From Taibaiella lutea (GTDB taxonomy: Bacteria > Bacteroidota > Bacteroidia > Chitinophagales > Chitinophagaceae), in contig NZ_VWSH01000002.1 in assembly GCF_008629695.1 (NCBI RefSeq), positions 279,410-343,409 on the forward strand: a stretch of DNA of 64,000 nt, written 5' to 3'. Below are positions 1 through 64,000 of the stretch, piece after piece. The notes under the pieces were generated by a model, which was not told where the DNA came from, made no database searches, and saw nothing but the letters and a program-made list of their open reading frames with translations. The position numbers and the translations under genes were made by a program. Each line of letters starts with the position of its first letter. Positions within the stretch are counted from its first letter, which is position 1.

Positions 1-21
1 CTTTCAAATCAATCAATATTT

Positions 22-1098
22 TTAAAATTGTTCATACAGCTTTCGTAATCGTTCCCTGCTCATTTGCTCCTGCCAGTTTTTGCCTAATGCATTTTCCCAT
101 AACGGCACCAGGCCCAAAGATACATCTATCATTTTCTCAAAATCGGCATCAGTCAGACCTTTTGTGATACCCTGCGGAATTTCGATATTATGCAGTTTCA
201 CCATCTCCTTAAATTTGGCCACACCTTCCGGATAAAATTCTTCCAACTTATCAAAGACAATGCAATTACCTATTCCATGCTTGGTGCCCAATACATAAGA
301 AAGGCCATAGCTTACTGCATGTGCCACGCCAACCTGCGAATAAGCAATGCTCATGCCGCCTGCATAAGAAGCCATCATCAGTTTCTCATCCGATTCTTCA
401 TCCCAGTCAGAACGATGCAGGAATATTTCTTCGCACATGTCCTGCGCCTTTTCGCCATAAGCTTTGCTGAATGCATTTAAATAAGTGCCGGTCAAAGATT
501 CCACGCAATGAATAAAGCAATCCATAGCCGTGTAAAAACGCTGATTTACCGGAACTGTTTTGCACAACTCAGGATCCAGCAAAATCTGATCAAATGGGGT
601 GAAATCAGAATTCATGCCCAATTTACGAACCGGTCCCGTAAGAACAGTGGTGCGGCTTACCTCTGCGCCTGTACCTGAAATAGTGGGGATTCCCGCTTTA
701 TAAACTCCGGGAAATTTCACCAGATCCCAGCCCTGATAATCGGCAGATGAACCCGGATTAGTCATCATCAGCGAAACAGCTTTGGTCATATCCATAACAC
801 TGCCGCCACCAATACCAATAATGCCGCTGATAGTGCCGAATTCATCCTTTAAATCGTCACGTAACGCATCAACATAAGTTGTCTTCGGTTCATGTGTAAC
901 ATCAATATAAACTACTTTATCTTTTCCAAGCAATGGAATACGGGCAAGGAATGCAGCATCATTCTCGAAATAATGATCGACAAAAAATATCATAGGTGCA
1001 TCGTCTTTGCGTTGCGGCGCCAGTATTTCGTTTAGTTGGTTGAATGCACCACGACCATACACCACGTAGTCAACCATTTTAAAATTTCTGAATGTCAT
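22..1098 (-). CDS. kdnB: 3-deoxy-alpha-D-manno-octulosonate 8-oxidase (KdnB)
   Basis: An iron-containing alcohol dehydrogenase family protein of 358 residues. KdnB oxidises the C8 hydroxyl of Kdo, which KdnA then transaminates to Kdo8N, an amino sugar that replaces Kdo in the lipopolysaccharide core. The sequence shows the GIGGGSVMDMTKAVSL nucleotide-binding region, the GIPTISGTGAEVSRT segment and the metal-ligand stretches TAMDCFIHCVESL and VAHAVSYGL...TKHGIGNC with the expected Asp and His residues. Length and N-terminus (MTFRNFKMVDYVVYGRG) agree closely with what I remember of Shewanella KdnB. It lies 67 bp downstream of kdsB on the same strand, the pairing known from the Shewanella Kdo8N locus. 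The aminotransferase KdnA is not in the window and would be expected beyond its left edge. A generic Fe-alcohol dehydrogenase is the alternative but less likely. Confidence 0.88.
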   Translation of the reverse strand: MTFRNFKMVDYVVYGRGAFNQLNEILAPQRKDDAPMIFFVDHYFENDAAFLARIPLLGKDKVVYIDVTHEPKTTYVDALRDDLKDEFGTISGIIGIGGGSVMDMTKAVSLMMTNPGSSADYQGWDLVKFPGVYKAGIPTISGTGAEVSRTTVLTGPVRKLGMNSDFTPFDQILLDPELCKTVPVNQRFYTAMDCFIHCVESLTGTYLNAFSKAYGEKAQDMCEEIFLHRSDWDEESDEKLMMASYAGGMSIAYSQVGVAHAVSYGLSYVLGTKHGIGNCIVFDKLEEFYPEGVAKFKEMVKLHNIEIPQGITKGLTDADFEKMIDVSLGLVPLWENALGKNWQEQMSRERLRKLYEQF

Positions 1099-1165
1099 AT
1101 TTGGATTTGAGATTTGTATTTGAAAATTTGAGCTTTGACCAACCCACTATATCCGGGTTGAAATT

Positions 1166-1909
1166 TTATTCACGTATTTTTTTAAGATACGCTTCTGCCT
1201 TTATTAAATCTTCCGGTGTATCAATTTCCACACCCATGTATTCTGTAATAACCATTTTCATTTTGATGCCGTTTTCCAGATAACGTAAGCATTCTATCTT
1301 TTCGGCTATTTCCAGCGGGCTCATGGGCATTTGTGTGAAATCTATTAAAGTCTTTCTCCGGAAAGCATAAATCCCGATATGTTCATAATAGACCGGTGTC
1401 AGGTTCTTCTCTCTCGGATATGGAATAACAGAACGTGAAAAAAACAAGGCATTCATTTTTAAATCCACAGCCACCTTTACATAGTTAGGATCCTGGATAG
1501 CCGATTCCTCTTTCAAAATCTGCATCAGAGAAGCTACGCCAATCTCCTTATTGTCTTCCTCTTCAAAAACCTGCAATAGTTTTTGCATTGGTTCCTTTTG
1601 TGTAAAAGGCTCATCTCCCTGCACATTCACAATAATTGAAGCATCGGGAAAATAAGGTAACGCTTCGGCAATTCTGTCCGTCCCGCATTCATGCTCTTGC
1701 TGACTCATAATAGCTTTACCGCCGTTGGAAGTTATTTCATCGTAAATAATCCTGCTATCGCAAATGACAGCGACATCATCAAAAAGGCCTGTATTCACGG
1801 TTGATTCATACGTGGTAAAAATGACCGATTTGCCATTCAGCTGCTGCATAAGCTTTCCGGGGAAACGGGTTGCGGCATATCGTGCAGGTATTAAAGCTAT
1901 TTTCTTCAA
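1166..1909 (-). CDS. kdsB: 3-deoxy-manno-octulosonate (or Kdo8N) cytidylyltransferase
   Basis: A 247-residue nucleotidyltransferase that activates Kdo (or 8-amino-Kdo) with CTP to CMP-Kdo for transfer to lipid A in the cytoplasm. The N-terminal signature IALIPARYAATRFPGKLM is the CTP-binding loop of the family; further markers are QQEHECGTDRIAEA, IIVNVQGDEPF and the C-terminal GVEIDTPEDL. Length is usual for KdsB. It is the first gene of a leftward pair with kdnB. In Shewanella the kdsB homologue next to kdnA/kdnB prefers Kdo8N, so this enzyme may do so too; that is inference from context. The ATG start lies about 400 bp from the divergent surface-protein gene. Confidence 0.93.
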   Translation of the reverse strand: MKKIALIPARYAATRFPGKLMQQLNGKSVIFTTYESTVNTGLFDDVAVICDSRIIYDEITSNGGKAIMSQQEHECGTDRIAEALPYFPDASIIVNVQGDEPFTQKEPMQKLLQVFEEEDNKEIGVASLMQILKEESAIQDPNYVKVAVDLKMNALFFSRSVIPYPREKNLTPVYYEHIGIYAFRRKTLIDFTQMPMSPLEIAEKIECLRYLENGIKMKMVITEYMGVEIDTPEDLIKAEAYLKKIRE

Positions 1910-2306
1910 AAAGGAATTATTTTTTTATTATTATTCAAATGAATCCAGTTGGCAAAGGTCGTAATTTAAGTAGTATTTCTGCAATGGAAAATTGCAATCT
2001 ATAATAATGTATATCTCATGCTCCCCATGATCTCTAACATGTAATTATCCGATTTTAATTACGTTATTATGCTTTGCGAAGACATTATAAATATGCGTTA
2101 TTTATGAAAGACATGTTTATGTTGTATTGCCGGTAATTTTACTACAAATCCGATTAAATGGTCTTATTTAATCAGTAATCCACCTTTTTTATTTTATGAT
2201 ATTGTTATAAAAAATGTCATTTGCTCATAATGATTTTCTTCAACTACTTTACTCCCAACCAATTAGAGTTAAAGAAATGTCCATGTGTGGTATAAAAGGA
2301 TAAACC
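1910..2306. other. Divergent intergenic region, no gene seen
   Basis: About 400 bp of AT-rich sequence between kdsB (leftward) and the T9SS surface protein (rightward). It must hold both promoters, but I could not identify a convincing -33/-7 pair, a hairpin or an open reading frame of credible composition. Confidence 0.5.
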
Positions 2307-5300
2307 ATGCCAAAACTTTTCTATTATTTAACCATTTGCTGTTTCGTTCTATTTTCTGCGGCTGCCGAGGCCCAGATTTCAGGTACTGTTTTTAACGATG
2401 TTAATGGCATTACTGACAACACAGTGAATGGCACCGGTGCCAATGCCGGTGGACTAAATGCAGTATTGGTTAATGTTACTACAGGAAACGTAGCTGCTAC
2501 AACAGCTGTTGCTGCTAACGGAACTTATTCGTTTGCTTCAGTTACAAGTGCAAACTACAATGTGTTAATCACTACGAACACTGCAACTGTAGGCAGTGCG
2601 CCGCCAATTGTGGCTTTACCTGCCAACTGGGTTGTTACAGGTGAATATCTGGGAACCGGAACAGGTAATGATGGTACCGTTGATGGTATTTTACCTCTTG
2701 GCACCACTGCTTCTGTTACGGATGCAAATTTTGGCATAGAACAAATGCCAAGCACAACTACAAATACAGCTTTGGCCCAACCCAATCCCGGAGGAACAGT
2801 GGCTGTAACACTTCTTGCAACAGATTTTGGTGCGACAGATCCCGATGCCGGTACAATCGATTCCATTCAGATTCCTTCTTTTCCTACCAATACGACTACA
2901 CTGGGAGTTAATGCCGTAAATTATACTTCTGTAACCTTTCCTGCAGGCGGTATTAAAGTGCCTGCAAACACAAACGGCCAGCCAACACAAGCAATAACTT
3001 TAGATCCGGTGAATGGCGGTATCAGCGCTGTAATTACTTATGCCGCTATGGACAATGCCCGTAAGCTGGATGCTACTCCTGGCACGCTCACTGTTCCATT
3101 TACCGATTCAATCAGCGGTAAAGTTTTTAATGACATAAACGGACTTATCGGTACTCCGTTAAATACCGTTGACGGGACAGGCACTAATGCCGGCGGACTG
3201 AATGCAGTATTGGTTAATACAACAACAGGAAATGTAATGTCATTTTCGACCGTTGCAGCCAATGGTTCCTATTATTTAAATGCGCCCAATGGTTCTTATG
3301 CCGTTTGGATTACTACCAATACGCCAACAATCGGTAATCCTCCGCCTGCTGTGGTGTTGCCAACGAATTGGGTCAGCACAGGTGAAAATCTTGGCACCAC
3401 TGCCGGTAACGATGGTACAGTAGATGGCACATTGGCTTTACCTACAATCACCGGAAATGTTATTAATGCAAATCTTGGTATCGAGCAATTGCCAAACACC
3501 AATATCGATACGGCAGCGCTCCAGGCCGATCCGGGCGGTACGACTCCCGTTCCTGTTCCTGCAAATAGTTTTGGCGGTACCGATCCCAATGGCGGTGATA
3601 TGGACTCACTTCGTATAATAAACTTTCCAAATAATACAACCACAATAGTTATAAACGGTGTTACTTATACCAACCTGACATGGCCTGCAGGTGGCGTGGT
3701 AATCCCGACCAATAATGCAGGTCAGCCAAGCTGGGCCATAACTTTAGATCCGGAAGGGCCTGGTTATGTAACTATTGATTATGCCGAAATTGATAATGCA
3801 GATAAAGCCGATGCGACACCGGGCTCCCGTACATTGGTATTTGGCGGTATGCAGGTTACCGATAACCGGACTGCACTGCAATTGGCTCAAAGCCTTACCG
3901 GTTCCGGTGTCGTGGTATTGAACCCAACTTTGAATTGTGCAGGATTGGCTAATGGCATTTTTGATGTAATCGGGGTGCCTCCGGCTTTGAATAACCTGAA
4001 TCTCGACAGCGGTATTGTGCTTACAAGCGGTTGGGCGAAAACCACAGGCCCCGCTCCTAATATCGGTGTGAACGGACCTCAGGTGAATGCCGGTCCCGAC
4101 CATGCTTTCTTCACGCCCGGCGATCCGGATTTGAATACGGTTTTGATGGGTATTACAACCAATGATGCATGTAAATTGGAATTCGACTTTGTGCCGGCAG
4201 GAGATACTGTTAAATTTGATTATGTCTTTGCTTCTACAGAATATGAAGGCTGGTCCTGTTCGCAATTTAATGACGCTTTCGGTTTCTTTATCAGTGGTCC
4301 GGGTTATGCTACTCCATATAATATAGCAAAAATACCGGGTACCACTATTCCGATTTGTGTGAATAGTACCACAGGTGTTACTTCCGGCGGCGGTTGCGCC
4401 AGCATGGGGCCGGGTTCGCCATTCAGTCAGTATTATGTAGATAATACCGGCGGACAGTTGGTAACTTACAAAGGCTTTACAACTGTATTTACCGCCATTG
4501 CAGGTGTTATTCCTTGCGATACCTTCCACTTAAAGTTGGCAATTGGTGATGGTTCGGATGAAGCTTTAGACTCAGGCGTATTTTTAAAAGCAGGTAGTTT
4601 GAGCTCTACAGCCTTGGCGGTACATACTTATGGTGGTGCAGGTCTGGAAAGGCCATTTACAAATACCGTGCGTGGATGCCCTCCGGGTGTTATCCGTATA
4701 AGCCGTAACGGAGGTTTGAGCCAGCCAATAACTTTCCCTGTTACTTATACAGGTACGGCTGTAAACGGAGTGGATTACAATCCGTTGCCGACCACTGTCG
4801 TTATTCCTGCAGGAGATAGTGTTATTTCTTTAAATATCAGTGGTATTCCTATTACTCCTGCTACCGGACCTAAATCAGCAATCATTTCAATTATATCTCC
4901 TTATACCTGCGGTAATGGTGATCCGATTATTTTGAGCAGTGATACCATTATGATTTATGATTCTATCTACGTTAAGATTCCGACTCCTGATACTGCAATA
5001 TGCAGAGACAAGCACGTGGATATTAATGCAGATGCTGATTCTTTCTTAGACGTTGCGTGGACGCCTGCTGCTACAGTAAGCGATCCTACAGCCCTTGATG
5101 TAACCCTTTCACCGACTCAGCCTACTAACTATACACTTACCGTAATGATTCCGGGTTCTTTAGGCACTGGTTGCAGTGCATCATCGGCGCATATATTTGT
5201 GGATGTAAAAGATACACCGGTGGTAGATTTGGGGCCTGATAAAGTAACCTGTGGTACAGGTGTTCAGCTGAACGCGGCTACCACGCCATTAAATGATGAT

Positions 5301-6674
5301 GAGACGTTCTCCTGGACGCCCGTCACGAACCTGAGCGATCCCGAGATCCGGAATCCTTTTGCATCGCCGACAGCCACTACCCAATATACAGTAAAGGTAA
5401 ATCCGGGTGCAGTGGGTTGTGATGGTTATGACTCTATTATTGTCCGGATATTACCCGATCATATAACGGTGCTGAATAATGATTCCGTAGTCTGTGCAGG
5501 CTCGCAGGTAGTCTTACGGGCAGATGCAGATACCAACTTCAGTTTTAACTGGACGCCTGAAAACGATATTGTAAATCCTATTGCTGCAAATACAATATTG
5601 AATGCACAGTCTTCCGGGTATTATACGCTTACCGCTTCTTATCCGGGATGTTTGCCGATGCCTGACAGTTTCTATCTGGAAGTTCAGCCTGTACCGAGAG
5701 TAAATATCGGCGCAGACAGATATATATGTTCTTATGATACCATTCAGTTCATAGGTTCTGTTACTCCTGCCAATTACGGTAATTATACATTTGACTGGAC
5801 GCCCGGTCTGGATCTGAACGATTCTACTATCCAGAACCCGGTATTCAGCGGCGATAACTATGTTCCTGAAATGACATTGAAAGTAACCACTCCGATTGGT
5901 TGTACCGGTTCCGATACTATGATGATTGTTGTTTATCCGGGAGATTTCCTTACTGCATCTACAGACACTGGAACTTGTCCTCCGGCTATGATTCAGTTAG
6001 AGTCAAGCGGAGCACAGACTTATTCATGGTCGCCGTCTTATGGCTTAAATGCAATAGATATACCAAATCCTGTGGCGACTCCGGTTACTTCTACCGAATA
6101 CACTTTACTGGGAAGTAAAACATACAACGGCCATGTTTGTTACGATACGCAAAGAGTGGCAGTGAACGTTTATCCTGCGGCAAGCCTTAATTTGCCTGAC
6201 AGCGTACAACTCTGGCCGGGTGAAAGTTATCAGATGAATCCGGAGGGCAATGGTTTGTATTATACATGGTTCCCGCCTTCGGGTTTAACTGCTGCCAATA
6301 TTTCCAATCCTGTAGCAAGCCCTGAAGTGCGCACACGTTACTTTGTTACATCAGTTACTGAAAATGGTTGTATCGTTAAAGATTCTATTGATATCCTTGT
6401 AAATACAGAAACCGCTCTGGATGCGCCTAATGCATTCTCGCCAAGCACCGGGCCATTTAAAATTGTAAAAAGAGGTATTGCAACACTTCAATATTTCAGA
6501 ATCTATAACCGTTGGGGCAATAAAGTTTTTGAAACCAGCAATATAGATGAAGGGTGGGATGGCAACTATAATGATAAGCCGCAACCGATGGGTGTTTACG
6601 TTTATACTATCGAAGCTGTTTCCAGTACCGGTAAACCATTTAAGAAAAATGGCAATGTTACTTTGTTACGATAA
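2307..6674 (+). CDS. Giant T9SS type B surface protein with choice-of-anchor L domain
   Basis: A 1455-residue secreted protein. A signal peptide ends around residue 22 (FSAAAEAQ). Two long tandem repeats follow (about residues 23-270 and 271-515), each starting ISGxVFNDxNG and containing TGNDGTVDG, NFGIEQxP and ITLDP blocks. Residues about 520-780 form a choice-of-anchor L domain (FVFASTEYEGWSC-like block, GFFISGPGY), followed by a Calx-beta/Ig-like stretch and, from about 890 to 1365, a series of PKD/Ig-like modules with WTP...NP motifs. The last ~85 residues (NAFSPSTG, IYNRWGNKVFE, GWDGNYNDKPQPMGVYVY) are a gliding-motility-type CHU_C domain, the type B signal for T9SS export. It is expected at the cell surface or in the medium, perhaps as an adhesin; no catalytic motif is seen. 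It is monocistronic and closed by a strong terminator. Confidence 0.88.
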   Translation: MPKLFYYLTICCFVLFSAAAEAQISGTVFNDVNGITDNTVNGTGANAGGLNAVLVNVTTGNVAATTAVAANGTYSFASVTSANYNVLITTNTATVGSAPPIVALPANWVVTGEYLGTGTGNDGTVDGILPLGTTASVTDANFGIEQMPSTTTNTALAQPNPGGTVAVTLLATDFGATDPDAGTIDSIQIPSFPTNTTTLGVNAVNYTSVTFPAGGIKVPANTNGQPTQAITLDPVNGGISAVITYAAMDNARKLDATPGTLTVPFTDSISGKVFNDINGLIGTPLNTVDGTGTNAGGLNAVLVNTTTGNVMSFSTVAANGSYYLNAPNGSYAVWITTNTPTIGNPPPAVVLPTNWVSTGENLGTTAGNDGTVDGTLALPTITGNVINANLGIEQLPNTNIDTAALQADPGGTTPVPVPANSFGGTDPNGGDMDSLRIINFPNNTTTIVINGVTYTNLTWPAGGVVIPTNNAGQPSWAITLDPEGPGYVTIDYAEIDNADKADATPGSRTLVFGGMQVTDNRTALQLAQSLTGSGVVVLNPTLNCAGLANGIFDVIGVPPALNNLNLDSGIVLTSGWAKTTGPAPNIGVNGPQVNAGPDHAFFTPGDPDLNTVLMGITTNDACKLEFDFVPAGDTVKFDYVFASTEYEGWSCSQFNDAFGFFISGPGYATPYNIAKIPGTTIPICVNSTTGVTSGGGCASMGPGSPFSQYYVDNTGGQLVTYKGFTTVFTAIAGVIPCDTFHLKLAIGDGSDEALDSGVFLKAGSLSSTALAVHTYGGAGLERPFTNTVRGCPPGVIRISRNGGLSQPITFPVTYTGTAVNGVDYNPLPTTVVIPAGDSVISLNISGIPITPATGPKSAIISIISPYTCGNGDPIILSSDTIMIYDSIYVKIPTPDTAICRDKHVDINADADSFLDVAWTPAATVSDPTALDVTLSPTQPTNYTLTVMIPGSLGTGCSASSAHIFVDVKDTPVVDLGPDKVTCGTGVQLNAATTPLNDDETFSWTPVTNLSDPEIRNPFASPTATTQYTVKVNPGAVGCDGYDSIIVRILPDHITVLNNDSVVCAGSQVVLRADADTNFSFNWTPENDIVNPIAANTILNAQSSGYYTLTASYPGCLPMPDSFYLEVQPVPRVNIGADRYICSYDTIQFIGSVTPANYGNYTFDWTPGLDLNDSTIQNPVFSGDNYVPEMTLKVTTPIGCTGSDTMMIVVYPGDFLTASTDTGTCPPAMIQLESSGAQTYSWSPSYGLNAIDIPNPVATPVTSTEYTLLGSKTYNGHVCYDTQRVAVNVYPAASLNLPDSVQLWPGESYQMNPEGNGLYYTWFPPSGLTAANISNPVASPEVRTRYFVTSVTENGCIVKDSIDILVNTETALDAPNAFSPSTGPFKIVKRGIATLQYFRIYNRWGNKVFETSNIDEGWDGNYNDKPQPMGVYVYTIEAVSSTGKPFKKNGNVTLLR

Positions 6675-6697
6675 ACAGATGATTTAAAATAAAAGAA

Positions 6698-6731
6698 CGG
6701 GGCTTTGATGTAAATATCAAAGCCCCGTTTT
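6698..6731 (+). terminator. Rho-independent terminator of the T9SS type B gene
   Basis: A perfect 12-bp stem (CGGGGCTTTGAT at 6698-6709 against 6716-6727) with a 6-nt loop and a following T-run, 23 bp after the stop codon. Confidence 0.93.
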
Positions 6732-7103
6732 AATTTGATTTAATTGACTCCCCGCATGTAGGAAACAAGATCGATCTTTATCCCCAAGGGATGCAATATC
6801 AGTAGCCTTTGAAAATATTAATGATTGCAAAACCATATTGCACCTCAATACGTATATGCCGTGATTAGGAATTGCCGTTAATCACCATTACGAAAATACT
6901 CTCCGGAGTAGTAAAAGACGGAATCATCTGGTGTTAAGCCGGATGGTTCTCATTCTTTATTGGGATATATAGGTAAAATTGTCTATGAATGTTTTTAAGT
7001 AACCCGAACTTTTACATCATTTCGATGTTGCTTTAATTCAAATTTCCGGATAATAGTGCAGTTTAAGTATTAAACTCTATATTTACAAAGAATCCTAAAA
7101 CGC
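6732..7103. other. Intergenic region upstream of the ECF sigma gene
   Basis: About 370 bp with no credible ORF. It is AT-rich; the sequence TATATTTA near 7078 loosely resembles a Bacteroidota -7 box (TAnnTTTG) just before the sigma factor start, but the match is weak. No repeat or hairpin stands out after the terminator. Confidence 0.4.
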
Positions 7104-7649
7104 TTGCAGCCAAATCCTAAACATACAGAATCCGAACTTGTGGCTTTGCTTAAAAACAAAGACCAGCAGGCATATAATTATCTTTATGATAATTATGCAG
7201 GTGCGCTGTATGGCATTATCATGAATGTAATTGGCGAAGAAGAAATGGCCAAAGACGTTTTACAGGAGGTGTTTGTGAAAATATGGAAGAATATAGAACA
7301 TTATGACGAATTGAAAGGCAGGCTATATACCTGGATGTTGAATATTGCCCGGAACAGCGCTATTGATGTGTTGCGTTCTGCAAAATATAACAGAGATAAA
7401 AAAACTGCCGGCATAGATAATAACGTACATATGGATAACAGCTCATTATCTGTTACGATTAAGACCGATCATCTTGGCATAAAAAAAATCGTTGACGGGT
7501 TGAAAGATGAATACAGGCAGATTATTAATCTTGCCTACTTTAAAGGATATACGCAGGAGGAAGTGGCAGAAGAGTTGAACATACCTTTGGGAACCGTAAA
7601 GACTCGTTCAAGAAGTGCTCTAATACAATTAAAGAATTTAATGCAATAA
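7104..7649 (+). CDS. ECF RNA polymerase sigma factor
   Basis: A 181-residue sigma-70 family factor of the extracytoplasmic-function type. Region 2 is visible at about residues 25-70 (YLYDNYAGALYGII, AKDVLQEVFVKIWKN, YTWMLNIARNSAIDVLR) and region 4 at about 130-180 (YRQIINLAYFKGYTQEEV, LNIPLGTVKTRSRSAL). The annotated start is TTG; no ATG is available in frame upstream of region 1.2-like sequence. The next gene, six bases on, encodes an RskA-like membrane anti-sigma factor, so the pair is very probably co-transcribed and the sigma factor is held at the membrane until released. A target candidate is the fasciclin gene 2 kb downstream. Confidence 0.92.
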   Translation: MQPNPKHTESELVALLKNKDQQAYNYLYDNYAGALYGIIMNVIGEEEMAKDVLQEVFVKIWKNIEHYDELKGRLYTWMLNIARNSAIDVLRSAKYNRDKKTAGIDNNVHMDNSSLSVTIKTDHLGIKKIVDGLKDEYRQIINLAYFKGYTQEEVAEELNIPLGTVKTRSRSALIQLKNLMQ

Positions 7650-7655
7650 TTTAAG

Positions 7656-8480
7656 GTGGACGTTCAGCAATACATATCATCAGGCATCATTGAGACATAC
7701 GTTTTAGGTATGGCCTCGGAGGAAGAAGTGCGTGAGCTAATGATGTTGTGTGAGCAATACCCCGAAATTAAAGAGGCTTTGTTATCCGTGCAGGCTGATA
7801 TGGAACAATATGCAACCTTGCATGCTGCCCAACCTCCTTCCGGTATGAAAGAGCAGATTTGGAATGTGTTGCAGGAGAATAATAATATTAATTCAGACAG
7901 TCCCGCAGATAGCAGCATAGTAAGTAATGTTATTGCCTTTAAAGAACCTGAAAAGGAAAAGAAAGCCTTCCGTTCAATGATGGCAGCAGCTGCTGTTATT
8001 GTAATTATTGCAAGTGTGGGGCTTAATTTCTTTTTCTGGAATAAAACACAAAGCACGCAACAGGAACTGGCATCGATGAAAACCGAACAGCAGCAAATGC
8101 TGGCATCCAACAAAGCCTATCAGGAAAAACTGGCACAAATCAACAGTATGTTGCTTGATCCTGCCATGAAATCTATGGTGCTTGCAGGGGTAGGCAATCA
8201 TGTTGGTACGAATGCCATGTTGCTATGGAATACCAGTTCCAAAGAAGTATATCTGTCGCTTAAAAATATGCCGCCGCCGCCAACTGGTAAGCAATACCAG
8301 TTATGGGCCATCGTAGATGGCAAGCCCGTTGATGCAGGCGTATATGCTTTGGATTCCAAAGATGACATGCAGAAAATGAAAGTTATTCCAAGTGCGCAGA
8401 TGTTTGCCATAACAATAGAAAATGAAGGTGGCAGTGCTGCGCCAACCCTTGACCAAATGGTGGTAGCAGGTAAGGTTTAA
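7656..8480 (+). CDS. RskA-family anti-sigma factor
   Basis: A 274-residue single-pass membrane protein beginning with GTG. The N-terminal ~75 residues (SSGIIETYVLGMASEEEVRE...) are the cytoplasmic sigma-binding segment of the anti-sigma-K type; one transmembrane helix lies at about 108-130 (MMAAAAVIVIIASVGLNFFF); a short coiled coil rich in Gln/Glu follows; the C-terminal ~120 residues (LLWNTSSKEVYLSLKNMPPPPTGKQYQLWAI...) are the extracytoplasmic RskA domain. It should sequester the sigma factor encoded immediately upstream (6-bp gap). No zinc-finger HxxxCxxC motif is seen, as is usual in Bacteroidota RskA-like proteins. A terminator closes the operon. Confidence 0.9.
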   Translation: MDVQQYISSGIIETYVLGMASEEEVRELMMLCEQYPEIKEALLSVQADMEQYATLHAAQPPSGMKEQIWNVLQENNNINSDSPADSSIVSNVIAFKEPEKEKKAFRSMMAAAAVIVIIASVGLNFFFWNKTQSTQQELASMKTEQQQMLASNKAYQEKLAQINSMLLDPAMKSMVLAGVGNHVGTNAMLLWNTSSKEVYLSLKNMPPPPTGKQYQLWAIVDGKPVDAGVYALDSKDDMQKMKVIPSAQMFAITIENEGGSAAPTLDQMVVAGKV

Positions 8481-8502
8481 AAGAGAAATAATTATAGGAA
8501 TT

Positions 8503-8536
8503 AAAGACGGCTTCAAAATGAAGCCGTCTTTTTTTG
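8503..8536 (+). terminator. Terminator of the sigma/anti-sigma operon
   Basis: A perfect 13-bp stem (AAAGACGGCTTCA at 8503-8515, complement at 8519-8531) with a 3-nt loop and a run of T, 22 bp after the anti-sigma stop. Confidence 0.95.
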
Positions 8537-8606
8537 TGATTGTTCAGCAATGTTTTTTGAAATTCCACGCTTCTGTCTATATTTATTGCGCAAACCAATA
8601 CTAACT

Positions 8607-9299
8607 ATGATATCTATACCATCATCCATTATCCAGGTACAGCAATTGCTGAATACAGAACAACTGCAGCAAATTGACGCCCTCTTACAGCAAATACCCT
8701 TTGAAGACGGTAAAACTACAGCAACAGGTACCGCTAAAGAAGTAAAAAACAATTTGCAGGCTACCCGCGAAGAAAATCCTTATAAAAGACAGTTACAACA
8801 AATTGTGTTTGCCGCCGTTGCAGGGCATCCGCTTGTACAAACGGCCGTCATGCCTAAAAATATATTGCCGCCTATTATAAGCAAGTACAGTAATGGCATG
8901 GAATACGGCTGGCATACAGATAGTCCGGTTATGACTATTGATTATACCGTACGTGCCGATCTCAGTATGACTTTGTTTTTATCCGATCCGGATACATATA
9001 AAGGCGGCGAACTTGTGATTCACACGCCTTCGGGTTATGTAAGTTATAAGCTCGCGAAGGGAGATGCTGTTATTTATCCGACTACAAGATTGCATTGTGT
9101 AAATCCGGTAACAGAAGGTGAGCGTGTGGCATGCGTTACCTGGCTGCAATCATTAGTAAAAGATACGGAGAAAAGAGAATTGCTGTTTCAGGTAAAAACA
9201 ATACAGGAACGCATTGCGGCAAAAGATATGAAATCGGAAGAAAATCTTTTGTTATTACAGGTTTATAGCAACCTTATGCGCATGTGGACTGATTTATAA
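8607..9299 (+). CDS. Fe(II)/2-oxoglutarate-dependent PKHD-type hydroxylase (YbiX/PiuC family)
   Basis: A 230-residue prolyl-4-hydroxylase-like dioxygenase. Iron ligands are visible as HTD in YGWHTDSPVM and a distal His in RLHCVNPVTEGERV, whose Arg would bind the 2-oxoglutarate carboxylate; YKGGELVIHTPSG is the family core. The ATG at 8607 was chosen because it gives a length close to E. coli YbiX (about 225) and starts directly before the conserved N-terminus; an in-frame ATG at 8550 would add 19 residues that look like noise. In proteobacteria these genes sit beside siderophore receptors; here there is no such neighbour, so its substrate is unknown. Confidence 0.9.
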   Translation: MISIPSSIIQVQQLLNTEQLQQIDALLQQIPFEDGKTTATGTAKEVKNNLQATREENPYKRQLQQIVFAAVAGHPLVQTAVMPKNILPPIISKYSNGMEYGWHTDSPVMTIDYTVRADLSMTLFLSDPDTYKGGELVIHTPSGYVSYKLAKGDAVIYPTTRLHCVNPVTEGERVACVTWLQSLVKDTEKRELLFQVKTIQERIAAKDMKSEENLLLLQVYSNLMRMWTDL

Positions 9300-9398
9300 A
9301 CACGGAAAACAATGGAAGGGCGTGAGGGGATTGTCTATAATCCCTTCCTCCTTTTGCCTTGAAAAGAGATAAATGCTCCGCTTATCTTACCTTTTCTT

Positions 9399-9764
9399 AG
9401 GTGGTACCTTACAATTTCTTAGGTATCACCTTACTTTTTCTTAGGTATCACCATATAATTTCTTAGCAGGACCTAACCTTTTCTAAAATATCACTTAACC
9501 TCTTTAATAGGCACCACCTCGTATTTTAGCAGGTATTGCCTTCGAATTTTGTAGGCAATACCTAATACTCCTCATAGGTGCCACCTCCTGTTTTTTTAGG
9601 ATATGCCTCGTTTTTTCGTAGGTATCACCTAATGCCTTTCATAGGTACCACCTCGTTTTTTCTTAAGTATCACCTTGCCATCTTGATAAGTACTGCCTTG
9701 TTATTTCTTAGCTGGTACCTCCCGGTTTTGGAGGGGATACCTAAGGAAACCTTAGGTAGTCATA
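9399..9764 (+). repeat. Phased ~22-bp degenerate tandem repeat array (AGGTATCACCT core)
   Basis: Sixteen to seventeen diverged copies of an 11-bp core close to AGGTATCACCT, separated by about 11 bp of T-rich spacer. Cores begin at about 9399, 9421, 9443, 9465, 9485, 9509, 9531, 9553, 9576, 9598, 9620, 9643, 9665, 9688, 9710, 9732 and 9754, so the spacing is nearly always 22 or 23 bp, two helical turns. The core is a partial inverted repeat (AGGT/ACCT arms, 3-nt centre). Because 22 is not a multiple of three and no reading frame has sensible composition, it is not a coding repeat. It ends about 100 bp before the fasciclin gene. Function unknown; a protein-binding array is one possibility. Confidence 0.9.
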
Positions 9765-9866
9765 TTTCAAATCCGGATGTAAATAATCTGGTTCAAAAAA
9801 TATTAATAGACTTTAAAACCATGAAGTATAAACACTCGTATATGCCATTAACTAAAACGAAATTTT

Positions 9867-10433
9867 ATGAAAATGAATCAGCTTAAATTACTTGGAGTTA
9901 TAGTAATGGCTTTGGCTTCCTTTCCTGCAGCACATACTTATGCCCAGAAGGAAAAAACTGTAATGGTTGGCGGCGCCGCAATGTATCCGTCAAAAAACAT
10001 TGTTGAAAACGCAGTCAATTCTAAAGATCATACAACATTGGTTGCTGCGGTAAAAGCTGCAGGCCTTGTTGAAACATTATCAGGCCCGGGACCATTTACC
10101 GTGTTTGCCCCGACAAATGCCGCATTTAACAAATTGCCCAAAGCCGCAGTAGATAAGTTAATGATGCCTGAAAGTAAGGCAATGCTTGCAAACGTATTGA
10201 CTTATCATGTTATAGCTGGTAAGCTGGATTCTAAGGATCTCATGATGAAAATTAAAGCAGGAAAAGGGAAAGCTGTAATTAAAACCGTACAGGGTGAAAA
10301 TCTGACATTCATGCAAAAAGGTAATGAGCTATGGTTGATGGATTCGAAAGGTAATAAGGCGTTGGTAACTATTAAAGATGTTTATCAGTCCAATGGCGTA
10401 ATACATGTTATCAATACAGTATTGATGCCGTAG
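9867..10433 (+). CDS. Secreted fasciclin-domain protein
   Basis: A 188-residue protein with a signal peptide (MKMNQLKLLGVIVMALAS...HTYAQ) followed by one FAS1 domain. FAS1 motifs are clear: the H1 block GPFTVFAPTNAAFNKLP and the central YHVIAG, with the H2-like end VIHVINTVLMP. FAS1 proteins are extracellular adhesion or matrix proteins. An ATG at 9873 is an alternative start two codons in. The gene lies directly downstream of the 22-bp repeat array and 2 kb from an ECF sigma/RskA pair; in mycobacteria SigK/RskA controls FAS1 proteins (MPT70/MPT83), so a similar regulatory link here is an attractive inference. Closed by its own terminator. Confidence 0.93.
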   Translation: MKMNQLKLLGVIVMALASFPAAHTYAQKEKTVMVGGAAMYPSKNIVENAVNSKDHTTLVAAVKAAGLVETLSGPGPFTVFAPTNAAFNKLPKAAVDKLMMPESKAMLANVLTYHVIAGKLDSKDLMMKIKAGKGKAVIKTVQGENLTFMQKGNELWLMDSKGNKALVTIKDVYQSNGVIHVINTVLMP

Positions 10434-10484
10434 GTTTTATTTGGTGGTTATTAAAGATTGTGTGTTTGTTTGATTTGTGTTTAT

Positions 10485-10517
10485 AGCAGTGGCTGCCTTA
10501 CAGCCGCTGCTTTTTTA
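10485..10517 (+). terminator. Terminator of the fasciclin gene
   Basis: A 10-bp stem (GCAGTGGCTG at 10486-10495 with 10501-10510, one G-T wobble), 5-nt loop CCTTA, then six T. Confidence 0.92.
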
Positions 10518-10642
10518 TTACCGAAGAAACATTATTGACTGTAAAGTATTGTTAATAAAAAATTGATTTATCAAAAGCAAAAACTAAGAGTTATTTCTCC
10601 TCGTATATCATGATTATGAATTAACTCTATAAAATAAATTTT

Positions 10643-12400
10643 ATGAAAAGACTCCAGCTTAATTTCAGGCGTTTATGCAAAAGCATAGCCTTGATGAGCA
10701 TAGTTGCTGCAAGCCATTCGGCCCTTGCATCGAGCCACAGAGAAGCACCGCTTATCTCTAACGACCCGCAGGCAGATAATACAGATCTCTATGCTTTCCG
10801 CAGTCCGGACGATCCCACAACTATTACCATCATTGCAAACTACATTCCATTTCAACTGCCGGAAGGCGGACCTAATTACTACACATTCGGCACCAACGTA
10901 CGTTACGAGATTCACATCAAGAACAAAACAACCTCAACTGGAGACGATATTACTTACAGATTTACATTCCAGCAAACCAACCAGGATAACACTACGTTTT
11001 TCAATATCAGGTTGGGTCAGCAAAATTTAAAAACTACTTACACCTGTGAAAAAAGTACAGATGGTGGCGCTACCTTTACTACCATCCTTTCAAACGGAAT
11101 AGTGCCACCGCCAAATATCGGGCCACGTTCTATAAACAGTACACCGGTAGGTCTTGGCGCTCCTTCTTATGATGATTTGATTCAGAATGCCATCACTACT
11201 TCTTCTACAGGCGAACGCTTGTTTTGCGGACCGGTAGATGATCCTTTTTTCGTTGATCTTGCAGGCGCGTTTGACGTAGGTAATTTCAGGCCCAATGGCA
11301 ATACCGTTAATGCCCCTAAAGATGGCCTTGCACGTTTTAATGTAAATACAATAGCAATAAAAGTACCAATTGCACTGTTGCAAAAAGATGGTAAAGATGT
11401 TTCGCAGGCAGTGAATATTCTTGATCCTGATTTTGTGATAGGCGTATGGGCTTCTGCAAGCCGCTTGCAGATTAAAACACTTAACAACGACGGTTCAACT
11501 TCAGAATCAGGCAACTGGGTACAGGTTTCGAGATTAGGTATGCCTTTAACCAATGAAGCCGTGATTCCTGTAGCAAGTAAAGACAAATGGAACGCTACAA
11601 CTCCTTATAATGATCTGCAATTTGCTGCAAACTTCAGTAATCCTGAGTTAGCGCTTTATATGGACGATTCTCAGTTTGGCGGTGCAGTACCTTCATTAAG
11701 CGCATTAAGAATCCAAAAAGCATCGCTGGGTTCTTATGATTTCAGAAACGGTAAAACAGGTTTGTTCCCGCTGAAAGGAACAGCTGCAGTTGCCGGTACT
11801 GCATTGGACGAGGCTTTGTTTGGAGGCGTGTTATTGCCCGACAATCATAGTCCGAGAGCAGTTGACCTTTTGCCTATCTTTTATACAGGCGTTCCTAATT
11901 TGAGCCCGTATCAATTGGCAACAGGCAAAAACGGCAATCCGCTTGCAGCAGGAAAACCTTTTGTAAATAACTTCCTGCCCACCTTAGGCGACATGCTTCG
12001 TTTGAATATGGCCGTTCCTGTTACGCCTCGTAACGATCCTAACTTTAGCTCTTTGGGATTAATTCAGGCAGCAGTACTCGGCCTTACCAACCCTGCTTAT
12101 AATACCAATACCAATCTTGAATTTATTCCGAACATGGATGGCTTCCCGAACGGACGCAGACTGGAAGACGATGTAACTACTATTGAACTTCAGGCTGTAT
12201 CAGGCGCAGCCCTTGCTGCTATTGGTTTGTGGTATGATGATTATAGTGCTGCTTCCGGTAATCCTGTTACACCGCAGCTATTAGGCGTTCTTGGATTTAC
12301 AGCAGGTGTTACACATAATGATACTACGTTTAAGGCTTCATTCCCCTATGTTCAGCAACCATGGAGAGGATATGATTACACTTTGCAAAGCAGATTCTAA
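10643..12400 (+). CDS. DUF4331 domain-containing secreted protein (no sorting signal)
   Basis: A 585-residue protein with a signal peptide ending near HSALA and then the family hallmark SSHREAPLISNDPQADNTDLYAF, here split for length: SSHREAPLISNDP plus ADNTDLYAF. The remainder is a single long DUF4331 domain, with IRYEIHI-like, PPPNIGPRSI, FCGPVDDPFFVDL and NGRRLEDDVTTIELQ blocks. The biochemical role of DUF4331 is not known to me. It is about 70 % alike by eye to the next gene, 30 bp downstream, so the two are tandem paralogues. Unlike that gene it ends right after the DUF4331 domain (RGYDYTLQSRF) and has no T9SS C-terminal domain, so it should remain periplasmic or be exported otherwise. 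First gene of a locus leading to HupE-like and TonB-dependent receptor genes. Confidence 0.92.
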   Translation: MKRLQLNFRRLCKSIALMSIVAASHSALASSHREAPLISNDPQADNTDLYAFRSPDDPTTITIIANYIPFQLPEGGPNYYTFGTNVRYEIHIKNKTTSTGDDITYRFTFQQTNQDNTTFFNIRLGQQNLKTTYTCEKSTDGGATFTTILSNGIVPPPNIGPRSINSTPVGLGAPSYDDLIQNAITTSSTGERLFCGPVDDPFFVDLAGAFDVGNFRPNGNTVNAPKDGLARFNVNTIAIKVPIALLQKDGKDVSQAVNILDPDFVIGVWASASRLQIKTLNNDGSTSESGNWVQVSRLGMPLTNEAVIPVASKDKWNATTPYNDLQFAANFSNPELALYMDDSQFGGAVPSLSALRIQKASLGSYDFRNGKTGLFPLKGTAAVAGTALDEALFGGVLLPDNHSPRAVDLLPIFYTGVPNLSPYQLATGKNGNPLAAGKPFVNNFLPTLGDMLRLNMAVPVTPRNDPNFSSLGLIQAAVLGLTNPAYNTNTNLEFIPNMDGFPNGRRLEDDVTTIELQAVSGAALAAIGLWYDDYSAASGNPVTPQLLGVLGFTAGVTHNDTTFKASFPYVQQPWRGYDYTLQSRF

Positions 12401-12430
12401 AATCAAATTACTTACTCAAAATATTCCAAT

Positions 12431-14455
12431 ATGAAAACTTATATAAACAAACTCATGGCCGGGCTTGCTATATGCATGCTGCCTCAGGTGCAGGCTGTGG
12501 CTTCTTCGCATAGAGAGGCTCCGCTTATTTCCAACGATCCCTTAGCGGATAATACGGATTTATACGCTTTTAAAAGCCCTTGTGATTCCAATAAAATTGT
12601 ATTGATTGCCAACTATATTCCATTTGAACATCCTGCCGGAGGCCCTAACTGGTACACCTTTGGAGAGAATATACGTTATGAAATCCATATAGATAACAAC
12701 AGTGCTACACCCGGCGATGATATCATATACCGGTTCACGTTTCAAAAGACCAATGAAGACGGCTCTACTTTTTTTAATATCCGCTTAGGCAAGCAAAATA
12801 TTAAAACAACGTACACTTGCGAGAGAAGTACAAACGGCGGCGCATCATTTACCACTATAATAGCCGGTGGTACAGTGCCTCCTCCGAATATCGGACCACG
12901 TTCCATCAATAATGCAACCGTTGGATTGGGAGCAAGCTATACAAGCCTGATGAATGCAGCTATTCAAACGCCTTCAACAGGTGAAAAGATTTTCTGCGGC
13001 CCTATTGATGATCCTTTCTTTGTTGACCTTGGTGGCGCATTTGATGCGGGTGGCTTTCGTCCTGCTTCTGAAGCAAGAGACGGTCTTGCAAAATTTAATT
13101 GCCATTCTATTGTAATTGAAGTTCCTGTTGCTACATTGCAAAAAGATGGCAAGAATCTTTCTCAGGCTTCAAATATTCTTGACCCTGATTTTGTAATAGG
13201 CGTATGGGCATCTGCAAGCAGACAACAAATTACTACTTTAACTACAAACGGCGACGCACCTGCAACTTCAGGAAGCTGGGTTCAGATAAGCCGTTTAGGC
13301 ATGCCGTTGACTAACGAAGCCGTTATTCCTATCGGAAGTAAAGATCAATGGAACAGGACCAATCCTTATACCGGCGATATGGCTTATGCTGCGAATTTCA
13401 AAAATCCTGAATTAGCATTATACATGGATGACAGCCAATTTGGTGCTGCCGTTCCGGGTTTAGCTACATTAAGAATCCAGACCAATTCTTTAGGTGCATT
13501 CGATTTCAGAAACGGTCATCCCGGTTTATATCCGCTTAAAAATTCATTACAGGTTTTAGGTACTGCTTTAAGTGACTTGTCTTATGGTACTATACTGTTA
13601 CCCGATAACTCAAGCCCGCGTGCAGTTGATATTCTTCCTATCTTCTATACAGGAGTACCTAACATGCGTCCTTATCAACTGGCTACAGGTAAAAACGGTG
13701 ATCCTCTGGCAGCAGGAAAACCATTTATAAATAACTTTTTACCTACACTTTCCGATGCATTGAGATTAAACATGGCCGTTCCTGCAACACCAAGAAACGA
13801 TCCGAAATTCAGCTCATTAGGAATTGTATCTGCCGCTGTTTTAGGTCTTACCGATCCGGCATACAATACTAATTCAAATCTTGAATTCATTCCTAACATG
13901 GATGGATTTCCAAACGGAAGAAGATTGGAAGATGATGTTACGACTATTGAATTACAGGCAGTATCAGGCGTAGCGCTTGCAGCCATCGGATTGTGGTATG
14001 ATGATTATAACGGAACAGGCTCGCCCGTTACGGCACAGCTTGCCAGCGTCTTAGCATTTACGGCAGGAGTAACTCATAACGATACTACCTTCCAGGGTTG
14101 TTTTCCTTATATACAGGAACCATGGAGAGGCTTTGTGGGAGATTCTTACACAGGCCCTGCCCCTACAGGCATACATGGTGTAACAGGTGCTAAAGAGTCT
14201 ATCATGGTAGCTTATCCGAATCCGTTTACAAATACGGTAAGCTTACGTTATAGAATTGCAAGCAAAGGAACGGTAATTATCCAGGTTGCCGACCTTACAG
14301 GTAGAATTGTTTCTACCATTACTGAAGGTAATAAAGCTCCGGGTGAATATACTGTAAGATGGGATGCTGCCAACTTAGCGGCAGGAACCTACTTCGCTAA
14401 AATTTCACTGAATAATCAATCATTCGAAGGTGTTAAAATAGTAAAGAGTAAATAA
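12431..14455 (+). CDS. DUF4331 domain-containing protein with T9SS type A sorting domain
   Basis: A 674-residue paralogue of the preceding gene. Signal peptide (LAICMLPQVQAVA) and SSHREAPLISNDP/ADNTDLYAF hallmark, one DUF4331 domain to about residue 575, a short linker (TGPAPTGIHG), and a C-terminal ~80-residue T9SS type A domain (VAYPNPFTNTVSLRYRI, GRIVSTITEG, AGTYFAKISLNNQSF). It should be translocated by the T9SS and anchored at or released from the surface. The shared SSHREAP/TDLYAF residues are the best candidates for a functional site but no mechanism is established. Followed by a hairpin before the TPR gene, so the downstream genes may be transcribed at a lower level or separately. Confidence 0.93.
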   Translation: MKTYINKLMAGLAICMLPQVQAVASSHREAPLISNDPLADNTDLYAFKSPCDSNKIVLIANYIPFEHPAGGPNWYTFGENIRYEIHIDNNSATPGDDIIYRFTFQKTNEDGSTFFNIRLGKQNIKTTYTCERSTNGGASFTTIIAGGTVPPPNIGPRSINNATVGLGASYTSLMNAAIQTPSTGEKIFCGPIDDPFFVDLGGAFDAGGFRPASEARDGLAKFNCHSIVIEVPVATLQKDGKNLSQASNILDPDFVIGVWASASRQQITTLTTNGDAPATSGSWVQISRLGMPLTNEAVIPIGSKDQWNRTNPYTGDMAYAANFKNPELALYMDDSQFGAAVPGLATLRIQTNSLGAFDFRNGHPGLYPLKNSLQVLGTALSDLSYGTILLPDNSSPRAVDILPIFYTGVPNMRPYQLATGKNGDPLAAGKPFINNFLPTLSDALRLNMAVPATPRNDPKFSSLGIVSAAVLGLTDPAYNTNSNLEFIPNMDGFPNGRRLEDDVTTIELQAVSGVALAAIGLWYDDYNGTGSPVTAQLASVLAFTAGVTHNDTTFQGCFPYIQEPWRGFVGDSYTGPAPTGIHGVTGAKESIMVAYPNPFTNTVSLRYRIASKGTVIIQVADLTGRIVSTITEGNKAPGEYTVRWDAANLAAGTYFAKISLNNQSFEGVKIVKSK

Positions 14456-14465
14456 TATCAGTACC

Positions 14466-14499
14466 AAATTCAGCGGCGCTGCAAAGCGCTGCTGAATTT
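14466..14499 (+). terminator. Hairpin between DUF4331 and TPR genes (terminator or attenuator)
   Basis: A 15-bp stem (AAATTCAGCGGCGCT at 14466-14480 with 14485-14499, one G-T wobble), 4-nt loop GCAA, followed by TTTATATTT. The T-run is broken, so it may be a partial terminator within the locus. Confidence 0.7.
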
Positions 14500-14537
14500 A
14501 TATTTCTACAAACACAAATCACACAAACAATATTTTT

Positions 14538-15896
14538 ATGAAAAAACTTACTTTTTATCTTAGAAACTTCTTGCTATACGGCGCACTGTATTTATTGATA
14601 AGCATGAGTTTCAGCGCATGTTCGCAAAACAGGGAAGACAACGAAGAAGTTGTTATCAATGATGCTGTTTCCGTTCCGAAACTATTGCCGAGAAAAACTG
14701 CAACCGGTACACAAGAGGAAAATGCTCAGATTGTCAAAACATATAATGAAGCGCTCGAAGCATTGAAGGTGAATGCCGGCGATTCAAAACAATATTTAAA
14801 ACTTGCTTCGGTATATATCACGGAAGGACGTGTTACCGGTAACAATGGTTATTACAGTGGCGCTGCCCTGAAAATGCTGGACAAGGTTATCAGCAGTAAA
14901 CCGGAAGACAGCAATATCCTGTTTGAAAGCCTTAGCCTTAAATCTGCCGTATTATTGAATTTACATCAATTCAGAGAAGCATTGGCCGTTGCGGAAGAAG
15001 GCAGGAAGCTGAATGCTTATAATGCAGGTATCTATGGTGCTTTGGTTGATGCAAATGTGGAGATGGGTAATTATAGCGAAGCGGTGAAAGACTGTGACCA
15101 GATGCTGACCATTCGTCCTGATTTGCGTTCTTATTCACGTGCTTCTTATTTAAGACAGATATACGGTGATAACAAAGGTGCAATCACAGCTATGCGTATG
15201 GCTGTAGAATCGGGTGTTCCGGGTATGGAATCAACAGAGTGGAGCAGAGTAAATTGGGGCAACTTATATTTAAATACGGGACAGCTGGATACTGCCAGAA
15301 TGATTTACGAAACAACCCTGAGCTATCGTCCCGGCTATGCTCCTGCAGAAATGGGATTAGCAAAAGTATATGCCGCTCAAAAGAAATATGATGCAGCGGT
15401 AATACATGCCAAAAATGCAATACGGGTTCTGAGTGAAGCGTCTTATGTAGCATATCTTGGTGAATTATACATGATGATGGGCGACAAGGCTAAAGCTATG
15501 GATGTCAATAAAGAGGTGGTTCGCCTGTTGGAAGAAAATGAAAAAGAACAGACTAAAGGGACAATTGCAAAACATAACGGTAACCGTGAACTGGCATTGG
15601 CCTATCTGAATGTCAACGAATATGATAAGGCATTGGAGTATGCAAGTATCGACTATAAAATGCGCCCGAATAATATTGATGCCAATGATTTGATGTCATG
15701 GATTTATTATAAAAAAGGGAACTATACAGAAGCCAAAAAATATAGCAGCGTTGTATTTCAGACAAAAATAAAGAATGCCGATATGCTTTATAAGTCAGGA
15801 CTTATATATGCTGCAGCCGGCGATCAGACTACCGCCGCAAAGCTGAAAAAAGATGCGATATCTGTCTCTCCTTATATTGACGCAAGCTATCAATAA
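14538..15896 (+). CDS. Tetratricopeptide-repeat lipoprotein
   Basis: A 452-residue protein. The N-terminus has a lipoprotein signal peptide with lipobox FSAC (MSFSACSQNRED), so it is predicted to be membrane-anchored outside the cytoplasm. The rest is built of about ten TPR-like helical hairpins, e.g. EALAVAEEGRKLNAYNAGIY, NWGNLYLNTGQLDTARMIYE and MDVNKEVVRL/LALAYLNVNEYDKALEYAS. TPR proteins act as protein-protein scaffolds. It sits between the DUF4331 pair and the HupE-like gene (13-bp gap to the latter), and could bridge the surface DUF4331 proteins and the membrane transporter; that is inference. Confidence 0.88.
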   Translation: MKKLTFYLRNFLLYGALYLLISMSFSACSQNREDNEEVVINDAVSVPKLLPRKTATGTQEENAQIVKTYNEALEALKVNAGDSKQYLKLASVYITEGRVTGNNGYYSGAALKMLDKVISSKPEDSNILFESLSLKSAVLLNLHQFREALAVAEEGRKLNAYNAGIYGALVDANVEMGNYSEAVKDCDQMLTIRPDLRSYSRASYLRQIYGDNKGAITAMRMAVESGVPGMESTEWSRVNWGNLYLNTGQLDTARMIYETTLSYRPGYAPAEMGLAKVYAAQKKYDAAVIHAKNAIRVLSEASYVAYLGELYMMMGDKAKAMDVNKEVVRLLEENEKEQTKGTIAKHNGNRELALAYLNVNEYDKALEYASIDYKMRPNNIDANDLMSWIYYKKGNYTEAKKYSSVVFQTKIKNADMLYKSGLIYAAAGDQTTAAKLKKDAISVSPYIDASYQ

Positions 15897-15909
15897 TCAA
15901 TTCTGTATC

Positions 15910-16569
15910 ATGAAACGTTTATTCATTCTCTTGTTATGCCTTACGTTGGGAAGCATTGCTTTGCACGCTCATGTAATTAATTACGAGCTTGATGAAATGA
16001 AGAGCCATCAGGTAATCTGGAATTATATTAAGATTGGCTACCAGCATATTATTCCCTTTGGATTAGACCATATACTGTTTATACTCTGTGTCTTTTTCCT
16101 GAATACGAATATAAAGCAGATTGTGTTGCAGGCTTCCATGTTTACCGTTGCACATACGCTTACATTGGGTCTTGCTATGTATGGCATCATTCATCCTCCC
16201 GGCAGGATTATCGAACCCCTGATTGCATTATCTATTGTATTACTGGCTCTGGAAAACATATTTTCAAAGAAAGTAAAACCCTGGAGACTTGTAATGGTAT
16301 TCATTTTCGGGCTTGTGCATGGCATGGGTTTTGCAGGCGCCTTGTCTCAATTAGGTTTACCGTCTTATGCATTTGCCACTGCACTTATCAGTTTTAATGT
16401 GGGTGTTGAGTTAGGGCAGCTCAGTATCATATTGTTGATGTATGCTTTGGTGGCAAAGCCATTATCGCATAAAATGTATTATCGGAAAGTCATCGTACTC
16501 CCTTCCTCTATTCTTATAGCAGCTGTCGCGGCCTTCTGGACTATCGAAAGGATTTATGCCTCTTTCTAA
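15910..16569 (+). CDS. HupE/UreJ-family membrane protein
   Basis: A 219-residue integral membrane protein with a cleavable-looking N-terminal segment (MKRLFILLLCLTLGSIALHA) and about six further hydrophobic helices. It carries the family signatures IIPFGLDHILFIL (Gly-x-Asp-His) and FGLVHGMGFAGAL. HupE/UreJ proteins are putative nickel/cobalt permeases linked to hydrogenase and urease; no hydrogenase or urease is near, so the substrate here is unknown. The ATG at 15910 was chosen over a longer in-frame start at 15853 because the longer form overlaps the TPR gene and hides the signal segment. It is 13 bp after the TPR gene and 12 bp before the TonB receptor, strongly suggesting one transcript. 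Confidence 0.87.
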   Translation: MKRLFILLLCLTLGSIALHAHVINYELDEMKSHQVIWNYIKIGYQHIIPFGLDHILFILCVFFLNTNIKQIVLQASMFTVAHTLTLGLAMYGIIHPPGRIIEPLIALSIVLLALENIFSKKVKPWRLVMVFIFGLVHGMGFAGALSQLGLPSYAFATALISFNVGVELGQLSIILLMYALVAKPLSHKMYYRKVIVLPSSILIAAVAAFWTIERIYASF

Positions 16570-16581
16570 AAAGAAAATCTC

Positions 16582-18852
16582 ATGAAAAAGACTTCTACCT
16601 ATTTCAGATACTTTTTATTTCTATCCTTTTTTATACTGCCTTGCATTGGCTTTGCCCATGAGGGAAGTATGAGGGGAAACATATCTGACAGCCAATCGGG
16701 AAAGCCATTGGAAGGCGTAAGTATTTATATAAAGGAATTGCGCAGAAGCGCCGTTACCAATAGTTTCGGGCAGTTTATGATAATGCATGTGCAGCCCGGC
16801 GATTATAACATTGCTGTTACACATATTGGTTTTGAATCAATAGAAAGGAGCCTTCATATAGACGACGGTGTTACTACAGACCTTAATATTTCAATGAATA
16901 CTATATCGGCAAACCTGCAGGAGATAACCATCAATTCAGATAAGCCTCAAAGTCTTACAACCATTAGTGACATTGATATTAAGCTGCGACCCATTAATTC
17001 ATCACAAGACATGATGCGCATGATTCCGGGTTTGTTTACATCACAACATCAGGGTGGGGGAAAAGCGGAACAAATGTTCCTTCGTGGCTTTGATATCGAT
17101 CATGGCACAGATATCAACGTAAGTGTGGATGATATGCCTGTCAATATGGTTTCGCATGCGCATGGCCAGGGTTATGCCGATTTGCATTTCCTGATTCCTG
17201 AGCTAGTGCAAAACCTGAATTTCGGTAAAGGGCCTTATCAGATTGACAAAGGTGATTTTGCTACTGCAGGCTTTGCGGCATTTAAGACTTATGATTATCT
17301 GGATAAGAGCTTTGTAAAACTTGAGGGCGGCATGTATGACCATTTTAGAACAGTTGCGGCTATAGATTTATTAAACGGGCATAATGGCGATGGTAAAAAC
17401 AGTGCATATATAGCCGGTGATTATACCTATAACAAAGGCTATTTCGATGCGCCGCAGCATTTTAACAGATTGAACCTTATGGGCAAATTCAGTTCTCAAT
17501 TATCAGAAAATAAAAGACTGAACATTACTTTATCCGCTTTTGGGAGCCAGTGGGATGCATCGGGACAGATACCGGAAAGAGCTGTGGAGGAAGGTTTGAT
17601 AAGCAGGTTCGGGCAATTGGATCAGGAAACAGGAAAGACCAGCCGTTACAATTTAAATATTGAATATTTACAGTCTGTCAATGCAAACAGCATTTTTAAA
17701 AGCAATGCTTATGTAAGCTATTATGATTTCGATTTGATATCTGATTTCACTTTTTTCCTGAAAGACCCCGTTAATGGCGATCGTATAAGACAGAAGGAAC
17801 AACGCTTATTAACCGGCTACAATGCAAAATATACAACTGATTATCATATCGGTAATTTAAAGACAACAACAGAAGTAGGTATAGGCTTCCGGCATGATGA
17901 TGTAAATAATGATGAACTCAGCCATGTAGATGCAAATTATCAATTACTTGACAGGCTTGCATTTGGTGATGTCCATGAAACCAGTATTTTCGGATATGCA
18001 AACCAGACAATCTATTTGCTGCCGCAATTAGTGCTGAATGCGGGTGCGCGCCTTGATTATTTTGTTAATGAATATAATAACAAAATGCCGGATGATATTT
18101 CAGTACAAAGTTATTCGGTAGCCAAAGTCAGCCCTAAAATGGGGCTGTATTATAATTTCAATAATAGCGCACGTGTTTATTTTAACTATGGCTCCGGTTT
18201 TCATAGTAATGACACCAGAGTGGTTGTAGCTCAGAAAGGAGAGAATATATTGCCCAATGCCAATGGTTATGATTTGGGAGTAGTTCTGAAACCAATACCC
18301 AAGCTTTTATTTTCCGGAGCATTATGGATGCTGGACCTGCAATCTGAATTTGTGTACGTAGGAGATGAAGCAGAGGTTGAACCAAGTGGAAGAAGCCGCA
18401 GGATGGGTTTTGAAACTTCATTGAGATATGAAGTCTTCAAATGGCTATACCTTGACGGCGATTTCAACTATACCCGTGCAAGGTTTACAGATGAAATGAA
18501 AGGGAATGATTTTGTTCCCCTTGCTGCGAAAGTTACGGCCATTGGCGGAGTAACTTTTAAGAAAAACAGTTGGACAACAAGCCTCAGGTTCAGGCACCTG
18601 GGCGATCGCCCGGCTAATGAAGGCAATACGGTTATCGCAAAGGGCTATACCGTATTTGATGCTGTGTTGAGCTATAAAATAAGGAAGTTTGAATTTGGCG
18701 CACAAATAGAAAACCTGTTTAATACGGAGTGGAATGAAGCACAGTTTGACACGGAGTCCAGATTGCAAAATGAAGCAATGCCCGTTTCAGAAATCCATTT
18801 TACGCCGGGAACGCCTTTTGCGTTCAAGCTGACTGCGATGGTTTCATTTTAA
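16582..18852 (+). CDS. TonB-dependent outer-membrane receptor with carboxypeptidase-like regulatory domain
   Basis: A 756-residue receptor. Signal peptide (FFILPCIGFA), then a carboxypeptidase-regulatory-like domain at about 28-110 (MRGNISDSQSGKPLEGVSI, TNSFGQFMI), a plug at about 115-240 (SSQDMMRMIPGLFT, GGKAEQMFLRGFDIDHGTD, VDDMPVNMVSHAHGQGYAD), and a 22-strand-type barrel ending in the aromatic PFAFKLTAMVSF. The plug contains the His-rich SHAHGQGYADLHFLIPE motif. It would import a substrate across the outer membrane using TonB energy. Being 12 bp after the HupE-like gene, it probably supplies that inner-membrane protein. Its 3' end overlaps the stop codon of the convergent START gene by four bases. 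Confidence 0.93.
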   Translation: MKKTSTYFRYFLFLSFFILPCIGFAHEGSMRGNISDSQSGKPLEGVSIYIKELRRSAVTNSFGQFMIMHVQPGDYNIAVTHIGFESIERSLHIDDGVTTDLNISMNTISANLQEITINSDKPQSLTTISDIDIKLRPINSSQDMMRMIPGLFTSQHQGGGKAEQMFLRGFDIDHGTDINVSVDDMPVNMVSHAHGQGYADLHFLIPELVQNLNFGKGPYQIDKGDFATAGFAAFKTYDYLDKSFVKLEGGMYDHFRTVAAIDLLNGHNGDGKNSAYIAGDYTYNKGYFDAPQHFNRLNLMGKFSSQLSENKRLNITLSAFGSQWDASGQIPERAVEEGLISRFGQLDQETGKTSRYNLNIEYLQSVNANSIFKSNAYVSYYDFDLISDFTFFLKDPVNGDRIRQKEQRLLTGYNAKYTTDYHIGNLKTTTEVGIGFRHDDVNNDELSHVDANYQLLDRLAFGDVHETSIFGYANQTIYLLPQLVLNAGARLDYFVNEYNNKMPDDISVQSYSVAKVSPKMGLYYNFNNSARVYFNYGSGFHSNDTRVVVAQKGENILPNANGYDLGVVLKPIPKLLFSGALWMLDLQSEFVYVGDEAEVEPSGRSRRMGFETSLRYEVFKWLYLDGDFNYTRARFTDEMKGNDFVPLAAKVTAIGGVTFKKNSWTTSLRFRHLGDRPANEGNTVIAKGYTVFDAVLSYKIRKFEFGAQIENLFNTEWNEAQFDTESRLQNEAMPVSEIHFTPGTPFAFKLTAMVSF

Positions 18853-19535
18853 TTTTCAATAAAACTCAGGAAGGCATTTTTGTAAGCATCCCGCTGTAAC
18901 ATCTTTCTCATTTCCATAAAGCTGTCAAGTGGTCCTTGTGAAGATAAAGCATTAACTGCCCAGGCCGGGATAATTCCGCCCGGATCTACCTGCAGGCTAT
19001 AATCTACTTTTACTTTTCCGTTCCCAAGTGGCGTTATAGTCCAATATCCCAAAGAGTGACTCACTCTGACTATGCCTTTTTTGACGCCAACGATGCCGGG
19101 AATTGCCGGTGCATCAACGGTCACTACTTTGGTAGTTTTATCCTGCGTCACTTTTACATGCGCTACAAAATCTCTGTTTTCTAATGGCCAGGGCAGGCTC
19201 ACTTCGGAATAATAATATAATTCAGCTGCTGATACACGCTTTAATAAAGTGCAGGATTTGGTATGAGATACCCATTGTACGGTGGCAGGCACATCAAGCA
19301 ATAAAGTAACCAGGGCGGATAGCGTTGTATTTAGCGTGCAGGTTACCCTGAGCGCCTTGACTTTTGATTCCGGAACAGATTTAGAATAAACTTTTATCCC
19401 GTCTTTTTCCGTCATAAACTTCCATGAATCCTGTGCCGATGTTTTTGATAAAGAAATCAGTAATGCAAATGAAAAACAGAAAAATACTTTGATTTTATGA
19501 AACTTCAACTCAATTAAAATTTTAATGAGCCGCAA
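18849..19535 (-). CDS. Secreted START-domain protein
   Basis: A 228-residue protein with a hydrophobic export signal (VFFCFSFALLISLSKTSAQ) followed by a StAR-related lipid-transfer (START) domain: DSWKFMTEKDGIKVYSK, VPATVQWVSHTKSC, PWPLENRDFVAHV and VDYSLQVDPGGIIPAW. START folds bind lipids or sterols in a deep cavity. The start codon is uncertain: the longest form begins with TTG at 19535 and no ATG precedes the signal peptide. The gene is convergent with the TonB receptor and their stop codons overlap, so no separate terminator exists between them. Confidence 0.85.
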   Translation of the reverse strand: MRLIKILIELKFHKIKVFFCFSFALLISLSKTSAQDSWKFMTEKDGIKVYSKSVPESKVKALRVTCTLNTTLSALVTLLLDVPATVQWVSHTKSCTLLKRVSAAELYYYSEVSLPWPLENRDFVAHVKVTQDKTTKVVTVDAPAIPGIVGVKKGIVRVSHSLGYWTITPLGNGKVKVDYSLQVDPGGIIPAWAVNALSSQGPLDSFMEMRKMLQRDAYKNAFLSFIEN

Positions 19536-19771
19536 AAATATAAGAAAAAATACTGAGCATTATAATGGTAAACAATGATTTATTTGATAGCATCTTTGAA
19601 ATAAATGATTAGTATTTAACATAAATCATTTGAAAGCAACCTAAATATTTATTGATTTAAGACAATTTTTCTTTTTATTTCCTCTGTTTTTATTCTTTGG
19701 TATGAATTTTGCAATACATAGTATGGTTATGGCGCATAACTATTTTTTTTACCACATTAGAAAAAGATACT

Positions 19772-20110
19772 ATGGATTCCTCGCAAATAAGAAGAAATAT
19801 TAAGCGTTTACGAAATGCAAAAGGGCTAACGCAGAAAGAAATGGCGAAAGCGCTGTTTATGGATGAACGCACTTATTCAAATTTTGAAAGAGGCATAAAA
19901 AAATCAATAGATGTAAAATTGCTTTTTGCTATTTCAGACATTCTGCAAATGGATATATGCAACCTTATTATCAATCCTGCAAAAGAAAAAGAGGTTCTTG
20001 CCGAAGAAAGGTTTCAAAACATACTCAATGAAATCAACAATCTGAAAGCATTGTTTTTATCGGAGCTTAAAGAGATAAAAAAAGAGCTGGGAATAGAAAA
20101 AACAGCTTAG
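19772..20110 (+). CDS. XRE-family helix-turn-helix regulator
   Basis: A 112-residue DNA-binding protein. The N-terminal ~65 residues are a Cro/CI-type HTH (IRRNIKRLRNAKGLTQKEMA, MDERTYSNFERG); the C-terminal ~40 residues are an amphipathic, likely coiled-coil segment (ILNEINNLKALFLSELKEIK) suited to dimerisation. ATG 19772 was chosen because translation from an upstream start at 19709 adds 21 residues of non-family sequence. It stands alone between a START-domain gene and a small unknown ORF; targets are unknown. Confidence 0.87.
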   Translation: MDSSQIRRNIKRLRNAKGLTQKEMAKALFMDERTYSNFERGIKKSIDVKLLFAISDILQMDICNLIINPAKEKEVLAEERFQNILNEINNLKALFLSELKEIKKELGIEKTA

Positions 20111-20256
20111 CTTTCTATATATTTTGGCGTCTAAGGGGTAACCCTGATTTAGTCCGGAGGCCTTTAATAATCGGATTCTTTGTGGTTTCTTTGCTTCATA
20201 ATTATCAATCAGTGCAACGCTTGATAATTTATTGAACCAACAAAACCGAACCAACA

Positions 20257-20517
20257 ATGCGAGTACAACCAACAACCAAACCGATTAAAGTATTTATCGC
20301 AAAAGATTACGAAACAGCCGGAATTATCCAGGATGAAGTTGTGGCGATAGGCGAAAACAAATATAAAAGCATAAAATTCAGGCATACCATTTACAATGAA
20401 ACCGACTTCAACTACAGCCTTGCTGAAGCAGAAGCATTTGTAAATCAAAAGTTTGCTTCATATACACCACCTATTCTTATCAGGCTGGAAAAAAGTATTT
20501 CTCTTCTTGCAATTTAA
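20257..20517 (+). CDS. Small hypothetical protein
   Basis: An 86-residue reading frame I do not recognise. Composition is that of a soluble protein (FIAKDYETAGIIQDEVVAIG, ETDFNYSLAEAEAFVNQKF), with no signal peptide or membrane segment. It is preceded by 146 bp of non-coding sequence and followed after 42 bp by a terminator hairpin, which supports it being a real gene. It might be functionally tied to the HTH gene just upstream, but nothing in the sequence proves this. Confidence 0.6.
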   Translation: MRVQPTTKPIKVFIAKDYETAGIIQDEVVAIGENKYKSIKFRHTIYNETDFNYSLAEAEAFVNQKFASYTPPILIRLEKSISLLAI

Positions 20518-20559
20518 GAGAAATGGGGGTTTAATGTTATAATTGCAAAATGGTTTTGA

Positions 20560-20589
20560 TGTCCCGCTTTCGGTTGGCGGGACATTTTT
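20560..20589 (+). terminator. Terminator after the small hypothetical gene
   Basis: An 8-bp GC-rich stem (TGTCCCGC at 20560-20567 with 20577-20584), 9-nt loop and five T. Confidence 0.88.
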
Positions 20590-20619
20590 ATGCCATAACG
20601 TCCCGGACTTAATGTTTTG

Positions 20620-20627
20620 TATCTTTG
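20620..20627 (+). promoter_or_regulatory. -7 promoter element of the DUF1415 gene
   Basis: TATCTTTG matches the Bacteroidota -7 consensus TAnnTTTG and lies 16 bp before the GTG start, implying a very short leader. No clear -33 TTTG partner is visible at the usual distance. Confidence 0.55.
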
Positions 20628-20643
20628 AAGCATCTTATAATAA

Positions 20644-21219
20644 GTGCTAAAACTAAACATTATTTCAAATCAGGTTATAATCTCCCGGACACAGAAATGG
20701 CTCAAGACCGTTGTAATCGGCTGCCATTTTTGTCCTTTTGCAGCACCCGTGTTTCAGGCCGATAATATTCACTACGACATAGTTGCTAATGGTACTGTAC
20801 GGCATTACCTCGATACATTATTAAGAAATTTAAGGCATCTTGATACGCATCCGGAAGCAGAAACTACTTTAATTATCTTTCCGGAAAGCTTAGGTATGTT
20901 TCAGGAATACCTCAACTTCGTAAAGCGGGCAGAAAGTTTTCTTATTTCCAAAGGCTATGAAGGAAAGTATCAATTAGCCAGTTTTCACCCCGACTATGTA
21001 TTTGCAAATGCATCGCAAGATGATGCGGCTAATTATACCAACAGGTCCATTTATCCTATGTTACACATCTTGCGTGAAAAAGGCATATCAAAAGCTTTGC
21101 ATAGTTTTCCTCAGCCTGAAAACATTCCCGAAAGGAATATGGCTTACGCAAGAAAGAAGGGATTGGAGTATATGAAGCAATTACGGGAAGATTGTTTTGA
21201 TATAAATGAGACATCCTGA
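20644..21219 (+). CDS. DUF1415 family protein
   Basis: A 191-residue soluble protein of the DUF1415 family, whose function is unknown. Recognisable are the N-terminal TVVIGCHFCPFAAPV, the core TTLIIFPESLGMFQEYLNFV, and YQLASFHPDYVFANA with YTNRSIYPMLHILRE and RNMAYARKKGLEYM. The CxxCP arrangement near the N-terminus resembles a redox or metal motif; family members as I recall usually keep only the second Cys (LCPFA). Start is GTG at 20644, consistent with a -7 box 16 bp upstream. Predicted cytoplasmic. The stop codon is inside a long hairpin. Confidence 0.88.
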   Translation: MLKLNIISNQVIISRTQKWLKTVVIGCHFCPFAAPVFQADNIHYDIVANGTVRHYLDTLLRNLRHLDTHPEAETTLIIFPESLGMFQEYLNFVKRAESFLISKGYEGKYQLASFHPDYVFANASQDDAANYTNRSIYPMLHILREKGISKALHSFPQPENIPERNMAYARKKGLEYMKQLREDCFDINETS

Positions 21220-21252
21220 TGAAAATTCTCTTTGAATTTTCATCAGGATGTC
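21210..21252. terminator. Long perfect hairpin between convergent DUF1415 and cold-shock genes
   Basis: A 19-bp perfect stem (GACATCCTGATGAAAATTC at 21210-21228 with 21234-21252) and 5-nt loop. Its left arm contains the DUF1415 stop codon. It lacks a strong T-run on either side, so termination may rely on the stem itself. Confidence 0.7.
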
Positions 21253-21274
21253 TATATGTGTTTTAATAATCTTT

Positions 21275-21727
21275 TTAGATTTTCTTTACCAAAACCGCAG
21301 ATAATCCGCGTTTTCCGTTTGCTACCTCAAAGGTTACTTTATCTTTTTCTTTAACCGGTCCGTTAGTCAGTTCATTAGCATGAACAAATATGCTTTCCTG
21401 GCTTTTTAAGTCCTTTATGAAGCCATAACCCTTTCCGTCGTTAAAATAGGTAATAATACCATTGCGTACCGCCTCCTCTTCTTCCACATCTCTGCTCGGA
21501 ACTCCCAGCATAATGTCTTCCGCTTTAATTACTTTTTTCTTTTTAGGATCCGGTGGTGTATCGGTAATGTTTCCGTATTCATCCACATAAGCCATCATAT
21601 CGTCAAGACTCTTGCCTTTATCCGAGTTGGCTTTGCGCATCTCTTTTTTCTCTTCTTTGTCTTTCCTTTTCTGGATTTTTTGTTTGGTTTTTTCTTTTTT
21701 ACCTGTGGTTTCTTGTGATCTGCCCAT
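21275..21727 (-). CDS. Cold-shock-domain protein with lysine-rich N-terminal extension
   Basis: A 150-residue nucleic-acid-binding protein. The C-terminal ~65 residues are a cold-shock domain: NGIITYFNDGKGYGFI holds RNP1 (KGYGFI) and ESIFVHANEL holds RNP2, ending in GLSAVLVKKI. The first ~45 residues are almost entirely Lys/Glu/Gln/Arg (KKEKTKQKIQKRKDKEEKKE), followed by an acidic linker (SLDDMMAYVDEYGNITDTPP). Classic CspA proteins are about 70 residues, so this is a double-length variant; such basic extensions can bind RNA or ribosomes. Monocistronic, convergent to the DUF1415 gene. RNA chaperone function is inferred from the domain. Confidence 0.9.
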   Translation of the reverse strand: MGRSQETTGKKEKTKQKIQKRKDKEEKKEMRKANSDKGKSLDDMMAYVDEYGNITDTPPDPKKKKVIKAEDIMLGVPSRDVEEEEAVRNGIITYFNDGKGYGFIKDLKSQESIFVHANELTNGPVKEKDKVTFEVANGKRGLSAVLVKKI

Positions 21728-22019
21728 TTGTATGTTTTAATTAAAAAATGTCCGCTATTCCTGAAGGATGGAAGAAATGAAACAGATGTGATGGAGAGAA
21801 AGATAATGAAAGTGTTTTCTCAAACAAGAGCGTCAAATACTGCGGAATTCGAAATAGGGTACAAAGTTCCTATAATTATCCCGTATTTCCTATTCGATTA
21901 AAAAGCTTACTATTATTGTATTGAAATATTCTATCGGTCGGAAACCTTTATTGAAAAATATTTTTCATCGTTTCCAACCACTGAGTCCGGAACGTACTCT
22001 ATATATAAAAGATTAAGAC

Positions 22020-22553
22020 GTGATCAATGAAACATTAATAGCAGCATGCAAGGCAATGGACCGAAGCGCCCAGAGACAGCTTTATGAATATCTGGCTCCC
22101 AAATTATACCAGACCTGTAAACGTTACCTGAAACAGCAGGAAGAGGTGGAGGAAGTTCTGGCAGATACTTTTTACAGCATTTTTACCAAGATGGATCAAT
22201 TAAAGGAAACAGCTGCTTTCGAAGCATGGGCACGCCGTATAGCCGTTAATGGCTGTCTGGCGGCTTTGAGAAAGAAAGGCAACTTACTGGTATATCTGGA
22301 GGAATTGCCGCAGGGAAGTTCGCATTTTGAAAAGCCGGCAAGCATGGGAGAAAAAGATTTGCTGAAGCTGCTGGATCAGTTGCCCGATGGCTGCAGAACG
22401 GTCTTTAATCTTTTTGCTATTGAAGGTTACAGTCATAAAGAAATTGCAACGATGCTGAATATTTCGGAAGGGACATCCAAATCGCAATTGAATTTCTCGA
22501 AGACGAAGTTGAAAACCTTAGTCAATCAATTTTATTATCTAAACGAAAACTAA
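22020..22553 (+). CDS. ECF RNA polymerase sigma factor (partner of the plug-vWA fusion)
   Basis: A 177-residue ECF sigma factor starting with GTG. Region 2 spans about residues 15-85 (RQLYEYLAPKLYQTCKRYL, VEEVLADTFYSIFTKMDQ, FEAWARRIAVNGCLAALRKK) and region 4 about 115-170 (LDQLPDGCRTVFNLFAIEGY, KEIATMLNISEGTSKSQLNF). The following gene starts three bases after its stop and encodes a membrane protein with an anti-sigma-like N-terminus, so sigma and regulator are translationally close to coupled. It belongs to a different branch from the sigma factor at 7104: SEGTSKSQL in place of PLGTVKTRS at the recognition helix. Confidence 0.92.
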   Translation: MINETLIAACKAMDRSAQRQLYEYLAPKLYQTCKRYLKQQEEVEEVLADTFYSIFTKMDQLKETAAFEAWARRIAVNGCLAALRKKGNLLVYLEELPQGSSHFEKPASMGEKDLLKLLDQLPDGCRTVFNLFAIEGYSHKEIATMLNISEGTSKSQLNFSKTKLKTLVNQFYYLNEN

Positions 22554-22556
22554 TTT

Positions 22557-25406
22557 ATGGAAGCCCAGGATAAAATAACAGAGCAAATGAAAGAGGCTGC
22601 CCGTAATGCAGAATCGCAGCCATTTCCGGGTATGGAACGTGTATGGGAAAAAGTTACGGAAAGGTTAGACGAAAAATCTGAAAATAAAGCAATGCCTTTT
22701 TTCTCCTATAAAAAAATTGCAGCCGCTGCAGCTATATTAATTGCCATTAGTGTAGGCACCGCTTATCTTTTAAACGAAGAGAAACACGAAGTCAGTGTGG
22801 CAGTCAATAAGCCTGCTGCAACTATCAGCACACCGGAGAAGGTATCAGTTGATACGGACAAAGCTATTGCAAGCATAGAACCCGTTGCGCACCCGCCAAA
22901 GAATCGGCTTGCAGCACAGCATCGGATAAATGATAACAGCAGTATCAGCATGGCTGAAAACAGCGGGATAACTGAGAATGCTTCCGAAGCGGTTATAAGT
23001 TATCAGTCACCCACCCAAGCTGCGCCCCCGCTTACAATCCCCTATGATGGCAAAATTAAAGGACAGGTTGTTGATCAAAACGGAGAGGGTATTCCCGGTG
23101 CATCCATCAGGTTGAAAGGTACCATTGCGGGAACTATGACAGACGTTGACGGAAACTATGAATTGGAGGTAGCAGATTCCAATCCGGTGATTGAAATAAG
23201 CGCCATGGGAAGTGCAACAAAAGATATCGCTATTGCCGGAAATTTTAATGTTGGTATTACAAAACTGGAACCAGGTAATAATGCATTATCAGAGGTTGTT
23301 ATAGCTCAGCCTTATGGACCGCCTATACAAAAAAGAAGTTACGTAGGCGCTGCAGATGTTGTAACAGCTGAACAGATTCAGAAAATGCCGGTAGCGGATA
23401 TAACTAAAAGCCTTGAAGGTGCATCGCCGGGTGTTCAGGTTACAAATGGCGGCGGCATGCCTTCAGGTACTCCAAATGTGGCAAGCAATTTTACTGTAAG
23501 TGATATTAATCCATACAGAGGCAATCAGTATGCTTTAAACCAGAATTATAATCTTGGTTATAGCACAACTCAACCCAATAACTATTCTGCTTACAAGAAA
23601 AAGCAAGATGCAAAATCGAAACCGGTTGCAGTAACTACCGGAAATGGCCAGCCAGGCTCCGGCTCATCTATCAGCGTTAGAGGAATGGCTTCTCTTAATA
23701 ATTCAACAGCTCCATTAATTATTGTAGATGGCGCCCCTTATGATGGTGATATAACTAATATCAACCCGACAGAAGTTGCAACGATGAATGTTCTGAAAGA
23801 TGCTACATCCACAAGTTTATATGGCTCAAGAGGCTCGAATGGAGTTATTGTTATCACTACAAAAAATGGTTTGAAACAGGCTGAGAGCAATAAGAAGAAA
23901 AAATTCAGCATCTGGGATTTATTCGGGAAGTCAAAACCAACGACTTTAGTTCCACAGGCGGCACCGCCGGTAGCAATAATAGTTCCGCAGGCTGAAACAC
24001 CTACACAGGAAGATTATGATCCTTATATTGAAAACCCTTTTGAAAGCCCTGCACAGTCGCCGCTTTCAACCTTTTCTATTGATGTAGATAATGCTGCTTA
24101 TACAAATGTGAGAAGGTTTATAAACAATGGGCAAAAAGTGCCGAAAGATGCAGTGAGAGTAGAAGAGATGATTAACTTTTTTCATTACAGATATCCGCAG
24201 CCCGAAAGCAATGATCCTTTTTCCATCAACACGGAATACAGTGATGCGCCCTGGAACCCGCAACACAAGTTATTGAAGATAGGCTTGCAGGGAAAAATTA
24301 TTCCGCCGGAACAGCTGCCTGCTTCCAATTTCGTTTTTCTTATTGATGTTTCCGGTTCAATGGATGAACCTAATAAATTGCCTTTGTTAAAGTCATCTTT
24401 AACCATGTTGGTTGACAAGCTAAGGAAAGAGGATAGGGTAGCGATTGTTGTGTATGCGGGAGCAGCAGGCCTGGTATTGCCATCCACGAGCGGAGAAAAC
24501 AAAAAGGCAATCCTTGATGCGTTGAATAATTTACAGGCGGGCGGCAGCACCGCAGGCGGAGCGGGTATTGAACTGGCTTATAAAATTGCACAGGAAAACT
24601 TTAAGAAGGAAGGCAACAATCGCGTAATACTTGCTACAGACGGAGATTTCAATGTAGGTGCATCTTCCAATACAGATATGCAGACATTGATTGAAGAGAA
24701 ACGTAAGAGCAATATTTTTCTGACCTGTTTAGGATATGGTATGGGCAATTATAAAGATTCGAAAATGGAAATACTGGCAGACAAAGGCAATGGTAATTAT
24801 GCCTATATCGACAACCTGCAGGAAGCGAACAGATTTCTGGTGAAAGAGTTTTCAGGTTCTATGTACAGTATTGCGAAAGATGTAAAAATTCAGATTGAAT
24901 TTAATCCGTTGTTTGTACAGGCTTATCGTTTAATCGGGTATGAAAACAGAAAACTTAAAGCAGAAGATTTTGCAAATGATACCATTGATGCCGGAGAGTT
25001 GGGCAGCGGACATACGGTAACAGCTTTATACGAAGTAATTCCCGCAGGTGTCAATAGTGAGTTTACAAAAGCATTGCCATCGTTGAAATATACACCTGCT
25101 GCTGCTTCGGGACAGAACTATAAAGATGAATTGGCAACTATCAAGTTCCGGTATAAAAAGCCCGACGGAAATAAAAGCATTGAAATGACAGATGTGATCA
25201 GACATGAACCAGAAAGTTTTAGCAGCATAAGTAAAGATTATAAATTGGCTGCTGCTGTTGCCTGGTTCGGGCTTAAACTGAGAGATTCCAGATTTATTTC
25301 CAATAAAGGTAAAAAGGCCATTCTGGATTTGGCAAAGCAAGGTGTTGATAATGATACGGATGGATATAAAGCAGAATTGGTAAGATTAATAGAAGCAGCC
25401 CCTTAA
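22557..25406 (+). CDS. Anti-sigma-like / carboxypeptidase regulatory / TonB plug / von Willebrand A fusion protein
   Basis: A 949-residue multidomain protein. Residues 1-50 look like the cytoplasmic part of Bacteroidota anti-sigma partners (MERVWEKVTERLDEK); a transmembrane helix lies at about 53-71 (IAAAAAILIAISVGTAYLL). A carboxypeptidase-like regulatory domain follows at about 163-245 (IKGQVVDQNGEGIPGASI), then a SusC-type TonB plug at about 262-440 (MPVADITKSLEGASPGVQV, SISVRGMASLNN, MNVLKDATSTSLYGSRGSNG) with no barrel behind it. From about 505 to the end it is a YfbK-type protein: N-terminal VWA_N region, vWA domain with MIDAS DVSGSM near residue 597 and TDGDFN near 694, and a YfbK C-terminal region. 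It probably senses or binds something in the periplasm and controls the sigma factor encoded upstream; the role is inference. Confidence 0.88.
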   Translation: MEAQDKITEQMKEAARNAESQPFPGMERVWEKVTERLDEKSENKAMPFFSYKKIAAAAAILIAISVGTAYLLNEEKHEVSVAVNKPAATISTPEKVSVDTDKAIASIEPVAHPPKNRLAAQHRINDNSSISMAENSGITENASEAVISYQSPTQAAPPLTIPYDGKIKGQVVDQNGEGIPGASIRLKGTIAGTMTDVDGNYELEVADSNPVIEISAMGSATKDIAIAGNFNVGITKLEPGNNALSEVVIAQPYGPPIQKRSYVGAADVVTAEQIQKMPVADITKSLEGASPGVQVTNGGGMPSGTPNVASNFTVSDINPYRGNQYALNQNYNLGYSTTQPNNYSAYKKKQDAKSKPVAVTTGNGQPGSGSSISVRGMASLNNSTAPLIIVDGAPYDGDITNINPTEVATMNVLKDATSTSLYGSRGSNGVIVITTKNGLKQAESNKKKKFSIWDLFGKSKPTTLVPQAAPPVAIIVPQAETPTQEDYDPYIENPFESPAQSPLSTFSIDVDNAAYTNVRRFINNGQKVPKDAVRVEEMINFFHYRYPQPESNDPFSINTEYSDAPWNPQHKLLKIGLQGKIIPPEQLPASNFVFLIDVSGSMDEPNKLPLLKSSLTMLVDKLRKEDRVAIVVYAGAAGLVLPSTSGENKKAILDALNNLQAGGSTAGGAGIELAYKIAQENFKKEGNNRVILATDGDFNVGASSNTDMQTLIEEKRKSNIFLTCLGYGMGNYKDSKMEILADKGNGNYAYIDNLQEANRFLVKEFSGSMYSIAKDVKIQIEFNPLFVQAYRLIGYENRKLKAEDFANDTIDAGELGSGHTVTALYEVIPAGVNSEFTKALPSLKYTPAAASGQNYKDELATIKFRYKKPDGNKSIEMTDVIRHEPESFSSISKDYKLAAAVAWFGLKLRDSRFISNKGKKAILDLAKQGVDNDTDGYKAELVRLIEAAP

Positions 25407-25433
25407 ACGTGAGCGTGTGTGTGAATGAAGAAG

Positions 25434-25463
25434 AGATCCGGTATAATACCGGGTCTTTTTTTG
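25434..25463 (+). terminator. Terminator of the ECF/vWA operon
   Basis: A 9-bp stem (GATCCGGTA at 25435-25443 with 25447-25455, one G-T wobble), 3-nt loop and seven or more T. Confidence 0.92.
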
Positions 25464-25628
25464 TTCGGATATTGCGACTCTCCCTTGTTTCGTCTTTGAC
25501 CAATAAATAATGTCGTACAGAATGTTTTTCAATTGTATTTAGAATTTACTTATGAATTCTTTGGGTTTTCCTTAAAAACATATTCAGGTAGCAGGTGTTC
25601 TATATTCGAATCAAATGAATTGAAAACG

Positions 25629-25838
25629 ATGAAAAAGTTATTGATATTTATGGCTGTAGCCACATCTTGCGGATGGTTACTTACTTCCTGTAATAAAGAT
25701 TATGATTGTGTTTGTACTTATAACGGTGTTGAAACCAATCGTTATTCTGTACGTGCAAGCAATAAAAATGCTGCCGAAGATGAGTGTAATGAAAAACAAT
25801 CATCTCTGGGAAATACTTATCAATGCAGAATTGAATAA
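25629..25838 (+). CDS. Small predicted lipoprotein
   Basis: A 69-residue protein. MKKLLIFMAVATSCGWLLTSC is a lipoprotein signal (lipobox LTSC, Cys at residue 21), leaving a mature peptide of about 49 residues with three further Cys (CVCTYNG, DECNEK, YQCRIE), compatible with disulfides in the periplasm. ATG 25629 was chosen because the longer in-frame start at 25533 would place 32 non-signal residues in front. I do not recognise a family. The gene is convergent with the one at 25939 and shares a perfect bidirectional terminator. Confidence 0.8.
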   Translation: MKKLLIFMAVATSCGWLLTSCNKDYDCVCTYNGVETNRYSVRASNKNAAEDECNEKQSSLGNTYQCRIE

Positions 25839-25885
25839 TGCTATTATATCAACAGGTCATTTCTTTGTTCCTGTTGGAATGGAAG

Positions 25886-25930
25886 ATAAAATAAAGCTGC
25901 CGGCAAATTTTGCCGGCAGCTTTATTTTAT
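25886..25930. terminator. Bidirectional terminator, 45-nt perfect palindrome
   Basis: A perfect palindrome centred on base 25908, with GC core AGCTGCCGGC and A/T tails on both sides, giving a T-run in either direction. It separates the convergent genes ending at 25838 and 25939. Confidence 0.95.
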
Positions 25931-25938
25931 TATTTGAT

Positions 25939-26370
25939 TTATTTAATGAATTCAACAGAACCATTGGCATATACGATTTCCAGCTGTATCAGATTCAGCG
26001 TTGCAAGTTGCTGATTTTTAAATACTTTATCAATAACAATCGTTTTTGTTTCATCAGGCAGGATGCTTTCCGTCACAGACTTCCTTCTTATAGTACGTAT
26101 GCCACTGCTTTGCAGTATTACGCCATTTTTTGCCTGGCCGGTAAAAAGCGCCGTTATTGATTTTATTTCCAGTTCTGAATTGTTAGCAATAATGATGCTT
26201 GCCCGTGCAATACCTGTTGTTTTGTCAAATGTCCATTCGAAGCTATTTATGACTATTTGTTTTGATCTTAAATGTGTCTCTTCTTTATGTACCTGTGCGC
26301 ATATAGTTGCACAATAAGTAAAACTAAGGGTGATAACAAGACAAGAAACCTTCAGAAAATTAAACGTCAT
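25939..26370 (-). CDS. Secreted hypothetical protein
   Basis: A 143-residue protein with a signal peptide (FLKVSCLVITLSFTYCATICA). The mature part is beta-rich (VINSFEWTFDKTTGIARASI, IIANNSELEIKSITALFTG, LNLIQLEIVYANGSVEF) and resembles a small immunoglobulin-like or FxLYD-type fold: an intrinsic strand pattern of relation between native and conjugate ends that I cannot assign to a named family. Monocistronic; convergent to the small lipoprotein gene. Location outside the cytoplasm is the only safe inference. Confidence 0.78.
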   Translation of the reverse strand: MTFNFLKVSCLVITLSFTYCATICAQVHKEETHLRSKQIVINSFEWTFDKTTGIARASIIIANNSELEIKSITALFTGQAKNGVILQSSGIRTIRRKSVTESILPDETKTIVIDKVFKNQQLATLNLIQLEIVYANGSVEFIK

Positions 26371-26589
26371 TATTTATTTTGATTAATTATAAAAACCGGA
26401 TAACGCAAATATATTTCAAAATTTTTTTGAAGCGCGAATCGTTGACTCTGAAAAGGTATATGACGATGTTAAAATGATGCTTATCAATAAGTGAAACTAT
26501 CAATTATTCAAGCCTTAAAGATTCTGTAAATCAGCGGCAGTGCGATTTTTTAAAACAATACCTGCTAAAGGCAGCATCTTGATCGACAC

Positions 26590-26619
26590 AAAAAAACAGC
26601 AACAAATTTGTTGCTGTTT
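26590..26619 (-). terminator. Terminator of the penicillin-binding protein gene
   Basis: A 13-bp perfect inverted repeat (26594-26606 with 26607-26619, AACAGCAACAAA arm) preceded on the + strand by an A-run, i.e. followed by T on the minus strand, 13 bp after the stop. Confidence 0.88.
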
Positions 26620-26631
26620 CTCCATGAATTT

Positions 26632-28896
26632 CTATTTATTCCACTCCGTGGTTGGTATTTCTTCTATCGGTTCGCTGGTATCGCTATTCCTGACAGGGTT
26701 TCCGGCGCTGTCAACTTCTGCGTTAGGGTCACCGTAATATTCGCCGCCTGTTGCACCAAGATCGCCACAATTATTGAAGTTAGGCGGCGGCACAAATGTG
26801 GCTGTTCCCGTAATGCCTGTTTTACTGTCTGACCTTAATTTTTTAAAGAAGTATGCCCAGATAGGTAATGCTGCTGCAGCGCCTTGTCCCTGTGCTTCAC
26901 TACTGAATCTTAAGAACCTGTCATCGCATCCGACCCACGCGCCTGCCAATAGTTGAGGGGTATAGCCAATGAACCATGCATCGGACTGATCATTAGTAGT
27001 ACCTGTTTTGCCTGCCATATCGCCATCAAGGCCGTACCTGTAACGAAGCCGCTTTGCAGTACCTATTTCGGTTACGCCTTTCATCATCTGTACCATCTTG
27101 TAAGCCGTTTGCGCATTGACAATCTCCTTTTGGATAGGTGTATAATTCTGCAGCATATTGCCATTCTTGTCTTCAATCTTTGTGATGAAAATGGGTTCGG
27201 TATTAATGCCTCTGTTGGGGAACATGCTGTAAGCCCAGACCATTTCAAAGAGCGAAATATCAGACACGCCTAAAGCAATGGAAGGCACCTGTTCTATATT
27301 GCTGCTGATGCCGCATTTATGGACAAAGTCGATAAAGCTGTTAATGGTTACCTGATTAAGCAGATATAAGGAGGCATTGTTGACAGACATTGCCAAAGCG
27401 AATTTCATGGAGATATTACCGTATTTGGAACCTCCGGCATTATAAGGCGCTTTTTGTCCTGCAAACTGTTGCGGTTCGGTGCTTACAGAGCTACAGGGCG
27501 AATACCCGTTATCTACTGCAAGGGTATAAAGCAAAGGTTTTATGGTAGAACCTACCTGTCTTTTGGTGCCGATGTTTACGTGATCGTATTGAAAAAAGTT
27601 ATGATCGATACCGCCTACCCAGGCTTTTACTTCGCCGGTGAAAGGATCCATTGCCATAAAACCGGCAGATAAAAAGGCTCGCATGTATTTGATGGAATCC
27701 AAAGGCGACATAACAGTATCAATAGTATGCGTTTTGCTTTTCCATGAAAATATCTTCATGCTTACAGGTTTATTGAATTCTTTCATGATATCTTTTTCGC
27801 TCATGCCGTCTTCCTTCATGTTGAGGTACCTGTCAGAGCGTTGTACCATGCTTTTCAATGCTTCCTGCGGATGGCCTGAGTTCCAGATGGTTCCGTTTTT
27901 TATTTTCGGTTGCGCAACGAAAGCAGCCTGCAAATCCTGCATATGTTCTTCCACGGCTTCTTCGGCATAACGTTGCATACGGGAGTCGATGGTGGTATAT
28001 ATCTTCAGGCCGTCTTTGTATAAATCATAATTGTCGCCGTTATCCTTCTCATGTGCCTTACACCATTTCTTTACTTCCTGCTCTACCACCTGGCGGAAAT
28101 AAGGAGCAGGGCCTTCATGGTTATCTATGCGTTGGTAATGCAGTACCAATGGCGTCTGTTTTGCATCTGCCGCAGTCGATTCATTTATATAGCCATATTT
28201 CAGCATCTGGTCTATAACCGTATTCCTTCTTGCCAGCGATCTGTCCGGATGCCTTCTGGGGTTATAAAGCGTATTTCCTTTAAGCATGCCCACCAATACG
28301 GCTGCTTCTTCGAGCGTTAGCTTATCAGGGTTTTTATTGAAAAAGGTAAGCGATGCGTTCTTGATGCCGTAAGTATTGTCTCCAAAGGGTACAGTGTTCA
28401 GGTAAAGCGTAATGATCTCGTCTTTGGTAAGGTTTTTTTCCAGCTTAACAGCCACTACCCATTCCTTCAGTTTTTGTACTATTCTTACTATTTTATTGGA
28501 AGACCGCTGGTCGTTAAATAAATTCAATGCCAGTTGCTGCGTGATGGTGCTGCCTCCGCCTTTTGTTCCTAAAAACACCACAGCTCTTAATACTGCCATG
28601 CCGTCAATGCCGGAATGCTCCTTGAAACGTTCGTCTTCGGTTGCTACCAGGGCATTGAACACATTAGGCGAAATTTCTGCAAAGGTAGAGTTGGAACGGT
28701 TCTTGATATAATATTTACCCAGCAAACTGCCATCGGAAGCATATACTTCGGATGAAACGGCGCTTTGCGGGTTTTCAAGTTCTTTCATAGATGGCATATA
28801 ACCCAGCCATCCGAGGCTGATAATGGTTATAAGCACCACAAAGAAGGCTAAGCCGCCAAGAAACACACGCCATAAAATTTTTACAGACCTCGACAT
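26632..28896 (-). CDS. mrcA: Class A penicillin-binding protein (PBP1A-type transglycosylase/transpeptidase)
   Basis: A 754-residue bifunctional peptidoglycan synthase anchored by one N-terminal helix (WRVFLGGLAFFVVLITIISL). The glycosyltransferase (GT51) domain at about 55-230 has ATEDERFKEHSGID, GGGSTITQQLALNLF and KDEIITLYLNTVPFGDNTYG. The transpeptidase domain at about 400-690 has the SxxK motif in GSTIKPLLY, SVN in AMSVNNASLY and KTG in MAGKTGTTNDQSDAWF. It polymerises and cross-links murein at the periplasmic face. The C-terminal ~50 residues are a low-complexity acidic/Pro tail. Monocistronic and divergent from rimM across a repeat-rich spacer. Confidence 0.95.
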   Translation of the reverse strand: MSRSVKILWRVFLGGLAFFVVLITIISLGWLGYMPSMKELENPQSAVSSEVYASDGSLLGKYYIKNRSNSTFAEISPNVFNALVATEDERFKEHSGIDGMAVLRAVVFLGTKGGGSTITQQLALNLFNDQRSSNKIVRIVQKLKEWVVAVKLEKNLTKDEIITLYLNTVPFGDNTYGIKNASLTFFNKNPDKLTLEEAAVLVGMLKGNTLYNPRRHPDRSLARRNTVIDQMLKYGYINESTAADAKQTPLVLHYQRIDNHEGPAPYFRQVVEQEVKKWCKAHEKDNGDNYDLYKDGLKIYTTIDSRMQRYAEEAVEEHMQDLQAAFVAQPKIKNGTIWNSGHPQEALKSMVQRSDRYLNMKEDGMSEKDIMKEFNKPVSMKIFSWKSKTHTIDTVMSPLDSIKYMRAFLSAGFMAMDPFTGEVKAWVGGIDHNFFQYDHVNIGTKRQVGSTIKPLLYTLAVDNGYSPCSSVSTEPQQFAGQKAPYNAGGSKYGNISMKFALAMSVNNASLYLLNQVTINSFIDFVHKCGISSNIEQVPSIALGVSDISLFEMVWAYSMFPNRGINTEPIFITKIEDKNGNMLQNYTPIQKEIVNAQTAYKMVQMMKGVTEIGTAKRLRYRYGLDGDMAGKTGTTNDQSDAWFIGYTPQLLAGAWVGCDDRFLRFSSEAQGQGAAAALPIWAYFFKKLRSDSKTGITGTATFVPPPNFNNCGDLGATGGEYYGDPNAEVDSAGNPVRNSDTSEPIEEIPTTEWNK

Positions 28897-29012
28897 AGAT
28901 ATTCCGATATTTTATTTTGCGCGGCAAGATTTAAAAAGTGACGCACAAATGAAGATGTAAAAAAAACACTTTTTAGCCTAACGGCAAAGAAAATGAAGCA
29001 AAGGCAATTGGT

Positions 29013-29126
29013 TTAACGTTTAATGGGGTGATAATGGTTAAATGGTTTGATGGTTAAGAATGGTTGAGATGGATTGATGATTAAGAATGGTTAAATGGTT
29101 ATGATGGTTGGATGATTAAAATGGCC
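29013..29126. repeat. Low-complexity ATGGTTAA-type repeat tract
   Basis: Many diverged copies of (A)ATGGTTAA(G/A) and ATGGTTGATG in about 110 bp between the PBP gene and rimM. A related tract (in the other orientation) lies between groES and groEL. No ORF. The intergenic region 28897-29332 otherwise holds the CACAAAG repeats and the rimM promoter. Confidence 0.75.
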
Positions 29127-29181
29127 GGTGATGCTGTGTTGTTATTATATTTTAGCTTTTCAGGGTCATGAATAGCTGTTA

Positions 29182-29219
29182 CACAAAGTATCACAAAGAT
29201 TCCACAAAGTTTCACTAAG
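29182..29219. repeat. Helically phased CACAAAG repeats
   Basis: Four copies of CACAAAG or CACTAAG beginning at 29182, 29192, 29203 and 29213, i.e. 10-11 bp apart, about one helical turn. Similar motifs recur around the fad genes. Confidence 0.75.
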
Positions 29220-29294
29220 AAGGTGGACAATGGCTTTCAATGCATTGCTATTATATTTCAGCTTTCATAATTCTCTTTAACAGAAAGAGTCAGT

Positions 29295-29302
29295 TATCTT
29301 TG
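29295..29302 (+). promoter_or_regulatory. -7 promoter element of rimM
   Basis: TATCTTTG fits the Bacteroidota -7 box (TAnnTTTG) 31 bp before the rimM ATG. The -33 element is not a good match (CTTT instead of TTTG). Confidence 0.65.
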
Positions 29303-29332
29303 CAGACTTAAAACAAGATAGAAATAACGGCA

Positions 29333-29848
29333 ATGTCTTATCAATATATAGGAAAACTTTCAGGGTCGCATGGTTTGGACGGAAAACTGGTGCTCAGGCA
29401 TCAGCTGGACGGGAAAAATATATGGAGTAAAATACCGCATATTTTTGTGGAGGTGCGCAGGGAAAGCTATATCCCCTATTTTATTGAATCGCAAAGCGTG
29501 CTTAACCACGAAGAGGTATTGCTGCAACTGGATGAAATAGATTCTATGGAGCTTGCCAAGACGCTTGCGGGCAAGAAGGTGTATCTCGAAAATGAGGTGT
29601 ATGCCAAATTAAAACCAAAAGCGGTGAGCGGCGATATGATAGGTTTTAAGGTTATTGATGAGGCATTAGGTGAGCTGGGCATTATTGAAGATATGTTTGA
29701 AACGCCCGGCCAGGTCGTAGCTACTATTCAATACCAAAACAAGGAGGTTATCATTCCGCTGATAGACTCTACCATAAAAAGCATTGACGGCGTTACAAAG
29801 ACTATTGTGGTTTCTTTACCGGATGGTTTACTGGATGTATATTTATAA
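29333..29848 (+). CDS. rimM: 16S rRNA processing/ribosome maturation factor RimM
   Basis: A 171-residue protein that binds ribosomal protein S19 and helps the 30S head mature. The N-terminal RimM domain begins with the signature YIGKLSGSHGLDGKL; the C-terminal PRC-barrel-like part has DMIGFKVIDEALGELGIIED and IIPLIDSTIKSID. Length matches the family. In many bacteria rimM is joined to rpsP and trmD; here it stands alone between a PBP gene and a small secreted protein, with its own promoter, which is common in Bacteroidota. Confidence 0.92.
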   Translation: MSYQYIGKLSGSHGLDGKLVLRHQLDGKNIWSKIPHIFVEVRRESYIPYFIESQSVLNHEEVLLQLDEIDSMELAKTLAGKKVYLENEVYAKLKPKAVSGDMIGFKVIDEALGELGIIEDMFETPGQVVATIQYQNKEVIIPLIDSTIKSIDGVTKTIVVSLPDGLLDVYL

Positions 29849-29997
29849 GTGTGTACAACAAGGCTGTTTGTAATAGTTATTAATAATCTTGCCTTTTAAC
29901 CCCTGCTATTGGTGCTATTACTACATCGTCAACACTTTTAACCCTGCTTTTATAGTTCGGAATATTGCATCACGATGCAGTTAAAACATATAAAAAG

Positions 29998-30034
29998 ATA
30001 AAGCGAAACAGCCAATCCAGCTGTTTCGCTTTAT
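29998..30034. terminator. Bidirectional terminator between rimM and the small secreted protein gene
   Basis: A 15-bp perfect stem (ATAAAGCGAAACAGC at 29998-30012 with 30020-30034) and 7-nt loop, between convergent genes; A/T tails on both sides. Confidence 0.9.
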
Positions 30035-30056
30035 TGTAAAACGTTTAAATTCAGTC

Positions 30057-30353
30057 TTATTTGTCTTTCAGTTCCGCTTTAGCAATATATTTCTTTTCTC
30101 CTTTGGCGTTAATGTAATAGTATTTACTGTGATTGTCTATGTACACAGTCTCGCCGTTAGGGCCTTGTTTACCGTCATAAGTTTTGTCAACGATTTTTGC
30201 AACACCTTTCTTAGTGGTCGTCTTCGTTTTTAAGGCAACCGTATCGGCGGTATTGGAAATACGCTTACCTACTGATTTACTTTTTGTTTGTGCATCAGCG
30301 GAAAAAGTAAAAGAAAATGCAATTGCACAGATAAGGATAGTGAGCTTTTTCAT
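30057..30353 (-). CDS. Small secreted basic protein
   Basis: A 98-residue protein with a signal peptide (LTILICAIAFSFTFSADAQ). The mature chain is Lys/Thr-rich and ends with QGPNGETVYIDNHSKYYYIN plus AKGEKKYIAK, which resembles the small PBCV-specific basic adaptor motif (GP..G..Y.., K.YYIN..GKK.Y) seen in many Bacteroidota secreted proteins. That assignment is tentative. Monocistronic, convergent with rimM, and preceded (on its own strand) by the two-component operon, whose terminator separates them. Confidence 0.8.
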   Translation of the reverse strand: MKKLTILICAIAFSFTFSADAQTKSKSVGKRISNTADTVALKTKTTTKKGVAKIVDKTYDGKQGPNGETVYIDNHSKYYYINAKGEKKYIAKAELKDK

Positions 30354-30424
30354 AATAAAATATTTTTTAGAATACGTTTAATGGCGTAAAAAGTTCATTT
30401 TAAAATCTGATCGATGCCTATATG

Positions 30425-30465
30425 AAAAAATCGCCGGGCATTAAAAATATCCGGCGATTTTTTTT
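30425..30465 (-). terminator. Terminator of the two-component operon
   Basis: A 12-bp stem (AAAAATCGCCGG at 30426-30437 with 30451-30462) with a 13-nt loop and T/A tails in both directions, about 40 bp after the response-regulator stop. Confidence 0.9.
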
Positions 30466-30502
30466 ATTTCTTAAAAGTGTTTAAACAAACAGTACGCAGT
30501 AC

Positions 30503-31141
30503 TTAAATCTCCCCTCTATACGCTTTGCTGATTACTTCTGCCTTGCTGTTTACATGTAGCTTGCGGTAAATATTTTTGATGTGGAAACGAACCGTGTCCA
30601 TAGACATGCCAAGCTTGTCGGCAATCAGCTTATAACTTAAGCCTTCTGTCAGGGCCTCGATAATTTGCTTTTCTTTTGGCGTAAGGTTTTCTGTTTTGAA
30701 TTTGCGTTCAGGCATGAAGTGGTTCATTACCTTTCTTGCAATGGATGGCGACATATAGCTGCCACCTGCCTTGATTTCAAGAATGGCTTTATATATATCG
30801 GGCATCGGTGTGCCTTTCAATGCATAGCCGGTTGCGCCTGCGCAAATGGATTTGAATATCTTATCGCCGTCACTGAATACAGTCAGCATAATAATATCTG
30901 TTTCAGGAAACAAAGTACGAATCATTTTAATGCCTTCAATGCCATTCATGCCAGGAAGGCCTATGTCATTCAGGACAATGTCCGGCGGGTTTTCCGAGCT
31001 GCTTTTTGCAAAAAATTCTTCCATGCTGGATGCCGCCAGTACAGAATTGATATCGTCCTTGCTTTCAAGATATTCCCTCAGGTTTTCTCTGATATCTTCT
31101 ACATCCTCTATTATTGCAATGTTCAGCTTATTATTTGTCAT
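30503..31141 (-). CDS. NarL/FixJ-family response regulator
   Basis: A 212-residue two-domain regulator. The receiver domain (about 6-125) has the acidic pair in IIEDVEDIRE, the phospho-acceptor Asp59 in VLNDIGLPGMNG, the conserved Thr in IIMLTVFSD and Lys in GYALKGTP. The C-terminal LuxR-type HTH is at about 150-210 (LTPKEKQIIEALTEGLSYK, MSMDTVRFHIKNIYRKLHV). It is encoded 32 bp downstream of the sensor kinase on the same strand and is its evident partner: phosphorylation of Asp59 should allow DNA binding. Target genes are unknown. Confidence 0.94.
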   Translation of the reverse strand: MTNNKLNIAIIEDVEDIRENLREYLESKDDINSVLAASSMEEFFAKSSSENPPDIVLNDIGLPGMNGIEGIKMIRTLFPETDIIMLTVFSDGDKIFKSICAGATGYALKGTPMPDIYKAILEIKAGGSYMSPSIARKVMNHFMPERKFKTENLTPKEKQIIEALTEGLSYKLIADKLGMSMDTVRFHIKNIYRKLHVNSKAEVISKAYRGEI

Positions 31142-31173
31142 TTGGTTCTTTTTTGTATGCTGGTCTTATAAGT

Positions 31174-34100
31174 TTAGTCCTTTAACTCAATAATGAAATT
31201 ATCATCTCTTTTTTCCACTGTAATCTGCGCCCCGATCTTTTTAGCCCTCATCTTCATATTGTCCAGGCCCTGACCGGTTGAAATTTCGCTTACCGACTCT
31301 TTTATGCCGTTGTTGGAAATCTTCAGATGGAAATGCCTGTCATGGAAACTGTAATAAATTTCTACATGCGTAGCGTTGCTGTGTTTAGCTATATTATTTA
31401 TGGCTTCTTTAAATATCAGGTATATTTCCCCCCTGGTATCGGAGTCAATATGCCTTTTAAGGTCGTTTACAGCCAATACAAAGTTAACATCTATTCCTAA
31501 AGGAAAAAGCATTTCCTCTGCATGTTCGCGCATCCTGTCAAGTAAATTGCCAGCAAAATCATTGCGCGAGTCTATGGTCCAAAGTACGTCACTCATTGAT
31601 GCTACTGCATTCCGGCTCAGCACCGCAATTTTTTCGAGCTTGATATTACGTTGTTCTTCATTGTTTTTGCTGTATCTTAAATTCTCTGAAAACATGGTTA
31701 TGCGGGTTAGCAAACTGCCCACTTCGTCGTGCAAATTGCTTGCAATCTTCATTCTGAGGTGAAGTACCTTCTTAAAAGACTGATATTTGATGAGATAAGC
31801 GCCGTAAAAAAGCAGACCGACAGTTAGTAACGCCAATGCAAAAAACCACCATGTTCTGTAAAAAGGTTGACGGATATTCAGGTTGTAAAGCAGGATATTG
31901 GAAGATGCGCCGCCACGTGCATTGGTGGCTTTTACTTCCAGTGTATATTTACCATAAGGCAAGCCGCCGATATTCAAGGTATGTCTTTCCTCCAGCGAAA
32001 TCCAATTATTCGAAATTTCCCTGATGCGGTAGCTGTAAGCATTTCTTTGCGGATCGGAATAATCGGAACAGCCAAAATGTAATTCCACTAATTGATCCGA
32101 AGGGCTTTTCTCGATATTACTGCCCGTTTTAAGGTCCTGCAGGAATAACTGTACAGATTGTGATTTTTCGTCCCATCTTGAAAGGCCCGCAAAATAAATA
32201 TGGAATGGGACCTGCCGTACAAATTGTTGCGGCCTGAAAGTGGTAATGCCGTTGATGCTTCCGAAATAGAACTGGTTTTCTTTTGTTTTGAGAAAAGAAT
32301 TATGGTTAAATTCATTGGAGCTTAATCCGTCTTCTTCAAAGAAATTGGTGAACGAATTTTTATCTTTCTGGTACCTGTCCAGTCCGTTAAAAGTTCCGAA
32401 CCAGAAAATATTATCGCTTTCCTGGATCATGCTGTATACCACTTCTGAACTCAGGCCGTCTTGCCTGCGGATATATTTTATTTCCTTTCCGTTTGCGGAA
32501 ATCATATTGATACCTCCGCCGTTCGTGCCAATCCATATATTATTTCTGTTATCCTTACTTACAAAAAACACATCATTATTGCTGAGCGCCGGAACGCTGT
32601 TGGTAGTATAGTGTTTTATCAGGCCCTTATCAACATCCAGCACAAACAAGCCATATATACTGGCAGCATACATTTTGTTATTGGCCTTGTCATGATACAA
32701 TTGTTTTACCCTGATCCTGCCTATGTCAAATTTATCTTTCCTGTGAAAAGTAATTGTATTTGTCTGAGTATCATAAATTGCTAATCCGTCTGAATTGGCC
32801 AGCCATATCTTACCGTTCTTATCCATTTCCATGTCGGCAACGCTGTTCAGCACTTCAGTTGAATCGGCATAATTGATTTCCAGGTCTTCGAACATTTTTT
32901 TCTTAATGTCGAACTTTAAAATATTATGTGCATCCAGGCCAACATAAAAAAAGTCGCCCGCCGGATGTAGCAGCAGAGATATGGGTTGTATATAGCCGCC
33001 GCTGACAACCATGTTTTTAATATTTACCGAGCTTTGGGTGCCGTATTTTTTCCAGACTTTGGAACCATGCTGCAAGTACCAAAGCCCTGCATAAGAACAG
33101 GCATACATATCTCCGTTGCTGCATTGGTAAATTTCTCTCGTGCTTACCCTCTCCGGAATATTGGATAATTCTTTGCTGAAACTGATGGAGCGCTCCTGAA
33201 CTTTAATAATACCTTTATTGGTACATATCCAGGCAATATTATTTTCATCTATAGAGAGGGAAGCAAATACTTTTCCTTCAAATATATCGGGATATTTACG
33301 TGAAATGTCATCAATTTTATTGGTTGCAAGGTCAAGAATGAGGAAACTATAATTTTCACAAAGACAATAAAGCTTGTTATCATTTAATGATGCTGTGATG
33401 AGCTTATACGGAAGCTTATATGACTTAATAGTCGGATTGGAAACCGGATTTCCTGCTATGCTTTTGATATTTGCTATGTAAACCTTAGAATCTTCTCCGC
33501 AAAATAGCAGGTTATCTCCCTTTTGTATCAGAGAATGCAGCTTCCCCAATTTCTCAAAAGCTTTTATGGATTCTGACTTACCGGTTCTTAAATCAACTAA
33601 CTGCAAAGAACCGTTATTGGCAATTAAATGGTCTTTATCGTAAGGTACTAATTCGTTGATGACCGAGCCTGAATCGGGAAGCCTGCAAACTATCTTGAAA
33701 GCCTCATTATTAATGACCTTTGCTATATAACCACGGCCAAAAGAGAAATAGACTTCCTGATCGTTCAGGCAAATAGCCTGCGTCTGGGAAATAGAATAAA
33801 TAGATTTACGATCGCCAAGATAATTGACCTTGCCGGTTTTCAACGTACTGAGATTTATTTTGAAAATTCCAGTAGCGGTACCTACCCAAAGCTCATTGGT
33901 CTTAGGATTGTTTTTGAGTTTTGTAATAAACTTATCGGATAAAGGACCCTGAAATTTTGAGAAAGCATACCCGTCAAAGATATTGAGTCCATAAAAAGTT
34001 CCTATCCAGATAAGTCCTCTGGTGTTCTTTGAAATACATTTTACGTCATTACTGTTCAATCCGTCTCTTCCGTCATACAGAACAGCTTTGGCTTGTAATA

Positions 34101-34191
34101 CCGAAGGATGTATAAGATGAATTAAAAAAAGGAACGATACAATAATCAGATATTTCAGGCCTGCACCTGGATGTCGGAAACATGGAATCAT
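31174..34191 (-). CDS. Beta-propeller two-component sensor histidine kinase
   Basis: A 1005-residue membrane kinase. After a signal/anchor (LKYLIIVSFLFLIHLI) a long periplasmic region of Reg_prop beta-propeller repeats (ISKNTRGLIWIGTFYGLNIF, NIWIGTNGGGINMI) extends to about residue 640, followed by a Y_Y_Y domain (YSYRIREISNNWISLEE) and a transmembrane helix at about 752-775 (WWFFALALLTVGLLFYGAYL). The cytoplasmic part has a HisKA_3-type dimerisation box with the phospho-His in IASNLHDEVGSLL and a HATPase domain (EAINNIAKHSNATHVEI, GQGLDNMKMRAKKIG). Unlike many Bacteroides hybrid sensors it has no fused receiver or AraC domain; the separate response regulator follows. The ligand is unknown; no polysaccharide locus adjoins. 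Confidence 0.94.
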   Translation of the reverse strand: MIPCFRHPGAGLKYLIIVSFLFLIHLIHPSVLQAKAVLYDGRDGLNSNDVKCISKNTRGLIWIGTFYGLNIFDGYAFSKFQGPLSDKFITKLKNNPKTNELWVGTATGIFKINLSTLKTGKVNYLGDRKSIYSISQTQAICLNDQEVYFSFGRGYIAKVINNEAFKIVCRLPDSGSVINELVPYDKDHLIANNGSLQLVDLRTGKSESIKAFEKLGKLHSLIQKGDNLLFCGEDSKVYIANIKSIAGNPVSNPTIKSYKLPYKLITASLNDNKLYCLCENYSFLILDLATNKIDDISRKYPDIFEGKVFASLSIDENNIAWICTNKGIIKVQERSISFSKELSNIPERVSTREIYQCSNGDMYACSYAGLWYLQHGSKVWKKYGTQSSVNIKNMVVSGGYIQPISLLLHPAGDFFYVGLDAHNILKFDIKKKMFEDLEINYADSTEVLNSVADMEMDKNGKIWLANSDGLAIYDTQTNTITFHRKDKFDIGRIRVKQLYHDKANNKMYAASIYGLFVLDVDKGLIKHYTTNSVPALSNNDVFFVSKDNRNNIWIGTNGGGINMISANGKEIKYIRRQDGLSSEVVYSMIQESDNIFWFGTFNGLDRYQKDKNSFTNFFEEDGLSSNEFNHNSFLKTKENQFYFGSINGITTFRPQQFVRQVPFHIYFAGLSRWDEKSQSVQLFLQDLKTGSNIEKSPSDQLVELHFGCSDYSDPQRNAYSYRIREISNNWISLEERHTLNIGGLPYGKYTLEVKATNARGGASSNILLYNLNIRQPFYRTWWFFALALLTVGLLFYGAYLIKYQSFKKVLHLRMKIASNLHDEVGSLLTRITMFSENLRYSKNNEEQRNIKLEKIAVLSRNAVASMSDVLWTIDSRNDFAGNLLDRMREHAEEMLFPLGIDVNFVLAVNDLKRHIDSDTRGEIYLIFKEAINNIAKHSNATHVEIYYSFHDRHFHLKISNNGIKESVSEISTGQGLDNMKMRAKKIGAQITVEKRDDNFIIELKD

Positions 34192-34290
34192 CTTTGGAGT
34201 ACAATTGGCGTTTTGGCTAAGATAAACAATTGTGAGATGATAATGAAATGTACTAAATCACAAGTCCTTTATAAACAACGTGATAACAAT

Positions 34291-34340
34291 AAAAAAGACA
34301 GAAAGTTTTCACGTTATAGCAAAAATTTTCTGTCTTTTTT
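34291..34340. terminator. Terminator of the purine phosphorylase gene
   Basis: A long stem (34291-34309 with 34322-34340, one G-T wobble) with AAAAAAGACAGAAA arm and T-runs on either strand, 14 bp after the phosphorylase stop codon on the minus strand. Confidence 0.92.
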
Positions 34341-34353
34341 ATTTTAAATAATA

Positions 34354-35169
34354 CTATATCTGCCCTGCCAGCTCGGTAAAGATAGCCGACAGCTTGGGAG
34401 CGGCAATATTTGCTGCAGCCAATACTTCTTCATGGGAAACTTTTTCAGGAATCTCCATGCCGCCCATATCGGTGATAATGCTTGCCGCAAAGACTTTCAT
34501 GCCACCGTGAATGGCCACAATCACTTCCGGCACCGTGCTCATGCCTACCGCATCGCCGCCAATGGTATGGAGCCACCTGTATTCAGCCGGTGTTTCAAAA
34601 GTAGGCCCCTGTAATCCGATATACACACCTTGCTGAACGGGGATGTTTAATTGTGCGGCGATAGAAAGGCCTTTGGTAAAAAGATTCAGGCAATAAGGTT
34701 CGCTCATGTCAGGAAAACGTGTACCAAGCCTTTCATCATTTTTACCACGTAAAGGATGCTCGGGAAACTGGTTGATATGATCGGATATAAGCATAATATC
34801 ACCCACTTTGAATGCAGGATTCATTCCGCCTGCCGCATTTGAAACCATCAGCGTCTGCACGCCCAAAGCTTTCATTACCCTTACCGGAAATGTTACTTCC
34901 TGCATATCATATCCTTCATAGTAATGGAAACGGCCGGCCATCATTATCACATCTTTTCCATTCAGTTTTCCAAACAGTAACTTGCCGGCATGGCCTTCTA
35001 CTGTGCTTTGAGGAAAGTTGGGTATTTCGGAATAAGGGATTGTATTTTCTACAATCAGCGCATTTGCCAGTTCTCCTAAACCGCTACCCAGTATGATTCC
35101 GATAGTTGGTGTTGATTGTATACGGGATTGTATAAATGCTGTTGTTTCTTTTATTTTATCAAATAGCAT
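34354..35169 (-). CDS. punA: Purine-nucleoside phosphorylase (trimeric type)
   Basis: A 271-residue enzyme that phosphorolyses inosine and guanosine (and deoxy forms) to free base and ribose-1-phosphate in purine salvage. Class-defining motifs are GIILGSGLGELA (phosphate-binding), FPQSTVEGHAGKL, RFHYYEGYD, SNAAGGMNP and the base-binding VGMSTVPEVIVA near the end. Length and motifs fit the low-molecular-mass trimeric PNP class rather than hexameric DeoD. It is followed by a strong terminator and preceded by a small membrane protein gene on the same strand (38-bp gap). Confidence 0.95.
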   Translation of the reverse strand: MLFDKIKETTAFIQSRIQSTPTIGIILGSGLGELANALIVENTIPYSEIPNFPQSTVEGHAGKLLFGKLNGKDVIMMAGRFHYYEGYDMQEVTFPVRVMKALGVQTLMVSNAAGGMNPAFKVGDIMLISDHINQFPEHPLRGKNDERLGTRFPDMSEPYCLNLFTKGLSIAAQLNIPVQQGVYIGLQGPTFETPAEYRWLHTIGGDAVGMSTVPEVIVAIHGGMKVFAASIITDMGGMEIPEKVSHEEVLAAANIAAPKLSAIFTELAGQI

Positions 35170-35207
35170 GAGTGTGAAAAAATGTGTGTGTGATTTATAT
35201 CTTTATT

Positions 35208-35762
35208 TTACAATAAAATATCGTTATGTGGTTTTGGGTTTTGTATTACAATAGAATCTGTGTCGGAAGGTAATTCCAGTTCGTAGCGTTGCTCAAAAGA
35301 ATTTATGACTGCTTTACGATGCAGCATTTGTTCTGCCAGCGATTTCATATTACGGCCTGCTATGTTCAATACCGTATTCTTCATTCTTATGGAAGCAAGC
35401 ATTCTCGTAATTACGAAAAACAAAATTCCCGCGAGCGCTACCAGAGCTATAATGGCCCAATGCAATAAATCAAAATCTGCGAAACTATAATGTTCTCTTA
35501 AGCTTGAATCATGGATAAGGCGATTCAGGATATGAAACGGTGTAATCCGATCCATTAAGAATATTAAAGCAATACAACCGAGAAACAGGAGCCAGGCAAT
35601 TATTTCAAGCAGAATGATTACACCATTGTGAAAAAGTCTTTTGGCGGCAGGTTTGCGCAAAGAAGCCGCCATGGGGTCAATAAGCAACAATTGTTCATTG
35701 ATGCTTTTTTTCTGATCCAGAAAATCACGGATTAAGTCTTCCTTTAAATTATTTGACACCAT
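35208..35762 (-). CDS. Hypothetical membrane protein
   Basis: A protein of about 184 residues with two transmembrane helices (GVIILLEIIAWLLFLGCIAL and WAIIALVALAGILFFVITRM) separated by a ~40-residue loop, flanked by charged cytoplasmic-looking ends (KEDLIRDFLDQKKS; MKSLAEQMLHRKAVINSFE). I do not recognise a family. The ATG at 35762 (MVSNNLKED) was preferred; a start seven codons upstream (35783) is possible. Same strand as, and 38 bp upstream of, the purine phosphorylase gene, so co-transcription is likely; divergent from the TetR gene. Confidence 0.75.
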   Translation of the reverse strand: MVSNNLKEDLIRDFLDQKKSINEQLLLIDPMAASLRKPAAKRLFHNGVIILLEIIAWLLFLGCIALIFLMDRITPFHILNRLIHDSSLREHYSFADFDLLHWAIIALVALAGILFFVITRMLASIRMKNTVLNIAGRNMKSLAEQMLHRKAVINSFEQRYELELPSDTDSIVIQNPKPHNDILL

Positions 35763-35910
35763 AGAAAAAACGTTTTGATACAAAACAATGAGCGAAAATA
35801 TTTATACTATGATGAATTATCAAAAGAAACGTTAAGAAGTTATACACATATTTGAGCTATTCTTTAAGAAAAAGAGAAGGAGGATAATTCAACAGGAAAT
35901 TTTTTCTAAA

Positions 35911-35924
35911 AATGAACGTTCATT
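35911..35924. promoter_or_regulatory. Palindromic operator in front of the TetR gene
   Basis: AATGAACGTTCATT is a perfect 14-bp palindrome 24 bp before the TetR start, of the TGAACGTTCA-type bound by many TetR regulators. It would let the TetR protein control itself and the downstream fad genes, and perhaps the divergent membrane-protein gene. Binding is inferred. Confidence 0.7.
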
Positions 35925-35948
35925 CATTTTTTTGCTTAATATTGTTTT

Positions 35949-36512
35949 ATGGATAAAAAACAGGCCATTTTAAAAAGTGTGCTCAAGCTGGTGAACCGTG
36001 AAGGGTTTTATCATTTGAACATGAAAAACATTGCAAAAGAGGCAAATGTGGCTGCAGGTACCATTTATCTTTATTTTAAAGGTAAAGAGGATTTGATAAA
36101 TGCGTTGTATTCCATGATAGTAAATGAATTTAACCAACACGTACTGCAAGGTTATGAAGATGAAAAGCCTGTAAAAGAAAACTTCTATGATATGCTGAAC
36201 AATGCCATAGAATTTTACCTGACACAACCCGATAATTTCAGCTTCATAGAGCAATACACCTATGCCCCTTTCCTGTTTAAAGAAAATCAAAATGATAATT
36301 TCCTGTTGCTTTCGCCCATATATAAAATGATGAGCGTTGGTAAAAAGGAAGGTGTCATCAGGAATATCCCTGATTCCATTTTACTTTCTTTGATTCATGG
36401 CCCGATGAACACTATTATAAAATTGCATTTGGCACATAAAACAGATTTGAATAAAAGAGGTGCAAAGCAGAAATTCTTTGACGCAGCCTGGAGTGCGATA
36501 GCTGTTGTTTAG
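35949..36512 (+). CDS. TetR-family regulator of the fatty-acid cluster (FadR-like)
   Basis: A 187-residue regulator. Residues about 3-50 are a TetR helix-turn-helix (AILKSVLKLVNREGFYHLNM, KNIAKEANVAAGTIYLYFKG); the rest is the helical ligand-binding domain (YDMLNNAIEFYLTQPDNFSF, FIEQYTYAPFLF). It is the first gene of the fatty-acid block, 44 bp before fadN. By analogy with TetR-type FadR of Bacillus and other bacteria it likely represses beta-oxidation genes and is released by acyl-CoA; this is inference from position and a palindrome directly upstream. Confidence 0.88.
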   Translation: MDKKQAILKSVLKLVNREGFYHLNMKNIAKEANVAAGTIYLYFKGKEDLINALYSMIVNEFNQHVLQGYEDEKPVKENFYDMLNNAIEFYLTQPDNFSFIEQYTYAPFLFKENQNDNFLLLSPIYKMMSVGKKEGVIRNIPDSILLSLIHGPMNTIIKLHLAHKTDLNKRGAKQKFFDAAWSAIAVV

Positions 36513-36556
36513 AAGAAATAACAAATTCCAATTTCAAAATTCCAATTTCAAACATA

Positions 36557-38935
36557 ATGAACAGAATAATAAAGAAAGTTGCAGTATTAGGCTCCGGAGT
36601 GATGGGGAGCCGTATTGCATGTCACTTTGCCAATATAGGCCTGGAAGTGCTTTTGCTTGATATCGTTCCAAAAGATGTAAAAGAGGGTGATGCAAAATCA
36701 AGGAACAAAATCGTGAATGATGCGCTCGCTTTTGCATTAAAGTCGAATCCTTCGCCGATATACAGTAAATCTTTCGCGAAAAGAATCAGTACCGGCAATT
36801 TCGATGATGATATGCCGAAAATTAAAGATTGCGATTGGGTGATTGAGGTAGTGATTGAAAGACTTGATATTAAAAAGCAGGTTTTCGAAAAGGTGGAACA
36901 GTTTCGTAAACCCGGCTCTCTGATTACTTCCAATACCTCCGGTATTCCCATTCATTTAATGGCAGAAGGCAGGAGCGAAGATTTCAAAAAGCATTTCTGC
37001 GGCACACACTTTTTTAATCCGCCGCGCTACCTGAAATTATTGGAAATCATTCCTACAGCGGACACATCATCTGAAGTCATTGACTTCCTTATGCATTATG
37101 GTGAGAAGTATTTAGGTAAAACAACTGTACTTGCAAAAGATACGCCTGCATTTATAGGCAATCGTATAGGTGTTTTCAGCATGATGAGCTTATTGCAATA
37201 TGTGGAGAAAACAGGCATGACAGTAGAAGAAGTTGATAAGCTTACGGGGCCTGTTGTTGGTCGTCCGAAGTCAGCAACTTTCAGGACAGCAGATGTTGTT
37301 GGTATAGATACATTGGCTTTGGTCGCAAACAGTCTGGTTGAAAATGTTCCTGATGATGAAGCTAAAGAAATGATTAAAGTACCGGCCTTCGTCAATAAGA
37401 TGATTGAAAACAAATGGCTTGGAAGCAAGACGGAGCAGGGATTTTTCAAGAAAGTAAAAGGTGAAGGCGGTAAAAGCGAAATTCATGCTTTGGATTTAAA
37501 GACATTGGAATATAAGCCATCTCAAAAAGTAAAGTTTGCAGCGTTGGAAGCTACCAAACCAATAGATGATTTAAAGACGCGTCTTAAAATGCTGATAGCG
37601 GCAAAAGACAAAGCCGGTGATTTTTATCGTGCAACTCTATTCCCTTTGTTCGCTTACTCCAGCAACCGTATTCCTGAAATATCGGATGAACTTTATAAAA
37701 TTGATGATGCTATCAAAGCCGGTTATGGTTGGGAATTAGGCCCTTTTGATACATGGGACGCATTGGGTGTGGATGCTACTGTCAAGGCAATGGAAGCATC
37801 CGGTAATAAACCTGCGCAATGGGTTTACGATATGTTGTCAGCCGGTAATACGTCATTCTATAAAATTGAAAATGGGCATCGTTTGTTCTACGATATTCCG
37901 ACCAAATCATACAAAGTAATTCCGGGTACGGAAGAATTTATATTGCTGGAAAATATAAGAGAAAGCAAAACGGTCTGGAAGAACAGCGGTACAACACTTA
38001 CTGATATCGGTGATGGTATTCTGAACCTGGAATTCCATACCAAAATGAATAGTATCGGTGGTGAAGTTATTGAAGGAATTAATAAGGCAATTGATATCGC
38101 AGAGAAGGATTATAAAGGGTTGGTCATATCTAATGAAGGCGCCAATTTTAGCGCCGGAGCCAATGTAGGCATGATTTTTATGATGGCGGTAGAACAGGAA
38201 TATGATGAGTTGGATTTTGCCATCCGTCAGTTTCAGAATACCATGATGCGCGTGCGGTATTCGGCAATACCAGTCATAGTTGCACCACATAACATGGCTT
38301 TAGGTGGTGGTTGTGAAATGTGTATGCATGCCGATGCTGTTGTAGCACATGCAGAATCTTATATCGGATTGGTAGAATTCGGCGTTGGCTTAATCCCCGG
38401 CGGTGGCGGTTCCAAAGAATTTGCTGTCAGGCTTTCCGATTCATTACACGAAGGCGATGTAGCATTGAACACATTCCGTGACAGATTCCTCACCATAGGA
38501 CAGGCAAAGGTTTCAACATCAGCGCAGGAGGCATTTGAATTAGGCTATTTAAGACCAGGGAAAGATAAAGTTGTTATTTCATTGAATCGCTTATTAGCAG
38601 AGGCTAAAGCTACTTGTCTGGAAATGGCCAACGAAGGATATGTACAACCCGCGCACAGAAAAGATATTAAAGTACTTGGCAAAACTGCATTAGGTTTAGC
38701 TTACCTCGGTGCCAACTCTATGTTGACAGGAAACTATATCAGCGAACATGATGTGAAAATCTCTCAGAAATTAGGTTACGTATTAGCAGGCGGCGATTTA
38801 TCGCAACCAACCGAAGTCAGTGAACAGTACCTGTTGGATTTGGAAAGAGAAGCTTTTTTGAGTTTAACAACAGAGAAGAAAACATTGGAAAGGATACAGT
38901 CGATATTGACAGGTGGAAAAGTGTTGAGAAATTAA
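36557..38935 (+). CDS. fadN: 3-hydroxyacyl-CoA dehydrogenase/enoyl-CoA hydratase (FadN-like)
   Basis: A 792-residue bifunctional beta-oxidation enzyme. It begins with an NAD-binding 3-hydroxyacyl-CoA dehydrogenase domain (VAVLGSGVMGSRIACHFAN; SNTSGIPIHLMAEG; FCGTHFFNPPRYLKLLEIIP; DTPAFIGNRIG), a C-terminal 3HCDH domain, and ends with a crotonase/enoyl-CoA hydratase domain (NFSAGANVGMIFM, ALGGGCEMCMHADAV, GVGLIPGGGGSKEF). This dehydrogenase-first order and length match Bacillus FadN rather than E. coli FadB, which has the hydratase first. Followed by fadA- and fadE-type genes as in the Bacillus fadNAE operon. The step catalysed is hydration of enoyl-CoA and oxidation of the 3-hydroxyacyl-CoA. 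Confidence 0.93.
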   Translation: MNRIIKKVAVLGSGVMGSRIACHFANIGLEVLLLDIVPKDVKEGDAKSRNKIVNDALAFALKSNPSPIYSKSFAKRISTGNFDDDMPKIKDCDWVIEVVIERLDIKKQVFEKVEQFRKPGSLITSNTSGIPIHLMAEGRSEDFKKHFCGTHFFNPPRYLKLLEIIPTADTSSEVIDFLMHYGEKYLGKTTVLAKDTPAFIGNRIGVFSMMSLLQYVEKTGMTVEEVDKLTGPVVGRPKSATFRTADVVGIDTLALVANSLVENVPDDEAKEMIKVPAFVNKMIENKWLGSKTEQGFFKKVKGEGGKSEIHALDLKTLEYKPSQKVKFAALEATKPIDDLKTRLKMLIAAKDKAGDFYRATLFPLFAYSSNRIPEISDELYKIDDAIKAGYGWELGPFDTWDALGVDATVKAMEASGNKPAQWVYDMLSAGNTSFYKIENGHRLFYDIPTKSYKVIPGTEEFILLENIRESKTVWKNSGTTLTDIGDGILNLEFHTKMNSIGGEVIEGINKAIDIAEKDYKGLVISNEGANFSAGANVGMIFMMAVEQEYDELDFAIRQFQNTMMRVRYSAIPVIVAPHNMALGGGCEMCMHADAVVAHAESYIGLVEFGVGLIPGGGGSKEFAVRLSDSLHEGDVALNTFRDRFLTIGQAKVSTSAQEAFELGYLRPGKDKVVISLNRLLAEAKATCLEMANEGYVQPAHRKDIKVLGKTALGLAYLGANSMLTGNYISEHDVKISQKLGYVLAGGDLSQPTEVSEQYLLDLEREAFLSLTTEKKTLERIQSILTGGKVLRN

Positions 38936-38941
38936 TAATAA

Positions 38942-39018
38942 CCGCAGAGGACATTAAGTATTACGCAAAGAACACAGAGACTTTGCGAACTCTGCGGAAG
39001 TCTTTGTGAACTCTGTGG
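38942..39018. repeat. Interleaved heptamer/octamer repeat between fadN and fadA
   Basis: CCGCAGAG (38942), CGCAAAG (38964), CACAGAG (38973), then reversed CTTTGCG (38981), CTCTGCGG (38990), CTTTGTG (39002) and CTCTGTGG (39011). CCGCAGAG/CTCTGCGG and CGCAAAG/CTTTGCG pair as a nested inverted repeat, so the fadN-fadA spacer RNA can fold. No coding capacity. Confidence 0.8.
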
Positions 39019-39038
39019 TAAAAAAACATCTAAAAGAT

Positions 39039-40217
39039 ATGAACGCATATATAGTAGCAGGATTCCGCTCGGCTGTAGGGAAGGCCACCAGAGGAGGTTT
39101 CCGTTTTACACGACCTGACGTTTTAGGGGCAGATATAATAAAGCATTTAATGGCTTCTGTCCCACAAATTGATGCAAAGCAAGTCGATGATTTAATTGTC
39201 GGGAATGCGATGCCGGAGGCAGAACAAGGTTTGAATTTTGCGCGTTTTGTTTCGCTTATGAGTTTCAATACGGACAAAGTTTCGGCCATGACGGTAAACC
39301 GTTATTGTGCTTCGGGGCTGGAAACCATTGCCATTGCAGCTTCCAAAATCCATAGCGGTATGGCAAACTGTATTATCGCAGGCGGTTCTGAAAGCATGAG
39401 CCTGATTCCAATGGGTGGCTGGCGTGTAGTACCCGATGCAGATACAGCATTGGCGCATCCCGATTATTACTGGAACATGGGACTGACTGCAGAGCAGGTT
39501 GCAAAAGAATATAAAGTAAGCCGCGAAGATCAGGATGCTTTTGCTTATAACTCCCATCAGAAGGCAATAAAAGCGATTGCTGATGGTAAATTCAACGAAC
39601 AGATTGTTCCATTAACCATTAAGGAAACTTATATCGGAGCTAACTGCGGAAAGAAAAAAGAAAGAGAATTTACGGTTGCTATGGACGAAGGCCCGCGCGC
39701 AGATACTTCATTAGAAGCACTTGCAAAATTAAAACCGGTGTTTGCCGCAGGTGGAAGTGTAACTGCAGGAAATTCGTCGCAGACAAGTGATGGAGCTGCC
39801 TTTGTGATGATTGTAAGCGAACAATTCCTGAAAGAAAATAATCTTACTCCTATTGCACGTATGGTCAGTTATGCTTCGGCAGGTGTTCCGCCACGCATTA
39901 TGGGTATTGGTCCTGTTGAGGCCATACCAAAGGCTTTGAAGCTTGCAGGCATGAAAAAGGATGATATTAATCTGATTGAATTGAATGAAGCATTCGCATC
40001 ACAATCTATAGCTGTTATCCGGGAGTTGGGATTGAACCCTGATATAGTGAATGTTAATGGTGGCGCAATTGCATTGGGACATCCTTTGGGATGCACCGGC
40101 GCTAAACTGACCGTTCAGATATTGGATGAATTGAAAAGAAGAAATCAGAAATACGGTATGGTAAGTATGTGTGTCGGAACAGGGCAAGGCGCTGCTGGAA
40201 TTTTTGAAATGATGTAA
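39039..40217 (+). CDS. fadA: Acetyl-CoA C-acyltransferase (3-ketoacyl-CoA thiolase)
   Basis: A 392-residue thiolase performing the last step of beta-oxidation, releasing acetyl-CoA. The nucleophilic Cys is in VNRYCASGLETIAIA, the catalytic His in GGAIALGHPLGCTGAKL, and the second Cys in MVSMCVGTGQGAAG. ATG 39039 was chosen because the longer in-frame GTG start at 39006 adds 11 residues translated from the repeat; MNAYIVAGFRSAVGKA is the usual thiolase N-terminus. Follows fadN after a 103-bp repeat-rich spacer; the operon is interrupted downstream by a GxxExxY element before fadE. Confidence 0.95.
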   Translation: MNAYIVAGFRSAVGKATRGGFRFTRPDVLGADIIKHLMASVPQIDAKQVDDLIVGNAMPEAEQGLNFARFVSLMSFNTDKVSAMTVNRYCASGLETIAIAASKIHSGMANCIIAGGSESMSLIPMGGWRVVPDADTALAHPDYYWNMGLTAEQVAKEYKVSREDQDAFAYNSHQKAIKAIADGKFNEQIVPLTIKETYIGANCGKKKEREFTVAMDEGPRADTSLEALAKLKPVFAAGGSVTAGNSSQTSDGAAFVMIVSEQFLKENNLTPIARMVSYASAGVPPRIMGIGPVEAIPKALKLAGMKKDDINLIELNEAFASQSIAVIRELGLNPDIVNVNGGAIALGHPLGCTGAKLTVQILDELKRRNQKYGMVSMCVGTGQGAAGIFEMM

Positions 40218-40223
40218 ATGAAT

Positions 40224-40848
40224 AACCGCAAAGAGCTTAAGAACCGCAAAGAAATTATTTAAGGTATAAGTTTTTTTAAAAAAAAAGACCACAAAGATTA
40301 ATTCCTTTAAAAAAACAATGAACTAATGAAATGACCGAGAATGAATTATCAAATAAAGTGATTGGACTGGCATTGGATGTACATACAGCTTTGGGGCCTG
40401 GTCTCTTGGAAAGTGCCTATCAAGCTTGTTTGTATTATAAACTGAAAACGGCTGGATTGTATGTTGAGATTGAAAAACCGATGCCAATTTCATTTGAAGG
40501 GGTAGAATTGGATTGTGGATACAGGATTGATTTATTAGTTGAAAAAAAGTTAGTATTGGAATTGAAAAGCGTAAAAGAGTTGAATGATTTGCATTTGGCA
40601 CAAGTCTTGTCTTATTTGAAACTTGGTAGGTTCAAGCTCGGCCTATTAATGAATTTTAATGTTCTAAGATTGAAAGATGGAATCAGAAGAGTAGCTAATG
40701 GAATTTAATAATGATGTTAAACCGCGCTAAGCGTTAAAGTAGGAGCTGTAAAAAATGAGTCAAATAATGCTATAGCATTCCTTTGTGGACTTTTTTTCTG
40801 TCTAATAAATCATCTTACCTCTGCGTACCTTAAAAGAACTTTGCGGTT
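40224..40848 (+). mobile_element. GxxExxY element bounded by inverted repeats
   Basis: A ~625-bp unit between fadA and fadE. Outer inverted repeats: AACCGCAAAG..TAAGGTA at 40242-40266 and, reverse-complemented, at 40826-40848 (an extra AACCGCAAAG copy at 40224-40233). Inner inverted repeats: a poly-A plus CCACAAAG block at about 40278-40296 and its reverse complement at 40781-40797. Inside is a single GxxExxY gene. There is no transposase and no clear target-site duplication, so this looks like a non-autonomous or self-mobilised repeat unit. Calling it mobile is inference from the symmetric ends and from its splitting of a conserved operon. Confidence 0.6.
40331..40708 (+). CDS. GxxExxY protein
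   Basis: A 125-residue protein of the GxxExxY family. The naming motif is visible in LGPGLLESAYQACLYYKL, and the conserved block LDCGYRIDLLVEKKLVLELK has the D...ExK arrangement of the PD-(D/E)XK nuclease fold, followed by HLAQVLSYLKLGRFKLGLL. Biochemical function is not established as far as I know; a nuclease-like role is inferred from the fold. It lies between fadA and fadE on the same strand, but its flanks are inverted repeats and its role has no evident connection to lipid metabolism, so it is most likely an insertion. Confidence 0.92.
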   Translation: MTENELSNKVIGLALDVHTALGPGLLESAYQACLYYKLKTAGLYVEIEKPMPISFEGVELDCGYRIDLLVEKKLVLELKSVKELNDLHLAQVLSYLKLGRFKLGLLMNFNVLRLKDGIRRVANGI

Positions 40849-40887
40849 AAAAATAAATAACTAAATAACTACAAAATATAAAACAAG

Positions 40888-42699
40888 ATGTCAGATAATA
40901 ATCTCAATTCTCAAACCTCAAATCTTACTTCTATCAAAGGAGGCGAATTCCTCATTAAAGACACTTCCGCACAAGATATTTTTATTCCTGAAGATTGGAG
41001 TGAAGAGCAGGTCATGATTGCTGAAATGTGCCATGATTTTTTAAAGCAAAATGTAGACCCAAACCTCACCCGCATTGATGAACAGGAAGAAGGTTTGATG
41101 CCATCATTGCTTGACAAAGCCGGTGAATTGGGATTGTTGGGTATGAGCGTACCCGAGGAATACAATGGCATAGGAAAAGATTTTGTAACATCTATGCTTA
41201 CAACTGAAATCCTTGGTGCCGGACATTCCTTTGCTGTAGCTCTTTCTGCACATACCGGTATCGGTACTTTGCCTATTCTTTATTACGGCAACGAAGAACA
41301 AAAGAAAAAGTATGTCAGCAAATTAGCCACCGGAGAATGGAAAGGATGTTATTGTCTTACAGAACCAAGTGCAGGTTCTGATGCTAATTCCGGTAAAACA
41401 AAAGCGGTGCTTTCGGCCGATGGCAAACACTATATTCTGAATGGTCAGAAGATGTGGATTACCAATGCAGGTTTTGCAGATATTTTCACCGTATTTGCAA
41501 AAATTGATGACGATAAAAATTTAAGTGCCTTTATTGTTGAGAAAGGATTTGAAGGGCTTTCTCTGAATGCGGAAGAACATAAGATGGGTATTAAAGGAAG
41601 CTCTACCCGTCAGGTGTTTTTCAATGATTGTAAAGTGCCTGTGGAAAATCTTTTATCCACAAGAGAGAACGGATTTAAGATTGCGGTTAATATCCTGAAT
41701 CTGGGCCGTATTAAATTGGGTGGTGCCGCCATTGGTGCAAGTAAAGCCGTTATTTCCACTGCGGTAAATTATGCGAATGAACGCGAACAATTTGGTCGTC
41801 CTATCTCGAAATATGGTGCTATAAAATATAAACTGGCAGAGCAAGCTATTCGTACGTATGCTTCCGAAGCAGCCACTTATCGTGCTTCCCAGAATATTGA
41901 AGATGCTACCAACGCCTATATTTCCGGCGGCATGGATGCTGCACAGGCAAAATTGAAAGGCACCGAACAATTTGCAATTGAAGCGGCCATTATTAAAGTT
42001 CATGCATCCGAAGTACTGGATTATGTTACAGACGAGGGGGTGCAGATATATGGAGGGATGGGCTACAGCGCGGAAGCGCCAATGGACAGAGCTTACAGAG
42101 ATGCGCGTATCAACCGTATTTTTGAAGGTACAAATGAAATCAACCGTATGCTTTCCGTTGATATGATGCTGAAACGTGCGATGAAAGGTGAATTGGATTT
42201 GATGGGGCCTGCTCAGAAAGTAGCTGGTGAGCTGATGAGCATTCCTGACTTCGGAGCTGCGGAAGAAGGAATGTTTGTAAAGGAACATAAATACATTTCA
42301 GGGTTCAAAAAAGCAATCCTGATGACTGCCGGTGCAGCCGTTCAGAAACTGATGCAATCCTTAAGCAAGGAGCAGGAGGTTATCATGTATCTTGCGGATA
42401 TGCTGATAGAACTTTATGTAAGTGAATCTGTGCTATTACGTGTTGAGAAATTGGTTGGAAAAATCGGTGAAGCTGCTGCTGCAGAGAAGGTTGCAATGGC
42501 TAAAGTTTATATTTTTGATGCTGCACAACGCATCCATACGGCAGGACGTAATGCATTGAATACATTTGCCGATGGCGATGAGCGCCGTATGATGCTGATG
42601 GGCTTGAAACGCTTTACCAAAACAGATGAATTCAATACTACTGAAGCGCGCAGAATCATTGCAGCAAAGCTTATCGGGGCTAATAAATATTGCTATTAA
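40888..42699 (+). CDS. fadE: Acyl-CoA dehydrogenase (FadE-like, long form)
   Basis: A 603-residue FAD-dependent acyl-CoA dehydrogenase introducing the first double bond in beta-oxidation. N-terminal helical domain (EEQVMIAEMCHDFLKQNVDP), middle domain CYCLTEPSAGSDANSG and MWITNAGFADIFTVFAKI, C-terminal domain NEREQFGRPISKYGAIKYKL, GMGYSAEAPMDRAYRDARI and the catalytic Glu in RIFEGTNEINRML. A further ~180-residue C-terminal extension (MTAGAAVQKLMQSLSKEQEV...) makes it the VLCAD/ACAD9-like long type, as in Bacillus FadE (about 594 residues). Last enzyme of the fadN-fadA-fadE set, closed by a terminator. Confidence 0.94.
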   Translation: MSDNNLNSQTSNLTSIKGGEFLIKDTSAQDIFIPEDWSEEQVMIAEMCHDFLKQNVDPNLTRIDEQEEGLMPSLLDKAGELGLLGMSVPEEYNGIGKDFVTSMLTTEILGAGHSFAVALSAHTGIGTLPILYYGNEEQKKKYVSKLATGEWKGCYCLTEPSAGSDANSGKTKAVLSADGKHYILNGQKMWITNAGFADIFTVFAKIDDDKNLSAFIVEKGFEGLSLNAEEHKMGIKGSSTRQVFFNDCKVPVENLLSTRENGFKIAVNILNLGRIKLGGAAIGASKAVISTAVNYANEREQFGRPISKYGAIKYKLAEQAIRTYASEAATYRASQNIEDATNAYISGGMDAAQAKLKGTEQFAIEAAIIKVHASEVLDYVTDEGVQIYGGMGYSAEAPMDRAYRDARINRIFEGTNEINRMLSVDMMLKRAMKGELDLMGPAQKVAGELMSIPDFGAAEEGMFVKEHKYISGFKKAILMTAGAAVQKLMQSLSKEQEVIMYLADMLIELYVSESVLLRVEKLVGKIGEAAAAEKVAMAKVYIFDAAQRIHTAGRNALNTFADGDERRMMLMGLKRFTKTDEFNTTEARRIIAAKLIGANKYCY

Positions 42700-42708
42700 A
42701 TAAATTAC

Positions 42709-42741
42709 AGAAGGAATACTTTTGGTCATTCCTTCTTTTTT
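42709..42741 (+). terminator. Terminator of the fadN-fadA-fadE operon
   Basis: A 9-bp stem (AGAAGGAAT at 42709-42717 with 42728-42736), 10-nt loop and T-run, 10 bp after the fadE stop. Confidence 0.88.
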
Positions 42742-42811
42742 ATTTTAAAAATTGCTACCTTGATTATTATCAAAGCAAATTAATATCACTCATTAATAAA
42801 CAATCAGACAA

Positions 42812-44041
42812 ATGAAAAAAATCTGCACATTAACTGCAGCCGCAATTGTTGCCTCATCAATGGCATTTGGCGGTAGCTTTCAACTCAATTTGCAAGGTAT
42901 CCGACAAACAGCGATGGGCGGTACGGGAGTTGCCTGGCCATGGGATGCATCAACCATCTTTTTTAATCCGGGTGGTCTGGCAAGGCTTCAGGGAATACAA
43001 GCTTATGGAAGTGTAAATTTTGTACAGCCTAATGTAAAATATATTCAAACGCCTACCGGTGGCTATTCTTCTTCAACACAATCTCATACCTCTACTCCTT
43101 TTGCAATTTACGTGGGTGGGCCTTTAATGAAAGACAGCAGGCTGGCTGTAGGTGTAGGTGTTTATACCCCATTCGGTAGCAGATTGGATTGGGGAAATAA
43201 TTGGGCAGGCCGCTTTATTGTTGAAGATATTTCTTTGCACAGTATATTTATTCAGCCGACAGCAAGTTATGCCATCAATGATTATGTTTCAATTGGTGCA
43301 GGGTTTGTGTATGCCATTGGTACCGTAGATATCAATAAAGCGATTCCTTTGCAGGATTTGAATGGTAATAACGGACAAGCAAGACTCAACGGAAATGCAA
43401 GTGGCTATGGTTACAACCTTGGTGTGCAGGTCAAAGCGACCAAAGATTTGCAGTTTGGCGTTTCTTACCGCTCTAAAGTAAATATGGAAGTAAACAACGG
43501 CGATGCAACTTTTAATGTTCCTTCTTCTGTTGCAGGTAATTTTCCTAATACAAATTTTGCTACAAAATTGCCTTTGCCTTCTATTCTTACTGTTGGGGCA
43601 GGATACAGGTTTTGTGAAAATTTCATGGTGCAGGCTGATGTTGTTTTTGCAGGTTGGAAAACATATGATTCTTTAAGTTTTGATTTTGCTGAAAACAAAG
43701 CCGTTCAGGATACACATGATCCCCGTTCTTATAAAAATACAGTTGCTTACAGGTTAGGTGTACATTATGATGTCAGCAAGAGTTTCGCTGTAATGGCCGG
43801 TGGTGCTTACGATCCTACTCCGACAAAAGATAATTTATTGTCACCGGATGCTGTAGATGCAGACAGAATTACATTGTCTTGCGGCGCTACTTATCAGCCA
43901 TTACCGAAGTTAACGATTATGGCTGCGCTAAACTATACTACAACACCAAAACATGAAGTGAGTTATGATCCTGCAAGCTTTTCTGGTGCTTATCAAATCA
44001 AAAGCTTATTGCCTGCTATCGGACTTTCTTATTCATTTTAA
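42812..44041 (+). CDS. OmpP1/FadL-family outer-membrane long-chain fatty acid porin
   Basis: A 409-residue outer-membrane beta-barrel with a signal peptide (AAAIVASSMAFG). The FadL/TodX hallmark is GSFQLNLQGIRQTAMGGTGV followed by ASTIFFNPGGLARL, in which the NPA/NPG loop is characteristic. FadL proteins let long-chain fatty acids or other hydrophobic molecules diffuse through a lateral opening. The C-terminus ends in Phe (LPAIGLSYSF) as expected for Bam-inserted barrels. It follows the fadE terminator by about 70 bp and is 21 bp before a lipase-like lipoprotein gene; uptake of acyl chains for the fad enzymes is the natural reading. Confidence 0.92.
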   Translation: MKKICTLTAAAIVASSMAFGGSFQLNLQGIRQTAMGGTGVAWPWDASTIFFNPGGLARLQGIQAYGSVNFVQPNVKYIQTPTGGYSSSTQSHTSTPFAIYVGGPLMKDSRLAVGVGVYTPFGSRLDWGNNWAGRFIVEDISLHSIFIQPTASYAINDYVSIGAGFVYAIGTVDINKAIPLQDLNGNNGQARLNGNASGYGYNLGVQVKATKDLQFGVSYRSKVNMEVNNGDATFNVPSSVAGNFPNTNFATKLPLPSILTVGAGYRFCENFMVQADVVFAGWKTYDSLSFDFAENKAVQDTHDPRSYKNTVAYRLGVHYDVSKSFAVMAGGAYDPTPTKDNLLSPDAVDADRITLSCGATYQPLPKLTIMAALNYTTTPKHEVSYDPASFSGAYQIKSLLPAIGLSYSF

Positions 44042-44062
44042 TTGCTCTACAAAAATACTACA

Positions 44063-45403
44063 ATGAAAAAATCATACCTTCTAATAGCAGCAAGCGCTGC
44101 ACTTTGCATAGCCTCATGCAAATCAAAAATCGAACCGGAAAAACCAACTGCCGGCGATGCTGATTTTTCCAATTATATCGCTATCGGTAATTCATTGACA
44201 TCCGGTTTCTCAGATGGAACTTTATACAGAAGCGGACAGGAAAATTCTTATCCCAGTATGCTTGCAGCACAATTCCAGCTGGCAGGCGGCGGTGAATTTA
44301 AGCAACCATTGTTGCCGGGTGAAGCCGGATGGCCTATCGTTCCTGCGGCAGGCTACAACCCAAGACGTGTTATGGGATATAGTACCGATTGTCTGGGTGT
44401 TAAAAGTCTGAGCCCTGTTTTTTATGCCTTGCCGATTGATACTGCCGGAAGCTCTGCAAGCATTGCTTCACAAGGGCCATTCAATAACCAGGGCGTGCCG
44501 GGCATCCGTTGTATTGATTATACTTTGACTGGTTATGGCATCTTTAATCCTTATTCAGCAAGGTTTTATACAAATCCAGGTTCTACAAAACCACTTGATC
44601 AGGCTTTATTGGCTAAGCCTACATTCTTTACAATGTGGTTAGGCAGCAACGACGTGTTAGGTTATGCTACATCAGGCGGTACTGGTGCCAATGGTGGCGT
44701 TGCAATTGGTGATATTTCTCCTTTGTCTGTATTTAAAGCAAGCTATGAAGCTTCTGTTAATGCTTTGATGGCATTGAATGCAAAAGGTGTTTTGATTAAC
44801 ATTCCGGATGTTACGGCTATACCTTATTTTACGACCGTTCCAATTAAAGGCCTGGTATTAACTCGTCAGGGACAAGCAGATTCATTGAATGCTGCCTATG
44901 GCGGATTGAATGGTATTCATTTCAATGTTGGCGCCAACTATTGGGTAATAGCCGATTCTTCTGTTACCGGAAATATAAGGCAGATTAAAGAAGGTGAATA
45001 CGTTTGTTTATCCATTCCTCAGAATAATCTGAAATGTTTGGGATGGGGTAGTGTAGTGCCTATTCCTGACGGTTATGTTTTAGACATGCAAGAGGTAAAT
45101 AATGTTAAGTCTGCTACCACAGCTTTCAATTTGGTAATTGAAGATGTTGCAACCAAAAACCATCTGGGATATGTAGATGCCAACGCTTACCTTAGTTCGC
45201 TTCAATCAGGCATTACCTGGAACGGTGTGAGCTATAACCCTACTTTCGTTACCGGCGGTGCATTCTCTTTGGATGGCGTGCATTTAACACCTCGTGGTTA
45301 TGCATTGATTGCCAACGAAATTTTAAGAGTTATCAATACTACCTATCATTCCACATTACCAATGGTTGATATCAATAGTAAGAACGGCGTATTGTTTCCA
45401 TAA
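44063..45403 (+). CDS. SGNH/GDSL-type lipase-like lipoprotein
   Basis: A 446-residue lipoprotein (lipobox IASC in LCIASCKSK). The catalytic blocks of SGNH hydrolases are present: block I NYIAIGNSLTSGF (nucleophile Ser in GNSLT), block III MWLGSNDVLG (Gly-x-Asn-Asp) and block V LDGVHLTPRGYALIAN (Asp-x-x-His). It is probably an esterase or lipase at the outer surface of the periplasm or outer membrane. ATG 44063 chosen over a TTG at 44042 since it begins directly with the signal peptide (MKKSYLLIAASAA). Only 21 bp after the FadL-type gene, so the two likely work together: hydrolysis, then uptake. Confidence 0.9.
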   Translation: MKKSYLLIAASAALCIASCKSKIEPEKPTAGDADFSNYIAIGNSLTSGFSDGTLYRSGQENSYPSMLAAQFQLAGGGEFKQPLLPGEAGWPIVPAAGYNPRRVMGYSTDCLGVKSLSPVFYALPIDTAGSSASIASQGPFNNQGVPGIRCIDYTLTGYGIFNPYSARFYTNPGSTKPLDQALLAKPTFFTMWLGSNDVLGYATSGGTGANGGVAIGDISPLSVFKASYEASVNALMALNAKGVLINIPDVTAIPYFTTVPIKGLVLTRQGQADSLNAAYGGLNGIHFNVGANYWVIADSSVTGNIRQIKEGEYVCLSIPQNNLKCLGWGSVVPIPDGYVLDMQEVNNVKSATTAFNLVIEDVATKNHLGYVDANAYLSSLQSGITWNGVSYNPTFVTGGAFSLDGVHLTPRGYALIANEILRVINTTYHSTLPMVDINSKNGVLFP

Positions 45404-45479
45404 ATTATCAGATAAGTGTATGGGAGCTATTTCCATAGCATGCCCGTTTTTAATTTTCGTGCGGATCAAAGAAGAACAG

Positions 45480-45932
45480 ATGAATAAAGTGTTTCTTAAA
45501 TCTAAAGTTTTATGGTCGCAGATAGATGCCAATATGCATCTGCGCCATAGCGCTTATGCTGACTTTGCTGCACAGGCAAGGGTCGAAATGCTGGAAACAT
45601 TGGGAATGACAGCCGGCGTAATGCAACAAAATAAGATAGGCCCTATATTGTTCAGGGAAGAAAGTATTTATTATAAAGAAGTAAAACCGGGAGATACGGT
45701 TAGCGTAACCTGTTTATTGACGAAATGCCGCGCCGATGGCTCCCGTTGGTCATTTACACAGGAAATTTTCAGGGAAGATGAGGTACTTGCTGCAAGAGTG
45801 AATGTTGACGGTGCATGGATCGATATGATGAAACGTAAGCTGGCGGCTCCGCCGGGTGATTTTAATAAAAAATTTCTGGAAGAATTACCAAAGGCTGAAG
45901 GTTTCATTTTAGAAGCTGTAACAGAGAAATAG
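45480..45932 (+). CDS. Acyl-CoA thioesterase (4HBT hotdog)
   Basis: A 150-residue hotdog-fold thioesterase of the YbgC/FcbC type: LKSKVLWSQIDANMHLRHSA with QIDANMHLRHSAYADF matching the catalytic helix (Asp followed by xNxHL), and YYKEVKPGDTVSVTC. It should hydrolyse acyl-CoA thioesters. ATG 45480 is chosen; a longer in-frame start at 45366 would overlap the lipase gene and is implausible. It ends seven bases before a DUF4442 gene, so the two hotdog-like genes are co-transcribed. Confidence 0.9.
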   Translation: MNKVFLKSKVLWSQIDANMHLRHSAYADFAAQARVEMLETLGMTAGVMQQNKIGPILFREESIYYKEVKPGDTVSVTCLLTKCRADGSRWSFTQEIFREDEVLAARVNVDGAWIDMMKRKLAAPPGDFNKKFLEELPKAEGFILEAVTEK

Positions 45933-45939
45933 CATCCAC

Positions 45940-46443
45940 ATGAATTTAAAACAGCAATTCGGCAAAGCCCGAAAAAGTAGTTTCCATTTGTGGTTGCTGA
46001 ATGCAGGATTATTGCATGCTGTGCCTTTCAATAAACCGCATGGCATAAAGATTGTTGAAATAAATGATGATGGCGTTTTGGTAAAAGCAAAAAATGTCCG
46101 CAACAACCAAAATCACATAAAGAGCATTCATGCATGTTTATTGGCAACACTCTGCGAATATGTTTCAGGGCTGAGTTTGTTGACGGCATTGAATCCTAAG
46201 GAATATAGAATTATCCTGAAGAATATTCAGATGACTTATCATTACCAGGCAAAAACAGATGTCTTTGCCGCGTTTGGATTAACGGATAAATTCCTCAATG
46301 AGGAAATAATAACCCCGCTTCAGCAGGAAGCAGCCATTTTTAAAGAATTTACGGTTGAAGTATATGATGAAGCAAAAAATCATATTTGTACCGGGCTTAT
46401 TAATTGGCAGATAAAAGCATGGAAACATGTAAAGACAGTTTGA
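45940..46443 (+). CDS. DUF4442 (PaaI-like hotdog) protein
   Basis: A 167-residue protein of the DUF4442 family, a PaaI-like hotdog group thought to be thioesterases. Visible are the block NNQNHIKSIHACLLATLCEY (the hotdog helix region), VSGLSLLTAL and RIILKNIQMTYHYQAKTDVF. No signal peptide; cytoplasmic. Seven bases behind the 4HBT thioesterase, with which it may form a functional pair in recycling CoA. Enzyme activity has not been shown from sequence. Confidence 0.85.
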   Translation: MNLKQQFGKARKSSFHLWLLNAGLLHAVPFNKPHGIKIVEINDDGVLVKAKNVRNNQNHIKSIHACLLATLCEYVSGLSLLTALNPKEYRIILKNIQMTYHYQAKTDVFAAFGLTDKFLNEEIITPLQQEAAIFKEFTVEVYDEAKNHICTGLINWQIKAWKHVKTV

Positions 46444-46539
46444 ATATTGATTTATATTGTTTGAGAAAATAAACACGTTGTTACCCGGCAATTAATCCTG
46501 TTTGTTCCCTGACATCTAACTTCTAAAATCTAAAATATT

Positions 46540-46989
46540 ATGACAAAGAAAATTTCGGCATTTATATTAAGCAGTTTATTGTTGCTGTTGGGAACCACAT
46601 TTGCTGCCAATGCCCAAAAAGAAAAAGTGGAAGGCAATTGGCTGAATCAGGAAAAGGATGCCAAGATTGAAATTTATAAAGCGCGGGATGGTAAGTTCTA
46701 TGGTAAAATCGTATGGCTAAAAGAACCAAACCGTGACGGGAAGCCCAAAACAGATATCAATAATCCGAAGGAAAACATGAAAGCCACACCCATCATGGGA
46801 TTGCTTATTCTTAAAGGATTTAACAAAGATGACGATACTTCTTATGAAGACGGAACTATTTACGACCCTAAGAACGGCAAGACCTACAGCTGCAAGATTA
46901 CCGTTAAAGATGCCAATACCTTGTCTATCAGAGGGTATATAGGTATTTCTTTAATTGGCCGCACAACAACATGGGTACGAAGCAACTAA
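46540..46989 (+). CDS. DUF2147 secreted protein
   Basis: A 149-residue secreted protein: signal peptide (SSLLLLLGTTFAANAQ) and DUF2147 domain with VEGNWLNQEKDAKIEIYKA, DGKFYGKIVWLKEP, DGTIYDPKNGKTYSCKI and LSIRGYIGISLIGRTTTW. Function unknown; the domain resembles lipocalin-like beta barrels. It interrupts the acyl-CoA genes on the same strand, 24 bp before the acyl-CoA-binding protein, so it may belong to the same transcript. Confidence 0.92.
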   Translation: MTKKISAFILSSLLLLLGTTFAANAQKEKVEGNWLNQEKDAKIEIYKARDGKFYGKIVWLKEPNRDGKPKTDINNPKENMKATPIMGLLILKGFNKDDDTSYEDGTIYDPKNGKTYSCKITVKDANTLSIRGYIGISLIGRTTTWVRSN

Positions 46990-47013
46990 GATTACATTAT
47001 AAAATAGTGACTG

Positions 47014-47274
47014 ATGAATTTAAAGGAAAAGTTTGACCAGGCTGTAACGGACAGCAAAACACTGACATCCAAACCGGACAATGACACTTTATTGAAAATA
47101 TACGGATTGTATAAGCAGGCTACAGCAGGCGATGCACCTGAAGAGACTGATTTTGGCATGTTTGATTTTGTAGCGAAAGCAAAACACGAATCATGGAAAA
47201 CGTTGAAGGGCAAGGGTTTTGATGAGGCAATGCAGGAATATATTGATTTGATTCAAGCTTTAAAATCCGAATAA
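47014..47274 (+). CDS. Acyl-CoA-binding protein
   Basis: An 86-residue ACBP of the four-helix eukaryote-like family: LKEKFDQAVTDSKTLTSKPD, LLKIYGLYKQATAGDAP and FDFVAKAKHESWKTLKGKG contain the acyl-CoA contacts (Tyr/Lys of YGLYKQ and the KAKHESW block). It carries long-chain acyl-CoA in the cytosol and buffers it between uptake, oxidation and synthesis. Patchily distributed in bacteria, but its place inside a block of beta-oxidation and thioesterase genes fits the role. Confidence 0.94.
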   Translation: MNLKEKFDQAVTDSKTLTSKPDNDTLLKIYGLYKQATAGDAPEETDFGMFDFVAKAKHESWKTLKGKGFDEAMQEYIDLIQALKSE

Positions 47275-47376
47275 CAAGAATAATATAGGTTTCGTTGATA
47301 GAATTGTTTCGTCATTTGAACCGCATTTCGACAATTCTACATTATCTTCGACGCACACAAATTTTAAGCCTACTTA

Positions 47377-48441
47377 ATGTCCATTATTATTTCCGGAACG
47401 GGAAGCTATATACCTGAAAAAGTTATTGATGAAAAGGAATTTCTGGATCATACATTTTATGATATCGATAAATCCCGGATTGATCAAGACAATGAAAGGA
47501 TAATCAGTAAATTCAAATCTATTACAGGTATTGAGCAAAGGCGGTATGCGGAAGATGAACAGCAAAATTCAGACCTCGGTACAATTGCCGCTCAACGTGC
47601 ACTTGCCGATTCCGGTGTTGATCCCGAAACGTTAGACGGTATTATTGTTGCTCAGAACTATGGAGATGTTAAGTTTGGTAATAAACAATCGGATACGGTT
47701 CCTTCCCTTGCTTCAAGAATTAAATTCAACCTTAAGATTAAGAATTCTAATTGTGTTGCTTTTGATATTATGTTTGGCTGCCCCGGATGGGTGGAAGGCA
47801 TGATTATTGCGCAGCAATTTCTTCAGAATGGCACTGCGAAAAAGTTTATGGTTGTTGGTACGGAAACATTATCAAGAGTAACCGATCCGCACGACAGGGA
47901 TTCTATGATATATGCTGACGGCGCAGGTGCAACCATATTGGAACATGTGGAAGGCGAAGGCGAAGGCATACTTAGCATGTCGCACCAGACACATACTTAT
48001 CAGGAAGCTAACTATTTATACTTTGGTGAATCGAATAAAGAAGGCCATGAGCCTGAAACCCGCTATATAAAAATGCTGGGCCGTAAGATTTACGAATTTG
48101 CATTGATAAACGTTCCCGCCGCAATGAAAGATTGTTTTGATAAAACCGGTCTTCCCATTCAGGAACTAAAGAAAATATTTATTCATCAGGCAAATGCAAA
48201 AATGGATGATGCCATTATAGAACGCTTTTACAAACTCTATGGCATTGATACCCCACCGGAATCCATCATGCCAATGACCATTCATTATCTGGGAAATAGC
48301 TCTGTAGCAACCATTCCGACCTTATTCGACCTTGTTCGCAAAGGGAATATGGAAGGGCATAACCTGAATAAAGGCGATGTTGTTTTGTTTGCATCAGTGG
48401 GTGCGGGCATGAATATCAATGCGATTGCCTATCGTATCTAA
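47377..48441 (+). CDS. 3-oxoacyl-ACP synthase III-like enzyme
   Basis: A 354-residue thiolase-fold enzyme of the KAS III (FabH) superfamily. The predicted triad is Cys135 (FDIMFGCPGW), His270 (IFIHQANAKM) and Asn307 (HYLGNSSVATIP). FabH condenses acetyl-CoA with malonyl-ACP to begin fatty acid synthesis; the CPG nucleophile loop in place of the usual CAG, and the lipid-degradation neighbourhood, suggest a specialised paralogue for another acyl starter. Its closest analogue by memory is the second FabH-like protein common in Bacteroidota. 18 bp upstream of an SDR gene. Confidence 0.88.
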   Translation: MSIIISGTGSYIPEKVIDEKEFLDHTFYDIDKSRIDQDNERIISKFKSITGIEQRRYAEDEQQNSDLGTIAAQRALADSGVDPETLDGIIVAQNYGDVKFGNKQSDTVPSLASRIKFNLKIKNSNCVAFDIMFGCPGWVEGMIIAQQFLQNGTAKKFMVVGTETLSRVTDPHDRDSMIYADGAGATILEHVEGEGEGILSMSHQTHTYQEANYLYFGESNKEGHEPETRYIKMLGRKIYEFALINVPAAMKDCFDKTGLPIQELKKIFIHQANAKMDDAIIERFYKLYGIDTPPESIMPMTIHYLGNSSVATIPTLFDLVRKGNMEGHNLNKGDVVLFASVGAGMNINAIAYRI

Positions 48442-48459
48442 CCTCTTAAAAACTCCAAT

Positions 48460-49281
48460 ATGGGTTTGTTTGAAAACAGGACTTTTTTTATCACAGGCGC
48501 CAGTCGTGGTATAGGTAAAGCAATAGCATTAAAACTTGCCGGAGAAGGCGCCAATATTGTAATTGCAGCAAAATCAACAGAAGAAAACCCGAAACTGGGC
48601 GGTACTATTTTTTCTGCGGCAAAAGAGGTAGAAGATGCCGGAGGAAAAGCGCTGGCAGTTCAATGCGATATCAGGAATGAAGAAAATATTCAGGAGGCCG
48701 TTGCAAAAGCTGTAGCTCATTTTGGCGGCATAGATGCTGTAATCAACAATGCTTCTGCAATATCACTCACAAATACGGAAACTACCGAATCCAAACGTTT
48801 TGATTTGATGCATGATATCAATGTAAGGGGTACTTTTCTGGTTACCAAACATTGTATTCCTCATTTATTAAAATCAGGTAATGCGCACATTCTTACGCTT
48901 TCTCCTCCGATTGATCTGAATCCGAAATGGCTTGGAGCGCATATAGCTTATACCATGAGCAAATATAACATGACCATGATGGCAATGGGATGGGCGGAAG
49001 AGTTTAAAGGCAGGAATATTGCTTCCAATTCATTATGGCCGGTAACCACAATTGCAACCGCTGCAGTTAATAATCTGCTTGGCGGCGATTACCTTATTCA
49101 GCGCAGCAGGACTACCGATATCATTGCCGATGCAGTATTTTATATCATGCAGCAGGCATCCGGAACCTTAACCGGAAGGCAATTGCTGGATGAAGAAATA
49201 CTGAAAGAAGCCGGTATTACAGATTTTACGCATTATGCAGTGAATACGGCAAACGGACTGCAAAAAGATCTTTTCCTGTAG
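48460..49281 (+). CDS. Short-chain dehydrogenase/reductase (HSDL2-like)
   Basis: A 273-residue SDR. The cofactor motif TGASRGIGKA, the NNAS motif in DAVINNASAISL and the active-site Tyr-x-x-x-Lys in AYTMSKYNMTMMAMG are present, with an unusual catalytic region LTLSPPIDLNPKW typical of the hydroxysteroid-dehydrogenase-like 2 (HSDL2) subgroup. It would reduce or oxidise an acyl or sterol-like hydroxyl with NAD(P). It follows the KAS III-like gene by 18 bp; together they could elongate and reduce a ketoacyl substrate, though that is only inference. Confidence 0.9.
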   Translation: MGLFENRTFFITGASRGIGKAIALKLAGEGANIVIAAKSTEENPKLGGTIFSAAKEVEDAGGKALAVQCDIRNEENIQEAVAKAVAHFGGIDAVINNASAISLTNTETTESKRFDLMHDINVRGTFLVTKHCIPHLLKSGNAHILTLSPPIDLNPKWLGAHIAYTMSKYNMTMMAMGWAEEFKGRNIASNSLWPVTTIATAAVNNLLGGDYLIQRSRTTDIIADAVFYIMQQASGTLTGRQLLDEEILKEAGITDFTHYAVNTANGLQKDLFL

Positions 49282-49347
49282 CATAAAGGAATCCTATTTG
49301 TTGCCTTTGTGAAAAAAGGTACATTTACAGCCACAAAATCTACAATC

Positions 49348-50163
49348 ATGTCCGTACACAGCGAAGTAAAACGCGTTACCACACATACTTTACAAAAGAT
49401 GAAAGAGCGTGGCGAGAAGATTTCCATGCTCACAGCTTACGATTTTTCCTTTACCAAAATATTTGATGAAGCAGGAATAGATATCCTGTTGATTGGCGAT
49501 TCTGCATCCAACGTAATAGCAGGGCACGAAACTACTTTGCCTATTACATTAGAGCAAATGATCTTCCTTGCATCAAGCGTAGTACGTGGTGCACAACGTT
49601 GCTTTGTAATCTGTGATTTGCCGTTCGGAACCTATCAGGGTAACAGCAAAGAGGCGCTTAATTCTTCCATCAAAATCATGAAGGAAAGCGGGGCCCATGC
49701 AGTGAAGCTGGAAGGCGGCACCGAAGTTTGTGAATCTATTGCACGTATTGTTTCTTCCGGTATTCCGGTGATGGCGCATCTGGGCTTAACGCCCCAATCT
49801 ATTTATCAGTTCGGTACTTATAATGTACGTGCGAAAGAAGATGCGGAAGCTGAATTATTGTTGAAAAATGCACATGCGGTGCAGGAAGCCGGTGCATTCG
49901 CATTGGTCCTGGAAAAAATTCCGGCAGCATTAGGCAAACGTGTTGCAGAAGAATTGAAGATACCCGTAATCGGTATCGGTGCAGGCATGCACGTTGACGG
50001 ACAAGTATTGGTAATGCATGATATGCTGGGCATTACAAAAGATTTCTCACCGCGTTTTTTACGTCGTTACCTGGAATTGTATGATGCCATTAAAGGTGCT
50101 ACAGCACAATATATAGCCGATGTAAAGGCGAAAGATTTTCCGAACGATAAGGAACAATATTAA
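49348..50163 (+). CDS. panB: 3-methyl-2-oxobutanoate hydroxymethyltransferase
   Basis: A 271-residue enzyme that makes ketopantoate from 2-oxoisovalerate and methylene-tetrahydrofolate, the first step to pantothenate and CoA. Motifs: SMLTAYDFSFTKIFDEAGID, ILLIGDSASNV, CDLPFGTYQ, KLEGG, GIPVMAHLGLTPQS and VIGIGAGMHVDGQVLVMHDM. ATG 49348 is the family start; a GTG at 49309 adds 13 residues. It closes the acyl-CoA block and is itself followed by a strong hairpin; supplying CoA next to CoA-consuming genes is reasonable but may be fortuitous. Confidence 0.95.
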   Translation: MSVHSEVKRVTTHTLQKMKERGEKISMLTAYDFSFTKIFDEAGIDILLIGDSASNVIAGHETTLPITLEQMIFLASSVVRGAQRCFVICDLPFGTYQGNSKEALNSSIKIMKESGAHAVKLEGGTEVCESIARIVSSGIPVMAHLGLTPQSIYQFGTYNVRAKEDAEAELLLKNAHAVQEAGAFALVLEKIPAALGKRVAEELKIPVIGIGAGMHVDGQVLVMHDMLGITKDFSPRFLRRYLELYDAIKGATAQYIADVKAKDFPNDKEQY

Positions 50164-50180
50164 TTCAATTCATTATTATG

Positions 50181-50216
50181 CAAATGGCTGTCAATATTTT
50201 TATTGACAGCCATTTG
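50181..50216. terminator. Bidirectional terminator between panB and the acyl-CoA thioesterase gene
   Basis: A perfect 16-bp stem (CAAATGGCTGTCAATA at 50181-50196 with 50201-50216) and TTTT loop, between convergent genes ending at 50163 and 50229. Confidence 0.9.
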
Positions 50217-50228
50217 TATCTATATCTA

Positions 50229-50708
50229 TTAACCCTTTATATAAGGCATCATCTCATCCTCGATATCTTTCCTCAGTTCCATCAACTTCAATGCATAATC
50301 CCGCATGGCAATCTCCGTTTCGGTTTTCGGCGTGAATTCTTTAATGGCTTTTGGTTTTCCTGCTTCATCCAACGCTACAAAGACAATAACACAATGTGTG
50401 TTTTTTACGAATTTATCTTTTCCCACTTGTTTTGAAAAGGCATCTACAGCAATATGCATGCTGGTCTTTCCTGTATAAATAATCCGCGCTTCCATCTTTA
50501 CCAGATGGCCGATGCTGACAGGATGATAGAAACGTATACCGCCTACGTAAACAGTTACGCAATAAGATTCGCTCCATTGCACCGCGCAGGTATAAGCCGC
50601 CTGGTCAATCCACTTCATCATCATGCCTCCATGTACTTTCCCGCCAAAATTTACGTCCGACGGTTCACTTAAAAATTGAAGCTCGATATGATTTCTGTCT
50701 GCCGGCAT
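50229..50708 (-). CDS. Acyl-CoA thioesterase (hotdog, YciA/ACOT-like)
   Basis: A 159-residue hotdog thioesterase. The signature VNFGGKVHGGMMMKWIDQAA carries the conserved Asn/His-Gly-Gly helix, followed by CVTVYVGGIRFYHPVSIGHL and TGKTSMHIAVDAF. The C-terminal tail (YALKLMELRKDIEDEM) is a charged helix. It hydrolyses acyl-CoA to free acid and CoA. It is convergent with the acyl-CoA block and shares the panB terminator; two further hotdog genes lie 4-5 kb upstream. Confidence 0.92.
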   Translation of the reverse strand: MPADRNHIELQFLSEPSDVNFGGKVHGGMMMKWIDQAAYTCAVQWSESYCVTVYVGGIRFYHPVSIGHLVKMEARIIYTGKTSMHIAVDAFSKQVGKDKFVKNTHCVIVFVALDEAGKPKAIKEFTPKTETEIAMRDYALKLMELRKDIEDEMMPYIKG

Positions 50709-50747
50709 GTTATTTACATTTTGTATTGTTATTAAAATCAGGAATTC

Positions 50748-51107
50748 TTATCCGTGATAAACCCTTGAAGCTACAATTTTATCATTCTTTATTTCCAGCA
50801 CTTCCGCCACTAACATATCTTCTTCACCCGGCACCTTTCTTATATACTCCATGAATACTCTTTCATCATTTGCAGTCAATGTAGTATAGCTGTAATGCAA
50901 TTCAGGCAAGCGTTCGAAGGCATCTTTCCACCAGGCACGCAACGCATCTTTTCCTTTCACCAATCCATTGGTTTCAGGTTGCCGTATTTTTAATTTAGGG
51001 CTGTAATGTTTTGCATCCTCCGCATATAAAGCTAAAAGATTTTCAAGGTTATGTTCGTTAAAAGCATCAAACCACTGTTTTGCAATAGCTATAAATGTAT
51101 CATTCAT
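50748..51107 (-). CDS. NTF2-like (SnoaL-type) protein
   Basis: A 119-residue small cone-shaped protein of the NTF2/SnoaL superfamily: IAKQWFDAFNEHNLENLLAL, YAEDAKHYSPKL, GKDALRAWWKDAFERLPEL and VAEVLEIKNDKIVASRVYHG. Such proteins may be steroid-isomerase-like or polyketide-cyclase-like enzymes or simply ligand binders; the substrate cannot be deduced. It lies between the thioesterase and VOC genes on the same strand (12-bp gap to the VOC gene), suggesting co-expression. Confidence 0.88.
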   Translation of the reverse strand: MNDTFIAIAKQWFDAFNEHNLENLLALYAEDAKHYSPKLKIRQPETNGLVKGKDALRAWWKDAFERLPELHYSYTTLTANDERVFMEYIRKVPGEEDMLVAEVLEIKNDKIVASRVYHG

Positions 51108-51119
51108 TTGCGTGCTGTT

Positions 51120-51509
51120 TTATATTTCGTAAAATTCAATCGGCAAATCATCGGGATCTGCAATAAAGGTAAATCGCTTTCCGGTGACTTCATCTATCCT
51201 GACCGGTTCTGAAACTATATTTTTTTCATCGAGGAATTTTATGGTTTTATCCATATCATTTACCTCAAAAGCCAGATGCCTTAAACCCGTAGCTTCCGGT
51301 CCGGAAATGCGTTTTGGAGGATTGGGAAACGAAAACAATTCAATCATATAATTATCGTTTAATGCCAGATCCAGTTTGTAAGATGCCCTTTCCTGCCTGT
51401 ACGTTTCCTTTATGATAGTAAGCCCTAAAATTTCAGTATAGAATTTTTTAGAAGTTTCATAGTCAGAACAGATAATTGCAATATGGTGGACTTTATTGAG
51501 GGATAGCAT
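51120..51509 (-). CDS. VOC-family metalloprotein (YaeR/glyoxalase-like)
   Basis: A 129-residue vicinal-oxygen-chelate protein. Two beta-alpha-beta-beta-beta halves contain the probable metal ligands His (VHHIAIICSDYETSKKFY), Glu (NYMIELFSFPNPP), His (GLRHLAFEVNDMDKTI) and Glu (DLPIEFYEI), the 2-His-2-Glu pattern of glyoxalase I-like members. The layout resembles E. coli YaeR, a glyoxalase-like protein of unknown substrate. Twelve bases separate it from the NTF2-like gene. Distinguishing glyoxalase from dioxygenase is not possible from sequence alone. Confidence 0.9.
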   Translation of the reverse strand: MLSLNKVHHIAIICSDYETSKKFYTEILGLTIIKETYRQERASYKLDLALNDNYMIELFSFPNPPKRISGPEATGLRHLAFEVNDMDKTIKFLDEKNIVSEPVRIDEVTGKRFTFIADPDDLPIEFYEI

Positions 51510-51536
51510 ATCAGATTTTTCAGTGATTAAGATTAT

Positions 51537-52790
51537 TCAGAACAAATAGTTAACACCTATTTGCAAGGACCTGATAGTTAAAGAGTAAGCGAGGTAATTA
51601 GAATTGTTTGAAACAGGTAAATTGTATTTCCCAAAAATGTCTATTTTTTTATTAAGTATAATGCCTGCCCTGATTGGTGCTGACAATGAAAAATGCTGGT
51701 ATTCAAACGGCGTTTTCAATTCGTGTGAAATGCCATAATAAGTATTGATTGCGTAACAATCGTCATTAGTGAAAAAGGAATAATCAAAACAAATACCTAC
51801 ACCTATATTGAACTTAAAGCGGTCTTTATTATAGATATTCATTAAGAATTGTGGGGCAAAGCTAATTTTATATTGATCAAATTTGTGGTAATACACGTGA
51901 GATTCTTTAGGGCTGACTTCATTAGTTTTTTTAGTTTCAAAACTTGAGCTACTAACGCTAACCTCCATTCTCATCATATATCTTCTGATTACAGCATTTG
52001 TATAGAAGTCTAATCCTGCATTAATGCCCGGCCTGTAACTTGGCGTACGGGGAGCGTCAGCCAATGGTGTTTTTTCTGAATAACTTGCATCACTTCTTTG
52101 TAGAAACAAACCAGCAAAAGGCTTCATCTCGAATTTGGTATTGGTTTTTGTTGCATTTTCAGCATTCAGTAAATTCACAATTTTCGTAAGCGCATCATAC
52201 GAATAAGTAGCACGTTCGAGTAATCTCATTACTTTATTTTGATTATTTGCCATAGAGTCATGAGCGAATATTGATAATTGGCCTTTGTATTTATTATTGT
52301 ATTCAATATTAAACATGGTTCCATCCGGATAAAATTCGTCGTAAATAAGTTCGGATGTCTGCTGCTTATAGTTATCTTTTATAAAGAATTTTGTACAGTA
52401 TTTATTTTCATAAACATATAAATTCAAGAACTTACCTGAAGTGACGAGCCTTATGAAAATAGTGTCTGTTAGGGGTTTCTGGTTGCCTATTTTAATATCA
52501 CTTATGGATTTGGCTTTGCCTGAAGTTTTAGTTGTAAAAATAAATCGCTCAAATGTTTCAAGCTTATTAATTGTAAAAGATTCAACGTCCTGTATGCCTA
52601 ATGTTTGCTGCCCCTTGTCATCTTTGAATGAAAAAGATTTCGGATTGCTGTCCCATTCTTTGTAGTTAATATAACCAACCAATTGTTGGTGATTTAGTAA
52701 AATAACTGTTGCAGGTTTGTAATTACTTTGTGCAAAAAAGCGGAGGGGTAATAAAAGTAAAAGAAAACTCAATGAAATAATTCTATTCAT
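51537..52790 (-). CDS. Outer-membrane beta-barrel hypothetical protein
   Basis: A protein of about 417 residues with a signal peptide (IISLSFLLLLLPLRFFAQ). The first half is a beta-rich soluble domain (VILLNHQQLVGYINYKEWDS, KDDKGQQTLGIQDVESFTIN); the second half has alternating amphipathic strands (MMRMEVSVSSSSFETKK, ISFAPQFLMNIYNKDRF, FSLSAPIRAGIILNKK) ending in LRSLQIGVNYLF, a terminal aromatic typical of PorT-like barrels. Start taken at MNRIISL (52790); an ATG at 52811 is possible. Family unknown; divergent from the M1 aminopeptidase gene. Confidence 0.8.
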   Translation of the reverse strand: MNRIISLSFLLLLLPLRFFAQSNYKPATVILLNHQQLVGYINYKEWDSNPKSFSFKDDKGQQTLGIQDVESFTINKLETFERFIFTTKTSGKAKSISDIKIGNQKPLTDTIFIRLVTSGKFLNLYVYENKYCTKFFIKDNYKQQTSELIYDEFYPDGTMFNIEYNNKYKGQLSIFAHDSMANNQNKVMRLLERATYSYDALTKIVNLLNAENATKTNTKFEMKPFAGLFLQRSDASYSEKTPLADAPRTPSYRPGINAGLDFYTNAVIRRYMMRMEVSVSSSSFETKKTNEVSPKESHVYYHKFDQYKISFAPQFLMNIYNKDRFKFNIGVGICFDYSFFTNDDCYAINTYYGISHELKTPFEYQHFSLSAPIRAGIILNKKIDIFGKYNLPVSNNSNYLAYSLTIRSLQIGVNYLF

Positions 52791-52900
52791 ATTGACGATG
52801 TTTTGAATCAAAAATAGATTTTTAACACTATAAAATGATTATTCTGGTGATAAATGGAATGTTTTTGTAGATTCGTGAGATATAGTTTAAAGTTTTTTTC

Positions 52901-54859
52901 ATGAAAATATCTTTCCTTTTATTCCTGATAGCAATCGCTATGCCCGGATTCGCGCAAACAAAAAGCATACATCCATGTGCTGCAATGAAAAAGCATGCTT
53001 ATAATGATGTTGCAGGGAAACCGACTGTAGAAGACGCGAGAGAATATGATTACGATGTCAAATATGTGCATCTTAACCTTGACGTGAACAATCTGAATAC
53101 GCAGATTAATGGTATTGCGACCACCAATGCAATAGTAATAGTTCCTTCCATGGGCGAATATGTCTTTGAGCTGACGCAACAGATAACAATCGATTCCTTT
53201 AAGTTTAACGGTACCTTATTACCCGTTACAGGTTCCGGTTATCTGAGAGTTGTCAGTCTCCCTCAATCTGTAACGCAGGGAACGTCATTCACAGCTGTAA
53301 CTTATTATCATGGTGCGCCTTCCGGAGCTTCAGGCTTCTATGGCGGCGGTATCCAGAACGCGGTTTCTCCTACATGGGGCGCTCATGTAACCTATACCTT
53401 AAGCGAATCTTATGCTTCAAGAGACTGGTGGCCTGTAAAGCAGGCTTTACAGGATAAAATAGATTCATCTGATGTATGGCTGACCGTAGGTGCGGGACTG
53501 AAAGCCGGCAGTAACGGTATGCTGAATCAGGTAGTTAATTTGGGCAATAACAAATCGAGGTATGAATGGAAAAGCAGGAATGCTATTGATTATTACCTGA
53601 TATCTTTTGCAGTTTCCACTTATACAGACTATTCCCATTACATGCATTTTGATAATAGTGCTGACTCTATGTTGATTCAGAATTATGTGTACGATAATCC
53701 GCAGACACTTCCTTTCTGGCAAGGTGAACTGGATTCTACAAGCCTGATGGTAAATCATCTTTCCGGTTTGTTCGGACGCTATCCATTCTGGAAAGAGAAA
53801 TACGGACATTGCATGGCGCCGTTGGGTGGGGGAATGGAACATCAGACTATGACGACGCTCGGTACTTTTGAAACCTCGCTTATCGTGCACGAATTAGGGC
53901 ATCAATGGTTTGGAGATAATGTTACCTGCGGTACATGGAGCGATATATGGCTGAACGAAGGCTTTGCCAGTTATATTGAATATCTGTTTGAAGCAAATTT
54001 TCACGGTGCCGCCGCGGCTACTGCCAAAATGAATAGTGTGCATTCCAATGTAATGTCTGAACCGGATGGCTCGGTATATTGTACCGATACTATAGATGAG
54101 AACCGTATATTCGACTCAAGGCTGAGTTACGATAAAGGCTCGGCTGTAATACACACTTTGCGGTTTGTAGCAGGCAATGATGATCTGTTTTTCAATATGC
54201 TGAAACATTATCAGGTTCAGTTTGAAAGAGGTACGGCAACTACAGAACAGTTTAAAAATTTTGTTGCAGGTGAATACAACATTAATATGGATACCTTTTT
54301 TAATCAATGGATATATGGAGAAGGCTATCCTACCATTTCTGCCAAATGGAACCAGGTAAATAATCAGGTAACAGTTGCGTTAAGTCAGCAAACTTCCGCT
54401 CCGGCTTCTGTAAGTTATTTCAATACACCTTTAGAGCTTAAGCTTAAATCTGCAAACGGCGACACTGTTGTTAAAGTGAATTTTAATGCAGCCAATAAGA
54501 CATTTGCTTTTTCATGGGATAAAAACATGAATGGCATAACCATTGACCCTAACAACTGGATATTAAACAAAACCGGCACAATAGTAAAAGACCCCGCTTT
54601 AGCAATAAACGAATTGCAAGCCTCCGCTTTTGTAGTCTATCCTAATCCTACAAACAATTTCTGGAATGTGAAGAACTTGCCGGAAGGATGCGATATGATA
54701 GTGAGCGACCTCAGCGGACGAGTTTTGCTTAACATTCAATCGGGCAATAAGAAAGAAATAAGTATTGATTCCAAATCTTTGCCCAGTGGAATTTATTTAT
54801 TGCGGATATCTAAAGCAGGTTATAGCAGCGAAGCTTTTAAACTTGTAAAAATGCATTAG
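52901..54859 (+). CDS. M1-family metallopeptidase with T9SS type A sorting domain
   Basis: A 652-residue secreted zinc aminopeptidase. After a signal peptide (FLLFLIAIAMPGFAQ), the N-terminal domain (DVKYVHLNLDVNNLNTQING) and catalytic domain follow. The zinc motif is LIVHELGHQWFGD (HEXXH) near residue 329, with the third ligand Glu in WLNEGFASYIEY and preceding exopeptidase motif GGGMEH, in place of the usual GAMEN. The C-terminal ~80 residues are a T9SS type A domain (VVYPNPTNNFWNVKNLP, LPSGIYLLRISKAGY). It probably digests peptides at the cell surface. Monocistronic, with a 45-residue lipoprotein gene behind it. Confidence 0.93.
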   Translation: MKISFLLFLIAIAMPGFAQTKSIHPCAAMKKHAYNDVAGKPTVEDAREYDYDVKYVHLNLDVNNLNTQINGIATTNAIVIVPSMGEYVFELTQQITIDSFKFNGTLLPVTGSGYLRVVSLPQSVTQGTSFTAVTYYHGAPSGASGFYGGGIQNAVSPTWGAHVTYTLSESYASRDWWPVKQALQDKIDSSDVWLTVGAGLKAGSNGMLNQVVNLGNNKSRYEWKSRNAIDYYLISFAVSTYTDYSHYMHFDNSADSMLIQNYVYDNPQTLPFWQGELDSTSLMVNHLSGLFGRYPFWKEKYGHCMAPLGGGMEHQTMTTLGTFETSLIVHELGHQWFGDNVTCGTWSDIWLNEGFASYIEYLFEANFHGAAAATAKMNSVHSNVMSEPDGSVYCTDTIDENRIFDSRLSYDKGSAVIHTLRFVAGNDDLFFNMLKHYQVQFERGTATTEQFKNFVAGEYNINMDTFFNQWIYGEGYPTISAKWNQVNNQVTVALSQQTSAPASVSYFNTPLELKLKSANGDTVVKVNFNAANKTFAFSWDKNMNGITIDPNNWILNKTGTIVKDPALAINELQASAFVVYPNPTNNFWNVKNLPEGCDMIVSDLSGRVLLNIQSGNKKEISIDSKSLPSGIYLLRISKAGYSSEAFKLVKMH

Positions 54860-54919
54860 CAGAAAATCAGGTGGTTTTGAATAAATTAGAATATGCTCAG
54901 ATTGCTTATTAAACACATT

Positions 54920-55057
54920 ATGATGAAAAATTGCAGATACATCACTATTTCCATCATTGCACTATGCTTAGTGATAGTGCTTCCATCCTGTGCTACGTCA
55001 CGCAAAGCGCGTGGCTGCGGCTGCGGTATGTCTGAAAATATGAGACAAAGAATATAG
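54920..55057 (+). CDS. Very small predicted lipoprotein (45 residues)
   Basis: A short reading frame missed by length filters. MMKNCRYITISIIALCLV is a positively charged then hydrophobic signal, followed by lipobox LPSC (Cys at residue 24), leaving a 22-residue mature peptide CATSRKARGCGCGMSENMRQ plus RI, rich in Cys/Gly and basic residues. The signal peptide and lipobox placement are better than expected by chance. It lies 60 bp after the M1 peptidase gene and before a terminator hairpin (55136). Role unknown; similar tiny lipoproteins exist in Bacteroidota. A second ATG directly follows the first. Confidence 0.7.
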   Translation: MMKNCRYITISIIALCLVIVLPSCATSRKARGCGCGMSENMRQRI

Positions 55058-55135
55058 CTGATACCAATCTTATTATCTCTTTATGGCTACAATCCGAAAG
55101 GAAAAATAATACAGGAATCTATTTCCTTAAAAGCA

Positions 55136-55171
55136 AAAACGCCCCGATAAAACCGGAGCGTTTTCTTTTTG
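55136..55171. terminator. Terminator shared by the small lipoprotein and groEL
   Basis: An 11-bp arm (AAAACGCCCCG at 55136-55146 with 55154-55164, one C/A mismatch), 7-nt loop, then T-run; lies between convergent genes ending at 55057 and 55231. Confidence 0.82.
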
Positions 55172-55230
55172 ATTTATATGAAGAAGGCATCTTGTATCTA
55201 TTGCTAAATACAGTATACCTGAATCTTCTA

Positions 55231-57003
<1,773 letters not shown>

Positions 57004-57004
57004 A

Positions 57005-57286
57005 TTAAACAATAGCAAGGATATCGCTTTCACGCATGATCAAAAGTTCTTCACCGTCTAAAGACAATTCAGTACCCGCATATTTACCATAAAGAACAGT
57101 ATCGCCTGTTTTTACAGTTACCGGTTCGTCCTTCTTGCCAGGTCCTGCCGCAACTACAACACCACGTTGTGGTTTTTCTTTTGCTGTATCAGGAATAATA
57201 ATGCCGCCGGCAGTTTTTGTTTCTGCAGCAGCAGGTTTCACGATCACTCTGTCGTGAAGAGGGGTAATGCTTGCTTTTTTTGCCAT
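57005..57286 (-). CDS. groES: 10-kDa co-chaperonin GroES
   Basis: A 93-residue GroES lid protein. [20 protein letters not shown] is the family start, the mobile loop is [17 protein letters not shown], and the core [18 protein letters not shown] with [13 protein letters not shown] closes it. It caps the GroEL cavity. First gene of the groES-groEL operon. The 5' region shows no CIRCE element. Confidence 0.98.
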
Positions 57287-57746
57287 AATTGAAATGGTTA
57301 TTTATTTTTTTATTGTTTAAATGTTTGAACATGCCGAAATGTGAAATCCGTTCGACAAGTAACTCCCCGCTAAAAATGTGCCAATCATTGAAAATTGACA
57401 TAATTGCAGGAAATGGCTTAAAATTTAAAGTTCCCGTAAAATGCAACGGTCAAAATTACATCTAATTTCAAAACAAGGAGGTGAAAATGGCAGTTGGAAT
57501 ATCTTCAGATGATTTGTTCTGACTTCGTCTATTCGTTTTAGAGTTGTGCATATAAAATACTATTATTGAATTAAAAGTTTAAAAATAATACAACTATCAG
57601 CATATAAAAATGCTAATTTTACATTTTTAATTAAAATTTACTATATTTACACTGATATTAGACAATACAAATGCATTTTGATTCATAAATTCAAATTTTC
57701 TGTATGAATTAATGTGCTTATTTAATTAAATTAAAATCATATAATT
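57287..57746. other. Intergenic region upstream of groES and the T9SS gene
   Basis: About 460 bp, AT-rich, divergent promoters expected. One oddity: AAGGAGGTG at 57475-57483 is a perfect Shine-Dalgarno match five to nine bases before an 11-codon ATG-TGA frame (57487-57522); no gene of credible length uses it. No CIRCE or tRNA seen. Confidence 0.5.
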
Positions 57747-59885
57747 ATGAAGAAAAAAAACACACCCTGTCTGTCAATTATTAAAAAAGGGCTAACAATA
57801 ACTTTGATTGCTGCTTTTTTATGGCCGGGACAGGTATTCGCACAGGACACACTGCTTTTGTCGCCCACAGGTGACGGCGGCTTCGAAAACGGTATGGACT
57901 TCGCTTCCAATGGCTGGACGGTGGAAAATTATACCGCCAACAATACAAATAAATGGGCAGTAGGCGGCGCCAGCGCGCCCACCCAAGGTACGATGGCTGC
58001 GTATATTTCAAATAACAACGGAACGAACTATACCTATACCACAAATCAATTCTCAAGAGTCCTGTTTTGGAGAGACATAACATTCCCTGCCGGTTACACA
58101 GTCATAACATTAACTTTCAAGGTGAAAGTACAGGGAGAATATGGCGGTACCGCGACTTCTTATTATGATGTGTTATTTCCTTTTTTTCAATCATCGAATA
58201 CAGCCCCCTCGGTTACGCAGCCGGCTTATTCTTCATCAAACAGCCAACCTGCCATTTCCAACGCCACCAGGATTGCCAGCTTAACAGAATTGGGCACGGG
58301 GTATGTAACGCGGACGTATACACTAAATGCAGGAAATGCAGCAGCTGCCACCACCCGGAGGCTTCTCTTCTATTGGCGTAACGATAATACCGGTGGGGCT
58401 CAACCTCCGGCAAGCATAGATGAAATATCCATAACAGCAACAATGCCACCTGTAAATGATAATGCCACCGGAGCAATAATGCTTACTCCCGGAGCAGGAT
58501 GCGGTACTTTTTACGATAATACTTTAGCTACGGCAAATACGGGCGAACCTACAGCCTCCTGTAGTTGGCACCCGACCAGAAAACCGATATGGTTTAAGTT
58601 TATAGCGCCTGCATCAGGCGCAGCCAGGATCTCGTCCGACAATGGCGGAACACTGATATCGACAAGGATGGCACTTTTTACTGCGACTGATTCCAGCAAT
58701 TATACCACATTTAATATTATACACTGTTCCAGAGAAAACGGCGTTACCGCCGCCGGCAACAATATTATGTATCCTACAGGACTCACACCGGGGGCTACTT
58801 ATTATATAGCACTGGACGTTTATGACGCTGCCACTTCAGGTACCGTTTGTATAACGGTCGATGAATTCAACAACACCATGCTGTCGACCACTACGGCAGA
58901 CTGCGTAGCCGGAAAAGTTTTAGATAACACAGGAGCCCAGAATTACAATGGCTGGATATCGCTTACCGACAATCAAGGCAAACTGAATGCCAACGTACGT
59001 CCCGTTACAGGATATGACGCCGATTTTTCAAGTAGCCTGACAGTTAAGTCCGGAGCGCCGCGGACAGACATAAACGGACAGGCATACCTTAACCGCAATT
59101 ACCTGATAAATAGTTCTGACCCGATAGGCACTGGCCTGACTTCAGCAGACGTTCAATTTTTCTTTACGGATGCGGAGCTAACCAATTTGGGCGTATCACT
59201 TTCAGGCCTGAATGTAACGAGAGTAAGCGGCACAACATGCAGCGCTGATTTCATGGATGGCACCGGCACAAACAGTCTGCTGACCCAAACGGCAAATGGT
59301 TCCTTTAATGGTGTTCATTATATACAAGTGAATACACCGGGCTTTTCCAATTTCTACATCCATCAAGGTACTACTCCCTTGCCAATTGTATGGAACAATG
59401 TTTCTGTCACCTTAAACCGCCGGCAACAAGCGGTCATCAACTGGAGCGTTGCTGAAAAAGAAACGGCAGAATACCGAATCGAAAAAAGCGTGGATGGCAA
59501 TAAGTTTGAAAACCTCTCTACCTTAAAAAGCAAAGGCAATGGCAACAATACTTACAGCTTTACGGAACAAACAGCATTGTCAGGGAAAGCATGGTACAGG
59601 ATAGTGCAGGTAAGTAAAGAAGGCAAAGGTGAATACAGCAGGATCATGGAACTACAAAACAGCAACATCTATGGCCTCATCAGCGTTTACCCGAATCCTG
59701 CAACACAGGTATTGACTGTAGAAACAGCATCTAATGCTTCCTACAACATATACGACTTGCAAGGCAAAGTTATCATGAAAGGCAATTTACAATCAGGCAA
59801 AAACACTTTGAATGTATCAGGGATTGCCAAAGGTTTTTACACTATAAAAATCGGCGACTACAACCAGAAGATTGTGTTGCAATAA
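57747..59885 (+). CDS. Secreted T9SS type A protein with PPC-like domain
   Basis: A 712-residue secreted protein. Signal peptide to about residue 33 (LWPGQVFAQ), an N-terminal beta-sandwich (SPTGDGGFENGMDFASNGWT, FPAGYTVITLTFKVKVQGEY), then a PPC-like pre-peptidase domain at about 235-370 (CSWHPTRKPIWFKFIAPASG, GATYYIALDVYDAATSG). The C-terminal ~170 residues (NVSVTLNRRQQAVINWSVAE..., VYPNPATQVLTVETA, GFYTIKIGDYNQKIVLQ) form a linker plus T9SS type A sorting domain almost identical to the next gene. Catalytic residues are not evident; an adhesin or matrix role is possible. It has its own terminator. Confidence 0.86.
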   Translation: MKKKNTPCLSIIKKGLTITLIAAFLWPGQVFAQDTLLLSPTGDGGFENGMDFASNGWTVENYTANNTNKWAVGGASAPTQGTMAAYISNNNGTNYTYTTNQFSRVLFWRDITFPAGYTVITLTFKVKVQGEYGGTATSYYDVLFPFFQSSNTAPSVTQPAYSSSNSQPAISNATRIASLTELGTGYVTRTYTLNAGNAAAATTRRLLFYWRNDNTGGAQPPASIDEISITATMPPVNDNATGAIMLTPGAGCGTFYDNTLATANTGEPTASCSWHPTRKPIWFKFIAPASGAARISSDNGGTLISTRMALFTATDSSNYTTFNIIHCSRENGVTAAGNNIMYPTGLTPGATYYIALDVYDAATSGTVCITVDEFNNTMLSTTTADCVAGKVLDNTGAQNYNGWISLTDNQGKLNANVRPVTGYDADFSSSLTVKSGAPRTDINGQAYLNRNYLINSSDPIGTGLTSADVQFFFTDAELTNLGVSLSGLNVTRVSGTTCSADFMDGTGTNSLLTQTANGSFNGVHYIQVNTPGFSNFYIHQGTTPLPIVWNNVSVTLNRRQQAVINWSVAEKETAEYRIEKSVDGNKFENLSTLKSKGNGNNTYSFTEQTALSGKAWYRIVQVSKEGKGEYSRIMELQNSNIYGLISVYPNPATQVLTVETASNASYNIYDLQGKVIMKGNLQSGKNTLNVSGIAKGFYTIKIGDYNQKIVLQ

Positions 59886-59897
59886 AAGAGCAATACC

Positions 59898-59946
59898 ATA
59901 TTAAAAACGAGGGTTGTCCCAAAAGGACAGCCCTCGTTTTTAATAT
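59898..59946 (+). terminator. Terminator after the first C-terminal T9SS protein gene
   Basis: A 22-bp stem (59898-59919 with 59925-59946, one G-T wobble; arms contain AACGAGGG / CCCTCGTT), 5-nt loop CAAAA and T-rich tail. Confidence 0.93.
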
Positions 59947-60432
59947 TAGAAAACCATTAAAAATGTCTGCTTCTGCATGCTTAGGTAAAATTCCAGGCAA
60001 ATAGTTGCAACATAACTATTGATTCATTCAGAAAAATCATTTTAACATTTTGAATAATTTTTACATAAAAATGTGGTTTTTGGTTTATAACATCATATAT
60101 TCGTACCATAAAGATGTAGTTTTAGTTAAATATTTTACAATGTACCACATCTTAATGTGATTGATAAATAGCGAAAACTAACCACTACAATACTGATTTA
60201 CCATTAGTCAATAATTTAACAAAGGATAATAGTACTGACAAAAAATTTAACCCAGTATACCCTGACATTTTAAAATTCCAACCTTTTTGATTTAGAGCTG
60301 CATTAAAGCGAATAGCTTTTAAACCTCTTTAACTAACAGGAAATTCATGTCCGTTCCCAATAAAGCGGCATATTTTACTTGTCGGGTAATATGAAATATT
60401 TCTTTCATTATTAACTTCAAAAAACGACTGAC
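59947..60432. other. Intergenic region before the second T9SS type A protein
   Basis: About 490 bp of AT-rich sequence with no ORF or clear hairpin. TATATTCG at 60096-60103 resembles a -7 box but the TTTTTG before it is at the wrong distance (13 bp), so no promoter is claimed. Confidence 0.45.
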
Positions 60433-63400
60433 ATGAAGCAAATTAACCTATGCTTTTTATTGCTCATTACCCTATTGGGGATCAGGGCAAATGCACAAAC
60501 CAATATAGATATTGGTACTGGCAGTAGTACTTCCGACAATTCGCCAATTCAAAGGAACGCAAACTATTCTGCCAGTCAATTACTATATCTGAGTTCAGAA
60601 ATAAATAATTCCGGATTAATCAGCGGATTAGGTTTTTATAAAGCAAGTGGGCTTAGTACAGTAACTATCGACAGTGTTTACATTTATCTAAAAACTACTA
60701 CCGATACTTCTTTCGGAACCTCCACTACCACAGCATCAACTAATGGTTACACCTTGGTATATCAAGGCCCATATCCAAATACAGTAACAGGATATTCAAC
60801 TGTAAATTTTAATGTAGTTCCTAATTTTAGCTACTACACTTATATGGGTAATCTTGCAGTCCTTATCGTAAGACCTTATCAGGCTTCCACAACAAGTCGC
60901 CCATATTATCGCTATACAACTTTTGCCGGTTCTTCGAGAAATGCATGGTATGCAAACTCCTATGCATTTTCTGATACAACAACTTTAGCGATTTCCAATT
61001 GGAGACCTAATATAAGGTTAAGAATTACTGCTACCTGCCCGGCACCAACATCGCCCACAGCAACAAATCTTACTGCATTTACCGCAGACCTTAACTGGAC
61101 TTACGCCAATAGTCCTATGACTTATGAAGTAAAATACGGCCCGCAGGGATTTAACGTAAATACGGCCGGAACTTCCGTTTATACGGCAACAAAACCTTAC
61201 ACCTTAAATCCGCCGCTGACGCCATCCACCTCTTATAGTTATTATGTAAGAGCAATCTGTACTGTTGGCGATACCAGTGCATGGTCGGCTGTTACCAATT
61301 TTGCGACACCGGCAACCTGCGTTGCGCCTTCGGCTCCAACCTCAACCGGCATTACAAAAAATTCAGCCATATTAAACTGGACCAATACCGGTTCACCCAT
61401 TAATTTTGAAATAAAATACGGAGTACAAGGCTTTGATGTAAATACAGCCGGAACTTCTGTTTTTACCACTACTAAGCCTTATATCTTAAACCCGCCGCTG
61501 ACGCCTTCCACCAATTACAGCTATTACGTAAGGTCGGTGTGTACGCCAGGCGATACCAGCGCATGGTCTCCTGTAAAAAACTTTACTACTTTATGTGACT
61601 ATCCTTCCATCCTCTCCGCTACTGACGGCACGGCCTGTAGTGGTGGCACGGCTACTTTACAGGCAACAGCAGATGCAGGTGGATCATTTAAATGGTACAA
61701 TGTTGCCACAGGGGGTACCGCTTTAGGCACAGGCAATAGTTTTGTGACACCTGTTTTGACAACTTCAGATACTTTCTTTGCTGAATCTTCCCAATTGACT
61801 ACTGCCGGAATTGCAGGCGTTCAGAATTATTCAACTACTAATGGCGGATTTATTACTGTAGGAACAAATATCGGCATGGGTATCAAATTTAATGCATTAA
61901 AGAACATTATTGTTGATAGTATAGGTATGTGGGTGAATGATACTATAGCAAGCCAGATGATCCTTCGATTGTACAGCAACACTACTACAGTGGTACGCAC
62001 CGATACAATACAGATAGCCGCTTTTAATCATCCTGACGCTTCTAATCCTATAAGTACTGCTAACCCATACAAACTATACATACCTCTGGGCTATTCCCTT
62101 TCGCAGGCAAACAATTATGTCTTGGCAGCTTTACCGGGATCGACCACTGTTTTTCACAGACGAGGTGGCAGTGGTAATAGTCTATCTTATCCGTACTCAA
62201 ATACCGCAGTATCCATAACTGCTAATGTTGTAGGTGGGCCTTCAAGTACTAATACAACCCAGGTGTATTGTATTTATGATTTAGCAACATCTACAGCCTG
62301 CACCAACCCGACCCGTCAACCTGTGATCGCAACCGTAACTCCTAACCCATTAGCACTGTTGCCTGATACATCAGGTACTTGTAACGGCATTGCAGCAACA
62401 TTAAACAGCGGTTCTGCCAATACTACATGGACACCTGCAAATGTGTTATATACCGATGCAGCCGCTACTACAGGTTATACAGGAGCTGCATTACAAACCG
62501 TATATGCTAAAGTTACTACGCCGACAACTGTTTACGCAAATACTACTTCAGGCGCATGTGCTTTCAACGATTCGGTATATATAGACCTTCAGACAGGTAC
62601 AGCCGTAACTATTACACCGGCTACAGCTGCCATGGCTTGCGGCGATGTAACACCTGTAGCATTAACGGCTAATACCCCTGTAACCTGGGCTTTGAATGGC
62701 GGCAATTTATATACGGATGCCGCTGGCACTACTACATATACAGGAACAGCAACCACCGGTATTTATGCTAAATCCAACAATAACCGTAATGTAATAGGTG
62801 CCTATGAAATCGGTGGCTGTACATTTGCAGATACCGCTGTTGTAATAGTTAACAACCCTGCATCCTCTGTAACCATAGCCAACAACTCAGGAGCCGGCAA
62901 TACAGATTCAAGTGTAGTTGCAGGAACAATGGCAAACCTGCATAATGCTGATTGCGAGCTGATGGCATCTGTAACGCCGACAGGAGGCGCACCGCTAAAT
63001 GGTGTATTGAACGGAAAAATTATTATGGATGGTTCTGTACAAAATACAGCTACCGGTCCTTATGTAACACGTCATTTTGAGTTGACACCTGCAAATAATG
63101 CAGCTGCAGCCACGGCCAATATCACCTTGTATTTCACACAAGCTGAATTTACGGCTTACAATACTTTTGTAACGAACAATGGCAACCCTGCGGTAAATCC
63201 ATTATTGCCCACAAATCCGTCCGACCCGACAACTAATATCCGGATTGATAAATTTAATGCAGCAAGCGGCAGCCCAAGCCCGACCAATAATAACAGCGTA
63301 GTCGTTATCTCTCCGACATCCGTTACATGGGATGCAACGAACAACTGGTGGGCTGTTACTTTTCCTACAACCGGTTTCAGCGGCTTCTTCCTGCATACTA

Positions 63401-63924
63401 ATATAACAGCAACACCATTGCCGATTGTCTGGAAAAATGTTTCAGCTACATTGAACCGCCAGAAACAAGCAGTCATCAACTGGACGGTTGTTGAAAAGGA
63501 AACAGCCGGATACCGTGTCGAAAAAAGCATGGATGGCAATAAATTTGAGAACCTTGCTGCCATAAACAGCAAAGGCACCGGCAATAATGCTTACAGCTAT
63601 ACAGAACCTGCGGCATTAAACGGCAAAGCATGGTACAGGATAGTACAGCTAAGCAAAGAGGGCAAGGAAGATTACAGCAAGATCATGGAACTGCAAAACA
63701 GCAGTATCTATGGCCGTATCAGCATCTATCCTAATCCTGCTACACAGGTATTGACCGTGGAAACAGAAACAACTGCAGCTTATACTATCTATGACCTGCA
63801 AGGTAAAGTTGTATTGAAAGGTAATTTGCAATCAGGCAAAAACACGTTGAATATCTCCGGTCTTGCCAAAGGTTTTTATACCATAAAAATCGGTGATTAT
63901 AACCAGAAGATTGTGCTGCAATAA
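60433..63924 (+). CDS. Large secreted T9SS type A protein with fibronectin type III repeats
   Basis: An 1163-residue secreted protein. Signal peptide (LLLITLLGIRANAQ); an N-terminal domain to about 200 (LSSEINNSGLISGLGFYKAS); two fibronectin type III repeats at about 202-290 and 296-385 (APTSPTATNLTAFTADLNWT and APSAPTSTGITKNSAILNWT, each with GFxVNTAGTSVxT and PPLTPSTxYSYYVR); an Ig-like segment from about 400 (CSGGTATLQATADAGGSFKW); further beta-rich modules; and a C-terminal ~170-residue linker plus T9SS type A domain shared with the preceding gene (GKAWYRIVQLSKEG, YPNPATQVLTVETE, GFYTIKIGDYNQKIVLQ). Surface adhesion is the likely role. Followed by a terminator at the window's end. Confidence 0.87.
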   Translation: MKQINLCFLLLITLLGIRANAQTNIDIGTGSSTSDNSPIQRNANYSASQLLYLSSEINNSGLISGLGFYKASGLSTVTIDSVYIYLKTTTDTSFGTSTTTASTNGYTLVYQGPYPNTVTGYSTVNFNVVPNFSYYTYMGNLAVLIVRPYQASTTSRPYYRYTTFAGSSRNAWYANSYAFSDTTTLAISNWRPNIRLRITATCPAPTSPTATNLTAFTADLNWTYANSPMTYEVKYGPQGFNVNTAGTSVYTATKPYTLNPPLTPSTSYSYYVRAICTVGDTSAWSAVTNFATPATCVAPSAPTSTGITKNSAILNWTNTGSPINFEIKYGVQGFDVNTAGTSVFTTTKPYILNPPLTPSTNYSYYVRSVCTPGDTSAWSPVKNFTTLCDYPSILSATDGTACSGGTATLQATADAGGSFKWYNVATGGTALGTGNSFVTPVLTTSDTFFAESSQLTTAGIAGVQNYSTTNGGFITVGTNIGMGIKFNALKNIIVDSIGMWVNDTIASQMILRLYSNTTTVVRTDTIQIAAFNHPDASNPISTANPYKLYIPLGYSLSQANNYVLAALPGSTTVFHRRGGSGNSLSYPYSNTAVSITANVVGGPSSTNTTQVYCIYDLATSTACTNPTRQPVIATVTPNPLALLPDTSGTCNGIAATLNSGSANTTWTPANVLYTDAAATTGYTGAALQTVYAKVTTPTTVYANTTSGACAFNDSVYIDLQTGTAVTITPATAAMACGDVTPVALTANTPVTWALNGGNLYTDAAGTTTYTGTATTGIYAKSNNNRNVIGAYEIGGCTFADTAVVIVNNPASSVTIANNSGAGNTDSSVVAGTMANLHNADCELMASVTPTGGAPLNGVLNGKIIMDGSVQNTATGPYVTRHFELTPANNAAAATANITLYFTQAEFTAYNTFVTNNGNPAVNPLLPTNPSDPTTNIRIDKFNAASGSPSPTNNNSVVVISPTSVTWDATNNWWAVTFPTTGFSGFFLHTNITATPLPIVWKNVSATLNRQKQAVINWTVVEKETAGYRVEKSMDGNKFENLAAINSKGTGNNAYSYTEPAALNGKAWYRIVQLSKEGKEDYSKIMELQNSSIYGRISIYPNPATQVLTVETETTAAYTIYDLQGKVVLKGNLQSGKNTLNISGLAKGFYTIKIGDYNQKIVLQ

Positions 63925-63949
63925 GAAACAGCAATATTTAATATTAAGG

Positions 63950-63982
63950 CAAGGGCTGTCCGGATTTTCCGGGCAGCCCTTG
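63950..63982 (+). terminator. Terminator of the last T9SS gene
   Basis: A 14-bp stem (CAAGGGCTGTCCGG at 63950-63963 with 63969-63982, one G-T wobble) and loop ATTTT, near the window's right edge. Confidence 0.9.
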
Positions 63983-64000
63983 TTGCTTGTTTTTCATTCG

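Follow-up and report, generated by a model that had tools for sequence, protein, structure and literature searches.

CRISPR loci are built of identical repeats separated by unique spacers of similar length, roughly 23–50 bp. Plasmid iterons and partition sites such as sopC are tandem sites of two-turn or similar pitch that are bound cooperatively, and the operators of FadR-type GntR regulators, TGGTNNNACCA, occur singly or a few together in nature. Amongst dispersed repeats, REP dimers have spacers of 20–100 bp in most cases, according to the available section of one account (PMC3733652). Direct repeats of the heptamer TAACTGA are reported, in the accessible part of another, from Beggiatoaceae, Cyanobacteria and five Bacteroidetes, with a post-transcriptional role suggested near start codons in Beggiatoaceae (PMC4679880). 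Bacterial genomes also show an 11-bp periodicity tied to the helical pitch, which in E. coli is concentrated in intergenic DNA, to go by the title (PMC516772, PMC4132750). The 22-bp repeats in a further paper, as far as its available text goes, are the ends of an archaeal mobile element, unlike the arrays treated here (PMC3119063). Our search among open-licence papers found no description of such 22-bp arrays.

We have analysed a window of 64,000 nt from Taibaiella lutea (contig NZ_VWSH01000002.1, positions 279,410 to 343,409), in which an intergenic tract of ~360 bases is taken up by 16 tandem units. The features of the locus are, in window coordinates:

8610..9299, + strand: gene for a PKHD-type 2OG-Fe(II) oxygenase, 5′ of the array
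9393..9747, + strand: array of 16 units of 21–23 bp, consensus TTTCTTAGGTRNYACCTTRCTT (from pattern search, TRF and unit alignment)
9459..9502, + strand: irregular 21-bp unit followed by a 23-bp unit (AGCAGGACCT, CTAAAATATCAC; from the alignment with arrays L009 and L010)
9739..9757, no strand: perfect 19-bp palindrome ACCTAAGGAAACCTTAGGT, that is, ACCTAAGG-AAA-CCTTAGGT, which holds the terminal half-site and closes the array (from the sequence)
9867..10433, + strand: gene for a fasciclin-domain protein, 3′ of the array

The units start at 9393, 9415, 9437, 9459, 9480, 9503, 9525, 9547, 9570, 9592, 9614, 9637, 9659, 9682, 9704 and 9726; ten of the 15 intervals measure 22 bp, four 23 bp and one 21 bp (mean, 22.2). 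Each unit is made up around a dyad-symmetric core, AGGTRNYACCT, with a T-tract between successive cores. The motif AGGN5CCT occurs ten times between 9392 and 9762 and five times in the remainder of the window, whereas in 2000 dinucleotide-preserving shuffles it averaged 0.19 occurrences and never exceeded 2. TRF recovers parts of the array with periods of 22 and 44–45. The terminal AACCTTAGGT recurs at the ends of three sibling arrays (L009, L010 and L012; see below). The initial annotation had described, from the letters alone, a non-coding array with near-palindromic AGGT/ACCT arms at this place, and our analysis bears out each of these points: there are 16 units at a pitch of 21–23 bp, the core carries the arms, and all six reading frames are broken by 5–10 stops (longest open run, 61 codons), so that a protein-coding repeat is rejected. 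Its dismissal of CRISPR likewise holds, as judged from the repeat architecture: an 11-bp core, an 11-bp related linker and diverged units. Its claim that all cores face the same side of the helix is correct only at ~11.1 bp per turn, whereas at 10.5 bp per turn successive units would drift by ~41 degrees. Elsewhere in the window, a degenerate tandem tract of the ATGGTTAA type with mixed periods of 8, 17, 27 and 35 bp lies at 29033–29124.

The annotation had also proposed a genome-wide search for the core at a 22-bp pitch. Searches of this genome reveal a family: the array as query gave ten matches at seven places in its own genome (4.27 Mb, five contigs), and a strict two-unit pattern gave 25 matches against none for the backward control. 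Six of the seven arrays contain 16–25 units each; the seventh (L014, on contig C2 near 608 kb) is a weaker variant with 12 units, mostly alternating between 21 and 22 bp. The copies within an array are tandem and head-to-tail, and array length differs between the paralogues. L009 and L010 have 91% identity across 580 bp, and the odd 21-bp/23-bp pair of the window array is in register with a similar pair in both, which implies that whole elements were copied from one ancestral element. The adjoining genes, as taken from mechanical ORF lists, are co-directional at three places, convergent at three and divergent at one. They specify the fasciclin protein and the oxygenase; a DUF423 protein; an FAD oxidoreductase and a DUF2200 protein; a dehydrogenase and a hydrolase; a desaturase and a TonB-type receptor (the latter read from sequence); and an HNH protein, while three neighbours have no Pfam match. 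On contig C1, the AGGT arrays near 576, 950 and 1324 kb are 374 and 373 kb apart, an interval not seen for the arrays of C2 and C3 and perhaps due to chance.

Some 200 bp in the downstream part of the L009/L010 identity are a separate repeat of ~190 bp with TATCCC..GGGATA ends (L009:5592-5787, L010, L017-L021 and others), to which the genome has 13 matches, of which several are short. A fragment of it lies ~45 bp after an IS200-like transposase gene (L011:7366-7827), and it is possibly a REP-type element moved by the IS200-like transposase.

Base counts over 104 units of six arrays (L014 and end units without a clear core being left out, five 21-bp units kept) show where the constraint lies. 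The arms carry 1.2–1.8 bits per position and the T-tract 1.4–1.7, the centre base 0.03; the flanks of the centre are R in 92 and Y in 97 of the 104 units. Over 14 comparable units of the window array and L009 (21-bp units left out), 15 of 112 arm sites have changed, as against 67 of 158 in centre and linker (Fisher P 2e-7), and 7 of 42 sites in the TTT of the T-tract. These two arrays differ by 103 substitutions in 355 bp without a single gap column, and all 15 unit lengths are identical, the odd ones included. The comparison with L010 gave 18 of 104 changed arm sites and 59 of 147 in centre and linker (P 1e-4); the closer pair, L009 and L010, gave 7 of 104 and 21 of 147, which is not significant alone (P 0.07). 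The dyad sites are thus kept in sequence and in helical phase amongst paralogous arrays of one genome. In 99 units there is no surplus of compensated arm pairs, which indicates that the letters of the arms are kept and not just their pairing. From these alignments, arms and phase look constrained; unit exchange inside an array could, for its part, make uniform positions look conserved without selection.

Outside its own genome, the core array has a patchy distribution. Amongst 244 genomes of the family, the two-unit pattern occurs in four: the own genome (31 matches per strand), G085 (one pair at 22 bp), G225 (one pair at 23 bp) and G106 (two pairs at 22 bp, inside an 11-bp repeat). In 392 Bacteroidota genomes, any core pair 12–42 bp apart was found in 33, the own genome included, in a scan whose backward controls were often above zero too, and no 22-bp pair stood outside the own genome among the matches listed. 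Bacteroidota as a whole do not share the core array. A scan of 84,980 genomes for three cores in a row at a pitch of 21–24 bp gave at least 116 stretches; at least 68 have exactly 22 bp twice and these belong mostly to Bacteroides, Prevotella, Treponema and other Spirochaetaceae, and Verrucomicrobia, with Flavobacterium psychrotolerans and a Chitinophagaceae MAG also present (all among the matches listed). The 68 listed loci lie within called frames (10), between convergent (15), co-directional (19) or divergent (9) genes, or at contig edges (15). Matches at 23–24 bp often fall in open frames or are plain tandem repeats, and loci on viral contigs have a 24-bp spacing in 14 of 17 cases, in both instances among the matches listed. 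When gaps of 1–31 were allowed in 12 array genomes, all 12 had core pairs, and 148 of 150 pair rows among the matches listed (from three of the 12 genomes), in which a site is often counted once per strand, were spaced by exactly 22 bp; the backward control was zero for nine of these genomes and lay between 1 and 8 for the other three. In another Bacteroidota genome, G442, seven paired-core rows at 23 bp among the matches listed (e.g., C25:15420) have a common linker of the AGGTTGCACCTAGGGCTATTCAAAGGTTCGACC type, possibly a further dispersed family.

No gene is constantly adjacent to the arrays, and no binding protein was found amongst their neighbours. In five Bacteroides genomes, a cluster of six proteins, of which two are confirmed as HU-HIG (PF18291), is found at most 450 bp from arrays. 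As a constant partner, HU-HIG is rejected: in Candidatus Bacteroides pullicola, one of 26 AGGT array places is within 1 kb of one of the 21 HU-HIG copies, and the array-rich genome UBA3783 has none. A recurring histidine-kinase/response-regulator cluster near arrays was set aside as generic.

Two scans that make no use of the core sequence revealed a broader pattern. The palindrome scan chains odd palindromes at a fixed step above 24 or 21 bits (the own AGGT arrays are missed by it because their arms have only 4 bp). At 24 bits, 374 kb of B. pullicola contain ten arrays at step 22; steps 16–21 and 23–29 yield nothing. Their arms are unrelated (AAAGGT/ACCTTT, ATCAAT/ATTGAT, GGAAC/GTTCC, TGTAAC/GTTACA, AATCAT and others), and inside single arrays the arms change while the symmetry is kept. 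Bacteroides sp. 224 (400 kb, 21 bits) has two arrays at step 22 and none at other steps, and the same-genus genome G101 (400 kb, 21 bits) has no array. In the own genome, the first 400 kb of C1 are devoid of palindrome arrays at 24 bits, as are a further 400 kb, where six single matches at other steps appear at 21 bits; the first 400 kb of C4 contain one array at 24 bits and a chance-level match (step 26) at 21 bits. This C4 array (C4:55042-55318, that is, L302:15042-15318) has 12.6 copies of a 22-bp unit of unrelated sequence, AATGACTGTGTTTCACGGTTAC, and is located between the genes for the Der GTPase and a methyltransferase, overlapping the end of the latter by ~36 bp.

The TRF census counted tandem arrays of at least 2.8 copies and merged overlapping rows; the window array does not pass this filter. 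Units of 21–23 bp make up 20 of 23 arrays in B. pullicola (374 kb), units of 22–23 bp 13 of 19 in Bacteroides sp. 224 (400 kb) and units of 21–22 bp 10 of 29 in the own genome (1264 kb), where ten more arrays have units of 41, 42, 43, 63, 82 or 84 bp; in G101 (400 kb), none of four arrays is at 21–23 bp. Five of the ten own 21–22 bp arrays overlap called frames. Around core loci of other groups, neither of the two core-less arrays in Treponema (44 kb) has a 21–23 bp unit, the one in Verrucomicrobia (54 kb) has a unit of 21 bp, and some at Spirochaetaceae and other Bacteroides loci fall at 21–23 bp. The pitch is thus free of sequence in Bacteroides and in the own genome, and suggested to be so in Spirochaetaceae; we do not extend it to other groups. 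Arrays of 22-base pitch in unrelated bacteria appear to form a wider class that is apparently undescribed. An 11-bp sub-period inside the units is weak or absent.

Several repeats came to light alongside. The own genome has many 21-bp arrays (e.g., L240:17299, L300:5020, L312:15929, L313:17474, L349:16918 and L358:3870), some of them dispersed copies: L240 and L300 have a unit in common, as do L312 and L358 in opposite orientation. Intergenic arrays with units of 41 and 82 bp, about four and eight turns, are present at L309:12095, L341:19648, L243:1, L252:17674 and L254:14533. B. pullicola harbours a GC-rich 22-bp family (AAGCACGGGCGCAGGTACGGGT; L230:5260, L228:129, L237:3771 and others), not palindromic by a crude test.

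The reading we prefer, at a probability of about 0.45, is that the array is a phased platform of double-stranded DNA for a candidate cooperative dimeric protein. The dispersed intergenic element, tandem AGGTRNYACCT sites spaced by two helical turns and separated by a T-tract, would act as double-stranded DNA, with homodimers of a sequence-specific protein filling successive sites cooperatively, at a dimer pitch that fits ~11 bp per turn. Several hundred bases between genes would be coated and perhaps bent, and could serve as a nucleoid or insulation platform or as a titration site, rather than as the operator of a single gene. Such a cooperative dimer on duplex DNA is favoured by the retention of the letters, dyads, T-tract and phase next to a free centre. 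Unrelated arms in phase inside one B. pullicola array are left unexplained by one sequence-specific dimer. Curvature speaks for the platform in part: at either twist, each of the six AGGT arrays has a predicted bend above the mean of its column-permuted versions, but the bend is reached by 5% or fewer of the permutations in only three of the six at each twist. Against the platform, the signal is weak overall and absent from the three B. pullicola arrays tested; nor is it marked in the Verrucomicrobia array tested. Intrinsic curvature, modest in the own AGGT arrays and absent in B. pullicola, is therefore rejected as a common feature, and bending would at most be a local aid.

The initial annotation had taken the array for a site of cooperative dimer binding or structural DNA upstream of the fasciclin gene. 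The DNA-level part of that proposal is in keeping with the dyad cores and conserved phase; the link to fasciclin finds no support. The last palindrome does end 109 bp before the fasciclin start codon, as an operator of that gene might, but the six sibling arrays adjoin other genes in every relative orientation, and neighbours and orientations so diverse do not fit a promoter element of a single gene. Moreover, two same-genus species keep close fasciclin orthologues (73% identity in G174, 71% in G101) whose upstream 1.5 kb lack the core and whose loci show no 22-bp repeat; in G101 an anti-sigma gene (RskA) directly precedes fasciclin, without oxygenase or array. The annotation had itself named absence of the phasing beside a retained fasciclin gene in related strains as evidence against its view, and for the promoter claim this is what we see, between species rather than strains. 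In the third same-genus genome (G001), fasciclin matches are weaker (37% at best), and none of the three same-genus genomes searched contains the exact two-unit pattern. Regulation of fasciclin is accordingly a very improbable function, and the window array is probably a platform, protein-binding or DNA-shaping, and not a fasciclin switch. Fainter still is the chance that these are palindromes of the REP/BIME type, mobilised by a REP-associated tyrosine transposase. They are dispersed, intergenic and palindromic, and an IS200-like transposase gene stands ~2 kb from the L011 array, but what accompanies that gene is a different repeat (TATCCC..GGGATA). Y1 transposases (PF01797) have no match in the B. 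pullicola and Treponema genomes (G244, G246), both array-rich, AGGTNNNACCT is absent from 17 Y1 loci with flanks of up to 1.5 kb, and the consensus of 104 units contains neither a GTAG nor a CGTC tag; a REP element with its RAYT is thus rejected.

There are two further explanations. Arrays could be transcribed and, as RNA (or single-stranded DNA), form rows of hairpins with three-base loops that protect or end transcripts. The window array indeed outdoes its shuffles in folding on either strand (z −6.2 and −5.5), the C4 array folds on the + strand only (z −9.7 vs. +1.4), through G-U pairs, and the arms of B. pullicola change with pairing kept. Any palindromic tandem array folds well, however, whatever its role; stems of 4 bp are weak, hairpins have no need of an exact pitch, compensated arm pairs are not in excess, and of 416 arm pairs in the own AGGT arrays 24 are A-C and 14 G-T (on the T-tract strand). 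Nor is a known Rfam RNA involved: 11 array loci gave only tRNA in Rfam 15, and the six weak matches in 8400–10800 of the window (with an E-value setting), of which one, rivX, overlaps the array start, are all below gathering scores. Hairpins are possible for the C4 array; as a general account, we hold them to be improbable. The main rival supposes a mutational trait: minisatellite-like repeats without a binding role, in which replication, repair or recombination duplicates two-turn lengths, such that intergenic tandem arrays of any sequence take on a pitch of 21–23 bp. The clustering of unrelated arrays at this pitch in the two Bacteroides and the own genome is what it predicts; only four of 43 consensus units of 21–23 bp arrays pass the crude palindrome test (P < 0.05), and two own 21-bp arrays lie inside large frames, of 686 and 943 codons. 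What a mutational trait would not lead one to expect is conservation of the arms next to free centres and linkers, 103 substitutions without an indel, or arms that change inside an array with their symmetry kept, and we know of no mechanism that counts two helical turns. On balance, we rate this explanation as somewhat unlikely.

If the platform is the preferred reading of the window array, the pitch that the whole class has in common despite unrelated letters is better accounted for by a filament protein that reads pitch or by a process that duplicates two turns, either of which may apply. Some Bacteroidota, Spirochaetota and Verrucomicrobiota, with close relatives that do without, may have a chromosome-wide system in which a trans-acting factor recognises or constructs intergenic DNA according to two-turn pitch and not letters, the arrays then conceivably being a phased scaffold for a filament-forming nucleoid protein. 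We regard this proposal as rather doubtful; such a factor would often read dyad symmetry too, and would explain a 22-bp pitch with unrelated sequences.

Compared with known systems, the core may resemble a FadR-type operator in being an odd 11-bp palindrome with a free three-base centre, but the outer base differs by an A/T exchange and the arrays assemble 16–25 sites in phase. Iterons and sopC-like sites are plasmid features, whereas the seven loci reside on chromosome-sized contigs; no replication or partition gene is amongst the identified neighbours, and an origin from plasmid or phage is rejected, with no array match at E 0.001 in 72,556 plasmid records or in a phage search. REP/BIME elements, in the available section of their description, are likewise short, dispersed intergenic palindromes whose copy number varies between species (PMC3733652), but the family described here has a regular head-to-tail 22-bp pitch. 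TAACTGA repeats are similarly intergenic direct repeats, patchy over distant phyla, that form long arrays in some Bacteroidetes and are missing from the same neighbourhood in a close relative; they have a seven-base unit, and the accessible part of that report describes neither dyads nor a 22-bp pitch (PMC4679880). The 11-bp periodicity, as far as those papers' available text goes, is a genome-wide statistic (PMC516772, PMC4132750), whereas we find discrete arrays. Families of dispersed repeats in bacteria are usually recognised by sequence. What appears to stay constant here is a length equal to two turns of a slightly underwound helix; sequences that are otherwise unrelated show it in some genomes of distant phyla, while a close relative does without. 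A functional length would point to a phase-reading nucleoid protein, a mutational one to duplication of DNA in steps of two turns.
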